A stretch of 64,000 nucleotides of DNA from NCBI RefSeq assembly GCF_026151205.1, contig NC_087077.1:19341975-19405974 (forward strand), written 5' to 3'. Source of the DNA: Bolinopsis microptera (lineage: Eukaryota > Ctenophora > Tentaculata > Lobata > Bolinopsidae). The position numbers and the translations under genes are program-made. A model generated the notes under the pieces. That model saw only the letters and a program-made list of their open reading frames with translations. It made no database searches and was not told the origin of the DNA. Every line of letters begins with the position of its first letter. The stretch's first letter is position 1. Positions 1 through 64,000 of the stretch are shown here, one piece after another.

Positions 1-102
1 GTGTTTTGAGTCTGTGTTTTGAGTCTGTGTTTTGAGTCTGTGTTTTGAGTCTGTGTTTTGAGTCTGTGTTTTGAGTCTGTGTTTTGAGTCTGTGTTTTGG
101 TG
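1..102. repeat. 15-bp tandem repeat at window edge
   Basis: About seven near-perfect copies of a 15-bp unit (core GTGTTTTGAGTCTGT) run from the first base. The array is cut by the window edge, so its full length is unknown. Confidence 0.95.
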
Positions 103-1660
103 AAGAATGGATTTGATAAGAAATAAATTCCGTGTGTACTGCGTACCTTATATTAAATTGAGGGATAAGTTAAAATACAAAAAGATTATGGTTTTATATT
201 TCTCCAAGACTATAAATCAATATTATTGAGTTTCGTTTATATCACCTTCAAGTTAATAAAGCAGAGAACTTATTGGAATCTTATGAACAAAACTCCTCTC
301 ATGTGTCATCATGTAAGATGAGTACAATATGTAAATAGGAGAATTGAAATAGACATTAGACAAGGAAAATGTTATATACGATGAGATGTTACCGTTACGT
401 AGAACAAATCAGCAGTAAATTGATAATATCATATCATATCCAGTATTACACATTGAGCTAGACTCTGTAAAACATGACAGATGTTGAATGCTGCAATTAC
501 TCACTATTTAATCTTAGTAACGTTGCTAATTCGGAAGGAAATGTAGAATCTGCAGAACCCCTTTTCCGGTAACAGAAACAACAATCCAAACAACGTCATG
601 AAAAACCTAAGCAACATCACTAATAGTTGAATTCTCTGAGCCGGGCCGAAATATCAAACAAATAACGAATCACAGAAGTATTACGTTGACGTACAAGTTC
701 CGAAAGTCTATTGAGCCAAGGTCTGCGGAAATTGAGCCGAGAACGGAGAGGCCTTGGCAAGAAACAGTAACAACGAGCGATTATACTAGCCTACTTAACA
801 ACCCCACTCTCACTAACCATACGGCAAACAGGCTGTTAAAATGCCACAGTACCTGGAACGTTACAACAACTTATTACCCAAACGTTACAACAACTTACCC
901 AAACGTTACAACAACTTCCCTGGCAGCTACATTAGTGTTCCCTTGCTCTACAACCTCTTGCAACCCATACTAACCCGACTGTTGAGGTCTAAATTGGGTA
1001 CGCTAAACTATTTTACCGGACTAGTTTACAGTTGCTGGTCACAAGAAGCGAGGCCGGCAATGGTTATACCTTGTAAATTGTTCCATCATTTAGGTCTCCA
1101 AATAGAGGGGGGATAATTGCTATTTTGGTTGTTTAAATAGCGCAGTTCCAGTGACAGTAATGGCGACAGCGACTGCCTCGATTAAATGACGATGTTAACT
1201 TTCAATACTTCGTATGGTTCACCGTTTATGCAAGTAACCGCGTAATTTGGATGAAAACAATGGCTAAAACAGCAGTGACCCCCCTCTCATCTCCTCTCTA
1301 TTCAGGTCTCCGAATAGCTCAGCATATCATTAATGCTGGTCACTGGAGCGTATCTTAAACTAGAGTAACTACTACTGCGCCATCTTACCTAGTAAGATAC
1401 GTCACTTTACTGGTAGTTAAACTTAGTGGTCAAGCTGGTGGGTAAAGGTACAAGAGGCCACCTTTTCCACGATCTAATACAATATTACAATAATCCACTG
1501 TCAAAACTCAAGATTGTTAGCAATAACGAATAATTTCATCAATACAATTAATTGAACTAATCCTGTAAGCGGAATGTGGACTAGTTGAGTTAGACCGGTG
1601 TGTAGTAATTCAGCATGTAAAAGCAATGAGGGTAGACTGTCAGATACCCTACTAGTGCAC
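103..1660. other. No gene seen; short 20-bp repeat
   Basis: I see no supported gene here. Only short open frames occur, and the longest overlap a three-copy repeat of about 20 bp around 857-925 (core AACGTTACAACAACTTACC). No splice-linked frames, RNA genes or transposon ends were recognised. Confidence 0.6.
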
Positions 1661-1815
1661 TGAAACAGGGACAAAAGGAAATCGCGGCATGTACGGAATC
1701 GCGGTTTTCCCCATTATCTGCGACAAATTTTATGTATAGTTTAATGTATAGTCTGTTAAAAATCGCGGTATCGCGAATTTTGGGCAAAATACTCGCGAAA
1801 TCCTTTTTGGCACTG
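1661..1815 (+). mobile_element. Small palindromic repeat (MITE-like), copy A
   Basis: A roughly 150-bp unit begins CAGGGACAAAAGGA and ends near TCCTTTTTGGCACTG, with internal GCGATTTT/AAAATCGC arms. A second copy lies in inverse orientation at 58957-59110 and matches through most of its length. Two dispersed copies with terminal palindromy indicate a small non-autonomous DNA element. The superfamily is not clear. Confidence 0.7.
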
Positions 1816-3930
1816 AAAGAACCGGTCAGTTAGAATTGAGATATCCCAGGTATTCCCAGGTATTCCCAGGTATTCACTCGATTCTCCTACTCTATATCAA
1901 GTTTAATATCGGAGTATCATGTTTAATTACGTCGTAGCCAGGTTAAAACGACTATTTAGTTATGACCTTATGTTGATTGTTGTAGACCTTTTATTTGTCT
2001 GAAATCTTTTGTGCCGCGCGATGTGAATACTTAGACCAAACAAGGCGGGAATTGAGACATCAATTTGGTTTATTTTAAACAACTACAAAGATTATTGAAT
2101 TTTAAATATTATATATTAGACACCTTACTCCACGATTTCAACTTGAAAGTTAGTAAGTCGACCACGAAATTCGTGACGATAAAGACTCGGTCTATATGCC
2201 CTGATGTTACGCGTAACAAAAAAGAAGAAGTTAAAGTACATGGAGCAAGGTTGGAACTGTACGAACTGGGCTCAGGCGAACTGTCAACATCATAAATTTC
2301 TGAGAGCATTATGAAAACATGGCATAAAATAATTACCACACCATAATATTGAAGCCATAAAAACGCTAGTTACACTGTATCTGTACACTGCGTAGGGGTA
2401 ATAAAGTGTCACCTTTAGATCCACCAACTAGTGGCACTGGTGTAATGTAAATACACTGAGGTGTGTATACTGTATATCCAGCATTTAGGTACGAATATCC
2501 AGGGTGGTCTAGCTAAGATTTAACAACAACTTAAAGAGTTAAATTAAAGAACAGATAGAAAGCTGAAAGTAGCAGAAAACAAAGACAAGTCTGACAAGAT
2601 GTGTAGCCTAACGGTGAGTCGTCAGAGTAGCCGCATTGAAATGGGGACTCCGTCTGTGAGCTGACAATTCAAGCACAATCTCCGTTACGGTTACAAGTCT
2701 CTACCCAACTATCTAGACATACACAGTAAACACTACACACATGTTTACACAATGACACAAGAATAAACGCATTGAATTTAGGTGTCTGAAAGGTTCTACA
2801 CTCTCTTACAGTCCAGTGCAGAGACCATACAATACACAGCCAAATGTTTAACTCAACCCGAGAGTGGAAAATGTTGAATAACCTAACGAGAATTTCCTTT
2901 GACTAAGCAATTACTATGAATGAGGCTGGGAACCTGAGACTGACGTCAACACATGTTGTAAGCTTTGAACAAATGTAGAAATATTTAAAGTTGAAGAGCA
3001 AGTTGAAACAGCTCAACTTACAACGTTAGAGATAATCCCGGTACTGGACACTGGGTGGAAATTCTCGGAAAACGCACAAACACCGTCGGCAACTGAGTTT
3101 GTTCAGTGCTAGTACAGACTAGCGGAGGGGGGGGGGTAGAAGTTTAAGAAGTGGCACTTTGTGTATACACGAGACAGGGGGGGAGGGGGGAGGTAGAAGT
3201 TTAAGAAGTGGCACTTTGTGTACACACCAGACAGTAACAGTAATAGCAGTGAGGGACAACAAACGGTTTGACGTATACTTAAAGAAGAGCAAGTATGAAC
3301 ACTACTAGAGAAGAGTGGTGGTATCTTACAAGAGCAAGTAACAGATCAGTAAAGAGTAAATAGAAGAACAAGCGACTAGACAGGGATGGTGAGCTGACAG
3401 TGCGTATCAAGTAGGAGAGAGAGAGAGAGAGAGAGGATGTAGCTATACAAGTGTACACTGTTCTCAGCGATAATTGCAGTCCACACTAACAGTCTAGACG
3501 ATCAAATAGACACTAACAAACTATAAGAGCTACTATGTGAGCAGCGCACAGATACAATGCGATAAAGATACTACATTGTGTTGGATAGGTTGTCGTGCCA
3601 GGAGCAGAGTAGCTCCACAACCTGAGGCACTACACCAGATAGACTTCAAGGAACCCACATCGTCAGGGCAGGAACACGTTCTACTAAAGTTCTAAAGTTT
3701 TATAATATACCAGTATCCAGTGAAGCGTAAAGCGCCAGTACTAAATACCAGCTTCAATGCAGCATAAAGCCTAATTGCAGGGATTTGTGAGTATTTATTA
3801 TGAAACTATACGGACATGTGTCCGGTTGAAGGATAGTAAAGAACTATATAATTACGACTGAAACGCACACAGTTAGATTTACAGCATAATATGCAGGGGA
3901 GTGTGAACATTCCCCAGCTGAGGATGAAAC
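1816..3930. other. No gene seen; several short repeats
   Basis: There is no convincing gene. A 10-bp unit (CCAGGTATTC) is repeated three times near 1846-1876. A G-rich block followed by AGAAGTTTAAGAAGTGGCAC is duplicated at about 3120-3160 and 3175-3225. A (GA)n run lies at 3415-3435. The short open frames at 2065-2339 lie on both strands over the same bases and have no recognised similarity. Confidence 0.6.
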
Positions 3931-3940
3931 GATATCTTCT

Positions 3941-5920
3941 AGAAGAGTAGTTATCACTATAGTTATCGCTAGTTCTAAAAGAGTAGTTATCACTGTAGTT
4001 ATCACTAGTTCTAAAAGAGTAGTTATCACTGTAGAGTTATGACTGGAGTTGAAAGGATATCTTCTATAAGAGTTATCAATTTAGTTTTCGCTAGTTCTAG
4101 AAGAGTTATCACTATAGTTATCGCTAGTTCTAAAAGAGTAGTTATCACTATAGTTATCGCTAGTTCTAAAAGAGTAGTTATCACTATAGTTATCGCTAGT
4201 TCTAAAAGAGTAGTTATCACTATAGTTATCGCTAGTTCTAGAAGAGTAGTTATCACTATAGTTATCGCTAGTTCTAAAAGAGTAGTTATCACTATAGTTA
4301 TCGCTAGTTCTAAAAGAGTAGTTATCACTATAGTTATCGCTAGTTCTAAAAGAGTAGTTATCACTATAGTTATCGCTAGTTCTAAAAGAGTAGTTATCAC
4401 TATAGTTATCGCTAGTTCTAAAAGAGTAGTTATCACTGTAGTTATCGCTAGTTCTAAAAGAGTAGTTATCACTGTAGAGTTATGACTGGAGTTGAAAGGA
4501 TATCTTCTATAAGAGTTATCAATTTAGTTATCGCTAGTTCTAAAAGAGTAGTTATCACTATAGTTATCGCTAGTTCTAAAAGAGTAGTTATCACTATAGT
4601 TATCGCTAGTTCTAAAAGAGTAGTTATCACTATAGTTATCGCTAGTTCTAAAAGAGTAGTTATCACTGTAGTTATCGCTAGTTCTAAAAGAGTAGTTATC
4701 ACTGTAGAGTTATGACTGGAGTTGAAAGGATATCTTCTATAAGAGTTATCAATTTAGTTATCGCTAGTTCTAAAAGAGTAGTTATCACTATAGTTATCGC
4801 TAGTTCTAAAAGAGTAGTTATCACTATAGTTATCGCTAGTTCTAAAAGAGTAGTTATCACTGTAGTTATCGCTAGTTCTAAAAGAGTAGTTATCACTATA
4901 GTTATCGCTAGTTCTAAAAGAGTAGTTATCACTATAGTTATCGCTAGTTCTAAAAGAGTAGTTATCACTATAGTTATCGCTAGTTCTAAAAGAGTAGTTA
5001 TCACTATAGTTATCGCTAGTTCTAAAAGAGTAGTTATCACTGTAGTTATCGCTAGTTCTAAAAGAGTAGTTATCACTGTAGAGTTATGACTGGAGTTGAA
5101 AGGATATCTTCTATAAGAGTTATCAATTTAGTTATCGCTAGTTCTAAAAGAGTAGTTATCACTATAGTTATCGCTAGTTCTAAAAGAGTAGTTATCACTA
5201 TAGTTATCGCTAGTTCTAAAAGAGTAGTTATCATTATAGTTATCGCTAGTTCTAAAAGAGTAGTTATCACTATAGTTATCGCTAGTTCTAAAAGAGTAGT
5301 TATCACTATAGTTATCGCTAGTTCTAAAAGAGTAGTTATCATTATAGTTATCGCTAGTTCTAAAAGAGTAGTTATCACTATAGTTATCGCTAGTTCTAAA
5401 AGAGTAGTTATCACTATAGTTATCGCTAGTTCTAAAAGAGTAGTTATCACTATAGTTATCGCTAGTTCTAAAAGAGTAGTTATCATTATAGTTATCGCTA
5501 GTTCTAAAAGAGTAGTTATCACTGTAGAGTTATGACTGGAGTTGAAAGGATATCTTCTATAAGAGTTATCAATTTAGTTATCGCTAGTTCTAAAAGAGTA
5601 GTTATCACTATAGTTATCGCTAGTTCTAAAAGAGTAGTTATCACTATAGTTATCGCTAGTTCTAAAAGAGTAGTTATCACTATAGTTATCGCTAGTTCTA
5701 AAAGAGTAGTTATCATTATAGTTATCGCTAGTTCTAAAAGAGTAGTTATCACTATAGTTATCGCTAGTTCTAAAAGAGTAGTTATCACTATAGTTATCGC
5801 TAGTTCTAAAAGAGTAGTTATCACTATAGTTATCGCTAGTTCTAAAAGAGTAGTTATCACTATAGTTATCGCTAGTTCTAAAAGAGTAGTTATCATTGTA
5901 GACTGTAGAGTTATGACTGG
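3941..5920. repeat. 36-bp minisatellite with higher-order units
   Basis: About 50 copies of a 36-bp unit (core GAGTAGTTATCACTATAG). A distinct spacer containing ATGACTGGAGTTGAAAGG recurs at about 4038, 4483, 4713, 5087 and 5533, dividing the array into higher-order blocks of about 230-450 bp. Because 36 is a multiple of three, both strands stay open and give repetitive hydrophobic peptides. I treat these as by-products, not genes. Confidence 0.95.
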
Positions 5921-7683
5921 AGTTGGGCTTGAATTAAGGTCAAGTTCGTGTGATCTAATACCGTCTTGTAGAATAAAAAGTTACAGCAATTAAACACACT
6001 GCAATGTTGCTACCTTATTTCTCATTAGAGCCTAAAGTTCAATAGCTTCATCTAGAAACACTCGGTGATTGGCCAATTGGTGAGATTCGGAGTTTTCTGA
6101 TTGGACTAATAAACACCTTAACCCCTACATGGAACTGCCCATCTGACTCATACTGTAATAATATTATTTGTTAAGCTACAAATTTCTACTCCCACAGTAA
6201 GCTAGGAGCACGAGAGCACATCCAAAGCAGTGTGACTATCTCCAGCCAACTCAGCTAGCTGTTATTGTTGCTAATAATGACAATTGTAAGGACGGTGTGT
6301 TAGCGGACAAGTTACTGAGGCTTGAGATAGTAGACGTAATTGAGTCACACTCTCGGGATTGGTGCACGGTGAGTGGTGAGCTTTTGCTGCCTGTGACTCA
6401 CTAACCATCGATACGCGATATAATATAGTGTACTAAATCCACCGCAATTGGATTAGCGGAGATTTAGAATCAAACCTATTGAATAAGGTCAGTGGCAGAT
6501 TGTAGACCATTTGGCGACACAACTACCCGCTGTGCGGAGACGTAGCTACCCGCCGTCATGGGAACCTGGCTCTTTGTCATGGCAACCTGGCTCTTTGTCT
6601 AGAAAGTATGGGAACTAACTCGGAGTTAGTATTACACATAGTAGACGGTTTAATTTTAGAGCGACACGATCAGATGCAGAGGGAGGTATAGGTAGGTGTT
6701 TGTCCTGAACTCCGGTCTTGTTAAGGGGTCGGGAAGGGTTTTATAAAGGAGTTGACGGGAAAAAGTTTGGGTCATTATGCCGACAAAAATAAACCTTTGA
6801 TAATTAGCAACCGACCTAATTCTGCACAAAACATGATGATACGTATATTTTACTCGCAAAACAAACGGAAAGAACGGACACTAATTCCGTTCCTTCTGTC
6901 AACAGCTCATCGCACGATACGTTCACAAAACTGATCAAATCCAATTGTATGATAGTTTGAAAGGGGAACTTAAAATACTGGTTTTGCCGGAAACAAGGTT
7001 CGCTCTTTATATTTCTGACGTTATTTCTCAGATAAGATTTATTTTAACAGGATATCATAGTTCTGCAGTACATCATGTTTAGTTATGCTAAGTATCTCGA
7101 CGTATCAAATTAAAATGCCCTCATGAGTATTAAACTGTTGAAATGAGCTGAACTCAAACCTACCTTTCTCCACAAGTTGCAGTTTCAACAATTCATGATA
7201 ACGAAGTTCTGCAGAAGAACACAAGTAATATACTGGCACGACTCATTCACCTCGCAGAAAGTAAAATATATCAATTACGACAAAATGAACTCAGAATACA
7301 AAGCGAATTGCCACAGAAAGAAGCGGAGCAGAGAGAGAGAGCCCCCCACACACACAAACGCACCATCTGAATCCCGAGAAAATAGAGAAGATAAAATGAA
7401 ACAACATTATACAAGCCCCCCATACGTGGTACGGCCGGGTATCGTATGAATATTCTCATCTTCACACCTGGCACACATTCCCCCTCTCCTACTCTACGGT
7501 TGAGTCGGTCTGTCGTCATACACTCTTCAGACACCGGCCCCTTCTTATCAGGGGGTTAATGAAGGAGGGGAGCAGACGAAGGAAGGAAGTAGAACGGAGG
7601 AGATCAGCTGGTTACGAAACTGTGAGGTAGTGTGAGGATCAGGGTTACGTAATGTAAATGCCGACCAAGTCAGCTAACGGGTT
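5921..7683. other. No gene seen
   Basis: Unique sequence with short overlapping open frames on both strands (for example around 6656-6934 and 7177-7534). None shows a recognisable domain or a consistent splice pattern. A short duplication (GGAACCTGGCTCTTTGTC) lies near 6558-6600. Confidence 0.55.
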
Positions 7684-8642
7684 ATTACAGGGTCTTATAG
7701 CAGGGTCTCTGCGAGGGGCTCTGAGCTGGGTAAGCAGGGTCTCTGAGGGTCTCTGAGGGTCTCAGAGCTGGGTAAGCAGGGTCTCTGAGGGTCTCTGAGC
7801 TCTGTAAGCAGGGTCTCTGAGGGTCTCTGAGCTCTGTAAGCAGGGTCTCTGAGCTCTGTAAGCAGGGTCTCTGAGGGTCTCTGAGCTCTGTAAGCAGGGT
7901 CTCTGAGCTCTGTAAGCAGGGTCTCTGAGCCCTGTAAGCAGGGTCTCTGAGGGTCTCTGAGGGTCTCTGAGCTCTGTAAGCAGGGTCTCTGAGGGTCTCT
8001 GAGGGTCTCTGAGGGTCTCTGAGGGTCTCTGAGCTCTGTAAGCAGGGTCTCTGAGGGTCTCTGAGCTCTGTAAGCAGGGTCTCTGAGGGTCTCTGAGCTC
8101 TGTAAGCAGGGTCTCTGAGGGTCTCTGAGCTCTGTAAGCAGGGTCTCTGAGGGTCTCTGAGCTCTGTAAGCAGGGTCTCTGAGGGTCTCTGAGCTCTGTA
8201 AGCAGGGTCTCTGAGGGTCTCTGAGCTCTGTAAGCAGGGTCTCTGAGGGTCTCTGAGCTCTGTAAGCAGGGTCTCTGAGGGTCTCTGAGCTCTGTGAGCA
8301 GGGTCTCTGAGGGTCTCTGAGCTCTGTAAGCAGGGTCTCTGAGGGTCTCTGAGCTCTGTAAGCAGGGTCTCTGAGGGTCTCTGAGCTCTGTAAGCAGGGT
8401 CTCTGAGCTCTGTAAGCAGGGTCTCTGCGAGGGTCTCTGAGGGTCTCTGAGCTCTGTAAGCAGGGTCTCTGAGCTCTGTAAGCAGGGTCTCTGAGGGTCT
8501 CTGAGCTCTGTAAGCAGGGTCTCTGAGGGTCTCTGAGCTCTGTAAGCAGGGTCTCTGAGGGTCTCTGAGCTCTGTAAGCAGGGTCTCTGAGCTGGGTAAG
8601 CAGGGTCTCTGCGAGGGTCTCTGAGGGTCTCTGAGCTGGGTA
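7684..8642. repeat. GGGTCTCTGA minisatellite (about 32-bp unit)
   Basis: The array is built from 10-11 bp GGGTCTCTGA modules joined to GCTCTGTAAGCA, with a dominant unit of about 32 bp and about 30 copies. The minus strand has a 317-residue open frame of repeated ETLRDP/CLQSS-like peptides. It is wholly explained by the repeat and has no unique flanking coding sequence, so it is not called as a gene. Confidence 0.93.
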
Positions 8643-9299
8643 ATCCAATGAATATTCTCCTCTAATTAATATGAACGCGGGGATTTAACGATCGATTATA
8701 CTGCGTGATCCCTCACAAACAATCCACATGTACAAGATCCACTCTTGAGGAACCGTAATTGGCGAGCAGTGTCGCCACATAACTACATTTTACTGTGTTA
8801 AACACATAAACTTTAGTAACAACGCATATTAACTCAAGCCATGAGTCGTTTAGATTAGCTTTTAGTTGTGGCAAATAAATCCAAAGTAGACGAATAATAA
8901 TTATCGTGCTAGAAAGTTACACGTACAGGAGTTAACTGAAAATAAGGCAGTACAGTGTGTGTTGTGCCACATAGACAGACAGTTAGCTAAAGGTCAGACC
9001 TAGGAAACGGGGCGATGTTGATTGCACGTGGTCAGCTAGAGTACAATAACCACTTGGTCTGCCCTACTACCCTCCCCTCCTGGGCCCTCTCTGTCCCACA
9101 GGTATATTCCAGACAGCAAGGTCACGTGACAAGATGAGTACAAGCGAGAGTTCCGGCAACAGATCAGACCCTGAAAACAATCGATATTGTATTGTTTTCA
9201 AGGGGCCGGAACAAGGAACAACTTCCGTAACAAACAATACAAGAAAGGAAATTAGACGCTTGAACGAATTTTAAAATCAATGATCTATGCAGGGTCCAT
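8643..9299. other. No gene seen; one CACGTGAC site
   Basis: No coding sequence is supported. A TCACGTGAC motif lies at about 9122, just before an ATG at about 9134, but no extended open frame follows. Confidence 0.5.
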
Positions 9300-9339
9300 T
9301 GTGAGCGGTAATGCAGCGACCCGGGTCAGACTCTAGTAC

Positions 9340-9505
9340 GCAACAATCTGATTGGTTGGTGAGAATCACGTGATCAAACATAACGACCAATCACACAACA
9401 GACCAGGCTTCAAGTCAGAGCTGAGATAGCGCCGCGCGGCGGCATGGGTTCCCATTGGTCGCTGAGCAACCCACGTGACGCACTGTCGTGTGGCACGTGA
9501 CAGGT
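9340..9505. promoter_or_regulatory. CACGTG/CCAAT cluster, promoter-like
   Basis: In 165 bp there are three CACGTGA sites (near 9367, 9473 and 9495) and several ATTGG/CCAAT boxes on both strands (near 9351, 9388 and 9452). Such spacing of bHLH E-boxes and NF-Y boxes is typical of animal proximal promoters. No gene is recognised on either side, so this is a motif-based inference only. Confidence 0.4.
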
Positions 9506-9810
9506 CCATGTAACTTGTAATGTGACACTTATCTCGCCCATCAGACAAGTCCTCTGTACGCGTGTGAGTGTGCGATGTAATTAAGAATTCTAACTACACT
9601 CTCCCTCTTTCCACTGTCCACACCCTTCGCCACTGGTTGCACTAATTTTCTGACCGGTCTGCTCGGACGAAACCTTATCTGAGGGTTGTTGTTTGGGAGT
9701 GCGAGAAAAGTAATTGGGAGCGTCAAAATTCTAATCTAATGAGTCTGAAGATTAAGGTGATCTATTGGGTCAGAAATTAACTATCATGGATCACACCCAG
9801 CCCCTCGTCA

Positions 9811-10029
9811 TTAGCACTTCATATCTAATACCTCTACAATATCCGCGATATCTTCGTGGGAAATGGGTTGAATCATAAAGGTGTTTGAGGGGTTTTGGAA
9901 GCCAAATCCTACCCCTTTTCCCCTATCACTTATCAGTGTATAATGACAGTTAGCTAAACTGGTGGAAGCCCACTGACCAGCAACTGTAATCCTACTAGAC
10001 AAGGTGAATAGACAGAAAGGGATTACCAT
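9811..10029 (-). pseudogene. Possible LINE reverse transcriptase fragment
   Basis: A 72-residue minus-strand frame ends in SNTFMIQPISHEDIADIV followed by EVLDMK. This resembles the segment just ahead of the RT fingers in CR1/jockey-type LINEs, where a phenylalanine-rich Pro-Ile-x-x-x-Glu-Ile stretch precedes the Lys-Lys-Ser-Pro-Gly motif. Nothing recognisable continues downstream, so at most it is a relic. It could be chance. Confidence 0.3.
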
Positions 10030-11428
10030 AATTCAGTGAGGCACTATAATGTTTTAAAGTTTTTAAACATCCCTTTTTATTCACCCACATTGACCCGTTA
10101 ATCATTTACACTGCAACTGTCCCGGCAACAAATCGGGCACTCTGCCATGATGCTTTATGCAAAATGGTAGTAATCAAGCCTACTTTTGTAAATAATTTGC
10201 TCTAAATAACAGTAAATAATTGTGATACTGCTTAGGAATGCTTTGTACATAAAGCATAGATATAATAGCACACACAGACAAGGAAAAGTAACAAAGATCA
10301 AAAGAACTTCTCAAAGAGGCACATCTTTGTGGATTGAGCAAAACCAACAACTGTGCGAGATGTAAACCCACTTGGTTACACGAAAGGACCAATCAGGTGG
10401 CCGGATTTCGAACACGTGTCACCAATCACGTGGGAGTATAACAGAAATTGTCCAGTAGCAGATTTTGTAGTTCCTTTAACAATCGATTGCCGCCCTATTT
10501 TCACAGTACTCTCACAATGGTATCGCTACCTCATTAAGATCGATAGATCAAAGCATGTTCACTGTTTTATTTAACCAATTGGACAATCACTCTGGCCGCT
10601 CATTCACCAGAGTGCTGCATTTGATTTGCTGCCCTTGAGTCGCTCTATCTTGCCTTACTTCTGTACTTGCAGTTGTCTTTGTTCTACTTCCATTGACTGT
10701 GGTCCTGTTTTCCAGTGGTTTCAAGCCATATCTGGAAAAAAGCATTCGTCAACTTGTGTGCAGACCCTTTATCCAGAAATCATACAAGATGTCACCTGTC
10801 TCTCACTCCTTCATTTGCGGGTGCTGGCTCAAGAAAAGCCTACTCATTGGATTTCAATCTCAAATTCATTCTAAGTTTAACAAGGAATGTTTTGTTCCAT
10901 TTGTTCTTCTCGCTGAGAAAGCCTTCTTTCTTACAGCCTGGGCATGTGTGTGGAAGACATTGTACCTCGAATGTTACTCCCTGATAAGATCTCATGAGTC
11001 ATGACTGGTGCAGAAATCCCAATTTAAAAGTATCACGTCGAGCACATGATGACACGATCAAATCGACACATTCGAGATATCAGCAACAAGGACAACAACA
11101 AGGACAACAACCTGTCCTTATCAGCTTGTAAAGATAAGTGAGTAGACTTCCCGCTGTAATCATGGGTGCTGCAGAGTACAGACCACCCACAATGCCATCA
11201 TTATACCGCCCAAACACGCTCGTATATGCGGATATTTTTCCTGAAAAAAAAAGGAAAGATAATTTACCAACGATTTCACGGCCCAATTAATCTCCTGTTG
11301 TCTTGAAACAGTCATGTCCTGACGAGGAGAGAGAACTATAGTGACAGGTGCTGCTTCCGCGTAACGCCCGTCTTCTTTGAACAATTACTAATACTCCAAC
11401 TGACGACAAGTGCGCAATTAACCGCGCT
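10030..11428. other. No gene seen; overlapping short frames, E-box pair
   Basis: Two CACGTG-type sites next to CCAAT boxes lie at about 10390-10435. Three overlapping plus-strand frames occupy 10626-11004 and minus-strand frames occupy 11080-11384, with no recognised family. A (ACAAGGACA)n-like run lies near 11088-11112. Confidence 0.45.
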
Positions 11429-11662
11429 CTCAACTACCCTTTGTGCTACTCCTCCTCACCAGAGCGAAATCAGAAAAATGCCGCCCCCCTAAGGTGCCGC
11501 CCCCCTGCTAGCAGGGGTAGCGGGGGCGCTCTCAACTACCCTTTGTGCTACTCCTCCTCACCAGAGCGAAATCAGAAAAATGCCGCCCCCCCTAAGGTGC
11601 CGCCCCCCTGCTAGCAGGGGTAGCGGGGGCGCTCTCAACTACCCTTTGTGCTACTCCTCCTT
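11429..11662. repeat. Tandem repeat, about 113-bp unit with hairpin
   Basis: Just over two copies of a roughly 113-bp unit beginning GCGCTCTCAACTACCC. Each complete copy carries the perfect palindrome CCCCTGCTAGCAGGGG inside a C/G-rich block. The third copy is partial. Confidence 0.9.
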
Positions 11663-13890
11663 CTCATTCTTACTTGTGGTCAGGTTGTTAAGAGATGCGA
11701 GAATCAATTGCTAATTTGGTAATGATTCTCGAGGTAAGAAACGGATCGTGTTTCGTGGTAGTCAGAGGGTTTGAGTAGGTGGAGTTAAAAAGGTGTGAAT
11801 TTGGGAGGTCATGTAGTTTGACAGTAAATCTTTGGCACCTCCGAAATTTTGAATATCACAATTTACCCCCAAAATACTACGTTTCACCGCCAAGAAACTT
11901 CATTTCACCGCGTTTTTAATTATCTGATCTTCAAATCTATTTTTAAACAAGAACGACTGAAAATGTCTAAACGAATAGCGGTAATCGGAATCAAAAGCAA
12001 TTGATAAGTTTGTATCCACAAACCAAACTTATAAATTCAACAGTGATATCAACGTGGCAAATTAAATTTATATTTTACAATATAAATCATAATTTTACTG
12101 AAACATTATGATTATATCTTACTAATACTAGTATAGAGCAACATGTGTGACGCAAATTGTCACGTATTGTACTGCTTATTGTGTACAATTTCAAAAGTGC
12201 ACTTCTAGCAGCTCAAAAGGTATAATAGCGACCAAAACGCTCACGCCGTTGCCAGCCAAATTGCTGCACAAGTGCAGCTTATCAATTATCATAATCACAA
12301 AATATTTATCTCCCTTTTTAATTTAATTGGCTTGGGAGAATTTCACGGTGAATGTTTGGCGTCAAGAACGAAGGATTTAAGTCAGTTAGGTTAATACGGA
12401 TGTGTTGATTGTTCATGAAAAAATTTTGCTCTTTGCTCAATAGTCCGTAGTGTTGCTAAATTAAAAGTATCCAAAAGTACAATGGAGAACAACAGCTGTA
12501 AGAGACAAAACATGTACTCAAATACATATTTTGGAAATCACATGTGTTGTGGTTTGCTCTACAGATGACGTGTTCGAAGCACTTACCTATAACTTATTCT
12601 CCTGGAGCTAAGGATCTTTTCATACTCATAGTGGTTATGACGGAGATTTATTTTCTTATTATATACAGTATTTCCCTTCTATAACGCGATTTTGGCATGA
12701 AAGATTTATTGTAAACCATGTTGTACACTGTACAGGTGGACCGTGCCATAAACTTAATGGTGTGTAAAGGCGATCGCTTATTTTCGCAAATTTTTGGTAT
12801 TCGGTAGAAGGGCCAGAACTTCAGATATCTGATCGCCTCAATCCCAATCGTCAAAGCTAGAGTAGTGGGTCAGTGGGTGTACAATGTGCATTGGCTTGAG
12901 GCTTCATCCAACTGGTTAAATAACGGTTACTGTGGTTACTATGGTTACTAAAATAAATGTCAACAATGGTCTCCGATGATGCCGGCAAAAGCTGTGTCAT
13001 TACTTTTTACTAAATCATTTCATGTTTAAGCACCAATACTTTCGAGCAGTCACCAATAATATCACCACAGAATGGTGATGTTTTAATGTTGACTGGTGTT
13101 GTCACTGACAAAAACGCTAGAACCGATGGAAACAGTATGGCAAATTTGACGTGGCTGACAAGTTTGAAGGAGACTTCTGTTATATCCTGAAAACTGTGAA
13201 ACGTACTCATGGCACAAGTGCAATAACTTTTGGGAAACAAAATATTCTCCAGATAAAAAAACGTTCCGGTAATACTAATTAAATCTTTCGTGTGTACTAC
13301 GCTGAAATCAAATCTGATTTGCGCAGTTTTAATCACTTTTAATGTTGATTTCAGAGTCTGAAGTGTTTTAACAAATTCACATCACAAGTCGGAGTTAATT
13401 TGAAAATATGATAAAATAAACAAATGATTGATAAGTAAAGATAACGATTCCTATGGAAAGTCGATAGCGAACAATAAGAACGATTCAATCCTTACTATAG
13501 CTCTTAGTTAATAGCTATAAACGGAGTAGAAAAAAAAAAATACCATGACTTATAGCCACGGCCCTATAAAAAGAAAAACATTTTCCAAGAAAAGGGCTAC
13601 TAATTGTGAGGAATATGAGTAGGAATAGTCAGTAGAACCGTACAACTGCGCTATAGAGACCTCCGAATTAGACTATCGAGGCTATAAAAGTTTACCAGGT
13701 CTGGATAGTATATAAAGGATACAGAGTACCCGCGGAGACCAGTGTGGATTACCGAGAAGGAAAGTCGGTGAAAAACTAGCAAGTTAGCAGGGGGTTCAAG
13801 TCACCTAACACGACAGTATCACGTAACGATGTACTGTAACGTTTATTAGTATATTTAAACCTATAACCTGTATAATAATACTAAGCAGGA
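11663..13890. other. No gene seen; AT-rich
   Basis: AT-rich unique sequence. The longest frames (12648-12854 and 13010-13336, minus) show no recognised motif, repeat or splice partner. I see no transposon ends. Confidence 0.5.
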
Positions 13891-13899
13891 AGAGCAAAT

Positions 13900-14040
13900 C
13901 TTGGCCACGTGCATTTTCTGACAGGTCACGCGCGAGCACGTGGGCAATTCAGCGGATATGATTGGCTGAGGGAGAGAACAGGTGGACGCTGATTGGTCGC
14001 CTGGTAGAAGTGGCAGGGTCACGTGACCGGCCAAACAACG
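13900..14040. promoter_or_regulatory. CACGTG/CCAAT cluster, promoter-like
   Basis: CCACGTGC (near 13905), GCACGTGG (near 13937) and GTCACGTGAC (near 14020) are interleaved with GATTGGCTG and GATTGGTCG boxes. The composition is more GC-rich than the flanks. The pattern matches a bHLH/NF-Y proximal promoter, but no downstream gene is identified. A pogo transposon begins 350 bp away. Confidence 0.4.
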
Positions 14041-14390
14041 CTGCTTATCCTGAAGTTTACCAATGTGCTGTGTCCCGCGTATTAGTGATTGAGTGCTCAC
14101 CAGTTCACTCTATACTTACACCTGCAAGTGCTACAGTACCTACATGGTAAAGGCATTCCAACAGTAAAAATGCTCTCTCTCTCTCTCTCATATAGCTTAT
14201 AGCTGCGCCTCATCGTCATGCTGTAGATATTATACATCCGCCATCTCCGGAATTTGAGAATTGTGTGGGGCTTCACGGAACTGCGGATTCGTCAAGTATC
14301 CTTTTCTCTTCGACACAGTGTGATACTATGCAGTATGCAGTATGTATTAACTCTAAAGCTTACGCAAATACAGGTTTACAAGGTGGGATG

Positions 14391-16081
14391 TACCTTAGTT
14401 CCCAAAAATTTGTGTGCCATTATATTGAGCACAATTTATTTGAGCCCGAAAAATTTGGGCAGAAAATTTGAACTCATTTGGGCGACCGAAAATTTGGGCA
14501 CAAATTCTTCGAAAAATGAACGATTTTCCACTAAAATTTCTGTTAGATATTTGCCTTAGTTCATTATTATTCCTTATTATTCCAGTCATTTTGCTTTCAA
14601 TTTTAAGCATGTAGGTGGTAGTCTGACTCTGAGTTGTTTCACATTATGAAATTTACGATCTGCCCAGTAACTACTAAAAAATACAGTGATGATGGCACAG
14701 TACAAAATGATAGATATACAATGAAAGTGCAAGTGTGATCCGGGGAATCATCGTCGGGGCTTTGGAAGCTCGTTTTCCAGATTTGTTGGATAGGGACAGT
14801 ATAGAGTACCGTCATGTGAGACAGATTCTTTACCACTATCAGAAAACCCGCCCTAAACTCGTCAGACGTAGAGCAACAACTGCGAAGCTTCCTGTACCCG
14901 AGGGTATGCTCAAAGAGATCAAACTTAGCTTTCAACGGGAGATTCATCCGCTGGTCAAGGATCACAGCATACCAGATTCATTGGTAATTAATCACGACCA
15001 GACTCCTCTAACTTACGTTTCTGTCAGTAGCAACACCTTGGCACCGAAAGGCGCTAAAGTTATCGGTGTCAGTGGGACTAAGGATAAGAGACAGATAACG
15101 GGTAACTTTGCTGTTACGTTGTCGGGAGAATTCTTGCCTGTTCAGATAATCTATCAGGGTAAAACAAAGCGTTGTGAGCCCAAATTCAAATTCCCATCCA
15201 GCTTCCATGTTACCCATACCCACAACCATTGGTCTAATACCCTGACCAGTGTCCAGTTCTTTGAGAAAATCCTTCTTACCCACATAGAATCAGTTCGAGC
15301 CTCCATCAACAAACCTGAGCAGAAAGCGCTACTGATATCAGATGTGTTTCGGGCCCAACACACACAGACACTAAATGACTAAAAGATCTGATGACAGCCA
15401 ACAACTGCATCCTACAGAAAGTTCCAGCTAATATGACCCATCATCTACAGCCCCTGGACATATCTATCAATGGACTGGCTAAGAAATTCATGCGCAATAA
15501 GTACGAAGATTGGTACGCGAAAAACAAAGTGTGTCAGCTCAATGGAGGAGTTTCATCAGACAATGTGAAAATTGATACCCGCTTGACCGTGATCCGTGAA
15601 GTACACGCTCGTTGGATCAACGAACTTTTTGTATATTTAAAAGGGAGGCCAGATGACATAAGGAAAGGCTTTGAGAAGTCGGGTATAACTGATGCTTGTA
15701 GATCAGACTTTACGGTGGATGATAATCCGTTTGCAGATCTTGTTTAAATCTCTATCTATCCGTACCTCTAGCCATTTGTTTTATTAGTAGAGCTGTTAGC
15801 TATTCCAGTTATTTCTATTCATTTAAAATATAAGCCTTTTTACTTGGTCAAGCCATGAATGAACAGATTAGAAAACTAAAATTTCAAATATTATTTCACT
15901 TGGATATGAAGAAAAAGCCATCTTTCTATAGATTTCAGGGCCACAGGCCAAATGTCAAAAGTTTGGTTAGCAAAAAATTTAGCAGACGGAAAAGATTTAT
16001 GCAATTAATTTGGTCTGCAAAAAATTTGGGCGAGAGGCCCGCTCAAATTTTTTGTCGCCCAAATTTTTGGGAATTAAGGTA
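14391..16081 (+). mobile_element. pogo/Tigger-type DNA transposon
   Basis: The element is bounded by TA dinucleotides (14391-14392 and 16080-16081). Its inverted termini are CCTTAGTTCCCAAAAATTTG on the left and, on the reverse strand at the right, CCTTAATTCCCAAAAATTTG. The subterminal regions repeat AAATTTGGGC. A TA target duplication and a DDE transposase of the Tigger/jerky type inside identify the Tc1-mariner-pogo group. Length is about 1.69 kb. The transposase is frameshifted and lacks most of its N-terminal DNA-binding region, so this copy is not autonomous. Confidence 0.85.
14735..15747 (+). pseudogene. pogo/Tigger DDE transposase, frameshifted
   Basis: Frame one (14735-15382) holds the first acidic motif in INHDQTPL and the second in LLISDVFRAQ. 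A frame change near 15370-15385 leads into a second frame (to 15747) containing THHLQPLDISINGLAKKF, the third conserved segment of DDE_1 transposases. The junction carries stop codons in the first frame, so the protein is broken just after the second acidic motif. The CENP-B/psq-like N-terminal domains expected before residue 1 are not visible. This relic would have cut and pasted the surrounding element. Confidence 0.85.
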
Positions 16082-16312
16082 TATAGTGTCGGATCGATGG
16101 AAAACTATCGCAGTACCCCTGATTCTCTTCATTGATCTGTGAAACTTCAAGGTCTAGATCAGGAAATTGATGGTGCCAATTTCCAGACTGTAGCTGATTT
16201 GGTTGTTACTTGTTTCGAAATTGTTGAATTGGCATCGTATCTCTTTAAAGGGTAAAGAGCGATGTGTTTTTAACAGTTCTAGTTACTGGAAGGATGTACA
16301 AAGATCACTAGA

Positions 16313-16381
16313 ATTAGGGTTACTAGGGTTACTAGGGTTACTAGGGTTACTAGGGTTACTAGGGTTACTAGGGTTACTAGG
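16313..16381. repeat. 9-bp tandem repeat GGGTTACTA
   Basis: About seven perfect copies of GGGTTACTA. The unit is close to a telomere-like GGGTTA word but has an extra CTA, and nothing suggests a true telomere. Confidence 0.95.
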
Positions 16382-16459
16382 TACACTATTACTGTTTTTT
16401 ATCATTATACCTATCAAATCAGGACTACTAAGACTATTGGGTGGCAAACAAACCTAATC

Positions 16460-17690
16460 AATACGTGAATAGCACAAAGCACATGAACGAGGGAGTGGGA
16501 AGGGTTTTAAGTCATTTTAAAGCAGAATCGTCGGTTACAAAGAAAGTTCATCAAAAGTCAAAACTCAATTTGTAATTAATTTTAGGTTCTAAACAAGGGA
16601 TAGTTAAAAACAACGCCCAAGTCTAATCTTGTTGTTGTTGGACCAGAAGGTGCCGGTGGTTCAAAAGACTATTTACAAAACTGGTTTATTAGAATACAAT
16701 ATAATATCTTAACTAAAACTAAAACTAAAGTAATGCAATAGTAGATAAATATCATAAATGTCACGTATTCATTCATGCATAAAATATATCAATAAAATTT
16801 ACGACTAACATAAATCCCGCACACATACACTTGTTTTAATAAGACTCATTATCATATTATAACATAAAGTAAAACACGCGGCACCCAATTTAATTTTTGA
16901 TAATTAGCAGCCAGCCCTTTTATTTTAAAAGTTAGTTTTGAAGTCGTTAAAATTTTTTCGTGTGGTACTGTGTATGATGTTTAAAATGGGAGATGCGACT
17001 GATCGATCATGATAATATTATATTTATATTATGCCTAATCATTTGCCTAAATAGATTAATCTATACGTGCTTCGTTTTAGTTTGTTTGTAAATATTAATT
17101 GAGAATAAGCTCAAGTATCAGTAACTGCTAACAAGGGTCTTTTGTAGAAAACACATAACTAAATGTCAAAACTTCACTGTAATTTTCTGTCAAATCTTGA
17201 TAAAAATGCATAAGTTATGACGTGGAATTATTTTTATTTTGGACGTTTCAGACGTTTAATCCGTTAAATTTTTAGATTAGAAGGTTGGTTGGAACAATAT
17301 TTGGAAATACCATATTTGGTCAGTTCAAGCTATGGAATCCCATTCAGCTTTGTTAAAATCGCACGATAAAGACGTGTATGCCGTATACTCCCAATTATAA
17401 ATAAATATGTAAGATTTCTGCTTTTTTGAAGCCTCTCAAATAACCTGTCTCACATACCCCATTACTACCAGGGACCTTGCAATTTGCATAGACGAATTGT
17501 GTCGTATTATAGCGATGGAAATGGAATACAGCTCAATATGTACTCACATTACCACCAAATGCGATGTGAGTACTGAAAAATCACATTACTTTCGCTAAAT
17601 ATCAAAACACAGGCTAATCAACCAAGTATTATAGGGGGAAAGAAGAGGCATGGTTAACAGTATATTAAAGTCACTATTGTGACGGTACAT
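16460..17690. other. No gene seen; AT-rich
   Basis: Unique AT-rich sequence with frequent stops on both strands and no recognisable element. Confidence 0.5.
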
Positions 17691-17850
17691 TAGAACTAGA
17701 CAGAAACAAAGTGTGAAGGGCCTGAACGGAACCCCTCGGCGCGGTTTCAGTTCCTTGTTTAACACTGCCGTACAGCAAGGACATCCACCGGGTTCTCCAA
17801 GGATGGGCACATAGCTGATAGCTCACTCCACACTATGCTCTGTCAAATGT
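17691..17850 (+). repeat. Dispersed repeat, relative of the 311-bp tandem unit
   Basis: The stretch containing AGTTCCTTGTTTAAC, CCGTACAGCAAGGA and GGGCACATAGCTGATAG matches, with mismatches, the middle of the 311-bp unit repeated at 46403-47603 (AATTCCTTGTTTAAC, CCGTACAGCAAGGA, AGGCACATAACC). It therefore belongs to the same interspersed family as a single diverged copy. Confidence 0.7.
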
Positions 17851-18555
17851 TGCTTCATGCTTATATACCAAGGATCTATATAAGAGAAACACGGTATAAA
17901 GAGATTTTACTGTACTCGGTGATTACATATAACACAACTGATACTGCGAGAAACAAAGAATTTGTACTGGAGACTAGACGGGTCAAATAAACGAGGAAAA
18001 TTTAAAAAAGTGTTGCATCCTTATAGTTTATATCATTATCATGTAGATTGTAATTGTACTTTATTTGACGTGCTAATACCATAGTTGGCTCACTCTCAAA
18101 TATTTACTCCTTTCTGATCACATACATCAGTATCAAACATCTGACGATTAACAAAAGATACATTAGAATTAGATATCGTTACGAGATAACAAACGCAGAT
18201 TCGAAATGTTTTGTACTGGAAAGTGACAAATCTATTGAATCTTCGAATTCAAACGTCCGTTTTATTTTGGCTGCTGCAGTTACCCATCGTCCGCGAAATT
18301 GGTGTTATTTTAAAAATCAAAGTACATTTTTACTTAATTCCAATAACTCAATTTATTTACTACAAAATGATTCATCTAAGTGAATAGAAAATAGAACGGA
18401 AAAAAGATATGGGTGGTGCAAACAATGTGCAGTTACATACCATATAGGGCCATCACAAATTGACAAAAGAAAAAATACCGATCTCTGCAATAACTCTTAT
18501 TTAACAAGAAAAACAGCTGGATCCTTTACTTATTTGTTTGATTATGCCGAATAAA
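17851..18555. other. No gene seen
   Basis: AT-rich sequence. Its last 50 bases (ATTATGCCGAATAAAACC, leading into the GAAAT run) resemble the 3' end of a plus-strand LINE, but no coding remnant is visible. Confidence 0.45.
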
Positions 18556-18559
18556 ACCT

Positions 18560-18890
18560 TGAAATGAAATGAAATGAAATGAAATGAAATGAAATGAAAT
18601 GAAATGAAATGAAATGAAATGAAATGAAATGAAATGAAATGAAATGAAATGAAATGAAATGAAATGAAATGAAATGAAATGAAATGAAATGAAATGAAAT
18701 GAAATGAAATGAAATGAAATGAAATGAAATGAAATGAAATGAAATGAAATGAAATGAAATGAAATGAAATGAAATGAAATGAAATGAAATGAAATGAAAT
18801 GAAATGAAATGAAATGAAATGAAATGAAATGAAATGAAATGAAATGAAATGAAATGAAATGAAATGAAATGAAATGAAATGAAATGAGGT
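18560..18890. repeat. (GAAAT)n microsatellite, about 65 copies
   Basis: Uninterrupted pentanucleotide of about 330 bp. It abuts the 3' end of the minus-strand LINE (read as TTTCA from that strand) and may be an expanded LINE tail. A plus-strand LINE relic ending at the same place is equally possible. Confidence 0.95.
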
Positions 18891-19219
18891 ATTTATATCC
18901 CGCTCATATGATTAACCAACAACACAAGGAAGGTGGTTAACCATGTCAGAGCGGCTGACTGTGAGTGATGTGAGCAAATGTGTAAAAATGAACAAGAGTA
19001 TAACGTAATATTAATATAAGACCAAGAAAAAAATTAAAACATCTTTTATTTTAAACCACACTAAACTAAAAAGAAGCAGAGACCATACAATACATGTAGG
19101 TATAATAAAGGTTAGTACAGTGACAAAGAAAGTTAGAGAACTTAGACCTAAAATGGAGTGCGGTAAGAGATAAAAGCCAAGGTGTCTTGCAAAATGAAGA
19201 CAAATGGAAAGAAAAAACA

Positions 19220-20875
19220 TCAAAACTGATTATATAAATGGTTCTTTAACATTCGCTTGAAGCAGTTGGTATCAGTAATACATCTCAACATCAGTGGAAG
19301 AGAGTTCCATGCAATCGGTGCATGGCTTGAGAAACGTCCGTCATCAACTTTGGACTTTTTATTCTTTGGAACCTTGAGCATGAGATGGTCACCAGGTCTC
19401 TTCGACCTGGTCATGGTCATGGTGTTTGAGAGTTATTTATCCGCTACATCCAAATCCAGTAGTGCTTTGAGGTAATCAGGTGCAGTACCGTGAACTGATT
19501 TGTGGGTTAATAGACAAACTTTAAAGAATATTCGTTGGTCTATAGGGAGTATGTGGGCCTTCTTATAGAAGGGAACCAAGTCCGTGGTTCTGTCTTCTAT
19601 GTTATAGATGAAACGAACTGCCCCATTAAGGGTGGATCTAAGTTTGTTTAGTCTGGTCTTGGGTAGATTCATGTATAGAGAATTACAGTAATCTAACTTA
19701 GATATAACCAGTTGTTTCACCAACATCAATTTAATGCCTTCATCCAGGTAACGACCAATAGTTCTTAGGTTCATCATTGTCCAGCTACATTTCCTTTTGA
19801 CATTATTGATCTGTCTTTCCATATTTAAAGTTTCATCAAATTTGACACCCAGACTCTTCCAGCTGTCTCCTTTGCACTCCGTAGGTAGAATTTCAGTGCT
19901 TCCAAATTGTAGTCTGACACTGAGTTCACACTTTTTTAGAACATGGCTCTTTCCTAACACCAATAGTTCTGTCTTACTTTCATTCAGTTTCATGTAATTC
20001 TTCACCATCCATGCTTTTATCTCTGCGAGACATTTGTTTGTTCTGTCTTGGACATCAGTGAACTGTACCACACGGTTTGGTTGAAATGAGATGTACAGTT
20101 GAGAATCATCTGCATAGAGCTGTATATCAAGACCATATTTGGCCGCAATTTTCTGGAGAGCTTTGATATAGAGGATGAAAAGAATAGGCCCCAAGAGTGA
20201 TCCCTGGGGAACTCCAAACAAAAGCTCCAAGAAAGAAGAAAGAGTATCATCAATCTTGACACAGAAATGTCTTTTCTCAAGGTAGGACTTTATCCATTGC
20301 AGCGCACTTCCAGTAATTCCATAGTCTTTCATAAGCTTTTCCAATAAGACTGTGTGGTCAATGGTATCAAATGCTGCACTTAAGTCAAGAAGTACAACTA
20401 TGACAACATTCCCAGCTTCAATTTCTTTGTTAAGATCATCACACATTCTTACAAGTAATGTTTCACAGCTGTGATTAGGGCGGTATCCAGATTGGACTTC
20501 TGAGTAAAGGCTATGATTCGTAAGATGGACATTGAGCTGGTTTAGTACAATTCTCTCTAGGATCTTAGAGAAGGCAGAGAGGTTAGAGACTGGTCGATAG
20601 TTACTGAGAATATCAACATCAGCATTTTCCTTTTTCAAAGTCGGCTTAATGACAGCTTTCTTCATATCCGAGGGAAAGACTCCAGTCTTCAAGGATGAGT
20701 TCAAGACGTGGAGTAAAAAAGGCGTTAGTTCATCAACACAGTTTTTAAAGAGAAATGCTGGGATCGGATCCAAGCAGCAGAACTTGTTGGACATCTTTGA
20801 TACCAGGTCTTTGAGTTCATCAGCTGTTATCTCAGAGAAATTATCAAAGATGCAGTCTTTATCAAGAACATGATC
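19220..20875 (-). pseudogene. LINE ORF2, reverse transcriptase half
   Basis: The frame reads out of the repeat as (Asp-Lys)n and encodes a complete RT core: SNYRPVSNLSAFSKILER, VQSGYRPNHSCET, VVLLDLSAAFDTIDH (motif A), GVPQGSLLGPILF and YADDSQLY (catalytic motif C). A TAA at about 19433 interrupts the frame five codons before TMTRSKRPGDHL. The typical C-terminal tail then continues in the same frame to 19220 (APIAWNSLPLMLRC, FKRMLKNHLYNQF). One in-frame stop and loss of frame with the endonuclease half make ORF2 defective. Confidence 0.85.
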
Positions 20876-21834
20876 TTTGTCTTTGTCTTTGTCTTTGTCT
20901 TTGTCTTTGTCTTTGTCTTTGTCTTTGTCTTTGTCTTTGTCTTTGTCTTTGTCTTTGTCTTTGTCTTTGTCTTTGTCTTTGTCTTTGTCTTTGTCTTTGT
21001 CTTTGTCTTTGTCTTTGTCTTTGTCTTTGTCTTTGTCTTTGTCTTTGTCTTTGTCTTTGTCTTTGTCTTTGTCTTTGTCTTTGTCTTTGTCTTTGTCTTT
21101 GTCTTTGTCTTTGTCTTTGTCTTTGTCTTTGTCTTTGTCTTTGTCTTTGTCTTTGTCTTTGTCTTTGTCTTTGTCTTTGTCTTTGTCTTTGTCTTTGTCT
21201 TTGTCTTTGTCTTTGTCTTTGTCTTTGTCTTTGTCTTTGTCTTTGTCTTTGTCTTTGTCTTTGTCTTTGTCTTTGTCTTTGTCTTTGTCTTTGTCTTTGT
21301 CTTTGTCTTTGTCTTTGTCTTTGTCTTTGTCTTTGTCTTTGTCTTTGTCTTTGTCTTTGTCTTTGTCTTTGTCTTTGTCTTTGTCTTTGTCTTTGTCTTT
21401 GTCTTTGTCTTTGTCTTTGTCTTTGTCTTTGTCTTTGTCTTTGTCTTTGTCTTTGTCTTTGTCTTTGTCTTTGTCTTTGTCTTTGTCTTTGTCTTTGTCT
21501 TTGTCTTTGTCTTTGTCTTTGTCTTTGTCTTTGTCTTTGTCTTTGTCTTTGTCTTTGTCTTTGTCTTTGTCTTTGTCTTTGTCTTTGTCTTTGTCTTTGT
21601 CTTTGTCTTTGTCTTTGTCTTTGTCTTTGTCTTTGTCTTTGTCTTTGTCTTTGTCTTTGTCTTTGTCTTTGTCTTTGTCTTTGTCTTTGTCTTTGTCTTT
21701 GTCTTTGTCTTTGTCTTTGTCTTTGTCTTTGTCTTTGTCTTTGTCTTTGTCTTTGTCTTTGTCTTGTCTTTGTCTTTGTCTTTGTCTTTGTCTTTGTCTT
21801 TGTCTTTGTCTTTGTCTTTGTCTTTGTCTTTGTC
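20876..21834. repeat. (GTCTTT)n array inside LINE ORF2
   Basis: About 160 copies of a hexanucleotide, perfect except for one missing T near 21764. It lies exactly between the endonuclease and RT halves of ORF2. The seed was probably a short coding stretch for acidic/basic residues at this linker, since both flanks continue the motif (ACAAAGAC on the endonuclease side, GACAAAGATCATG on the RT side). Confidence 0.97.
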
Positions 21835-23066
21835 AGAATCTTTTCTTCCTTCTCAATGGCTTGTCTGATGGTCGCAACCTTTTCAGCGAAGAAATCTTTG
21901 AAATCTTCTGACAGTTTTACAGGATCCTTGTAATTTGGAAGGTTTTGGGTGTCATTTCCTAAAAGCCTGTTGACTTTTCTGTACAACGCTTTAGTATCCC
22001 CCGAAGAGGACCTAAGAGAGGTTTTGTGGTGAGCACATCTTTTGACAAACTCTAGTCGGGAAAACTCATTTCTTAGCTTAACATAATCAGATCTCAGGTA
22101 CTCAGATCTTGTACTGTCTATATAATCTACTTTATCTTTTCTCCGCGCACGTTCAGCAGTTCTTCTCTTTCTTCTGAGAATACGAAGTTCCAGGTCTAAC
22201 CAGGGCATTGGCTTCTTAGTAATCCTCTTTTTTATGTAGGGACAGTGTTTATCCATTAATTGAGTAAGCACAGTGTTGTAAAGGACGACAGCATCATTTG
22301 GGGACATGTCTTTAGGGAAGTTTGTCAGTTTTGAAATTAAAATATCTTCTTTAAACTGTTCTGTATCAATTAAATTAAAGTTTCTGTAGTTCATGAATTT
22401 AACGTCTTCTTTAGTCTTTGTCTTGATGTCTGCATCGAAGAGGACAAGGAAGTGGTCAGATTTGGTTCTTGAGGGACGGATTTCAAATGAAGTCAGTTTT
22501 TCCTTGAAGGATCTATTAGTCACTACAAGATCTAGGGTTCCACCTTGGTCATGGGTTGGCTCAAGAGGAACGTGTTGATGAAGGTCATACTCCTCCAGGA
22601 GTTGGTAGAGTTTCTTTGGGTAGTGTTCTTCAGGTTTTTCCATGTGAAAGTTGAAATCTCCAGCGATGATAGGAAAACCAGGTTTGACTGTGAGGTCTTT
22701 AAGGTAGTCTTCGAATTCTTCTAGAAAGGCACACTCCGTGTACCGAGCGTTCTTGGTATAAGGAGGCTGATACAAGTTCACAAGTCTCACAATATCTTGT
22801 TGAGATTGTAGCAGTGATTCCATCACTTGGAAGGATTTGTACTTCGTGACTTTGCTATTACATTTTAATTGGAGCACATCACGAAATAGCATAGCTATAC
22901 CTCCTCCTCCTCTATGTTTTCGTGGATCCGAAAGTATATTCCAACCGAGTTCTTTGATCTCCATTATCTTAGCTGTGTTTCCATCACGAAAGAAAGTTTC
23001 TTGTACAAAACAGATGTCACAGTCAACTTCTTGAAGATGCTCTAAGACTCCGACTGTTTTGTTCAC
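21835..23066 (-). pseudogene. LINE ORF2, AP endonuclease half
   Basis: From the ATG at 23066 the frame encodes an exonuclease-endonuclease-phosphatase domain: QETFF near residue 22, AGDFNFH near residue 140 and SDHFLVLF near residue 205 mark the catalytic Glu, Asp/Asn and His segments. A basic linker rich in RRKRR follows. The frame then runs into the hexanucleotide array as (Lys-Thr)n and, after a one-base loss near 21764, as (Arg-Gln)n, ending at 20862. In a working element this domain nicks target DNA to prime reverse transcription. Here it is no longer fused to the RT. Confidence 0.85.
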
Positions 23067-23095
23067 TAAGGATCTTACATTGAACGTTCCAATCC

Positions 23096-24352
23096 TTAAA
23101 CTCTTCCTAGGCGTAGTTTGGTCTCCTTTGTCTTCTGTACGTACCAGTTTTTTGAATTCTCACATCCTGCTGTCCTATTCATGATTCCAATCCGTTCTCT
23201 TACATACGAGGGACATAGGTTGTCAGAGGCTTTGTGGGTCTTTGCTGAGTTCTTCTCAGAGTGTTTACTACTCTTGGCGCAGTTAGAGCACTTTATCTTT
23301 GTGACAATATTTTCACTCTTGCTTCTACAGTCTTTTGACTTGTGGTTTCCTGCACAGAAGAAACATGTTGGGTCTTTATCTTTGGCTTTACAGTACATGG
23401 AGTTGGCCATGTGACCAAATTCCTGGCAATGATAACATTGGATGACATGAATTCGGTCTGTAACATGGTGTTCCCTAAGGTCAATATGAACATAGTCTCT
23501 GTTTTGTCTGATTGACTCACGTACTGCTGCACTGACACGGATGACAGCCGTTTTCTCTTTATCATCGAAGAAAACCACTTTAACCGCATCGTCTTTTTCA
23601 GATGAGGACTTCAGTATTTCATTCTTTTCCAAAAGTTTCTCTAGCAGTGCCTCCTTGTTTGTGATATCAGAAGGAATATTCCGAATAGACAGTTTAGGGT
23701 CCAATTTCTTTCCTGGTTCGGACTTTGACGATACCTTGTATTTCTCTTGACTTTTAAATACTGTTTCAGCTTTCTTAAGTTGATCCTTGGTAACAAACTT
23801 GAAGGTTGCAGTATTTCCGGACACTTTATAGTTCTTCACTGGGTTGACTTTAAGGGAACCTTTCATTTCCTTTTCCTCATCTTTAGTAATGGGTTCTTCC
23901 GTTTGAGTCTTCTCCACTGTGAGTGTGTGTTTTTCTGCAAGCTTAGTTTCTTCTTGTGTTTTCTTTTCTTTGGGCAGTGTTGCTACCACTGTATTCAATA
24001 AATCTGGTAGAATTGTAGGGAGTACTTCTGCTAGTACCTCTTTGAGCTGTGTCTTTATAATTTCCTTGAAATCTGGTGATTCCTGTTTAGTAGTAGTTGT
24101 GGCTTGTTTTGTTCCTAAAACTGTTTGTGTTAGTTGAAGAGCATTCTTGGAGAAAGTGTACAAATCCTGGATAACGACAAACATATCTTTTTTGGCAAAT
24201 CCAGGTAGAACGTCCTCAAATAGCGCTGATTGAACAGTTATCTTAATCTTTTTATCATTCTCATCTTTCTTACCTTTAAAAGACATTGCCGTGCAGTTTA
24301 TCTTTTTCAGTTGTTCCTTCATCTTTTCCAAGTCCAACTCCATCTTTTCCAT
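23096..24352 (-). CDS. LINE ORF1, gag-like CCHC protein
   Basis: A 418-residue intact frame. The N-terminal third is charged and lysine-rich. The C-terminal part has Cys/His clusters: CYHCQEFGHMANSMYC (C-x2-C-x4-H-type knuckle), then CFFCAGNHKSKDC, then a third Cys-rich stretch. This is the layout of ORF1 proteins in CR1/L2/jockey LINEs, which bind element RNA and act as chaperones in the RNP. It ends about 29 bases before the ORF2 start at 23066, a usual bicistronic spacing. No disabling change is seen, unlike in ORF2. Confidence 0.85.
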   Translation of the reverse strand: MEKMELDLEKMKEQLKKINCTAMSFKGKKDENDKKIKITVQSALFEDVLPGFAKKDMFVVIQDLYTFSKNALQLTQTVLGTKQATTTTKQESPDFKEIIKTQLKEVLAEVLPTILPDLLNTVVATLPKEKKTQEETKLAEKHTLTVEKTQTEEPITKDEEKEMKGSLKVNPVKNYKVSGNTATFKFVTKDQLKKAETVFKSQEKYKVSSKSEPGKKLDPKLSIRNIPSDITNKEALLEKLLEKNEILKSSSEKDDAVKVVFFDDKEKTAVIRVSAAVRESIRQNRDYVHIDLREHHVTDRIHVIQCYHCQEFGHMANSMYCKAKDKDPTCFFCAGNHKSKDCRSKSENIVTKIKCSNCAKSSKHSEKNSAKTHKASDNLCPSYVRERIGIMNRTAGCENSKNWYVQKTKETKLRLGRV

Positions 24353-24500
24353 GTTATAAACCCTGCTAAAAGATCAAGGACCGAAGGGACAAATGACAAA
24401 TTGTCAGTTCTTAAAAAAACTAAACAACTGTTTTGTAATAATTCGATACCTCAAATTATTTGTTATATAGTAGTGTTGAAAGTATTAAAACTTACCAAAT

Positions 24501-26674
24501 AAAACTGTACATTATATTTTGGAGGACTTCGACGCGCCCCGCAAACTAGCATTCTTGCTTCGCATCGAAGATGGTTGCAGAGCAACGATCTGGAAGGACG
24601 TTGTCATTGTCAATCTAATTATATTATATTTATAGTTACTCATACTGGGTGGCGCTCAGCCTGTCACTCCGCCATATCTTAGATGTGTTTAATGTTTATA
24701 AACACTGAGCATGGGATCCCCAGATAATACCTTAAGTATTAGTAATGCAATGCGTCAAACCTTTTTTCCGCGATCAAATAAAGATGCAGAAATGATGTAA
24801 TCGGAATTGAATTTTTTTCGAGCGCATAAAATTAAATAACATGACCTCGAATTTCTTTTCAACGTTGTCCTTTTCTGCAGTTCATCATGTTTAATTTTTT
24901 CTGCTACCCTTGACTTTGTTATTAATCTGGTGATATACAGATATAATATGGTCCAGCATGTTTCAGTTTTGGGTGCATTTTCGGGCCACACCTTTTTTTT
25001 GCCTTTAACGGAGTAATTTTACCTTATTTTTATATTCTTTTAAATTTTTGGCTACCTTAATCTGTCAATACACTTACCAAGGAACATGTGGGACCATTAA
25101 AGCATTAAAAATAGAAAAAAATATATATAATTATATATATTGGATAATTTATGCAAACTCGGCCTGTGGCTGTAGTCTATTTTTGGGTTTCACTTTCAGG
25201 CCTGCTGGGAAAATAACCATTCGTGAGCACCTATTGGGACTTTTTGCATCAACTGAGGTGTACTATTCAGGAGTTAGATGAGACAAAAAGGAACAGTTTG
25301 CAATCAAATTCATGACAAAAGGGTTTTCCTTTTGGCTCAGCGCTCCGCATGGTGGACGAGCTTATAATTTGAGGACTATTTCGGACAATGTTTGACATTT
25401 TTAAAATGATCGAGGACTTAAAATAGTTTGCTTAAGTTTTCAGAAGTCACAAACAATTCTCCCAACCCTTAATGTAAACATATTAAGAGATGAGTACCAT
25501 TAAAGGAAAATTGAGGAAATTAGGAGGGTTTTTCACTGGGGCGTCTTTTTTGGGACACCCTGTATACAAAAACAGCACTGTACACTATTTTGGAGTTGAA
25601 ACATAAAACAATATTATATATCAATTGCAGCAGAAGATGATGATAAATCAAAACACACTGGACTATCACGTGACTAAGTTTAAATCTCTATATAGCTCTG
25701 ACGGGCAAATCAAAGCCCTAACCGGAACTCTGGCACTTTACAGTAACCCTCTAGTAGAGGGTTACTAGAGGGTACTTATAGTACTAGTACTATGACCCCA
25801 ACCCTAACCCTTCTCCTAGGCTTAACCCAATCTTAACTCCAGCATCTGTGTTGCAGTATTATATTATATTGATTATTTATATGTACTAACCTATTGATTG
25901 TTCTATAGGTCCCTTTATGATTTGATCTAGTTCTCAAGAAACGGCTACGTGTTTTATTACCCACTCAAGCAGTCATTACATGGTGTCAGAAGTAAACAGT
26001 ACTCAAGCTTCAAGGTTATCAGTATCATGAGCTCAGTAACAATCACGATATAGAGTTGGAAATTCCATTGTGGAGTAGTTAGAGAGGGTAGATGATTTTA
26101 TCACTGCCACCATTGGAGAGTACTGCTCAGCATCGAGAAAGCTCCTAGGCTTAACCCAATCTTAACTCCAGCATCTGAAATTTTACCCACTTCCTTATTT
26201 TTCTCACGTTTCAACCTCAACTATTTACTGTCTTTTTGGTTTAAACACATTCATGATGGTAATGAATCTCCTTTTGGATTTAACCGCTGATTTGATGCAT
26301 TATGATTATCTACAACTATAAGTACATTGTAATCTAGATCTATTGTTGTACTTTTTTAATTTGCTAATCCTTACGGCTTACTACTGTTATGATCGTACCG
26401 TTTTAACTTAAATGTTAAACTGGCATCAAAAGACAAAAATACTAAATGTTTATTCATTTTGCTATTATGAAACCACCAAAGGTTTTCATTCCTTGGCCCA
26501 TTTTTTTCATACTCAAGTCTTCAGCCTCATTACTTTCTCCATCATCCTCAAGCACTTTAAGTTCAGGTCCCTTCTGGCGGCTGACCCTTCTGCAGTACCT
26601 TGCTGCTAAAATAACCATTGTCAGGAGTATATTCGTCACATTTCCTCTGAATCACTTCTACTATCTGAAGGTGG
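24501..26674. other. No gene seen; dispersed and direct repeats
   Basis: A segment at 24648-24720 (GGTGGCGCTCAGCCTGTCAC...) recurs in diverged form at 32568-32660. A 35-bp word (core CTAGGCTTAACCCAATC) occurs at about 25817 and 26143. TTTTGGGACACCCTGTATA near 25549 resembles a DNA-transposon end, but no partner was found. A palindromic GTAACCCTCTAGTAGAGGGTTAC lies near 25742. Short frames at 26412-26775 have no recognised similarity. Confidence 0.5.
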
Positions 26675-26682
26675 CGATTAGA

Positions 26683-26878
26683 GGGAAGTTGGTCGTTTAG
26701 CTCCGGACAGTCTATGCAACGTCTATGCAACGTCCGTGCAACAACAAAAGAACCGTCTATGCAACGTCTATGCAACGTCCCTGCACAATGAACACTCTAT
26801 GCACACTCCCTGCACGGTCAGTCTATGCAACGTCTATGCAACGTCTATGCAACGTCCCTGCACAGTACCATATGAACA
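26683..26878 (+). repeat. Left terminal inverted repeat
   Basis: It begins GGGAAGTTGGTCG, then carries repeats of GTCTATGCAACGTC, the word GTGCAACAACAAAAGAACC and GCACACTCCCTGCACGGTC, ending at ATGAACACCGGC. The whole stretch is matched in inverse orientation at 31458-31783. Confidence 0.9.
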
Positions 26879-27640
26879 CCGGCTACTAGCCGGCTACTAG
26901 CCGGCTAGTAGCCACTTTTGTAATAACAGCTCCTCAACTTCACATTAACAACCGGCTACTAACCGGCACTTGAAAAGTGGTCACTAGCCGGCTACTAACC
27001 GGCTACTAACCGGCTAGTAACCACCAAGTGGCTACTAACCGGCTACTAACCGGTCACTAGCCGGCTCTAAAGCAGACCTATTAGTAGCCGGTTCTAAACC
27101 GGCTACTAGCCGGCACTTGAAAAGCGGTCACTCGCCGGCTACTAACCGGCTACTAACCGGCTAGTAACCACCAAGTGGCTACTAACCGGCTACTAACCGG
27201 TCACTAGCCGGCTATTAGCCGAGCTCTAAAGCAGACCTACTAGTAGCCGGTTCCAAACCGGCTACTAGCCGGCACTTAGAAAGCGGTCACTAGCCGGCTA
27301 CTCACCGGCTACTAACCGGCTAGTAACCACCAAGTGGCTACTACTAACCGGCTACTAACCGGTCACTAGCCGGCTCTTAAGCGGACCTACTAGTAGCCGG
27401 TTCCAAACCGGCTACTAGCCGGCACTTAGAAAGCGGTCACTAGCCGGCTACTAACCGGCTACTAACCGGCTAGTAACCACCAAGTGGCTACTAACCGGCT
27501 ACTAACCGGTCACTAGCCGGCTCTTAAGCGGACCTACTAGCCGGCACTCGAAAAGCGGTCGCTAGCCGGCTACTAACCGGCTACTAACCGGCTAGTAACC
27601 ATTAAGTGGCTACTAACCGGTCACTAGCCGGCTCTAAAGC
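26879..27640. repeat. CCGGCTA subterminal repeat array, left
   Basis: Dozens of CCGGCTA/TAGCCGG half-sites, often as the near-perfect palindrome CCGGCTANTAGCCGG or with AACCGG variants. They are arranged in about four higher-order blocks of roughly 165-180 bp that share CACCAAGTGGCTACTAACCG and AAAGCGGTCACTAGCC. Regular palindromic sites near transposon ends usually bind a dimeric element-encoded protein; that role is inferred here. Confidence 0.9.
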
Positions 27641-27734
27641 GGACCTTCTAGTTCCAAACTTATTTGAAAGTAAGTTCCAAAATCGATTACAACATTTTTA
27701 TGAAAAATAAAAAAATACTGAAAACTGATTACAT

Positions 27735-28742
27735 TCAATTTCTTCGTGGTGGAGGAGCAGTGTAATTGTTTTTGGGCGCTAGGACGACGCCTTGGGTACA
27801 AAGGGTCCTAAGAGTGGCAAGATTACGGTTGCAGATCTCGTTTGCGAAGGTGTAAACACTAGGAAGTCTGACGTCTCGTAGTTGCAGCAGTGCGTGTTGG
27901 ACACCTGGTAGGTCAACTTTTGCTGCTTCAGCGATACATCGCTTTCTTGAGAAGTGACTCCGAGAAATGTGTATCTGCTCCAGAGCGGCAGACTTTGAGA
28001 GACCAGAGTTGACTAGCTGCACAACGGCGTCGTATTCCGCTATAACCCCGTCTAAAGAAAATATCCGCCTCGTTCTGCGACCAGTAGGCAGAGCAGCAGC
28101 ATTGGGAGCAGGTTGCTGATCAGTAGCAGGTTGGTGTCCAGGAGCAGCTTGCTGAGCAGGAGGTTGAGGAGAATTGGGAGCAGGTTGTTGATCAGTAACA
28201 GGTTGCTGTGCAGGAGCAGGTTGAGGAGCTGGAGGTTGAGGAGCTGGAGGTTGAGGAGCTGGAGGTTGAGGAGCTGGAGGTTGAGGAGCTGGAGGTTGAG
28301 GAGCTGGAGGTTGAGGAGCTGGAGGTTGAGGAGCTGGAGGTTGAGGAGCTGGAGGTTGAGGAGCTGGAGGTTGAGGCGGTTGAGGAGCAGCAGCGGTACG
28401 AGGAGCTAGTCCTGGAACAGTGGGAGGAGGAGGGGGTGGGGTAGGTCTTGAAGTAGAAGAGGTTCTAAGTCGGTGATTGGTGGTGGGGATAGGTCTGTTT
28501 GGTCGAATTGTGGGTGTAGAGTGCAGGGAGCACGGATCGATGTGTACTATAATCTGTAGATAATCTGGGTCCTCTCTGTAAGCGCTTCTAACAGTCCGAA
28601 TGCAGGCAGTACATCTGAGGGAGGGAAGGTCGGGACTGTAAGTCCTTCTGGAGCAGATTGAGGAGATGTGACCGGTAGACCCACAGTGATCGCATTTAGG
28701 AGCAGGTGTAGGAGCGGTATATCTGTTTCTTCTGGTCTGCAT
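27735..28742 (-). CDS. Zinc-knuckle, Pro-rich, HTH-like protein
   Basis: A 335-residue intact frame. Residues 17-30 form a CCHC knuckle (C17, C20, H25, C30 in CDHCGSTGHISSIC), followed by a second Cys pair (CTAC). A long proline/glutamine-rich middle contains about ten copies of PAPQP encoded by a 15-bp DNA repeat. The basic patch GRRTRRIF leads into a helix-rich segment (about residues 235-270, VVQLVNSGLSKSAALEQI then SRSHFSRKR) with helix-turn-helix spacing. I do not recognise the family. Its place in the TIR element, opposite the RT and beside CCGGCTA palindromes, suggests an element-encoded DNA-binding or nucleic-acid-handling protein. Confidence 0.7.
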   Translation of the reverse strand: MQTRRNRYTAPTPAPKCDHCGSTGHISSICSRRTYSPDLPSLRCTACIRTVRSAYREDPDYLQIIVHIDPCSLHSTPTIRPNRPIPTTNHRLRTSSTSRPTPPPPPPTVPGLAPRTAAAPQPPQPPAPQPPAPQPPAPQPPAPQPPAPQPPAPQPPAPQPPAPQPPAPQPPAPQPAPAQQPVTDQQPAPNSPQPPAQQAAPGHQPATDQQPAPNAAALPTGRRTRRIFSLDGVIAEYDAVVQLVNSGLSKSAALEQIHISRSHFSRKRCIAEAAKVDLPGVQHALLQLRDVRLPSVYTFANEICNRNLATLRTLCTQGVVLAPKNNYTAPPPRRN

Positions 28743-28770
28743 GTTGATTAAGAGTAAAGAATGATGTATG

Positions 28771-28868
28771 GTGGTTACTAGCCGGTTAGTAGCCGGTTAG
28801 TAGCTGGCTAGTGACCGCTTTCTAAGTGCCGGCTAGTAGCCGGTTTGGAACCGGCTACTAGTAGGTAG
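28771..28868. repeat. CCGGCTA cluster between the divergent genes
   Basis: About 100 bp of the same palindromic repeats. It is nearly identical to 31146-31240 in the right array (GTGACCGCTTTCTAAGTGCC is shared). It lies between the start codons of the two divergent genes, so it could serve as a shared control region. Confidence 0.85.
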
Positions 28869-28895
28869 TATGTAAGTGGTGAACAGTCTAAGTGT

Positions 28896-30716
28896 GTGGT
28901 TGGTTTGATTCAGAAGTCTGATCGGGACACTCTTTCACAGAGCACTTCAGATCTAGTCAAGCCCGATATTCCGTATGGTTACCCATTACTGAAAATTCAC
29001 AAGCTGACTGAGACTGAAATTAGAGAGAAAAAGATTCCACCCAGTCGATTCGTGACTGATCTCTCTAGAGGAGTAACTGCAAGATCAGATAAGTTTGTTG
29101 TTTGGAAGTGGTTGGGACCTCTTGCCAGGGATTACTGTATAGATCTTGTTAAAGATTCAACTGCAGCTCTCATAAAACTCGAGGAATTGGCAGCTTCCGG
29201 ACAAGTAGTCGATACTTGGATCAGCTTCAGTATTGATATTGTTTCTCTATACGATTCTCTGCAACATAGCTTGGTGATGTCAGCCTTAGATGATGCTATG
29301 GAGTCGTGTAGACCAGATTGGTCTGAGGAGTTCAGGACTTGGCTGAAGGGACTGATACAGCTTAGTTTTGATTCGGCAGTCTTGAAGAATGCAGACAACT
29401 GGTATGAGGTCGTTAACGGTGTACCCACTGGAGGTATCAATTCAGTGGATTGCGGTAACATTGCTTTGTTCTTTGTCCTAAAGAGTCTGGTTTACGACCC
29501 GGTTGTTAGACCAGAGGAGCTCAAGAACCTTGATCGGTTTGTGGATGATATTTCGGGCCAAGGTATGTGGAGAGGTTCTATGATTGGTTTTGAAGAATGG
29601 GTAGGGTCATTACGCAGTAAGATGGTTGATAACTATGGCTTAGATATTACATACGAAGTGAAACCAATCACGGAGTTCACTCAGTTCCTGGACATTCAGT
29701 ACAAGTTTGTTGGAGGGAGACTCACAACAGATCTGTTTAGGAAACCTACTGACGCCAACAGGTATCTAGAATTCTCAAGTTTCCATCCACGACATACCTT
29801 CCGGAGTATAGTCTTCTCACAGGCACTTCGATACAGAAGGATAATCAATGATGACGTCTTGCTGGATGAGAGATTGGCAGAGCTTCAGTTGTTTTTTGAA
29901 CGGTCTTCATATCCTACTGATATGGTGAGAGAGGTCATCAGTGATGTCAGATCGATACCAAGAACTTTACAGTACAAGGCAAAGGATCAGGGTCCCCCTT
30001 CTTTCACACCATGGATTGTTACATTCGGTGCGGGCTATGAGGAAACCAAGGAAAAGGCTAAAGAGGCCAGTAACATCATCTCAAGTAGCCGTACATGGAG
30101 CAGTGAGAACCCTGAGAGGATCCCTAAACTCCAAGTGGTGACCAGGCGAGCCCCTAACTTAAAGGACACTTTATTCAAGAGAAAGAAGCTTGCCTTAGGT
30201 TCAGAGTCAAGAACAACTGACCCATGCACCAAACCTGGCGAGAAGAAGAAAGGCAGACCCTGCCAAACTTGTCACCTTGTTAGTGGCAATTCCATGGTCT
30301 CCAATAATGGACACTCAGTCAGAACTCAAGGTGGTAACTGTAAGACACGCAACATTGTGTACGGCGCGACATGCAAACTTTGTACTGTTAATAACGTATA
30401 CGTGGGAAAAACAGTCACCAGCCTCAGCCAACGTGTGAATGGTCATCGCAGTAAATATTATGAGATTTTAGAGGCGAGTAGTAAGGGGAATGTTGAGAGC
30501 CATAGAGTTTTTGATGACGAGAATGTTTTAGGGGCACATCTTTTTTCAGTTCATAATTTGAGGGAGAGATCTGTTTTCAATGAAAGTTTCCATTTTGATA
30601 TTTTGTGTTCTACATCCCCAGATAATATTAGAAAGTCAGAACAGTTTTATATTAACAAATTGAAGACACTTTATCCGTTTGGCCTGAACAATGTGAATTC
30701 CGTTTCTGGAAGCTAA
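28896..30716 (+). CDS. Penelope-like RT with GIY-YIG endonuclease
   Basis: A 606-residue frame. RT motifs: YGYPLLKIHK (residues 27-36), motif A in SFSIDIVSLYDSLQ (Asp114), NGVPTGGINSVDCGNIALF, the catalytic RFVDDI (Asp217-Asp218), FLDIQ, and the Penelope-type stretch FRKPTDANRYLEFSSFHP. A C-terminal GIY-YIG nuclease spans about residues 486-600: NIVYGATCKLC, VYVGKT, then Arg513, His517 and a Glu in RKSEQFYINKLKTLYPFG. A CxxC pair (RPCQTCH) precedes it. The order RT then GIY-YIG is that of Penelope-like elements. The frame opens only just before RT motif 1 (first codon GTG; a good acceptor TTTGATTCAG ends at 28911), so the N-terminal extension is missing or lies on another exon. Confidence 0.9.
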   Translation: MVGLIQKSDRDTLSQSTSDLVKPDIPYGYPLLKIHKLTETEIREKKIPPSRFVTDLSRGVTARSDKFVVWKWLGPLARDYCIDLVKDSTAALIKLEELAASGQVVDTWISFSIDIVSLYDSLQHSLVMSALDDAMESCRPDWSEEFRTWLKGLIQLSFDSAVLKNADNWYEVVNGVPTGGINSVDCGNIALFFVLKSLVYDPVVRPEELKNLDRFVDDISGQGMWRGSMIGFEEWVGSLRSKMVDNYGLDITYEVKPITEFTQFLDIQYKFVGGRLTTDLFRKPTDANRYLEFSSFHPRHTFRSIVFSQALRYRRIINDDVLLDERLAELQLFFERSSYPTDMVREVISDVRSIPRTLQYKAKDQGPPSFTPWIVTFGAGYEETKEKAKEASNIISSSRTWSSENPERIPKLQVVTRRAPNLKDTLFKRKKLALGSESRTTDPCTKPGEKKKGRPCQTCHLVSGNSMVSNNGHSVRTQGGNCKTRNIVYGATCKLCTVNNVYVGKTVTSLSQRVNGHRSKYYEILEASSKGNVESHRVFDDENVLGAHLFSVHNLRERSVFNESFHFDILCSTSPDNIRKSEQFYINKLKTLYPFGLNNVNSVSGS

Positions 30717-31087
30717 TTTTTCATGGTGTCCCGAATTTTATTTTTAAATCGTCCATTTTTTGTTTATATATGCAGTCTATCAATTTTTGAATTGCGTCTT
30801 TTTGATTTAATGAACTACTGCAGACTCCACATTATTATAGTATATGCGATTAATTTTGTTCCGATTTTAAACTATTCCATTTTTACGAGATGCTAAATTA
30901 ATTTTTTGAGACTTTACTACATTTTTGATGAGAATTTTTGACATTTTCAAACTAACCATTGATATTCTCAGATTATGTGACTGATTAAATGCTGAAGATA
31001 AAAGAAATATATTCATTTTGCTAAGATTATGTTTGCGTTTCATTGCTCAACAGCTGTTCGAAGGATCAAATATAAGAAGAGCTACTA
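30717..31087. other. AT-rich 3' region of the TIR element
   Basis: Non-coding, AT-rich, between the RT stop codon and the right CCGGCTA array. No poly(A) tract or microsatellite tail of a retroelement is seen. Confidence 0.6.
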
Positions 31088-31457
31088 GTAGGTCCGCTTA
31101 AGAGCCGGCTAGTGACCGGTTAGTAGCCGGTTAGTAGCCACTTGGTGGTTACTAGCCGGTTAGTAGCCGGTTAGTAGCCGGCTAGTGACCGCTTTCTAAG
31201 TGCCGGCTAGTAGCCGGTTTGGAACCGGCTACTAGTAGGTCTGCTTTAGAGCTCGGCTAATAGCCGGCTAGTGACCGCTTAGTAGCCGGTTAGTAGCCAC
31301 TTTGTGGTCACTAGCCGGCTAGTAGCCGGTTAGTAGCCGGCTAGTGACCACTTTTCAAGTGCCGGTTAGTAGCCGGTTGGTAATGTGAAGTTGAGGAGCT
31401 GTTATTACAAAAGTGGCTACTAGCCGGCTAGTAGCCGGCTAGTAGCCGGCTAGTATG
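31088..31457. repeat. CCGGCTA subterminal repeat array, right
   Basis: Inverse counterpart of the left array, shorter, with the same half-sites and the shared segment GTGAAGTTGAGGAGCTG that also occurs inverted at about 26930-26950. Confidence 0.9.
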
Positions 31458-31783
31458 GTAGCCGGTGTTCATATGGTACTGTGCAGGGACGTTGCATAGA
31501 CGTTGCATAGACGTTGCATAGACGTTGCATAGACTGACCGTGCAGGGAGTGTGCATAGAGTGTTCATTGTGCAGGGACGTTGCATAGACGTTGCATAGAC
31601 GGTTCTTTTGTTGTTGCATGGACGTTGCATAGACGTTGCATAGACTGACCGTGCAGGGAGTGTGCATAGAGTGTTCATTGTGCAGGGACGTTGCATAGAC
31701 GTTGCATAGACGGTTCTTTTGTTGTTGCATGGACGTTGCATAGACGTTGCATAGACTGTCCGGAGCTAAACGACCAAGTTGCC
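31458..31783 (-). repeat. Right terminal inverted repeat
   Basis: Inverse match of 26683-26878, enlarged by one internal duplication of about 110 bp that contains GGTTCTTTTGTTGTTGCATG twice. Ends in CGACCAAGTTGCC just before the CGATTAGA target duplication. Confidence 0.9.
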
Positions 31784-31791
31784 CGATTAGA

Positions 31792-33674
31792 TTACGACCG
31801 TTCTGTGTACATATTATGCGTTTTGTTATATGACTATGATTAAGCTGTGGGATTGTGAAAGTAAGCTATACCAATGAATTTTTTACGCTGATTTTCGAAT
31901 AAGACCTATTACGTAGCACGAAAATCATTTCTTGACGAGTTATGAGCAAATAACCATTTTTGTCAGACTCGCGCACGTGACAGGCTTGTAGTTGTTAAAC
32001 TATATTTTAGCTGTTTATGCTTTAGGATTCGAGTTAATTTTGGTTTGAAAGTAAATATGAAGATTTGAAGTACAAATTTGTGCACCTTAACTTTAAATAC
32101 ACCATTAAAATCGAAATCATTTAAAAATGTACACAGAACGGTCGAAATCTAATCGCATCCTATCTGAAAATAAGGAACCAGTTTGTGGTTTTTGGAGTTG
32201 CAGTATTAGCGTGATCACCTCTGCTCTAAACATGGGTCTTTGTATTTTGTAAGACAACCGATAAAAACAGAGCATAGTTTTAAACTCAAATCATTCAATC
32301 TCATTGTAAAAATCAATATAAAGAATCCCCGAAATCCTTCTATGACGAAGATGTTTAAGATAATCCCTTTGGTAGTGGTACACCGTACATTGGTGTGCTG
32401 CAGTTGGAAGAACCGCGCCAGAAAGATGATTATGTGATTATCAGGGAACTGCTGTTGGTTTGAAAAAAAATCTGACAAAGATCGATTGATGGTACTGTAA
32501 AGACAACATCGTGGTTCAGTAATCAAAAGGGTCAACAGCTGGATTACTGTTAGTGTTAGTGTTACTGGGCGGCGCTCAGCCTGTCATCCCGCCGAATCTC
32601 TATATGTTTATGAACATGTTTTTGAACATTATAGCTGCAGCTGGAGTCCCCAGGTAAAATTACTGCAGTCGTTAAGGGCCAAAGTCGGGATATTTTGTTT
32701 TCCATGCAACCAACGAATCCGTGGCCATTAAATGATTAATTGCAAACCGAATTATTAACCTTCGGATAAAACAGTTTTATTCCGAAGAGCATGAGATTTT
32801 TGGGTCAAACAATTCTAAACAAAATTTAATTTGTCCAAATTTTAACTGACCCGGGTTAAAATTGTACAGTAACCCTGAAGAGCAAAACTGATGTAGAAGC
32901 TGCTGCATTTATTCGATTTTAATTGCTCAAGATGGCAAAATGTAGATAAAATGGCTGCAACTCATTACAATGTCAATACAGTGCGAACTGTACGTAATGA
33001 TAGAAAATTAAATGTACACACAATTAAGAATTAACTAAAAGCTACATGAAACACTCCTTGCTTCTCGCCGACCGATTTGCCTACTTGCTTACTTGAATCC
33101 CGTAATAAAACCTCACGGCGGCGGTGGTGTAACACATAATGTAACTGGTCATGTTATTACAAGTACACGTGACATAATGATAACCATCACAAGTACACAC
33201 ACCTCCCAGTACAACATGACGTACTGTACAGTGTGTACTGTGTGATGATGATCCCCGCTATAAACTGCCGTGAGCTGATGAGAGTGAGAATTGCACATGT
33301 GGACACCACCACAACACTAAGATCAGGGCTCCCTCTCTCCACGTCTCTAATATTCTACATCTCTCTTGTTTATACGTGTCGTCTCCACGTCTCAAATACT
33401 CTACATCTCTCGTGTTTATACGTTTCGTCTCCTGACATTTGTTGTATCTCCTTGTTCTGGATTGCAGTACTTAGTCCCTGCTGGATTGTTGTACCTAGTC
33501 CCAGCTGGATCTCGACATTTTCACCGCCTGATCGTAGATTTTCAACACCTTCAAACAGTTCTCAGCATCTCACATTCGCGCAACGATCACTGTTGCTTGG
33601 CAACTGTATAAGACTCGAGGCTTGTCCCGCAGCACGTGCAGTTTTACATTGCGCGCATTTCCACGTGCAGCAGT
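31792..33674. other. Upstream region of ABHD14-like gene; no other gene
   Basis: It contains a diverged copy of the 24.65-kb dispersed repeat at 32568-32660 (GGCGGCGCTCAGCCTGTC). The 151-residue frame at 33233-33688 runs through the likely promoter/5' UTR of the next gene in another frame and is not called. A G/C-richer stretch with ACGTGCAG words lies just before the start codon at 33675. Confidence 0.5.
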
Positions 33675-36600
33675 ATGGTGAGATTTGAAGATGAGGATGA
33701 TGCACCCCTGTTAGGGAGGGTAATACCAAACCCTGGCATCTTGAAAATGAAGAAGATCAGACTCTGGATAGCGGTTATTATTGTGGTTACTGTGGTCGGG
33801 GCTTTGTTCTTGGTAACCAGTACGAAGATTCATAATCAGAGCAGGGCGTACATGATCGGCCAGTACAGAGTTAAAGACACTAAGGTACAGTTTAATATAT
33901 AAGAATTATTATTGGCCGCAACTGCAAGATTACCACGGCTAGAATTGTTTTGTTAAATTTTTGTAGAGACTTTGTTAAGGGTTAGACTTACAAATGCTAC
34001 ATTTTACAGCATTATATTTCCAATATTGAATACTTTTCGGATATTTCCACATTTATTTTTCATCTGGATTCAAGATATGGCCATTATCCAAGCTGTAATT
34101 CAACTTGAATACTTCAGAAATCCACAAGTACTGATACTGATTACTGATAAACGATTAATGCCATTATTTTTTTTGATTAAGTCGATCATAAACATTTGAA
34201 CTGGGATTCCGAGCATAAGATTGAATTTTAAACTGAAATTACAGGATGAGGACAAACCTCTGGATAACGAGGGAAATCAGGTTATGGCCGAGTTGAATAC
34301 TTAAGAAATTGTTTAATAGACAGTTTATACCATTTTTATTAAAAATCAAGTCGATCGCAAACATTTGAAATGGGACCGTGAGTATAAGATTATAACGTTA
34401 ACTTAAATTGCAGGTTGAAGATAGACCTTTGTATAGCGAAGGAGGATTCAACGACTTTGTTGGGATTAACGAGACGGACCCACACGGTCCCAAACTGATA
34501 GGAGTCAAGCATGTGTCGAAGAGCAAAAACGAGGGGAAGAGTTCGGACGACGACTTTTTGCTGTTTGAAGCCACTGTTGAGATCTTGGACAACAAGATGC
34601 ACTACAGGTCGGTAATGGATTGCTGTTATTTTAATTTGAAAGACAGTCCGTGAACACGAATGGACATACCGTTTAAACTTTAAAAGGCTCATTTTGTTCT
34701 AAAAATGAAATGGCATAATATCTTTGTATAAGTTCTGGTAGTGGTAGTTAGGTCAAACACGGTCGTAATTCTTTCTAGCGTCTAGATCTATACAAATTAA
34801 TTGAACATTTTGACCTCTAACTTATAACTAATTCAATCGTCTAATATATCGTCCATAAGATACAGTAAACCCAAATAGATCTTCGAAAAACTCAATTTAG
34901 AGGCCTAAAAATGATTGATGTTCATTAGGTAATTAGTTTTTAGCTTTTAATATTTCAGGAAGGCCAGTAATGGTTGGGTTCCTAAACTAAACGTGATTAG
35001 TTTTTAGCTTTTAATATTTCAGGGAGGCCAGTAATGGTTGGGTTCCTGAACTAAACGTGATTAGTTTTTAGCTTTTAATATTTCAGGGAGGCCAGTAATG
35101 GTTGGGTTCCTAAACTAAACGTAATAAGTTTTTAGCTTTTAATATTTCAGGGAGGCCAGTAATGGTTGGGTTCCTAAACTAAACGTAATTAGTTTTTAGC
35201 TTTTAATATTTCAGGGAGGCCAGTAATGGTTGGGTTCCTAAACTAAACGTGATTAGTTTTTAGCTTTTAATATTTCAGGGAGGCCAGTAATGGTTGGGTT
35301 CCTAAACTAAACGTGATTAGTTTTTAGCTTTTAATATTTCAGGGACGCAAGCTGTAATGGTTGGGTTCCTAAACTAAACGTGATTAGTTTTTAGCTTTTA
35401 ATATTTCAGGGAGGCTAGTAATGGTTGGGTTCCTAAACTAAACGTGATTAGTTTTTAGCTTTTAATATTTCAGGGAGGCCAGTAATGGTTGGGTTCCTAA
35501 ACTAAACGTGATTAGTTTTTAGCTTTTAATATTTCAGGGAGGCTAGTAATGGTTGGGTTCCTAAACTAAACGTGATTAGTTTTTAGCTTTTAATATTTCA
35601 GGAAGGCTAGTAATGGTTGGGTTCCTAAACTAAACGTGATTAGTTTTTAGCTTTTAATATTTCAGGGAGGCTAGTAATGGTTGGGTTCCTAAACTAAACG
35701 TGATTAGTTTTTAGCTTTTAATATTTCAGGGAGGCCAGTAATGGTTGGGTTCCTAAACTAAACGTGATTAGTTTTTAGCTCTTAATATTTCAGGGAGGCC
35801 AGTAATGGTTGGGTTCCTAAACTAAACGTGATTAGTTTTTAGCTCTTAATATTTCAGGGAGGCCAGTAATGGTTGGGTTCCTAAACTAAACGTGATTAGT
35901 TTTTAGCTTTTAATATTTCAGGGAGGCCAGCTGTAATGGTTGGGTTCCTAAACTAAACGTGATTAGTTTTTAGCTTTTAATATTTCAGGGAGGCGAGTAA
36001 TGGTTGGGTTCCTAAACTAAACGTAATTAGTTTTTAGCTTTTAATATTTCAGGGAGGCCAGTAATGGTTGGGTTCCTAAACTAAACGTGATTAGTTTTTA
36101 GCTTTTAATATTTCAGGGAGGCCAGCTGTAATGGTTGGGTTCCTAAACTAAACGTGATTAGTTTTTAGCTTTTAATATTTCAGGGAGGCCAGCTGTAATG
36201 GTTGGGTTCCTAAACTAAACGTGATTAGTTTTTAGCTTTTAATATTTCAGGGAGGCTAGTAATGGTTGGGTTCCTAAACTAAACGTGATTAGTTTTTAGC
36301 TTTTAATATTTCAGGGAGGCCAGTAATGGTTGGGTTCCTAAACTAAACGTGATTAGTTTTTAGCTCTTAATATTTCAGGGAGGCCAGTAATGGTTGGGTT
36401 CCTAAACTAAACGTGATTAGTTTTTAGCTCTTAATATTTCAGGGAGGCCAGTAATGGTTGGGTTCCTAAACTAAACGTGATTAGTTTTTAGCTTTTAATA
36501 TTTCAGGGAGGCCAGCTGTAATGGTTGGGTTCCTAAACTAAACGTGATTAGTTTTTAGCTTTTAATATTTCAGGGAGGCCAGTAATGGTTGGGTTCCTAA

Positions 36601-39600
36601 ACTAAACGTGATTAGTTTTTAGCTTTTAATATTTCAGGGAGGCCAGTAATGGTTGGGTTCCTAAACTAAACGTGATTAGTTTTTAGCTTTTAATATTTCA
36701 GGGAGGCCAGTAATGGTTGGGTTCCTAAACTAAACGTGATTAGTTTTTAGCTTTTAATATTTCAGGGAGGCCAGTAATGGTTGGGTTCCTAAACTAAACG
36801 TGATTAGTTTTTAGCTTTTAATATTTCAGGGAGGCGAGTAATGGTTGGGTGCCTAAACTAAACGTGATTAGTTTTTAGCTTTTAATATGTCAGGGAGGCT
36901 AGTAATGGTTGGGTTCCTAAACTAAACGTGATTAGTTTTTAGCTTTTAATATTTCAGGGAGGCCAGTAATGGTTGGGTTCCTAAACTAAACGTGATTAGT
37001 TTTTAGCTCTTAATATTTCAGGGAGGCCAGTAATGGTTGGGTTCCTAAACTAAACGTGATTAGTTTTTAGCTTTTAATATTTCAGGGAGGCCAGCTGTAA
37101 TGGTTGGGTTCATAAACTAAACGTGATTAGTTTTTAGCTTTTAATATTTCAGGGAGGCCAGTAATGGTTGGGTTCCTAAACTAAACGTGATTAGTTTTTA
37201 GCTTTTAATATTTCAGGGAGGCCAGTAATGGTTGGGTTCCTGAACTAAACGTGATTAGTTTTTAGCTTTTAATATTTCAGGGAGGCCAGTAATGGGTGGG
37301 TTCCTAAACTAAACGTGATTAGTTTTTAGCTTTTAATATTTCAGGGAGGCTAGTAATGGTTGGGTTCCTAAACTAAACGTGATTAGTTTTTAGCTTTTAA
37401 TATTTCAGGGAGGCCAGTAATGGTTGGGTTCCTAAACTAAACGTGATTAGTTTTTAGCTCTTAATATTTCAGGGAGGCCAGTAATGGTTGGGTTCCTAAA
37501 CTAAACGTGATTAGTTTTTAGCTTTTAATATTTCAGGGAGGCCAGCTGTAATGGTTGGGTTCCTAAACTAAACGTGATTAGTTTTTAGCTTTTAATATTT
37601 CAGGGAGGCCAGTAATGGTTGGGTTCCTAAACTAAACGTGATTAGTTTTTAGCTCTTAATATTTCAGGGAGGCCAGTAATGGTTGGGTTCCTAAACTAAA
37701 CGTGATTAGTTTTTAGCTTTTAATATTTCAGGGAGGCCAGCTGTAATGGTTGGGTTCCTAAACTAAACGTGATTAGTTTTTAGCTTTTAATATTTCAGGG
37801 AGGCCAGCTGTAATGGTTGGGTTCCTAAACTAAACGTGATTAGTTTTTAGCTTTTAATATTTCAGGGAGGCTAGTAATGGTTGGGTTCCTAAACTAAACG
37901 TGATTAGTTTTTAGCTTTTAATATTTCAGGGAGGCCAGTAATGGTTGGGTTCCTAAACTAAACGTGATTAGTTTTTAGCTCTTAATATTTCAGGGAGGCC
38001 AGTAATGGTTGGGTTCCTAAACTAAACGTGATTAGTTTTTAGCTCTTAATATTTCAGGGAGGCCAGTAATGGTTGGGTTCCTAAACTAAACGTGATTAGT
38101 TTTTAGCTTTTAATATTTCAGGGAGGCCAGCTGTAATGGTTGGGTTCCTAAACTAAACGTGATTAGTTTTTAGCTTTTAATATTTCAGGGAGGCCAGTAA
38201 TGGTTGGGTTCCTAAACTAAACGTGATTAGTTTTTAGCTTTTAATATTTCAGGGAGGCCAGTAATGGTTGGGTTCCTAAACTAAACGTGATTAGTTTTTA
38301 GCTTTTAATATTTCAGGGAGGCCAGTAATGGTTGGGTTCCTAAACTAAACGTGATTAGTTTTTAGCTTTTAATATTTCAGGGAGGCCAGTAATGGTTGGG
38401 TTCCTAAACTAAACGTGATTAGTTTTTAGCTTTTAATATTTCAGGGAGGCGAGTAATGGTTGGGTTCCTAAACTAAACGTGATTAGTTTTTAGCTTTTAA
38501 TATTTCAGGGAGGCTAGTAATGGTTGGGTTCCTAAACTAAACGTGATTAGTTTTTAGCTTTTAATATTTCAGGGAGGCCAGTAATGGTTGGGTTCCTAAA
38601 CTAAACGTGATTAGTTTTTAGCTCTTAATATTTCAGGGAGGCCAGTAATGGTTGGGTTCCTAAACTAAACGTGATTAGTTTTTAGCTTTTAATATTTCAG
38701 GGAGGCCAGCTGTAATGGTTGGGTTCCTAAACTAAACGTGATTAGTTTTTAGCTTTTAATATTTCAGGGAGGCCAGTAATGGTTGGGTTCCTAAACTAAA
38801 CGTGATTAGTTTTTAGCTTTTAATATTTCAGGGAGGCCAGTAATGGTTGGGTTCCTGAACTAAACGTGATTAGTTTTTAGCTTTTAATATTTCAGGGAGG
38901 CCAGTAATGGTTGGGTTCCTAAACTAAACGTGATTAGTTTTTAGCTTTTAATATTTCAGGGAGGCTAGTAATGGTTGGGTTCCTAAACTAAACGTGATTA
39001 GTTTTTAGCTTTTAATATTTCAGGGAGGCCAGTAATGGTTGGGTTCCTAAACTAAACGTGATTAGTTTTTAGCTCTTAATATTTCAGGGAGGCCAGTAAT
39101 GGTTGGGTTCCTAAACTAAACGTGATTAGTTTTTAGCTTTTAATATTTCAGGGAGGCCAGCTGTAATGGTTGGGTTCCTAAACTAAACGTGATTAGTTTT
39201 TAGCTTTTAATATTTCAGGGAGGCCAGTAATGGTTGGGTTCCTAAACTAAACGTGATTAGTTTTTAGCTTTTAATATTTCAGGGAGGCCAGTAATGGTTG
39301 GGTTCCTGGACTAAACGTGATTAGTTTTTAGCTTTTAATATTTCAGGGAGGCCAGCTGTAATGGTTGGGTTCCTAAACTAAACGTGATTAGTTTTTAGCT
39401 TTTAATATTTCAGGGAGGCCAGTAATGGTTGGGTTCCTAAACTAAACGTGATTAGTTTTTAGCTTTTAATATTTCAGGGAGGCCAGTAATGGTTGGGTTC
39501 CTGAACTAAACGTGATTAGTTTTTAGCTTTTAATATTTCAGGGAGGCCAGTAATGGTTGGGTTCCTAAACTAAACGTGATTAGTTTTTAGCTTTTAATAT

Positions 39601-42600
39601 TTCAGGGAGGCCAGTAATGGTTGGGTTCCTAAACTAAACGTGATTAGTTTTTAGCTTTTAATATTTCAGGGAGGCCAGTAATGGTTGGGTTCCTAAACTA
39701 AACGTGATTAGTTTTTAGCTTTTAATATTTCAGGGAGGCCAGTAATGGTTGGGTTCCTAAACTAAACGTGATTAGTTTTTAAACTTTTAATATTTCAGGG
39801 AGGCCAGTAATGGTTGGGTTCCTAAACTAAACGTGATTAGTTTTTAGCTTTTAATATTTCAGGGAGGCCAGTAATGGTTGGGTTCCTAAACTAAACGTGA
39901 TTAGTTTTTATCTTTTAATATTTCAGGGAGGCCAGTAATGGTTGGGTTCCTAAACTAAACGTGATTAGTTTTTAGCTTTTAATATTTCAGGGAGGCCAGT
40001 AATGGTTGGGTTCCTAAACTAAACGTGATTAGTTTTTAGCTTTTAATATTTCAGGGAGGCCAGTAATGGTTGGGTTCCTAAACTAAACGTGATATTGTTC
40101 CACGGGGAACACTTCACATCAGCCATATGGAACGATATAGGAACTCTAGAGGACCTGGCTAGTAGTGGGTACAGAGTGGTAGCTCTGGAGCTGCCGGGTC
40201 ATGGACTCTCATCTCTGGATCCTAAGTTGAGACCTGCTGAGTTTATAAAACTATTCATTCAGGTCAGCATTGTCTCTTGTATAAAGATATCTTGCTTTTA
40301 GAATTGTACATTTCAAGCTTAAATATAAATAGTTTCCACGCCACTAAACACTGCCGCTGCTAACTTTGAATATTCCGCCGCCGATTTTGTAAAAACCCCC
40401 GGTATCTGTTATTACTAAAATCATGATGTAAACCTTTGTTACGTTTGAAAACAGATTACCACACCACGTCTATGACAGACATTCGAGGTTAGTATCCATG
40501 ACCATAACACACGTGCTCACTGCTCAGTAGAAAGTTCATTAATTTGTCAAGTTCTAGTCTTTCCAGATTAATAGATATGGGGATGAAATTAGGGTCTCAC
40601 TCACTGTAACACAAAATAGGCATGTAGCCGAAACGTGGACAATCTATTGCATGTATTTTGTTTTACAGTGAGTGGAGACTATCATTTCGTACCCAGCAGT
40701 CTATCATGATCGACTCACTCATGATGCAGAGCAAAAATCGAAACATACTTTCAAGATTAAACAGAATATTACCGCTAAAACATGATGACGACTAAACATA
40801 TTCATACGACCAAATTTTTCACGGACATTGTGAAAATGTGTGGTGATTTTTTAATAAGTGGTTTACCCTTTTTCTGAACTCTAGAATCGAAGTCATGGTG
40901 ATCATGGTGTTACTGTTATAACTTAAGTACTTAAACTTACTGTTATGTAAATTAAATACAGAGTGAATGTGACTGAGGAGTAATTATATTTGTCCTAGTA
41001 TACTAATGTCTAATAAGCTTATATAGTAATTGGCTACACACATACCTATTACCTACGCATGTGTAGGGACACACACACTAAAATTAATGGAAATAATTAC
41101 CGGACTTTATTATTCACGGACCTTATTGCCAAAGACATTATTTTCACGGACCAAATTATTCACGCTAAGGTCTTCAGCGTGAAAATAATGTCCGTGACAA
41201 TTATGTCCAATAAGGTATTTGGTTTCTCTACTTTCAAGATTTCGTTGAAATTGAAAAATGCAATACAAAAATATTTCGTATCAAAATCCAGCAATTTTAG
41301 CGCTGGTTATTAAAATATATGCTCCTTCAAAAATATATCAATATATTAATCAAATCACTTCTTACTTCCCTCCCTTCTATAATAACCCATGTTTACCAAA
41401 TGCTTCAAGGAAGTTGTCATGTCTCATCAGTCATGATGTTTCTGACATGACAAATTCAATGTCCGCAGCTAATAGCACGCCTCAAATTAATCAGTGCCAA
41501 GCACAACTTTAGAATACTGCCCCACCAAATCATGCCTTTACGTTAAAAACTAATTCTCGTATGATTGCCTAAAGAAATAGTACATATTAGCGATTGGTTA
41601 TTATATTTTGGAATCAGTCAGAAGTCATGTCATCGAGATGATCCTAATACATGGTAACTAATCTATATTATATCTCAAATTCTACATCCGGTACGGCTCT
41701 GCACACATGATATCTCTCTCTGCCATGAAACATGGCAAACCTTTTAAACCATGATTTAAAACCTAAACCTAAACCTAAACTTAAACTCAACTGGGCTCTC
41801 CTATGTCACCAAACTAGACCAATAACCAATTTTAGATAATTATATTTTTCTATATTTGTATAATAAGTAAATTGACGTAGTGGATGGTTGAGAGGGTTTC
41901 AAGCACAGGTCACTCTCAAATCCTAAAGATAAGCAGTGGCCTTCGGCACTTGAAACCTCTTCAAACCTCCCCTGATTTATTTATTATTGATATTGTTTGA
42001 TTGTGCCGTAAAAATAAATATTTGTTTTATTAAATAAATATTTGTTTTATTAATTCAAATGAATAATGTCACGATGACTCACGCCTCGGTGGTTCTCTCC
42101 AAAGTATGGGGATTTTGAAATCCCCACCATGATAAAAAATAAAAAATTTAGTTTTTGAACTCTCCATTGCCCTAAAATCGATCCCATCTCCGCCTGATTT
42201 CTCTTTCTTTTCTCTTTTTAAAGCCCCCTAATGTTGACATTGCAACCTATTGCAAGCCATTATATCTGATTTATAGAATTTAATGTTTACAGCTGAGAAA
42301 TATGTTTCCACAAATGCCGTTTAGTTTATGTTTCTACAGCCATATCAACTGCGCAGAGTCTGCGGCCCATCGATCCATGCTTGATGCTATTTATAATAGC
42401 CTGTAGATATATCCTCCTGGCTTCAGTCAGAGGACCATCCAATCCTAGATATATCACCTTATGTTCAGTGGTGTAACGTTGCATTAATATTTATAAAAAA
42501 TAGATTATCAATATGCAATTGAGCAATGTTTCTTCGAACACATGTACTACAAATCTCACAGTCACCATGTTACTTTTCTCAGCTCCCACTAACTATTCTA

Positions 42601-44482
42601 AGGGCTGAAAGGGATTTAATATAGTCTATACCATTTCAACTCTCAATGAAATTGCTCTTTTAATATTGTTCTCAAAATTAATGAAAGGCGTCGAATGGGA
42701 TTGGTGTATTCTTAATGAAGATCAATCTATAGTCAGTACAGTTTTGAGGACGGTCCCTTCATTGGGCATGAAGACTTGCAGCCGATCGAAAAACAGTTCA
42801 TGCTCATCAAGAATATTACATTTTGACTTCAAGTCGCTCACTACCAACAAATTTCCAGGGAGAGTTCTTGATATCTTAGTAAAAATAACATTGACACATC
42901 TTGTTTTAGAGTGCAAATGATTAACCTTCTTTTCTAGATGTTTCTTTATACTAATACTATTACTAATACCACTTGATTTAATTTCAGCACTTGGATCTGT
43001 ACCGACCTGGAGTGGTCCTCTTGAGTGCAGATAGTAGCAATACTGCCACTATGGAGTACCTCATACGATACAGCAAGCACAGTCCTCTTCTTAAAGGGTA
43101 AGTCTGAGCAAGTATATGTTAGTGCCATGACCAATGTCTATCATGGAAAATTGCAAGGTATCAAATTCTCGTGGTTTCATCACGTCATGTTAACTGTTAT
43201 AATACCTACCGGGAATTATATCCACTAAAATTCGTGGACACTGAGAGCTGATCATTTGCAAATATATCCCGCAAGGGAAGCGAAGGTATTATCAGCATAG
43301 ACTCAGACTGGCTGTTTATTTATGGATTTACAAGCAAGGTCAGACAGGATCAGCTTCAATGCTCTTTAAAAGTCAGACTTCTTCAGGTTAAGTTTCAATC
43401 ATCGGATCAGGTCAGGTTCTGAACCTGACCTGAAAGGATTTCATGAATATTCAAACATTAACAAGCCGATAACCGGGCCATAATTTAAATGCACTATCCA
43501 GTTGCTGGTGAATTTATTTGATAAAGTAAAGAAACTAAGGTGATGTTATAACGTTTGTTCTGAAGATGTAATATTTCAGGTACATCAACATAGATTCAGC
43601 AAACAATCAATACACAGATATGCAACGAATCACAGCGCAGACTATCAATGCTCAAGTTCTCTTTCTTTGTGGCGGAAAGTAAGTTGAACTTAAGTTATGA
43701 AATTAAGTTTAAAAATCTTAAATGCAGTCACTGTGCAAAGATTTTCGCATAAACTTTGTAAAAATGACCCCTGTTTAACAAAACCAGACTCTGCCTCATC
43801 ATAGAATTAAATAGATATCTGGCTTTGCTGTTTTGATGAAGATATAGCATTTAGAAGTTCTAAAATATTGACGTGATTGGATGATCGAATAGAATACCGC
43901 TAGACTCTGTGAATTGAAGAGCAGTAACCCTATCTTAGCTTTACCTTTGCACTATGACTTGCAGCTCGCATTTCCTTTTGACTGATGCAGGATTTATAGC
44001 ATAAAATTAAAAATAGATAAAAGCAAAAACTATATCAGCAAAGTTTTTGTCTATATTATCTTCTCTCCATAAAAGTGAACAGCTCTTTCACCAAACTGTT
44101 TATATCACTTGTATCGACATTTCACAGTCCCCATTAACAATCAACAATTCCCCAAACTGTATCCACTCTAACAGTCCACGATTCCCCAAGCAGTATTCAC
44201 ATTTCACACTAACAGTTCATTATTCCTGAATTCCTCAAACAGTATCTAGATCTAACCTACACTCCACTTTACTCCTCAAGCTGTATCAGGACTAACAGTC
44301 CATTACTCCGCAGGGATGCAGAGTGTTTGACAAGTTCCCACGACTGGTCACGCTACATCACCAGCTCCCGAGTACACTCCTTCTCTAACGCCTACAAGGA
44401 GTTCTATAACGAGGACCCTGTAGTTTTCAACACTGTCTTGAAGCGCTTCCTCGAGTACTTGTCCAAATCAAACGATTCGTGA
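33675..44482 (+). CDS. ABHD14-like alpha/beta-hydrolase, membrane-anchored
   Basis: Exons join in phase: 33675-33884, (34245-34280 optional), 34414-34607, 40055-40262, 42988-43097, 43580-43678, 44314-44482, giving 329 residues (341 with the optional exon). All introns are GT-AG. Exon 1 encodes a short acidic cytosolic tail and one membrane span (IAVIIVVTVVGALFLV), a type II anchor as in ABHD14A. The hydrolase part has the oxyanion-loop HG in LFHGEHFTSAIW, the GYRVVALELPGHG strand-turn, and VVLLSADSSN where ABHD14 proteins carry the SxSxSG nucleophile elbow. FLCGGKDAE fits the acid strand. The position of the catalytic His reads SNAYKEFY, with no His. The family assignment is good; activity is doubtful. 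Intron 2 (or 3) is filled by a 64-bp acceptor array. Confidence 0.85.
34160..34450 (+). repeat. Tandem duplication of intron end plus exon start
   Basis: The stretch 34166-34280 and the stretch 34335-34450 align: both contain AAGTCGATC, AAACATTTGAA, a TAAGATT word, an acceptor (AAATTACAG or AAATTGCAG) and a related exon start (DEDKPLDNEGN versus VEDRPLYSEGG). The first copy has its own donor (AATCAG then GTTATG) and stays in phase, making an optional 12-residue exon. Confidence 0.75.
34931..40092 (+). repeat. 64-bp array of splice acceptor plus exon start
   Basis: About 80 tandem copies of a 64-bp unit; a 67-bp variant has an extra CTG. Each unit contains intron end (TTTTAGCTTTTAATATTTCAG) trimmed to about 25 bases, then 39 bases identical to the start of exon 40055-40262 (GGAGGCCAGTAATGGTTGG...AACGTGAT). 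Only the last unit continues into real coding sequence (ATTGTTCCACGG). Variants (CTG insertion, GGCGAG, AGCTCTTAAT) recur about 1.61 kb apart, showing a higher-order repeat of about 25 units. The upstream exon ends TAC-AG, and joining any unit gives the correct phase for the exon start. In a non-final unit the frame then stops at GTG-ATT-AGT-TTT-TAG. Confidence 0.95.
40594..40679. repeat. Small inverted repeat in ABHD14-like intron
   Basis: GTCTCACTCACTGTAACAC at the left is mirrored by the reverse strand of TTTTACAGTGAGTGGAGAC at the right, enclosing CATGTAGCCGAAACGTGG. It looks like a short fold-back element or a transposon remnant. The rest of this intron (40263-42987) is AT-rich; at 41100-41220 it holds loosely inverted TTCACGGAC/GTCCGTGAA words, and no gene. 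Confidence 0.6.
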
Positions 44483-45001
44483 TGTCTCTTTTCTCACGTT
44501 TCTCACTCTCACACGACCCCGAACACCTAATTCTGATCTTGTTAATCAGACACAGACCTCAACCGTGATCAACTCTGTCGTCATGACGACACCTCCCCGC
44601 CACGTGCTCTCCACGTGCTCTCCACGTGCTCTCCACGTGCTGTGGTGGAGCGGACTATACTGACCATCACCGTTAACTAAGGTTGCTGATCCACTCCATC
44701 ATCTCCTGAGTTACCCTTTATACATGATGAACTATAATCGGGTCCTCCCGATCCGGTCTTTGTGGAAACTCCCTTTTGTATCAAGCTTTTCAGGGCCACC
44801 AGCGCCTGAGGGTTGATTTTTAGATTGACGACGTAACTTAACTAGCCGAGTCTAGAAACCTTACAAAATATTAATTGATGGTACCTATTCGGTTTTAAAC
44901 AGTTGACTATGTATTTAGAGACTATTTTTCGTAATTTTTGTAAAATATACAATAAATAAATTGAAGCACAAATTATTTGCTATGAACAAAATATGTTTCT
45001 A
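44483..45001. other. 3' flank of ABHD14-like gene
   Basis: Non-coding. A four-copy 13-bp repeat of CCACGTGCTCT lies at about 44598-44640. AATAAATAAA near 44950 is a possible polyadenylation region. Confidence 0.5.
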
Positions 45002-45114
45002 TGTTTAAAAAGCAGCATTGGACTAAATATTGATCATGTCGGTCATTCTACTCGTATCCCATATCCCCTTCCAGTACAACTTTTTATGGTACCGGGGTTG
45101 TGTATGGCACTCGC
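45002..45114 (+). repeat. 113-bp direct repeat, left copy
   Basis: It matches 49509-49621 with only about two differences, from TGTTTAAAAAGCAGCATTGG to TATGGCACTCGC. The pair brackets the REL-type LINE, so it reads as a very long target site duplication; the same 113 bp read on into unrelated flank to the right of the second copy. Confidence 0.9.
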
Positions 45115-46402
45115 GACGAGGGTGTCAAGTTGTTTGGTATTGTTGAAGTAGGTGCTGGTAGTGGAAAGAAGTCCATGAGCTTTAAGAACAGGCGAAAGGA
45201 GGAGATTGACAGCCTGATTGAAAAGAGGAAGCAGTTGAGGAGGAAGAAAAGGAAGGCAAGGAGTGAGATAGAGAAGGATGGTTATGAGGCATTATTGAGA
45301 GTGTTGGCTGGTCGTTTGATGAAGTTGAGGAGGGCTGAGAAAAGGAGACAGAAGCAGAGAGAGATAAGGAGAGTTAGAGGGGATTTTGGACGCGACCCTT
45401 TCAAGACAGTCAAGGGAGTGCTAAATCCAAGTCCAGTGGGGGAGCTTAAGTGTTCAAAGGAGGAGCTAGATGATCACTTGGCCAGAACGTACGGAGATCC
45501 AGCCCGGCAGCAGCCCCTTGGTATACTTGAGGGTCTGCCTGAGTGTGCTCCTGAACCCTCTGTTGCCTTTGACCTCACAACGGTATCCAAGAAGGAGTTT
45601 GAGGAGGTTGTAAAGAAGGCAAGGAGCAAGAGTGCCCCGGGTAACAACGGGATCCCGTACACAGTGTACAAGAGATGTCCTGGTATTGCCAAGAATCTCT
45701 GGGACCTGTTGAGAACTGGATATAAGTTAGAAGAATATCCTGACAATTGTAGGTATTTCGAGGGTGTCTACATCCCAAAGGCGGATGGCGACTTTTCACC
45801 AAGTTCAGGACGGCCTATTTCCCTGGGTAACATTCAAGGGAAGATTTATTTGGCGATCCTGGCGAAGAGGTTGACCAGCTTTGTTGTCTCGAATGGATAT
45901 GTAGACCTCTCTATACAGAAGGGTGGTGTGCCAGGCGTCCGTGGGTGCACGGAGCATTTTGGTGCCATGTGGGAGGTACTGAAGGAAGCAAAGGTCAAGA
46001 AGAAGGATCTGAGTGTGGTATGGCTTGACCTGGCTAACGCTTACGGAGCGGTACCCCATGTTCTGATTGCCAGGGCCCTCCGTTTCTACAACGTCCCCGA
46101 GAAGGTTATCAACATTATCCTACGGTACTTCTCCGGGGTATTCGGAAGGTTCTCCTCAAGATCGGTGACATCAGACTGGCAGCAGTTTGAGATAGGAATC
46201 TTCATGGGGTGTGTGATATCAGTCATCTTGTTTGTCTTGTGCATGAACCTTGGGCATGAACACCTAAAGTCTAAGGTTCCGAGAAGCATTGAGTACATCA
46301 AGGATGACACACCGATACCAACTCTGAAGCTGTTTATGGACGATAGCTGTCTGACGACCGCACGTGCAGAGGATATGCAAACGTTACTCAATGTGTTTCA
46401 GA
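45115..46402 (+). pseudogene. REL-type LINE, reverse transcriptase part
   Basis: The frame is open from the left direct repeat to the array. The N-terminal portion is a basic, probably coiled region (KRKQLRRKKRKARSEIEKD). RT motifs follow: SAPGNNGIPYTVYKRCP, SGRPISLGNIQGKIYLAIL, QKGGVPGVRGCTEHFGAMW, motif A in VVWLDLANAYGAVPH, and motif C in KLFMDDSCLTT (FMDD rather than the usual F/YADD). The QKGGVPGxxGCxEH and WLDLANAYGxVPH wording is typical of REL-bearing clades. The frame reaches NVFQ and then enters the inserted repeat and stops at 46425. A working protein would continue into 47604-48809. Confidence 0.82.
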
Positions 46403-47603
46403 ATGTATTGTTTTTTGTATATTAGAGCTTTAGCCACAGGTAGGTTGGTCTGCACGGAGCCCCACAGTTTCAATTCCTTGTTTAACTAGCCGTACAGCAA
46501 GGATATCCACTGTGCTCACCAGGTTAGGCACATAACCAACACTACCCTGCTAAAGTTAGCTATATACTATGGTTTTCTCGAAAGTATTTCCTTGTATTTG
46601 ACTTTCGTCAAGAAAGTACTCTTACTTTCGGTTCAGATGTTATATAAGCTAGCCTTTATGTGGTCCGCAGGGCGGAGGAACCGCCACACACTTCTCACCC
46701 AGCTACGAATACAATGTATTGTTTTTTGTATATTAGAGCTTTAGCCACAGGTAGGTTGGTCTGCACGGAGCCCCACAGTTTCAATTCCTTGTTTAACTAG
46801 CCGTACAGCAAGGATATCCACTGTGCTCACCAGGTTAGGCACATAACCAACACTACCCTGCTAAAGTTAGCTATATACTATGGTTTTCTCGAAAGTATTT
46901 CCTTGTATTTGACTTTCGTCAAGAAAGTACTCTTACTTTCGGTTCAGATGTTATATAAGCTAGCCTTTATGTGGTCCGCAGGGCGGAGGAACCGCCACAC
47001 ACTTCTCACCCAGCTACGAATACAATGTATTGTTTTTTGTATATTAGAGCTTTAGCCACAGGTAGGTTGGTCTGCACGGAGCCCCACAGTTTCAATTCCT
47101 TGTTTAACTAGCCGTACAGCAAGGATATCCACTGTGCTCACCAGGTTAGGCACATAACCAACACTACCCTGCTAAAGTTAGCTATATACTATGGTTTTCT
47201 CGAAAGTATTTCCTTGTATTTGACTTTCGTCAAGAAAGTACTCTTACTTTCGGTTCAGATGTTATATAAGCTAGCCTTTATGTGGTCCGCAGGGCGGAGG
47301 AACCGCCACACACTTCTCACCCAGCTACGAATACAATGTATTGTTTTTTGTATATTAGAGCTTTAGCCACAGGTAGGTTGGTCTGCACGGAGCCCCACAG
47401 TTTCAATTCCTTGTTTAACTAGCCGTACAGCAAGGATATCCACTGTGCTCACCAGGTTAGGCACATAACCAACACTACCCTGCTAAAGTTAGCTATATAC
47501 TATGGTTTTCTCGAAAGTATTTCCTTGTATTTGACTTTCGTCAAGAAAGTACTCTTACTTTCGGTTCAGATGTTATATAAGCTAGCCTTTATGTGGTCCG
47601 CAG
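46403..47603 (+). repeat. Four tandem copies of a 311-bp repeat inserted in LINE
   Basis: The array begins AATGTATTGTTTTTTG and ends GTGGTCCGCAG. It holds four 268-bp cores separated by three identical 43-bp linkers (GGCGGAGGAACCGCCACAC...CGAATAC); the period is 311 bp and copies look essentially identical. The LINE frame stops at its left edge (NVFQ) and resumes at its right edge (YVDWSRFKLK). A diverged single copy of the middle of the unit lies at 17691-17850, so the unit is an interspersed repeat. TATATAAGC words occur late in each unit. Confidence 0.9.
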
Positions 47604-48809
47604 TACGTGGACTGGTCCAGATTTAAGTTAAAGTCCTCCAAGTCCAGAGCACTGGTGCTGAAGAAGGGAGTGGCTGTGAGGTGGGTTGAGGAGGTAGTGG
47701 GAGGAGAGGAGGAGGTGGAGAGAGAAGAGTTGTGTTTGCAGTTGGGTGGTGAGGTGATTCCGAATGTGTCAGAGAAGCCGATAAAATTCCTTGGGAGATG
47801 GATAAGAGTGGAAGGAAATGACAAATCAGTCATCGACTCAACCAAGGTCGACCTTAACACTTTTCTTCGGAGACTCGATGAAAGTTCCCTTACTGGACTC
47901 CAGAAGTGCTGGGGATATCAGTACATGGTCCTTCCAAAACTGAAGTGGCCTCTTGCCATCTATGATATTCCGATCACAACAGTTACCAGATGGGAACAGA
48001 ATACCAATAGTTTCCTCAGGAAGTGGTTAGGGGTGGGGCACACTCTGAGTGGTCTTTGTCTGTTCAGTCAATCATCCAGTGTGGCCTTACCGGTGAGCAG
48101 TTTGACAGATACATGGAAGATAGAGAAGTGTCGACTGTTGCAATCCTATCAGACATCTAAGGATGACCTGATTAAAGCAGTCAAGCCCCAAGTTCGTTCT
48201 GGTAGAGTTTGGAGGCCTGAGACAGAACTAGAAGAGGCCAGAAGAGATTTGGTCAGTGAATCGGTGCGAGGGATGGTGCAACCTCAAAAAAGAGTTGGCA
48301 TCGGTTTTGGTGACTGGAAAAAACCTTGGGAGAGGATGGATGAGCGGGAAAGAGAGAGGGAGGTTATGCTGAGAGTGAAGGAGAACATTGAAAGAGAGAG
48401 GGAGGTGCAAGTAGGTTCTCTGGAGATGCAGAGTGAGATTGTGGAAACACGGCTGAGGCCGGACCTTGTGATATTCTCAAGGTCGGCAAAGACAGTTATT
48501 TGGTGGGAGCTAACAGTACCATCTGAAGAGCGGATCGCTGAATCGCACGAGTACAAGCTCGACCGATACAGCGGTCTGCAGGCTGAGATTCAGGCGAAAG
48601 GTTGGTGCTGTTATAATGCCGCAGTCGAAGTTGGAGCTAGGGGAGTGGTTGCGCAGAGTTTGGAGAGAGCTGCGAGGAGGATTGGTTTTAGGGGAAGAGA
48701 GCTGAAGAAGCTGGTACGGGACAGCGGGAAAGAGGCAGCCCACTGTTCCAGATGGATTTACTTGTTATCGAGAAAGAGGGAGTGGGAGTTCAGGAAGGTT
48801 GGAGCTTGA
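47604..48809 (+). pseudogene. REL-type LINE, thumb and restriction-like nuclease part
   Basis: It continues the RT protein: YVDWSRFKLKSSKSRALVLK is the usual segment after the RT palm. It is followed by the FLGRWI turn, a Trp/Leu-rich region (WPLAIYDIPITTVTRWEQ) and a charged REERER stretch. The C-terminal nuclease has RPDLVIF, then WWELTVPSEERI, then HEYKLDRYSGL, the R-PD-ELTVP-K arrangement of REL domains, which nick the target site. No clear CCHC knuckle is seen between RT and nuclease. Stop at 48809. Confidence 0.82.
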
Positions 48810-49508
48810 GAGTTCACTATAACATCTAGAGGTACCATAAACGTTATCTCGTCGCCAATTGCGAGCTCTAACGGGTCTCCTCAAGTGACTCTCGGATCAG
48901 ATGGTGGTTCAAGGGTGGACTGCTGGGGCGCCTGACAGGAAACCGTATTGCGATTAAAGCCCCGAAACGGTGTCAGGTTGGTAACTGATGATTCTGATCC
49001 ATGCTCCTGTGAGTTTGCTGTTGTATCTCAACTCGCTAAACTGAGGCATCTCCTCATCTTGGGTGAATATGCGTACATCTTCATACTAAACCCAGGTGCG
49101 GCATGTGTCAGTGAATACGGGAGAGCGGATGCAATAGCGAAGGAGGTGTGGCAAGGCCTAAAAGACACAGTCAGATAGTTGTCAGCTCGCTGACTGTAAG
49201 GGAGAAGGTATATCCGTATTTCGCTGCTACTGATGCAGTCCTTGATCTGGCAATCAAGGCTTCTCTGTTTTTCGTCTAACTATGTACCGTTGGGCTTGTG
49301 GAACCCTTAGTATATGATATAGGGGGGACATACATAGGTTAGAATGGTTTTGTGCACCAAGAGGAGTGAGGGAATGAGGGTTGAAGAGAGAGAGCTAGAG
49401 AGTTGTTAGGGTGGTTAGGATCAGTAGATGGAGTGTTTGGTTGGAGCGTTCTGTTTTTGCTGTATAGCATTTTAGTCACTCCGCATTTTATTAACTGTGT
49501 CTCAACTC
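48810..49508 (+). other. 3' UTR of REL-type LINE
   Basis: A 76-residue frame at 48948-49178 has no recognised motif. The stretch ends directly against the right 113-bp direct repeat, which defines the 3' limit of the element. Confidence 0.6.
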
Positions 49509-49621
49509 TGTTTAAAAAGCAGCATTGGACTAAATATTGATCATGTCGGTCATTTTACTCGTATCCCATATCCCCTTCCAGTACAATTTTTTATGGTACC
49601 GGGGTTGTGTATGGCACTCGC
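49509..49621 (+). repeat. 113-bp direct repeat, right copy
   Basis: Second copy of 45002-45114, offset by 4507 bases. Confidence 0.9.
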
Positions 49622-50063
49622 CAGACAAAAAGATGAAAGATCAAACTTAAAGCTGACTATTGCGAGGCCGGTCATGGATGGCAAAACGATTTAAATTGCT
49701 GACGTTAAAGCAGCCTCTATGACTTACTTACACATATTAAAATATTAATATATGTCGACGAATATCGGCGACATTTATAAGATTAAATTAAATTTTGAAT
49801 CTGACAGAGTTGCATTAGTGACGCTGACATCTTTTTGTATAGACAAATCAGTAGACTATAAACATGACTCGAAATAGAATATTACAATCTCTGTCGACAG
49901 ATTTCGGCGACAGTTAATATAAAAATAAAATATGATTAGCTGTCACCGTGGGACAGACCGTACGTTCTACAAACACTATACTGCTATAAATATATTATTA
50001 TTATAAATATTAATTTTAATATGCAGTTCTACAAACACTATACTGCTATAAATATATTATTAT
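49622..50063. repeat. Intergenic; about 70-bp tandem duplication
   Basis: AGTTCTACAAACACTATACT plus the following AT-rich stretch is duplicated at about 49967-50035 and 50033-50103. The second copy runs into the 3' coding end of the GPCR gene (AATATGCAGTTCT). No gene is seen in the rest. Confidence 0.7.
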
Positions 50064-53000
50064 TTAAACATTATTATAAATATTAATTTTAATATGCAGT
50101 TCTCTTACTCTGTTATTCCTGACGTAGTAGAGAAAGGGGTTGAGAGTGGAGTTAATGAAAGGCATTACAACGTAGAGGGATGAAGCTACTACTCCCCCTG
50201 TTGGACTCCAGCTACCTGTAGTACTACGGGATTATTGAAGAGATTAAAGTTACATGGCACCTGCTGTGCTATATGTTGTACAAAACACAAGTAAATATTG
50301 TAATATTCTGTTTATAACAGTAAGTGTAAGGATTAGAGAGGAAGACCAAGGCAAACTTACTGACAATAGCAGACTCTGATAGAACATTCAGTGTCTTTAA
50401 GAAGCCTACGATTCCCATGAACCACCAGAATATATAGCAGGAAGTAAAGGCTACAGCAAGGAATATCATAGTAACTGCTGCTGTCTGGAAATTATATAAT
50501 TAAACAATTTATTACAAACATGTCCAATCATAATGAATTGGACATGTTTGGGTAGTATTACTGTTGGGCAGTATTTCTCCCATAGCTAATACAGTGTCTA
50601 ATTAAGCTAATTAAGCTAATTAAGCTAATTAAGCTAATTAAGCTAATTAAGCTAATTAAGCTAATTAAGCTAATTAAGCTAATTAAGCTAATTAAGCAAA
50701 TTAAGCTAATTAAGCTAATTAAGGTAATTAAGCTAATTATAACCTGCTTCTCCATCTGCCTCTTCTTCAGCACATTTGTCCTCTTTTGCGAGGAGGAGGA
50801 GCCTCGCGAGAGGTCGTTTAGCTGGATCTTGTTGGCGATTATCTTGTTGGCGAGTAGCAACTTGAAGGTAACCGCAGCACAACATGATACTAGGATAATA
50901 GCTGGCAGGATGACCGGGCAGATGTACAGGAGGAAGTACATGGGAGATATCCACGAGGTACTTTTCTCGAACACTACCTGCGTTATATTTCATTAACTTC
51001 ACCAACAATGATTGCTTTGTTCTAATTTTGCTTCCTTGAGTAATACCTGAATTTCATTAATTAACTTCCTCGAACGATAACTTTTTCCATTTAGTTAACT
51101 CCCTCAGACAATTCCCAATAATCATACTATATATAAAGCGAGACGATATATATATATATATATAATATGTATTAAACGGATTATGTATACAGTATTTGAC
51201 CAAAACCCATAATCATGGGTAGAGTGTACCGCTGCCAGTGTCTCTCTTTTCCAAACAAAAGGAAATGATATTAATTTGAGGAACAGTCCGCTAATGCAAA
51301 TTGATACCGAGAATGAAATCGGTCGCTCGCTTTTTCAAATCAATAAGCTTTATTACAATTCGTAAGCCGTGATCGAATGGAAAAAGCGAGCGACCGATTT
51401 CATTCTCGGTATCAATTTGCATTAGCGGACTGTTCCTCAAATTAATATCATTTCCTTTTGTTTGGAAAAGAGAGACACTGGCAGCGGTACACTCTACCCA
51501 TGATTATGGGTTTTGGTCAAATATCATCTCTTTTTGATTATAATGTCAGGATAATTTACACAGCTAGTCGAAACTTCATTAACAAGGAGGTAATTTCGAC
51601 GATTTCGAAATTCTGCCTTTGAAAACGTTTCCTTGTGTTTAGTTAGGTATTTCTGTCGATAACCGACTGAATATGGCACTTTTTACTCATTCAAGTTGGC
51701 ATTAAATTCGTATATAATGCCATTTAAATATCGTGGAAAGCAGAATATATTCGAAATCACGAATGAGCAAATTTCTCACCTTTCGCACGTGCAAACTTTG
51801 AGCGGACGTCGCGTGCGCATACAATATTGAATCACCGTAAATTTTTGCATTGTGGTATTTAATATATAGTTTGATAAGCATGCAAAGTTTCAGAAGATTT
51901 CAAAAAGAACTTGGATCACAACGGGACTCCAAAGTTGATAAAAATCGTGAAAATCAAAATTTTTAGCGATTTTAGCTATTTTAAATGAATTTGGGCGTGT
52001 CCCCACGTGTGCAACTTTTCGATTTTTAACTTTAAAACTAGCCTATAACACAATTTACACCTTTAAGAAGCAAAATTGAGCTCCACAACCCAAGGGATGG
52101 CCCAACACCAGAGAATACTAATTCACAACTTTTGTGTTTTTATAAAATTATTCTTCAAAAAAGCACTAACTTCAATAGCAAATATCTTTATGAAGGAGCA
52201 AGGTAGGAAACTATTCCGGTAGATTTTCGGAATGCTTGAACAATTATCTAAGATGAAAATGTCTTCAGATTTTGAATAAAATTACTCCTTAATAGTGTAA
52301 AATCGATTTAAAAAGTTGTTACTTTGTCAAAAGTCAAGTTTTAAAAACACTTAACTTGATGACGTCATCAAGTGATGATGATGACGTTAAATTATTTTTC
52401 AATACAATGTAAACTAAAGCTTAAACAATTATCTTTAAAACCTGTGGTTCGAGATGACTGTATCGTTTATACTTTTGAATCTACGGACACTTAAATGTAG
52501 GCTACAATTGATTGCAAAAAGCGTCTATACATATATACATATATATATACATATATATCTACACGACAATCTGTTGTAAAACAGGGGTTCGAGAAAACCC
52601 ACTTCCCGATACTCCTGAAACATGAAATTTTTTTTACAGTCGATTTGGACAAGGTCTAGACGCCCTGCAAAGTTTCAGATCTCTAACTCAATTTTAACAT
52701 GGTTTTTAAGGCACCTGAATATGGCGATTTTGGGTTTTTTACCTAATTTCGTATAACATGCTGGCGCGTATTTTGCGCAGATTTCTTAAAAACCTCCATA
52801 TAACTATTTCTTATTCCTGTCATCTTCAACATTGAATTAGAATGTTTTGAACTTAAATGTACCTGCTGAACTACTTTCGATGAGTCTTAATGCCTGGAAA
52901 ACAATAAAGGGGATATAATCGTATAGGGGGTAAATAGTGTTGTGAATATAAGGGCGACGGTAATGCTTGCCAGCATTGTGATATATATTATATAATACAT

Positions 53001-56000
53001 ATATATATATCCGTACCATTTTACTGACACCACGGCATCAACTTTAACACGACTTTCCGCATAAAACGTAAAAGATATACAACTTGAACTTTTTTGGCTG
53101 GTTCAAATGAATTATTGGCCTTCAAATCAGCATCGGAGTTTTCTACTTTTGAGAAAATCTAATGTTGTTTATTCATTGTGTAAATTTGTATGTAATTGAT
53201 CGATTTGAAAGATTTCAATAAAAAAGCATGAAAAAATAAAAAATTGGCCAAGGAATAAGAATTTGAATGCCCAAAATTTGAACCCCAGTGGTATCAAAAA
53301 CGCGAATTAAATAGTTATTTTAATATATTGAGTCTTGACACCACTTTAGGGTTAGACGGGTTCCTGCTTGTCTAATTAAGTCATATGATTATTATTTCAA
53401 GAAAATTTCTGATTTTTCTGAATAGAATCATATCAATGAAGACAATGTTCTTCATAAGAACATTTTTATCACTGAGCCTATTCAGAAAAAATCAGACATT
53501 TTCTTGAAAGAATCCTCAGACAGTAGTGATACCTCCGAATCTAAAATTAACTTCATCGATCAATAGCTTTTATCTAGTATTTAACGATTTCATTGTCTAG
53601 TCATTGCAGATGAAATTATTTAAATAATGATATGCTCAACCTCCTGTTGTCGCGAGAAATTGAATACAAATTAAATTCAGGTTTTTACGTTAAAATACTG
53701 AAGGTGAAGGTGAAGGTGAAGGTGAAGGTGAAGGTGAAGGTGAAGGTAAAGGTGAATGTGAAGGTGAAGGTGAAGGTGAAGGTGAAGGTGAAGGTGAAGG
53801 TGAAGGTGAAGGTGAAGGTGAAGGTGAAGGTGAAGGTGAAGGTGAAGGTGAAGGTGAAGGTGAAGGTGAAGGTGAAGGTGAAGGTGAAGGTGAAGGTGAA
53901 GGTGAAGGTGAAGGTGAAGGTGAAGGTGAAGGTGAAGGTGAAGGTGAAGGTGAAGGTGAAGGTGAAGGTGAAGGTGAAGGTGAAGGTGAAGGTGAAGGTG
54001 AAGGTGAAGGTGAAGGTGAAGGTGAAGGTGAAGGTGAAGGTGAAGGTGAAGGTGAAGGTGAAGGTGAAGGTGAAGGTGAAGGTGAAGGTGAAGGTGAAGG
54101 TGAAGGTGAAGGTGAAGGTGAAGGTGAAGGTGAAGGTGAAGGTGAAGGTGAAGGTGAAGGTGAAGGTGAAGGTGAAGGTGAAGGTGAAGGTGAAGGTGAA
54201 GGTGAAGGTGAAGGTGAAGGTGAAGGTGAAGGTGAAGGTGAAGGTGAAGGTGAAGGTGAAGGTGAAGGTGAAGGTGAAGGTGAAGGTGAAGGTGAAGGTG
54301 AAGGTGAAGGTGAAGGTGAAGGTGAAGGTGAAGGTGAAGGTGAAGGTGAAGGTGAAGGTGAAGCTTACCGGAATTTGCCAGACGCACATCCTAAACTGAG
54401 AAGAGTAGGTGTAAAGATGGCCCGTCATGAAGGGAACACATGAAATGAGAATGGAGACAGTCCACGCCAACACTACGTATAACTTAACAATCTTCACCAC
54501 CCCTGATCGCTTATACCTGTCAAATCTGAATCATAATTTTCTGTGTAAACAGTATCAGGTGTTCAAGTGGTCAATTGAATCTAATTTTTCATTTTTTTGG
54601 CGACGTATGGTCACCTTATAAACAGGAAACGTTTGCTGTTGGCATTTTTGCCGTTTAACAATCGACCAAATCCACAATTTTACCGCCTACTTTGAAGTTT
54701 GAATGTATCTAAATGAATCGCTTAATGTCTCAAAATTTAAGAATTGTCTGGCGAACAAAAATGTTTTAGCCGTTCAACCTCTCACTGTTTTAACTGCTCT
54801 TGATAAATAAAAGATATTATCAGAGTTTAAATATGACGTTCTACTAAATGGTTAGTGGGTTGTCAGAGGTAAGCATCCTCCGGGTCTAGACTTCAATAAA
54901 CTTAATCATCTTCCAAGCAATCAGTATGTTGTCAACTGGAACTCTATTTTGCCGTCTCGTGGCTCATTATCTTAACTTCCGGCACAGCAGGCTATCTAGA
55001 CAATTCACTGTCATTTCAGGAATAATTCTTCATCAAGCTACCATATAACATCAAATCTTGATATATAACATCAAATAAAGTGGTCATCTAAGTACAGAGG
55101 TCATCTAAAATCTAAATGGTCAATAAAGCGGTTATCTAATCACGGATGGTCGGATACTCATAAATAAGTAGTTATTTGGTTCGCCGCTCATAAATTGAAA
55201 ATGATTCATTGCCCAAATTTGTTCAATAAAACCTGATAGTGATACTAAATTTAGTATTTCAAGAGCTCTTTGACTTTGAGTTTGATCACTGACAATTTAA
55301 ATTAAACCTGGTTTTGAGACAGAAACTTACCTGGTGTGCAAAACGAGCACAACTAATATAGTCTGGTAATCAATGTTTCAAAGCGCTCCTATTTGAAAGA
55401 ATTTATGTCACACTTGCCCTCCACGATAAACATATTACCCACTGAATACAACTGTGTTGAAAAAATTCTCGATTCTTCAGAAAAATATCAGATCAATAAC
55501 GAACCTGAAGGGCTTGTAAACCGCGAGCCATCTGTCCATACCAATCCCAGCGACTATGAAGAGAGTACATCTGGACAACACGTTGAACTGGAAACCTATC
55601 ACATTGCAAATAACCCTGTAATTAATATTAAATCATTTTTATAAGAGAATATCCTAATTATAATATGATCGTATATGCTCTTCAATACCAATATCATTAT
55701 CAATCTAGATTCTAGCTGTAGAATTGAATCCAGTGCATATCTGTATGTAGAGTGTGGCTTTATAATTAATAATATGGAGACTTGACCCAACATATAATTA
55801 ATAATTATCTTCCATTTCATGTTTATGTGTAACGCTTACTTCCAACCATAGGATGGAATTAAAAATGACCCCTGCACGAAAATCTTTCTGTTAAAAATAA
55901 AAATTCGCAAACTTTTTTGTCAAGTCGTCATCATTGTTAACGTAGAGATTTTTGTTTAGAAAACCGGCCATTACAAACGTCATGGTTATCACTGTCATCG

Positions 56001-56370
56001 TGAAGTCACAACTCTGAAATTACAATCAAATATCTAATCTTTTAATTTTGATTGTACCCCAAAAATCCATATTATTATATAAGAAAAGAAAATGTAATCA
56101 AAGATGGAGAACTGTTAAATAGTTCAAACAATTGAGACTATTCTGTATAGTATTGTGTAACGTTATATATACGCTTTATTGTTTTGATATCTGAAAAAAT
56201 ATACTTCTATGGACTATGATTCTCACCGTAAGATGGGTGTACATCAAGTAAGACGTTGAACGAGGGGACTCCTTTCGCAAAATCCTCAGCAGTACCAACG
56301 AAATGACGTTTCCAGGGAGCGATATAGCAAAGAGAAGCAGTATGGTTCCGAATAGAATATTGTCAATCAT
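50064..56370 (-). CDS. Rhodopsin-class GPCR, eight exons
   Basis: Minus-strand exons: 56370-56227, 56013-55942, 55887-55840, 55362-55331, 54516-54369, 50977-50744, 50484-50361, 50197-50064. All splice sites are GT-AG and phases agree throughout, giving 311 residues. TM1 has the Asn in [13 protein letters not shown]2 the Asp in [13 protein letters not shown]3 ends LHTRYKRSG, so the D/ERY motif reads TRY; TM4 has the Trp in [10 protein letters not shown]; a loop-2 Cys is in [11 protein letters not shown]5 has ICPVILP; TM6 reads FTSCYIFWW, lacking the CWxP proline; TM7 has [11 protein letters not shown] (NPxxY). The cytoplasmic loop 3 is basic ([13 protein letters not shown]). The 32- and 48-nt exons of TM3 are the least certain. 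A strong donor after VRNNR (GTAAGA) could extend the tail. The ligand is unknown. Confidence 0.78.
50597..50741. repeat. (GCTAATTAA)n directly after a GPCR donor
   Basis: About 15 copies of a 9-bp unit. On the gene strand the array begins within a few bases of the donor of the TM5 exon (CAG then GTTATAATTAGC), so the donor itself grades into the repeat. Confidence 0.93.
51193..51523. mobile_element. Perfect 144-bp fold-back element (TA-flanked)
   Basis: Left arm 51193-51336 and right arm 51380-51523 are, as far as I can read, exact reverse complements, with a 43-bp loop. Ends read TATTTGACCAAAACCC and its inverse, consistent with a TA target duplication as in Tc1/mariner-type MITEs. It sits in the GPCR intron between TM4 and TM5. 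Transcribed, it would form a 144-bp duplex. Confidence 0.9.
51524..53695. other. AT-rich GPCR intron, no gene seen
   Basis: Unique AT-rich sequence with (AT)n runs near 52525-52560 and 52975-53010. A short loosely inverted pair (CTGATTTTTCTGAATAG and reverse-strand TCAGAAAAAATCAG) lies at 53408-53500. No coding segment is supported. Confidence 0.6.
53700..54362. repeat. (GGTGAA)n array directly after a GPCR donor
   Basis: About 110 hexamers with two single-base variants near 53750. On the gene strand it is (TTCACC)n and starts five bases after the TM4-exon donor (CCG then GTAAGC). The open frames it produces on both strands (KVKV, LHLH, FTFT) are artefacts of a period divisible by three. Confidence 0.97.
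55357..55644 (+). CDS. Possible C-terminal exon of another GPCR (plus strand)
   Basis: Open from a possible acceptor (ATATAG) to a stop at 55644. It starts [19 protein letters not shown], which resembles GPCR helix 8 just after NPxxY, then has a long acidic Ser/Thr tail. No matching plus-strand transmembrane exons were found upstream, and it slightly overlaps the antisense of a 32-nt GPCR exon. It may be a relic of a rearranged paralogue or chance. Confidence 0.3.
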   Translation, partial: YSLVINVSKRSYLKEFMSHLPSTINILPTEYNCVEKILDSSEKYQINNEPEGLVNREPSVHTNPSDYEESTSGQHVELETYHIANNPVINIKSFL

Positions 56371-56445
56371 AGTTTCCTTTCAAAATATTCGGTTTGAATT
56401 CTAATGTTATACAAATAATTATTAGTGATGAATTGCAAGCTGCAT

Positions 56446-57643
56446 TTAAGGGGACATATACAAAAATCTTTTATGCCCTGGCCCTGCTGTTAACTTCATA
56501 TTAAGAAAGTATACATAAAAAAAAAGATTTGACAGATTAAAAATTATTTTTGAGAGTATTCACTTTCGAAAAAATAAATATTTTCTTTTTAAAAAAGTTT
56601 TGGAAATTTTGAGAAGTCTTTCACTGTAATACCGATCTTTCAATCATTTTAAACGTTTTTGACTGATTTTTTTTACTGAACATTACTTACAATCCGCACA
56701 AGGAGCCATTGAAAGGATTCAATAATTGAACAATAAATGACGAAGTTTATTTGGATATCACTTCATAAGGAGACATATTCAAAAAGCTTTTATGCCGGGG
56801 CTCCGTAGTTAACTTCATATTAAGAAAGTATATAAAAACAATAAGATTTGATACATTCAAAATTATTTTTGAGAGCAGTCACTTTTGAGAGCAGTCAGTT
56901 TTGGAAATTTGGAAAAGTCTGGCACTGTAATACCGATATTTCGGTAATTTTAAAAGTATTTTGGCTGATTTTTTTACTGGACATTACTTACAATCCGCGC
57001 CGTACAAGAAACCCCTGAAAGGATTACATAATTGAACAATAAATGACGAAGTTACAAACCGAACAAGGTCGAAAAAATAAAAATTGAAATATTTGCCTAC
57101 TTCTAAAATCTAAAATTGTACATTTCACCAATCACCCGGGTCAGCAGATATCGCTTCAAAAATTCTTGCGAGTATAGCTGATGATCATATCAAACTTTTT
57201 GGAGTAGGATTTCTCTCAGATTTGAGTTTTAAGCTATGAAATATGGCCTCAAACGACTCAGTAAAATTCATTGTAAAAAAGGGCAAAAATGGCAGATTTA
57301 AGGCGTTAATGCCTATAACTCAAAAAGTATCAGCTTTTTTGAAATAATTTTTACAGAATCGTAATCAGCTTGGTAAGACAAATCTTTTAGTACCAAATTC
57401 ATAATACTTGAAGACACAAAATTTGTTAAAAAAATGTGTAAACAATTTATACAAGGGGGGACCCTCGATCGTGTTCGAGCTAAAAAATTATTTAAGACAA
57501 TTAGTCTTCTAAAAGCACCTATTTGGTAATAAAAGATTTTTAATGTATCAAATCTTATTGTTTTTATGTATACTTTCTTGATATGGAGTTAACAGCAGGG
57601 CCTGGGGCCAGGGCATAAAAGCTTTTTGTAGATGTCCCCTTAA
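56446..57643. mobile_element. TTAA-flanked non-autonomous DNA element
   Basis: TTAA at 56446-56449 and 57640-57643 flanks inverted ends: GGGGACATATACAAAAATC on the left, and GGGGACATCTACAAAAAGC on the reverse strand of the right. The terminal similarity runs about 100 bp (TATGCCCTGGCCC, GTTAACTTCATATTAAGAAAG). A third, direct copy of the terminal segment lies inside at about 56763-56850. A TTAA target site suggests piggyBac or Kolobok types. No transposase frame is present. It starts about 75 bp upstream of the GPCR start codon. Confidence 0.85.
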
Positions 57644-58090
57644 GACGCAGTACTCAGTAGACATGACATTTCTTGCAATATAGGTTTCAAATTATTTGTT
57701 ATTATTAGTTACTTATTAGCTATAAACGGTATCATTTTAACGAATCATCTGACAAATCAATATTGATATTATAAATGGTACAGGTTATGAAATTGATGAT
57801 GAGGTTTAGGGATTGGGCTCATCAACCGATCTAAAAATAATGATAAGAGTATAAGTTTTAGCTAAAAACAGTATTTGAAATGTTTATTAAAATGCTCATC
57901 AAATCATTTCGATGTTTTTCCGATAAAACTCAAAATTTTTATAAAATTATTGCCCAACATCTTGGCTAATTGCCCAACATCTTGGCTATTCTACTTATAT
58001 AAGTAGATGGACACAAACTCGTTAGAATGTGACCATCGCGGTTAAGTGGAAATGTAATTCAATACAAATATCAAGCAACACTATATTTAT
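57644..58090. other. No gene seen
   Basis: AT-rich sequence between two DNA elements. A short duplication (TTGCCCAACATCTTGGCTA) lies at about 57950-57987. Confidence 0.55.
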
Positions 58091-58543
58091 AGTGCTGACA
58101 GGCACGTAGCCAGGGGGGGGGGGGGGGGGGGGGGGGCAGGGGGGCTGCAGCCCCACCCCCCTTGGCAAAAATTGAACCCGAGAAAAAAAAATAAGCCCCC
58201 TAATCCCCATGGTCGCCTGGTAACTGGGCTGTGTTTGTACTGTTTAAACGGCAGGCAATTGACTTCAGCATTTCGTAAATTATTCCCAAATTCCACTATA
58301 CAATTACATGTACTTATTCCATTCAATGTGGCAAGTACTGAGTTCGGTAGGGACTGGTAAGACATTTTTGCAAATTTCTTTAATGTCAAATTTCGTCTAA
58401 AACACCCTATTTCTCAAAAATTTTCCGCCGACCTCCAGATCCCTGCCGGAGCGCAGCTGGGTTGGACGCGTCGGCTCGCTTCGCTCGCCGAGGCCCCCCC
58501 CCCCCCCCAAAAGAAAAATCCTGGCTACGTGCCTGAGCGCTGA
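58091..58543. mobile_element. hAT-like MITE with G/C-run ends
   Basis: Termini CAGGCACGTAGCCAGG (from 58099) and CCTGGCTACGTGCCTG (to 58535) are exact inverses, each followed inward by a long G or C run. The flanks AGTGCTGA and AGCGCTGA form an 8-bp target duplication with one mismatch. Eight-base duplications and CAGG-type ends fit hAT elements. About 437 bp, with no transposase. Confidence 0.88.
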
Positions 58544-58956
58544 CTTGGATAGCACACCCTAAAAGCCTAAAGTAACTTCAGATTGACTGGGAGTGCGCCA
58601 GGTCACGTTTTGCGTTTATCTCACTGACCTAGCTCATGCTAGATATGATATAAAATTAGATTTCCAGTCTGGCAGAGGTCACGCGTTGGAGCAAATATAA
58701 TGGCAATGTTAATGTTTCATTGTGCTGATGAAGACGCAGAATATTAATGATTGTATGCGGCACACCGTGCTCCATTATACTGATTTGGCAAAATATCTAT
58801 ATACTTATAGAGAGGGAGCTTTCGACACAACACCTTTAATTTTTGTGTGCTTGCAGGGATACAAAAAAAGTCATCCCATAGGAAATTAGAACTACCATAT
58901 ATTACCCCAGAGGTAGGCATAGCATGCACATGCTATCCTTTCGTGGGTCACCCAGG
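58544..58956. other. No gene seen
   Basis: Short interval between two small elements, without recognised features. Confidence 0.5.
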
Positions 58957-59110
58957 CCCAGGGACAAAAGGATTTTGCGATTATTTTGGCCAAAATTCGC
59001 GATACCGCGATTTTTAACAGACTATACATTAAACTACACATAAAATTTGTCGCAAATAATGGGAAAAATCGCGATTCCGTACATGCTGCAGTTTCCTTTT
59101 GTCCCTGCCC
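58957..59110 (-). mobile_element. Small palindromic repeat (MITE-like), copy B
   Basis: Inverse copy of 1661-1815, here with clean ends CAGGGACAAAAGGA and TCCTTTTGTCCCTG. It shows that the terminal inverted repeats are about 14 bp. Confidence 0.75.
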
Positions 59111-59720
59111 AGCCTCTCTTAAAAAAAACTTTTTTTAAAAATAAACAGTTTTTTTAAAAGAGAGATTAAAACTAAGTTGGCCCGGAGGATAGCATGTTTT
59201 GCTTACCTCTAACTCTAAGGTTTGGCAACCCTACCAGAAGAGGATACTGGGGTCTGGGAGGCAGGAATATGTTCAATGCAATATCTTGTTTTTAGAAAAC
59301 CAGCGGCGCTTTTGTAAAATTAGCACGGGTGTGGTGCAGACGATCTCAGTTTTCTACGGTGGTTTACGGTGTTCTACCGTATTCGGTAATTTTTGGAAAG
59401 AAAAAATTCAAAACTATCAGCGATAAAAGTTGAACAATTTAGTATGAACCCAAAAGGGATTATCATTTATGTGATCTATCATGATCAGCATTCAGCAAAT
59501 CTCTAATGGTGATAGACGATAGTGATCACGAAACCAAGCTTATTTATTAGGCAAAACAAGTATGAATCATATGATGGCGTGTACGTTCACGCCGTGGTAT
59601 TCTTAAAGCATGATTGCATGATCTAACTTTTAATGAACAAGCATAATATTATCATGCATCGTGTACCCCTGCTCTACTCCATTGTTCATTCGCGTTATGG
59701 TTTTTCAAAGCACTTACTTG
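59111..59720. other. No gene seen
   Basis: A/T-run-rich start (59118-59160), then unique sequence with one 75-residue frame (59199-59426) of no recognised family. Confidence 0.5.
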
Positions 59721-62700
59721 TACTTGTACTTGAAAAGGTCTCCTCCTAGTCGTTGGAGTGGCCTGCACCACATAGTAACTCCTTTCTCCGGTATATTAGA
59801 CCTCTCCAGTGAACCCTGTCTGTAGCTTGTTGTTCTGCATCTTCTATTGTGATGTTATCGACACCTGTGAAGATTGCTGCATCCTCCCGGACGCATGACA
59901 ACCAGTTTTTCCGAGGTCTGCCTCTTGATCTTTTACCATGCTTTGGGATCCAGTGCAGAAGATATTTGGGTATTCTTTCTTCTGGCATCCTCACCACATG
60001 GCCAAACCATCGGAGCCTAGCTGCTCGTACGAAAGTATCAACAGGGGCGATGTTAGCCCGCTTAAGTACGTCAGCATTAGATACGTGATAAAACCATTTG
60101 ATTTTCAGGATTCTTCTCAGACATCTATGATGGAACACCTCGAATCTTTTCATCTGCGTCTGAGTGGTATTCCATACCTCACTTCCATATAGCAGTATAG
60201 TGAGGACAGCCGCTTTGTATATCCTTATTTTAGTTGGTGTTTTGATGTTACGACTGTACCATATACTGCTAAGCTGATAGAATGCCCCAGAGGCTTTTTG
60301 AATTCGAGCTGATAATTCTTTGTCAATTGTTCCATTCCCACTGATGATAGCACCCAAGTAAGTGAAACTGCTGACCTGCTGTATTGGGAGACCTTCCACA
60401 CTGATGTCCATAGTGTCGTCTTTAGAATACGGCCTCTGCGAAGCACTTTTACTGACAACCATGCTCTGTGTTTTGCCAGCATTAATCTTCAAACCCGCAT
60501 AGGCACTGTATTTGCAGAGAAGGTCAGTGGTTTCCTGCAGCCCTTCTTTTGAGTTATCTAACATGGCCATGTCATCAGCGTAATCAGTGTCCAAGAGATG
60601 TTTCTCTTCTACCCCGGGGGCTGGCAGCTGTAATAAAGCCCCCTTACTAATGACCTTGTTTAGTTCCATAAGGTATGCTGAAAAATTCAAACAAAAGTTG
60701 AAGACTGGTGGTCCCTGTATATCACCTTGCCCAGTTCCCGAGTTGACATCAAACCAACCTGTTACCTCTCCATTGACCCTAACAGCACTAACTGTGTGAG
60801 TAAAGAACGCCTTCATGATTCTAATGTACTTGTCAGGTAGGCCGTAGTGCTGCATACTTCTCCAAATGAACTGCCTGTCAATCGAATCAAAAGCTGCTTT
60901 GAAATCAACAAAATTAATATACAGAGGGATATTATACTCAATACATTGGTGTATAATACAGCGGAGTGAATAAACCTGGTCAATACATGAGCGATTCTGT
61001 CTAAAACCACTTTGATTCTCCCGGAGAAATTTTTCCATGCCAATGCTAAGTCTCCGCAGGAGTATCATCTGAAGGAGCTTCGAGGCTGTGGATCTTAATG
61101 TTATGCCTCTGTTGTTAGCGCAATGAGAGGTGTCACCCTTCTTTCCAACGATGATAATAACACCTTTGGACCAATCCTCAGGAATCTTCTCATCTTCCCA
61201 CACTTTCTTGAACAACACAACTAGTTGATCAACCAACCCATCCTGTCCATACTTAAGTTGCTCGTTGGTGATACCATCCACTCCTGGACTTTTGTGATTC
61301 TTGAGTTTTTTAAGGGCATCAACAATCTCGTTTCTTGTAGGAGCCTCATCCGAATCGGAAAGGTCGTCAAAACTGGGTTGCGGAGGGATGTTGTCTAGGT
61401 CAGAAATATTGGCCTCTTGTGGGGGAGGGTTCAATAGCCTAGAAAAGTGCTCTTTCCACCTTTCTTTCTGGGCATGTGGGTCGGCAATCAACTGGCCAGA
61501 TACGTCTCTAACTGCAGTTGACTGCTTCTTCTTCTTTCCAGATATGACATTGATCTTCTGCCATACCTCACGTTGCTGGCCTTTTCTCGCAGCTTCTTCT
61601 AAGTCATCGGCCATTCTAAGTGCCCAGTTGTTATCGTCGACCTTGCTACTTTTTTTAAAGAGCTTATTCAATCTAGAATACTCTGACCTGTTAGCGTTCG
61701 AATTAGGGTCTTTACGCTTAAATTTCTTACGGTTCTTCAATAATTCTTTTGTCTTCTGAGATTGGTGCCTGTCCTTCTTTTTTCGAGGCCTTTGCCCAAG
61801 GACTTCCATGGACACTTGTGTGACAGTTGTTTTGAAGTTGTCCCACATTGATTCCAGGTCAGCCTCAGGTTCCAAACAGTCAAATTTGTTTCTCAGAACA
61901 ATGTTGTATTCGGAAATAAGTGAATGATCACGCAAGTGCTCAATAGCAGGAATCTCGAGCTTACGTTCTTGCTTCTTTTTCACTGACATAAGCTTCATTC
62001 TTAGTCGTGCTCTTACCAAATAGTGATCAGACCCAATGTCAGCCCCCCTACAAACTTTTACATTTAGCAAAGAGCCTCCAAACTTCTTACTGATACAGAT
62101 GTGGTCTATTTGGTTTACAGTACGACCATTAGGTGATCTCCACGTACCTTTATGTATATCCTTTTGCTGAAACATAGTGCCACCGATGGTAAGTTGGTGG
62201 GCGATGCAAAAGTCCAACAATCGGGTACCATTGTCATTTGATGAGCTGTGAAGCGAGTGTCCACCAATGACACCTGACATAGAACTGCAGTCCGATGTGA
62301 CCTTAGCATTAAGATCACCGAGCAGTAATTTTAAATCATGTCGGGGTAGCTCATCGAATGCACTTGACAACTGCTGGTAGAATTCATCCTTATCATTATC
62401 TGAAGCCCCCTCAGTTGGCGCATATGCCACAACAACAGAGATGTTCAGGTGTTGACTATGCAGCCTTGCACTCAACAAACGGTCAGATATTGGTAGATAG
62501 GAAATTAATGAATTTTTAATCCTCTTTGAAAGGGAAAGACCGACACCTCGCCTTCTTATACCGTCTGTCCTCCCTGAATAAATAAGTAAGGAGCCATTAT
62601 CCAGTAGCTCTGATCCTGTACCAGGCATATGGGTCTCAGTTATACCCAGCAAGTCCAACTTATACTCAGAGATATTCTCTGATAGCTGAAACAACTGACT

Positions 62701-63060
62701 TGAGCTGCTGGTCAGAGATAATACATTCCATGTCCCAAATGTAAGACCTGTTTTAGAATAATTCGCTGGCTGTTTCTTATTAGAATCGGAGTCCACATGG
62801 GTGATCTGCGGAGAAATAAATCTGCTACAATGACGTGTTCTCCCAACACTCATCTGGCCACGGGGGTCCCTTAGGCTTTGCCCCGCCACCTTCATACTGG
62901 TATCATCCGTCCTTGCAGAGGGAGCCACACACCGTTTCTTGTTGTTACTTTGTGATGTTTCTGCAGCAAATGTTTAGAGAGGAGAAGTTGCCAGCATCTC
63001 GCACCCGGTTTTTTATCGACCTTTGCCTGTCTAGATCCATAGTGTTTAGTTGCACGTCAT
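59710..63060 (-). mobile_element. RTE-like single-ORF LINE, apparently intact
   Basis: The minus-strand element has one long uninterrupted frame. It ends only about 30 bases after the stop codon in three copies of ACAAGT (gene strand), a short microsatellite tail typical of RTE and related LINEs. I cannot see a clear target duplication. The 5' limit is not defined. Confidence 0.78.
59746..62928 (-). CDS. LINE endonuclease-reverse transcriptase polyprotein
   Basis: The open frame is 1060 residues if counted from a GTG; the first ATG is at 62895 (MKVAGQSLRDP). The N-terminal AP endonuclease has GTWNVLSL, LLGITETHMPG, LLLGDLNAKV, IDHICIS and GSDHYLVRARL. RT motifs follow: SPGVDGITNEQLK, NNRGITLRSTASKLLQ, ENQSGFRQNRSCIDQ, motif A in YINFVDFKAAFDSIDR, GTGQGDIQGPPVFNF and the catalytic DTDYADDMAML. 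The C-terminus has a thumb/connection region and LRWFGHVVRMPEERIP, KRSRGRPRKNW. All catalytic residues expected for target-primed reverse transcription are present and there is no internal stop, so this copy could be or recently have been active. No separate ORF1 is seen. Confidence 0.9.
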   Translation of the reverse strand: MAPSARTDDTSMKVAGQSLRDPRGQMSVGRTRHCSRFISPQITHVDSDSNKKQPANYSKTGLTFGTWNVLSLTSSSSQLFQLSENISEYKLDLLGITETHMPGTGSELLDNGSLLIYSGRTDGIRRRGVGLSLSKRIKNSLISYLPISDRLLSARLHSQHLNISVVVAYAPTEGASDNDKDEFYQQLSSAFDELPRHDLKLLLGDLNAKVTSDCSSMSGVIGGHSLHSSSNDNGTRLLDFCIAHQLTIGGTMFQQKDIHKGTWRSPNGRTVNQIDHICISKKFGGSLLNVKVCRGADIGSDHYLVRARLRMKLMSVKKKQERKLEIPAIEHLRDHSLISEYNIVLRNKFDCLEPEADLESMWDNFKTTVTQVSMEVLGQRPRKKKDRHQSQKTKELLKNRKKFKRKDPNSNANRSEYSRLNKLFKKSSKVDDNNWALRMADDLEEAARKGQQREVWQKINVISGKKKKQSTAVRDVSGQLIADPHAQKERWKEHFSRLLNPPPQEANISDLDNIPPQPSFDDLSDSDEAPTRNEIVDALKKLKNHKSPGVDGITNEQLKYGQDGLVDQLVVLFKKVWEDEKIPEDWSKGVIIIVGKKGDTSHCANNRGITLRSTASKLLQMILLRRLSIGMEKFLRENQSGFRQNRSCIDQVYSLRCIIHQCIEYNIPLYINFVDFKAAFDSIDRQFIWRSMQHYGLPDKYIRIMKAFFTHTVSAVRVNGEVTGWFDVNSGTGQGDIQGPPVFNFCLNFSAYLMELNKVISKGALLQLPAPGVEEKHLLDTDYADDMAMLDNSKEGLQETTDLLCKYSAYAGLKINAGKTQSMVVSKSASQRPYSKDDTMDISVEGLPIQQVSSFTYLGAIISGNGTIDKELSARIQKASGAFYQLSSIWYSRNIKTPTKIRIYKAAVLTILLYGSEVWNTTQTQMKRFEVFHHRCLRRILKIKWFYHVSNADVLKRANIAPVDTFVRAARLRWFGHVVRMPEERIPKYLLHWIPKHGKRSRGRPRKNWLSCVREDAAIFTGVDNITIEDAEQQATDRVHWRGLIYRRKELLCGAGHSND

Positions 63061-63880
63061 CTGTTTGAACTGGAGTCACCCAGGACAGATTACAATGCTT
63101 AATAGTAGCACCTCGAAAAGGATGTGATTCTTCATCGCGCACTATGGTCATTGGAATAGGAGAGGTTATAGGTGACACGATCACTATTCCCTGAGATTAA
63201 AAATAATCTCTTACCACCAGTGCACACACTTACAAATACAACAGCTCCTCTTCGGTAGCTAATCATCCATAGTCAACAGAGTGATTCTGCAATCCGCAAG
63301 TGTTGCAACTCAATGGACATTAATTGTGCCTGGCCAAATCCTGTAATTTTACAGTATATATAATATATATATGTTTTTTTGCATTTTTATGTGCTATTAT
63401 GGGATCGCATTTTTCACGTCTTTAATGATCATGTCTTTGATCATAGAGCACCTTCGATCAATTGTTCGACAGGGTAACTACCAACTGGAAACGGTTACGC
63501 GCCTCTCAGTGTTTCTCTGCGAACGCTCCCAGCAATGCCACTACGATGTTATTATATTTTTACCTATAGTTTACCTAGATCTAGTAATGAAAAATGTACA
63601 GAAAACTTGGACTCCGCCCAATTGTGCTGCTACCAATCCCAAAGGTTTTATGGAAAAGAGCACTGCGGAGAAGGCATCAGAAAATGAGGGAAAGATGGAG
63701 AACAAGTCCTTTACATTCCACTAACTAAAATTTTACCGGGGTAAGCACAGGGTTTCAAATTTCGATGCTCTTTTTTAGTGGGCATCTTGACCACAGCTCC
63801 CTACGAAGAAGAATAATGTGTTGTGTATTATATATTACGTGTTACATGTTTTATTTCCATCGCTGTTTCATACCGTAAGA
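63061..63880. other. Intergenic; one unassigned 117-residue frame
   Basis: The plus-strand frame 63371-63724 has a hydrophobic start (IAFFTSLMIMSLIIEHL) and a charged Lys/Glu tail (STAEKASENEGKMENK). I do not recognise it and find no splice partner. It may be chance. (AT)n lies at about 63357-63372. Confidence 0.4.
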
Positions 63881-64000
63881 TGGGTGTACATCAAGTTAGA
63901 CGTTGAACGAGGGGACGTTAAACGAGGGGACGTTAAACGAGGGGCGCAAAATTCTGAGCATTATCAACGATCTAGCGTTTCCAGGGAGTGATATAGCAAA
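63881..64000 (-). pseudogene. Damaged second copy of GPCR exon 1 (partial)
   Basis: The segment is closely similar to 56227-56345: it shares TTTGCTATATC, the first-helix start FAISLPGN and the end TGATGTACACCCATCTTACGG. It carries a threefold tandem copy of a 15-bp word (ACGTTAAACGAGGGG) that shifts the frame and leads to a stop before the exon end. The donor position has TACGGTATGA. The rest of the copy lies beyond the window, so a tandem GPCR family is likely. Confidence 0.75.

Follow-up and report, generated by a model that had tools for sequence, protein, structure and literature searches.

An 80-copy minisatellite of an intron–exon boundary, probably of the mirage type, in an ABHD14-like gene

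Intron 2 of an ABHD14-like gene in the window (the whole stretch of DNA analysed, 64,000 nucleotides) runs into 80 tandem copies of its own boundary with exon 3. Each unit joins intron and exon sequence of that one boundary and all 80 copies carry the CAG splice signal; a public protein, P0002, contains the junction made with the last copy. This is the layout of mirages, the little-studied minisatellites of intron–exon boundaries reported from amphioxus Adh3 and the globins BflGb6 and BflGb9 (PMC3087553), and we regard the array as most probably a minisatellite of that type, tolerated as a by-product rather than serving as a device. What is unusual here is the copy number and the transcript-like support for the last copy.

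Organization of the array

TRF reported a period of 64, 80 copies and 97% matches across the array (Table 1). Each copy combines the last 27 nt or so of the intron (ATATTTCAG) with the first 37 nt of the exon, and the acceptor count, the alignment with PDB entry 1IMJ and P0002 all bore out the view of the first-pass annotation that the unit spans an intron–exon boundary. The 39 coding bases per copy that it had given are reached only with the following AT, 37 nt being common to the copies. Counting by acceptor likewise gave 80 copies, with exon starts from 34959 to 40055 at spacings of 64 (n = 65), 67 (n = 13) and 65 (n = 1), and this regularity means that no copy lacking CAG was missed. The acceptor reads ATATTTCAG in 79 copies and ATATGTCAG in one. 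Branch-like CTAAAC words, also described earlier, do occur, at −41 and −36, but they belong to the exon sequence of the copy before, so that copy 1 has none; two further AGs (−24 and −17) stand between them and the CAG that is used, which makes it doubtful that they serve as branch sites.

After alignment correction the units were on average 98.4% identical and fell into 19 distinct types, 14 of which occur once (copies 1, 3, 4, 7, 11, 17, 30, 31, 34, 37, 55, 68, 76 and 78). These once-only types are somewhat commoner at the 5′ edge, and copies 79 and 80 belong to the common type. The order of the units is non-random, with a signal at lag 25 (permutation p = 0.0004). In the corrected alignment the intron part, which holds the acceptor, was somewhat less variable (4 of 27 columns) than the exon part (9 of 37), where the changes among copies comprise six synonymous and five nonsynonymous ones and 13 copies carry the sole indel, an insertion of 3 nt. 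The lower variation of the acceptor part and the intact CAG throughout could hint at constraint, although the underlying events are few and were spread by copying. An array of 80 near-identical units calls for no test against chance, but its acceptors go back to a single multiplied duplication and do not count as 80 separate coincidences.

Table 1. Features of the ABHD14-like gene and its boundary duplications (window coordinates)
Feature	Position	Strand	Remarks
Coding exon 1, ABHD14-like gene	33675..33884	+	spliced six-exon model compared with P0002
Degenerate duplicate of the boundary between intron 1 and exon 2 (34324-34443)	34155..34274	+	own CAG ending at 34244
Coding exon 2	34414..34607	+	phase 2 end at CACTACAG/GTCGGT
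Intron 2, 5447 nt	34608..40054	+	324 nt (34608-34931) before the array
Boundary minisatellite (mirage-type)	34932..40093	+	80 copies, unit 64/67 bp; first 79 intronic in P0002-type mRNA
Last array copy	40028..40091	+	sole copy with exon part continuing into the exon body
Coding exon 3, 208 nt	40055..40262	+	starts at the last acceptor; junction HYR/EASNG in 1IMJ alignment and P0002
Coding exon 4	42988..43097	+	spliced model compared with P0002
Coding exon 5	43580..43678	+	spliced model compared with P0002
Coding exon 6 with stop codon	44314..44482	+	spliced model compared with P0002

The gene model and the productive junction

The six-exon model encodes 329 amino acids and is identical to P0002 (also 329 aa) at 327 of 329 residues. 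P0002 carries exactly the 34607/40055 junction; it reads without introns, as the product of a spliced cDNA would. Because of this near identity we conclude that the productive junction probably occurs. The start of the coding exon at 40055, on which the earlier reading depended, agrees with both P0002 and the 1IMJ alignment, and P0003, a relative at 76% identity, has the same junction peptide, with no extra or altered segment there. The animals behind P0002 may have a shorter array, or none, at the locus.

Judged by similarity, the gene is ABHD14-like, its product resembling alpha/beta hydrolases. Residues 122-321 of P0002 match 1IMJ ('CCG1-interacting factor B'; E = 1.1e-12), which we take to be human ABHD14B, and the Pfam family Abhydrolase_6 scored 24 bits, below its cut-off of 26.3, for a 216-aa query containing one wrong exon. 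NAYK in P0002 stands opposite GAGH of 1IMJ, so the His of that motif is not conserved; the catalytic residues of the human protein are presumably Ser-Asp-His. An exon at 34245-34280 in an early gene model is absent from P0002 and P0003 and was dropped. The locus was found as a single copy in the genome, and no relatives of it were confirmed in genome_contigs or viral_contigs.

Joined to exon 2 (34414-34607, phase 2), 79 of the 80 acceptors would lead to a stop codon, as had been predicted, after 16 codons for 65 of them, 17 for 13 and 25 for one; the frame stays open only from 40055. The resulting exon would measure at most 300 nt for two acceptors (208 and 272 nt) and at most 500 nt for five. 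The GTAATG and GTGATT words through which copies had been proposed to pair as micro-exons are present, but as donors they are weak (1.8 and 3.9, respectively, in a generic donor matrix), and we set micro-exons and recursive splicing low. In the same matrix the gene's five real donors score 4.1–10.1, the weakest of them scoring close to GTGATT, which closes a 34-nt stretch, a candidate decoy exon, ending AAC/GTGATT. A predicted truncated product of 150 aa, used as query among cluster representatives, returned seven proteins, none of them across the junction. The proposal that acceptor choice acts as a switch between functional and truncated mRNA finds no support among the proteins retrieved: P0002, the one full-length match from this gene, has the productive junction, though NMD-targeted isoforms could escape both results. 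With 80 near-identical acceptors, one of them productive, the locus offers a natural experiment in the choice that the spliceosome makes among equal 3′ splice sites.

Origin of the array and rival explanations

The first-pass annotation, knowing of no standard element with this design, had proposed a new regulatory device of decoy acceptors. The layout is instead that already published for amphioxus (PMC3087553), and further cases lie in the same genome. As in BflGb6, the unit couples the 3′ end of an intron with the beginning of the exon that follows; as reported for the amphioxus genes, many copies carry splice signals and both boundary types occur within one genome, and the authentic exon-adjacent section, which is the one in the amphioxus transcripts, probably enters the transcript here too. 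The array differs in having 80 near-identical copies of 64/67 bp, whereas the BflGb6 haplotypes described have six and three units of 150–160 bp. The genome analysed here amounts to 264.65 Mb; the length polymorphism of mirages is known from amphioxus.

In the mirage-type scenario, the boundary between intron 2 and exon 3 would have been duplicated in tandem, with edges that read GTAAT and GTGAT, and would have grown to 80 copies, partly in steps of several units (about 25 copies at a time); this expansion would have lengthened intron 2 from about 350 nt to 5447 nt. The array could be tolerated through exon definition: the exon would be recognised as a unit, the copy that adjoins the exon body would be chosen, and the acceptor nearest to the real donor, at 40263, would win. 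Copies 1–79 would then be mostly ignored by splicing and yield low-level unproductive RNA at most.

A functional array, in which factors on the upstream acceptors lower or regulate productive splicing and array length sets expression, is in our judgement unlikely. It would account for the unbroken series of 79 CAG acceptors, all intact, ahead of the real one, each leading to an early stop, and for the slightly lower variability of the acceptor part; some acceptors might pair with the weak GTGATT, whose score approaches that of a real donor, as 34-nt decoy exons like those of intron retention, and there is a precedent in OGT, where decoy exons with weak donors are reported to cause intron detention (PMC12017769). 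Against this stand the absence of the truncated product among the seven cluster representatives retrieved, the reported finding that mirages, including those of BflGb6 and Adh3, leave regular splicing undisturbed (PMC3087553), and the recurrence of the same geometry in other genes of the genome, which points to a mutational process. Less probable still is a splicing rheostat tuned by copy number, in which dozens of identical acceptors upstream tie up the early spliceosome or yield truncated RNA; if it were true, unstable array length would set heritable, perhaps somatic, differences in expression.

We think it very improbable that the array is an assembly artefact, with a true copy number far from 80 or the array missing in most individuals. 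Amphioxus mirages are described as unstable in length, even somatically, and one was misassembled in a draft genome (PMC3087553); the high identity of the units would also favour misassembly. The 19 unit types in non-random order nevertheless speak against it, as do the genome searches: the first 216 residues gave three matches, all three of them exons at the ABHD14-like locus, with no paralogue elsewhere, and in a separate search the query segment from exon 3 (positions 95-491) had no match elsewhere in the genome. Equally improbable is intron gain in progress, with the copies serving as a source of new exons or introns, as modelled for the mirages of amphioxus globins (PMC3087553). Every unit does offer candidate donors, but these are weak, and neither P0002 nor P0003 has an extra or altered segment at the junction.

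Other systems resemble the array in part. The decoy exons of OGT, SF3B1 and ARGLU1 share intronic splice sites whose use would give NMD-type products, but they are described as having an acceptor and a donor with tested effects on retention (PMC12017769), whereas the donors in the array are weak. Human variable internal tandem repeats in segmental duplications show that expansion of a boundary minisatellite can alter gene structure; as reported, they average four units of 30 bp, and exon or intron elongation or new introns are discussed for them (PMC2812944). CeRep25B of C. elegans is a minisatellite near alternative splicing regions, presented in its source as containing regulatory motifs rather than as a duplicate of a boundary in the gene itself (PMC4039745).

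Boundary duplications elsewhere in the genome

In a 200-kb sample of the genome, the locus L016 (8101-8987) contains an activin-receptor-like exon and, directly after it, about 30 copies of the exon end plus GTAAGT. This is a donor-side array, comparable to BflGb9, whose unit is reported to hold the 3′ boundary of an exon (PMC3087553). The joined L016 exons had no PDB match and the second exon no Pfam match. In another, a probable acceptor-side boundary array, TTTTTCAG and the start of an exon are repeated at least 26 times; its last copy leads into an open frame that ends at GTAAGT, and this exon had no Pfam support. A different array with TTTTTCAG (C13, at L033), whose last copy enters no clear exon, was left uncounted. 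The genome-wide pattern search that brought up the probable acceptor-side array gave 29 matches at four places (12 matches in the backward control); two of the four places were read and one fits, and we claim no enrichment.

Together with the 80-copy array and a two-copy duplication in the ABHD14-like gene itself, L016 and the probable acceptor-side array suggest that tandem duplication across the edges of exons has happened repeatedly in this genome, which bears on the lengthening of introns and on their proposed gain. If the genome is non-cephalochordate, mirages extend beyond the amphioxus genes of PMC3087553, as far as these are set out there. The two-copy case consists of the intron 1/exon 2 boundary and its degenerate copy (Table 1), whose local alignment scores 80, whereas 1000 shuffles reached no more than 31. 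The peptide of the degenerate copy is absent from P0002 and P0003, and here, too, P0002 uses the copy adjoining the exon body.

The array and its ABHD14-like gene

TRF identifies a single array at 34932–40093 (period 64, 80 copies, 97% matches), and counting acceptors likewise gives 80 copies, with exon starts running from 34959 to 40055. Acceptor spacings are 64 (n = 65), 67 (n = 13) or 65 nt (n = 1). Each unit consists of about 27 nt of intron end and 37 nt of exon start, with three additional bases (CTG) in the exon part of 13 copies and one in the intron part of copy 76. The acceptor sequence is ATATTTCAG in 79 copies and ATATGTCAG in one. CTAAAC words, which the first-pass annotation assigned to every copy, were found 41 and 36 nt 5′ of the CAG, with two other AGs in between, in the later copies examined (2 and 80), and are missing before the CAG of copy 1.

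The junction-region product matches PDB 1IMJ (‘CCG1-interacting factor B’; human ABHD14B) in an alignment spanning the junction (EATVEILDNKMHYR/EASNG-WVPKLNVILFHG). A 216-aa query retrieved five public proteins, two of which are P0002 (329 aa; from jgi and lgn, with a longest contig of 1670 nt) and its relative P0003 (332 aa). The six-exon model spans 10.8 kb of the window, contains five introns (529, 5447, 2725, 482 and 635 nt; all GT..CAG) and translates into 329 aa with two differences from P0002.

Coding exons of the six-exon model of the ABHD14-like gene
Feature	Coordinates	Remark
Coding exon 1	33675–33884	
Coding exon 2	34414–34607	
Coding exon 3	40055–40262	begins at last acceptor
Coding exon 4	42988–43097	
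Coding exon 5	43580–43678	
Coding exon 6	44314–44482	

Because the P0002 source contig is no longer than 1.7 kb and carries, intron-free, a gene that takes up 10.8 kb here, it is most likely a transcript. P0002 carries the junction at 40055, bearing out the proposed start of the coding exon, the test named by the first-pass annotation, and indicating that this animal, or one very close to it, makes mRNA in which exon 2 is spliced to the acceptor of the last copy. P0003 aligns over 311 positions with 76% identity and shares the junction peptide. In coding exon 6, GAGH of 1IMJ, whose His is presumably catalytic, faces NAYK, also found in P0003; the catalytic His may be lost and the protein a pseudo-enzyme.

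Acceptor choice and splicing

From the upstream exon, a stop follows after 16 codons for 65 acceptors, 17 for 13 and 25 for one, so that 79 of the 80 acceptors truncate the product, as had been proposed for all but the last; only 40055 keeps the frame open to the donor at 40263. Measured to this donor, exon lengths are 208, 272, 336, 400 and 464 nt for the last five copies, and 2 of the 80 copies give 300 nt or less. Recognition of the exon jointly with the donor would thus mean a length of 208 nt from the last copy and 5304 nt from the first. On a generic donor matrix, the top in-unit GT word, AAC/GTGATT, scores 3.9 and CCA/GTAATG 1.8; the gene's five real donors score 4.1–10.1, and 222 background GTs in its introns have 90th and 95th percentiles of 3.7 and 5.1. 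The top word therefore resembles a good background GT, not far under the weakest real donor. When the predicted 150-aa truncated product served as query, seven proteins were found; all were read, and none crosses the junction into VISF. This null weighs little, because the entries are 90% cluster representatives (14 members for P0002) and NMD would deplete such RNA.

The first-pass annotation knew of no standard element with this design, a view overtaken by the mirages, minisatellites of intron–exon boundaries in amphioxus Adh3 and globin genes, with units of 10–160 bp and unstable length (PMC3087553). Their geometry is like that of the array, which has far more copies. Repeats at exon–intron boundaries are also described for human paralogues (PMC2812944). 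The array is a striking but explicable minisatellite of this published kind. It may also act on splicing, for which decoy exons (PMC12017769) offer a model of how it would work; for mirages, Adh3 data and globin RT-PCR suggest undisturbed regular splicing (PMC3087553). A regulatory role is directly testable.

Array growth and boundary duplications elsewhere

The units fall into 19 types, 14 occurring once, with a mean pairwise identity of 98.4% over 64 aligned columns. Identity by lag peaks at 25 units among the 15 lags listed, as does unit-type match over lags 1–49 (p 0.0004; 5000 permutations of unit order). Together with an 11-unit string repeated 25 units further on, this peak suggests that multi-unit duplications of ~1.6 kb probably took part in array growth. 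The edge sequences (left, GGTAATTAGTT; right, ACGTGATATTG) are consistent with a first duplication at the short imperfect repeat GTAAT/GTGAT. The intron part has 4 variable columns out of 27, with 5 distinct changes, and the exon part 9 out of 37, with 11 (6 of them synonymous and 5 not); these events are too few for a constraint test.

In the same gene, 34155–34274 repeats the exon 2 boundary at 34324–34443 (alignment score 80; maximum 31 in 1000 shuffles); the product of this first copy is missing from P0002 and P0003. In a sample of 20 stretches, each 10 kb long, arrays with a period of at least 20 and at least 4 copies number 19 and cover 16.5 of 200 kb. One, in stretch L016 (8101–8987), begins inside an exon that encodes an activin-receptor domain (PF01064; 23.5 bits against a cut-off of 20.9), and its unit, in ~30 copies, comprises the last ~22 bases of the exon plus GTAAGT, a donor-side counterpart to the window's array. 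On its 3′ side, a CAG is followed by an open frame, part of which resembles a membrane helix; the joined pieces had no PDB match. The other 18 were examined by flanking open frames only. A genome-wide pattern of three tandem TTTTTCAGG gave 29 matches at four places (C7 and C13, both read, and two C11 places), and 12 in a backward control. At C7, 24 overlapping matches imply a run of at least 26 acceptors; there (stretch L032, 1–821, minus strand) the frame entered from the last copy stays open as far as ACTG/GTAAGT, whereas it stops immediately in the other two copies read. As the exon has no Pfam match above cut-offs, C7 counts as a probable acceptor-side array; no exon was evident at the C13 place. 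The exon 2 copy, L016 and C7 together indicate that boundary duplication hits acceptors and donors in more than one gene of this genome.

Other arrays in the window

On the minus strand, a (TTCACC)n array of ~110 copies (53699–54363) directly follows a donor-like GTAAGC ending a frame that resembles a membrane helix by eye and has no Pfam match. Also on the minus strand, a 9-bp array (50598–50739) starts within ~10 bases of CAG/GTTATA. This may be the end of a second frame, in which some stretches look by eye like membrane helices and for which Pfam had no match above cut-off. At 46402–47603, a 311-bp unit (3.9 copies, 100% matches) is flanked by two long open frames, which by eye resemble pieces of a single reverse-transcriptase element.
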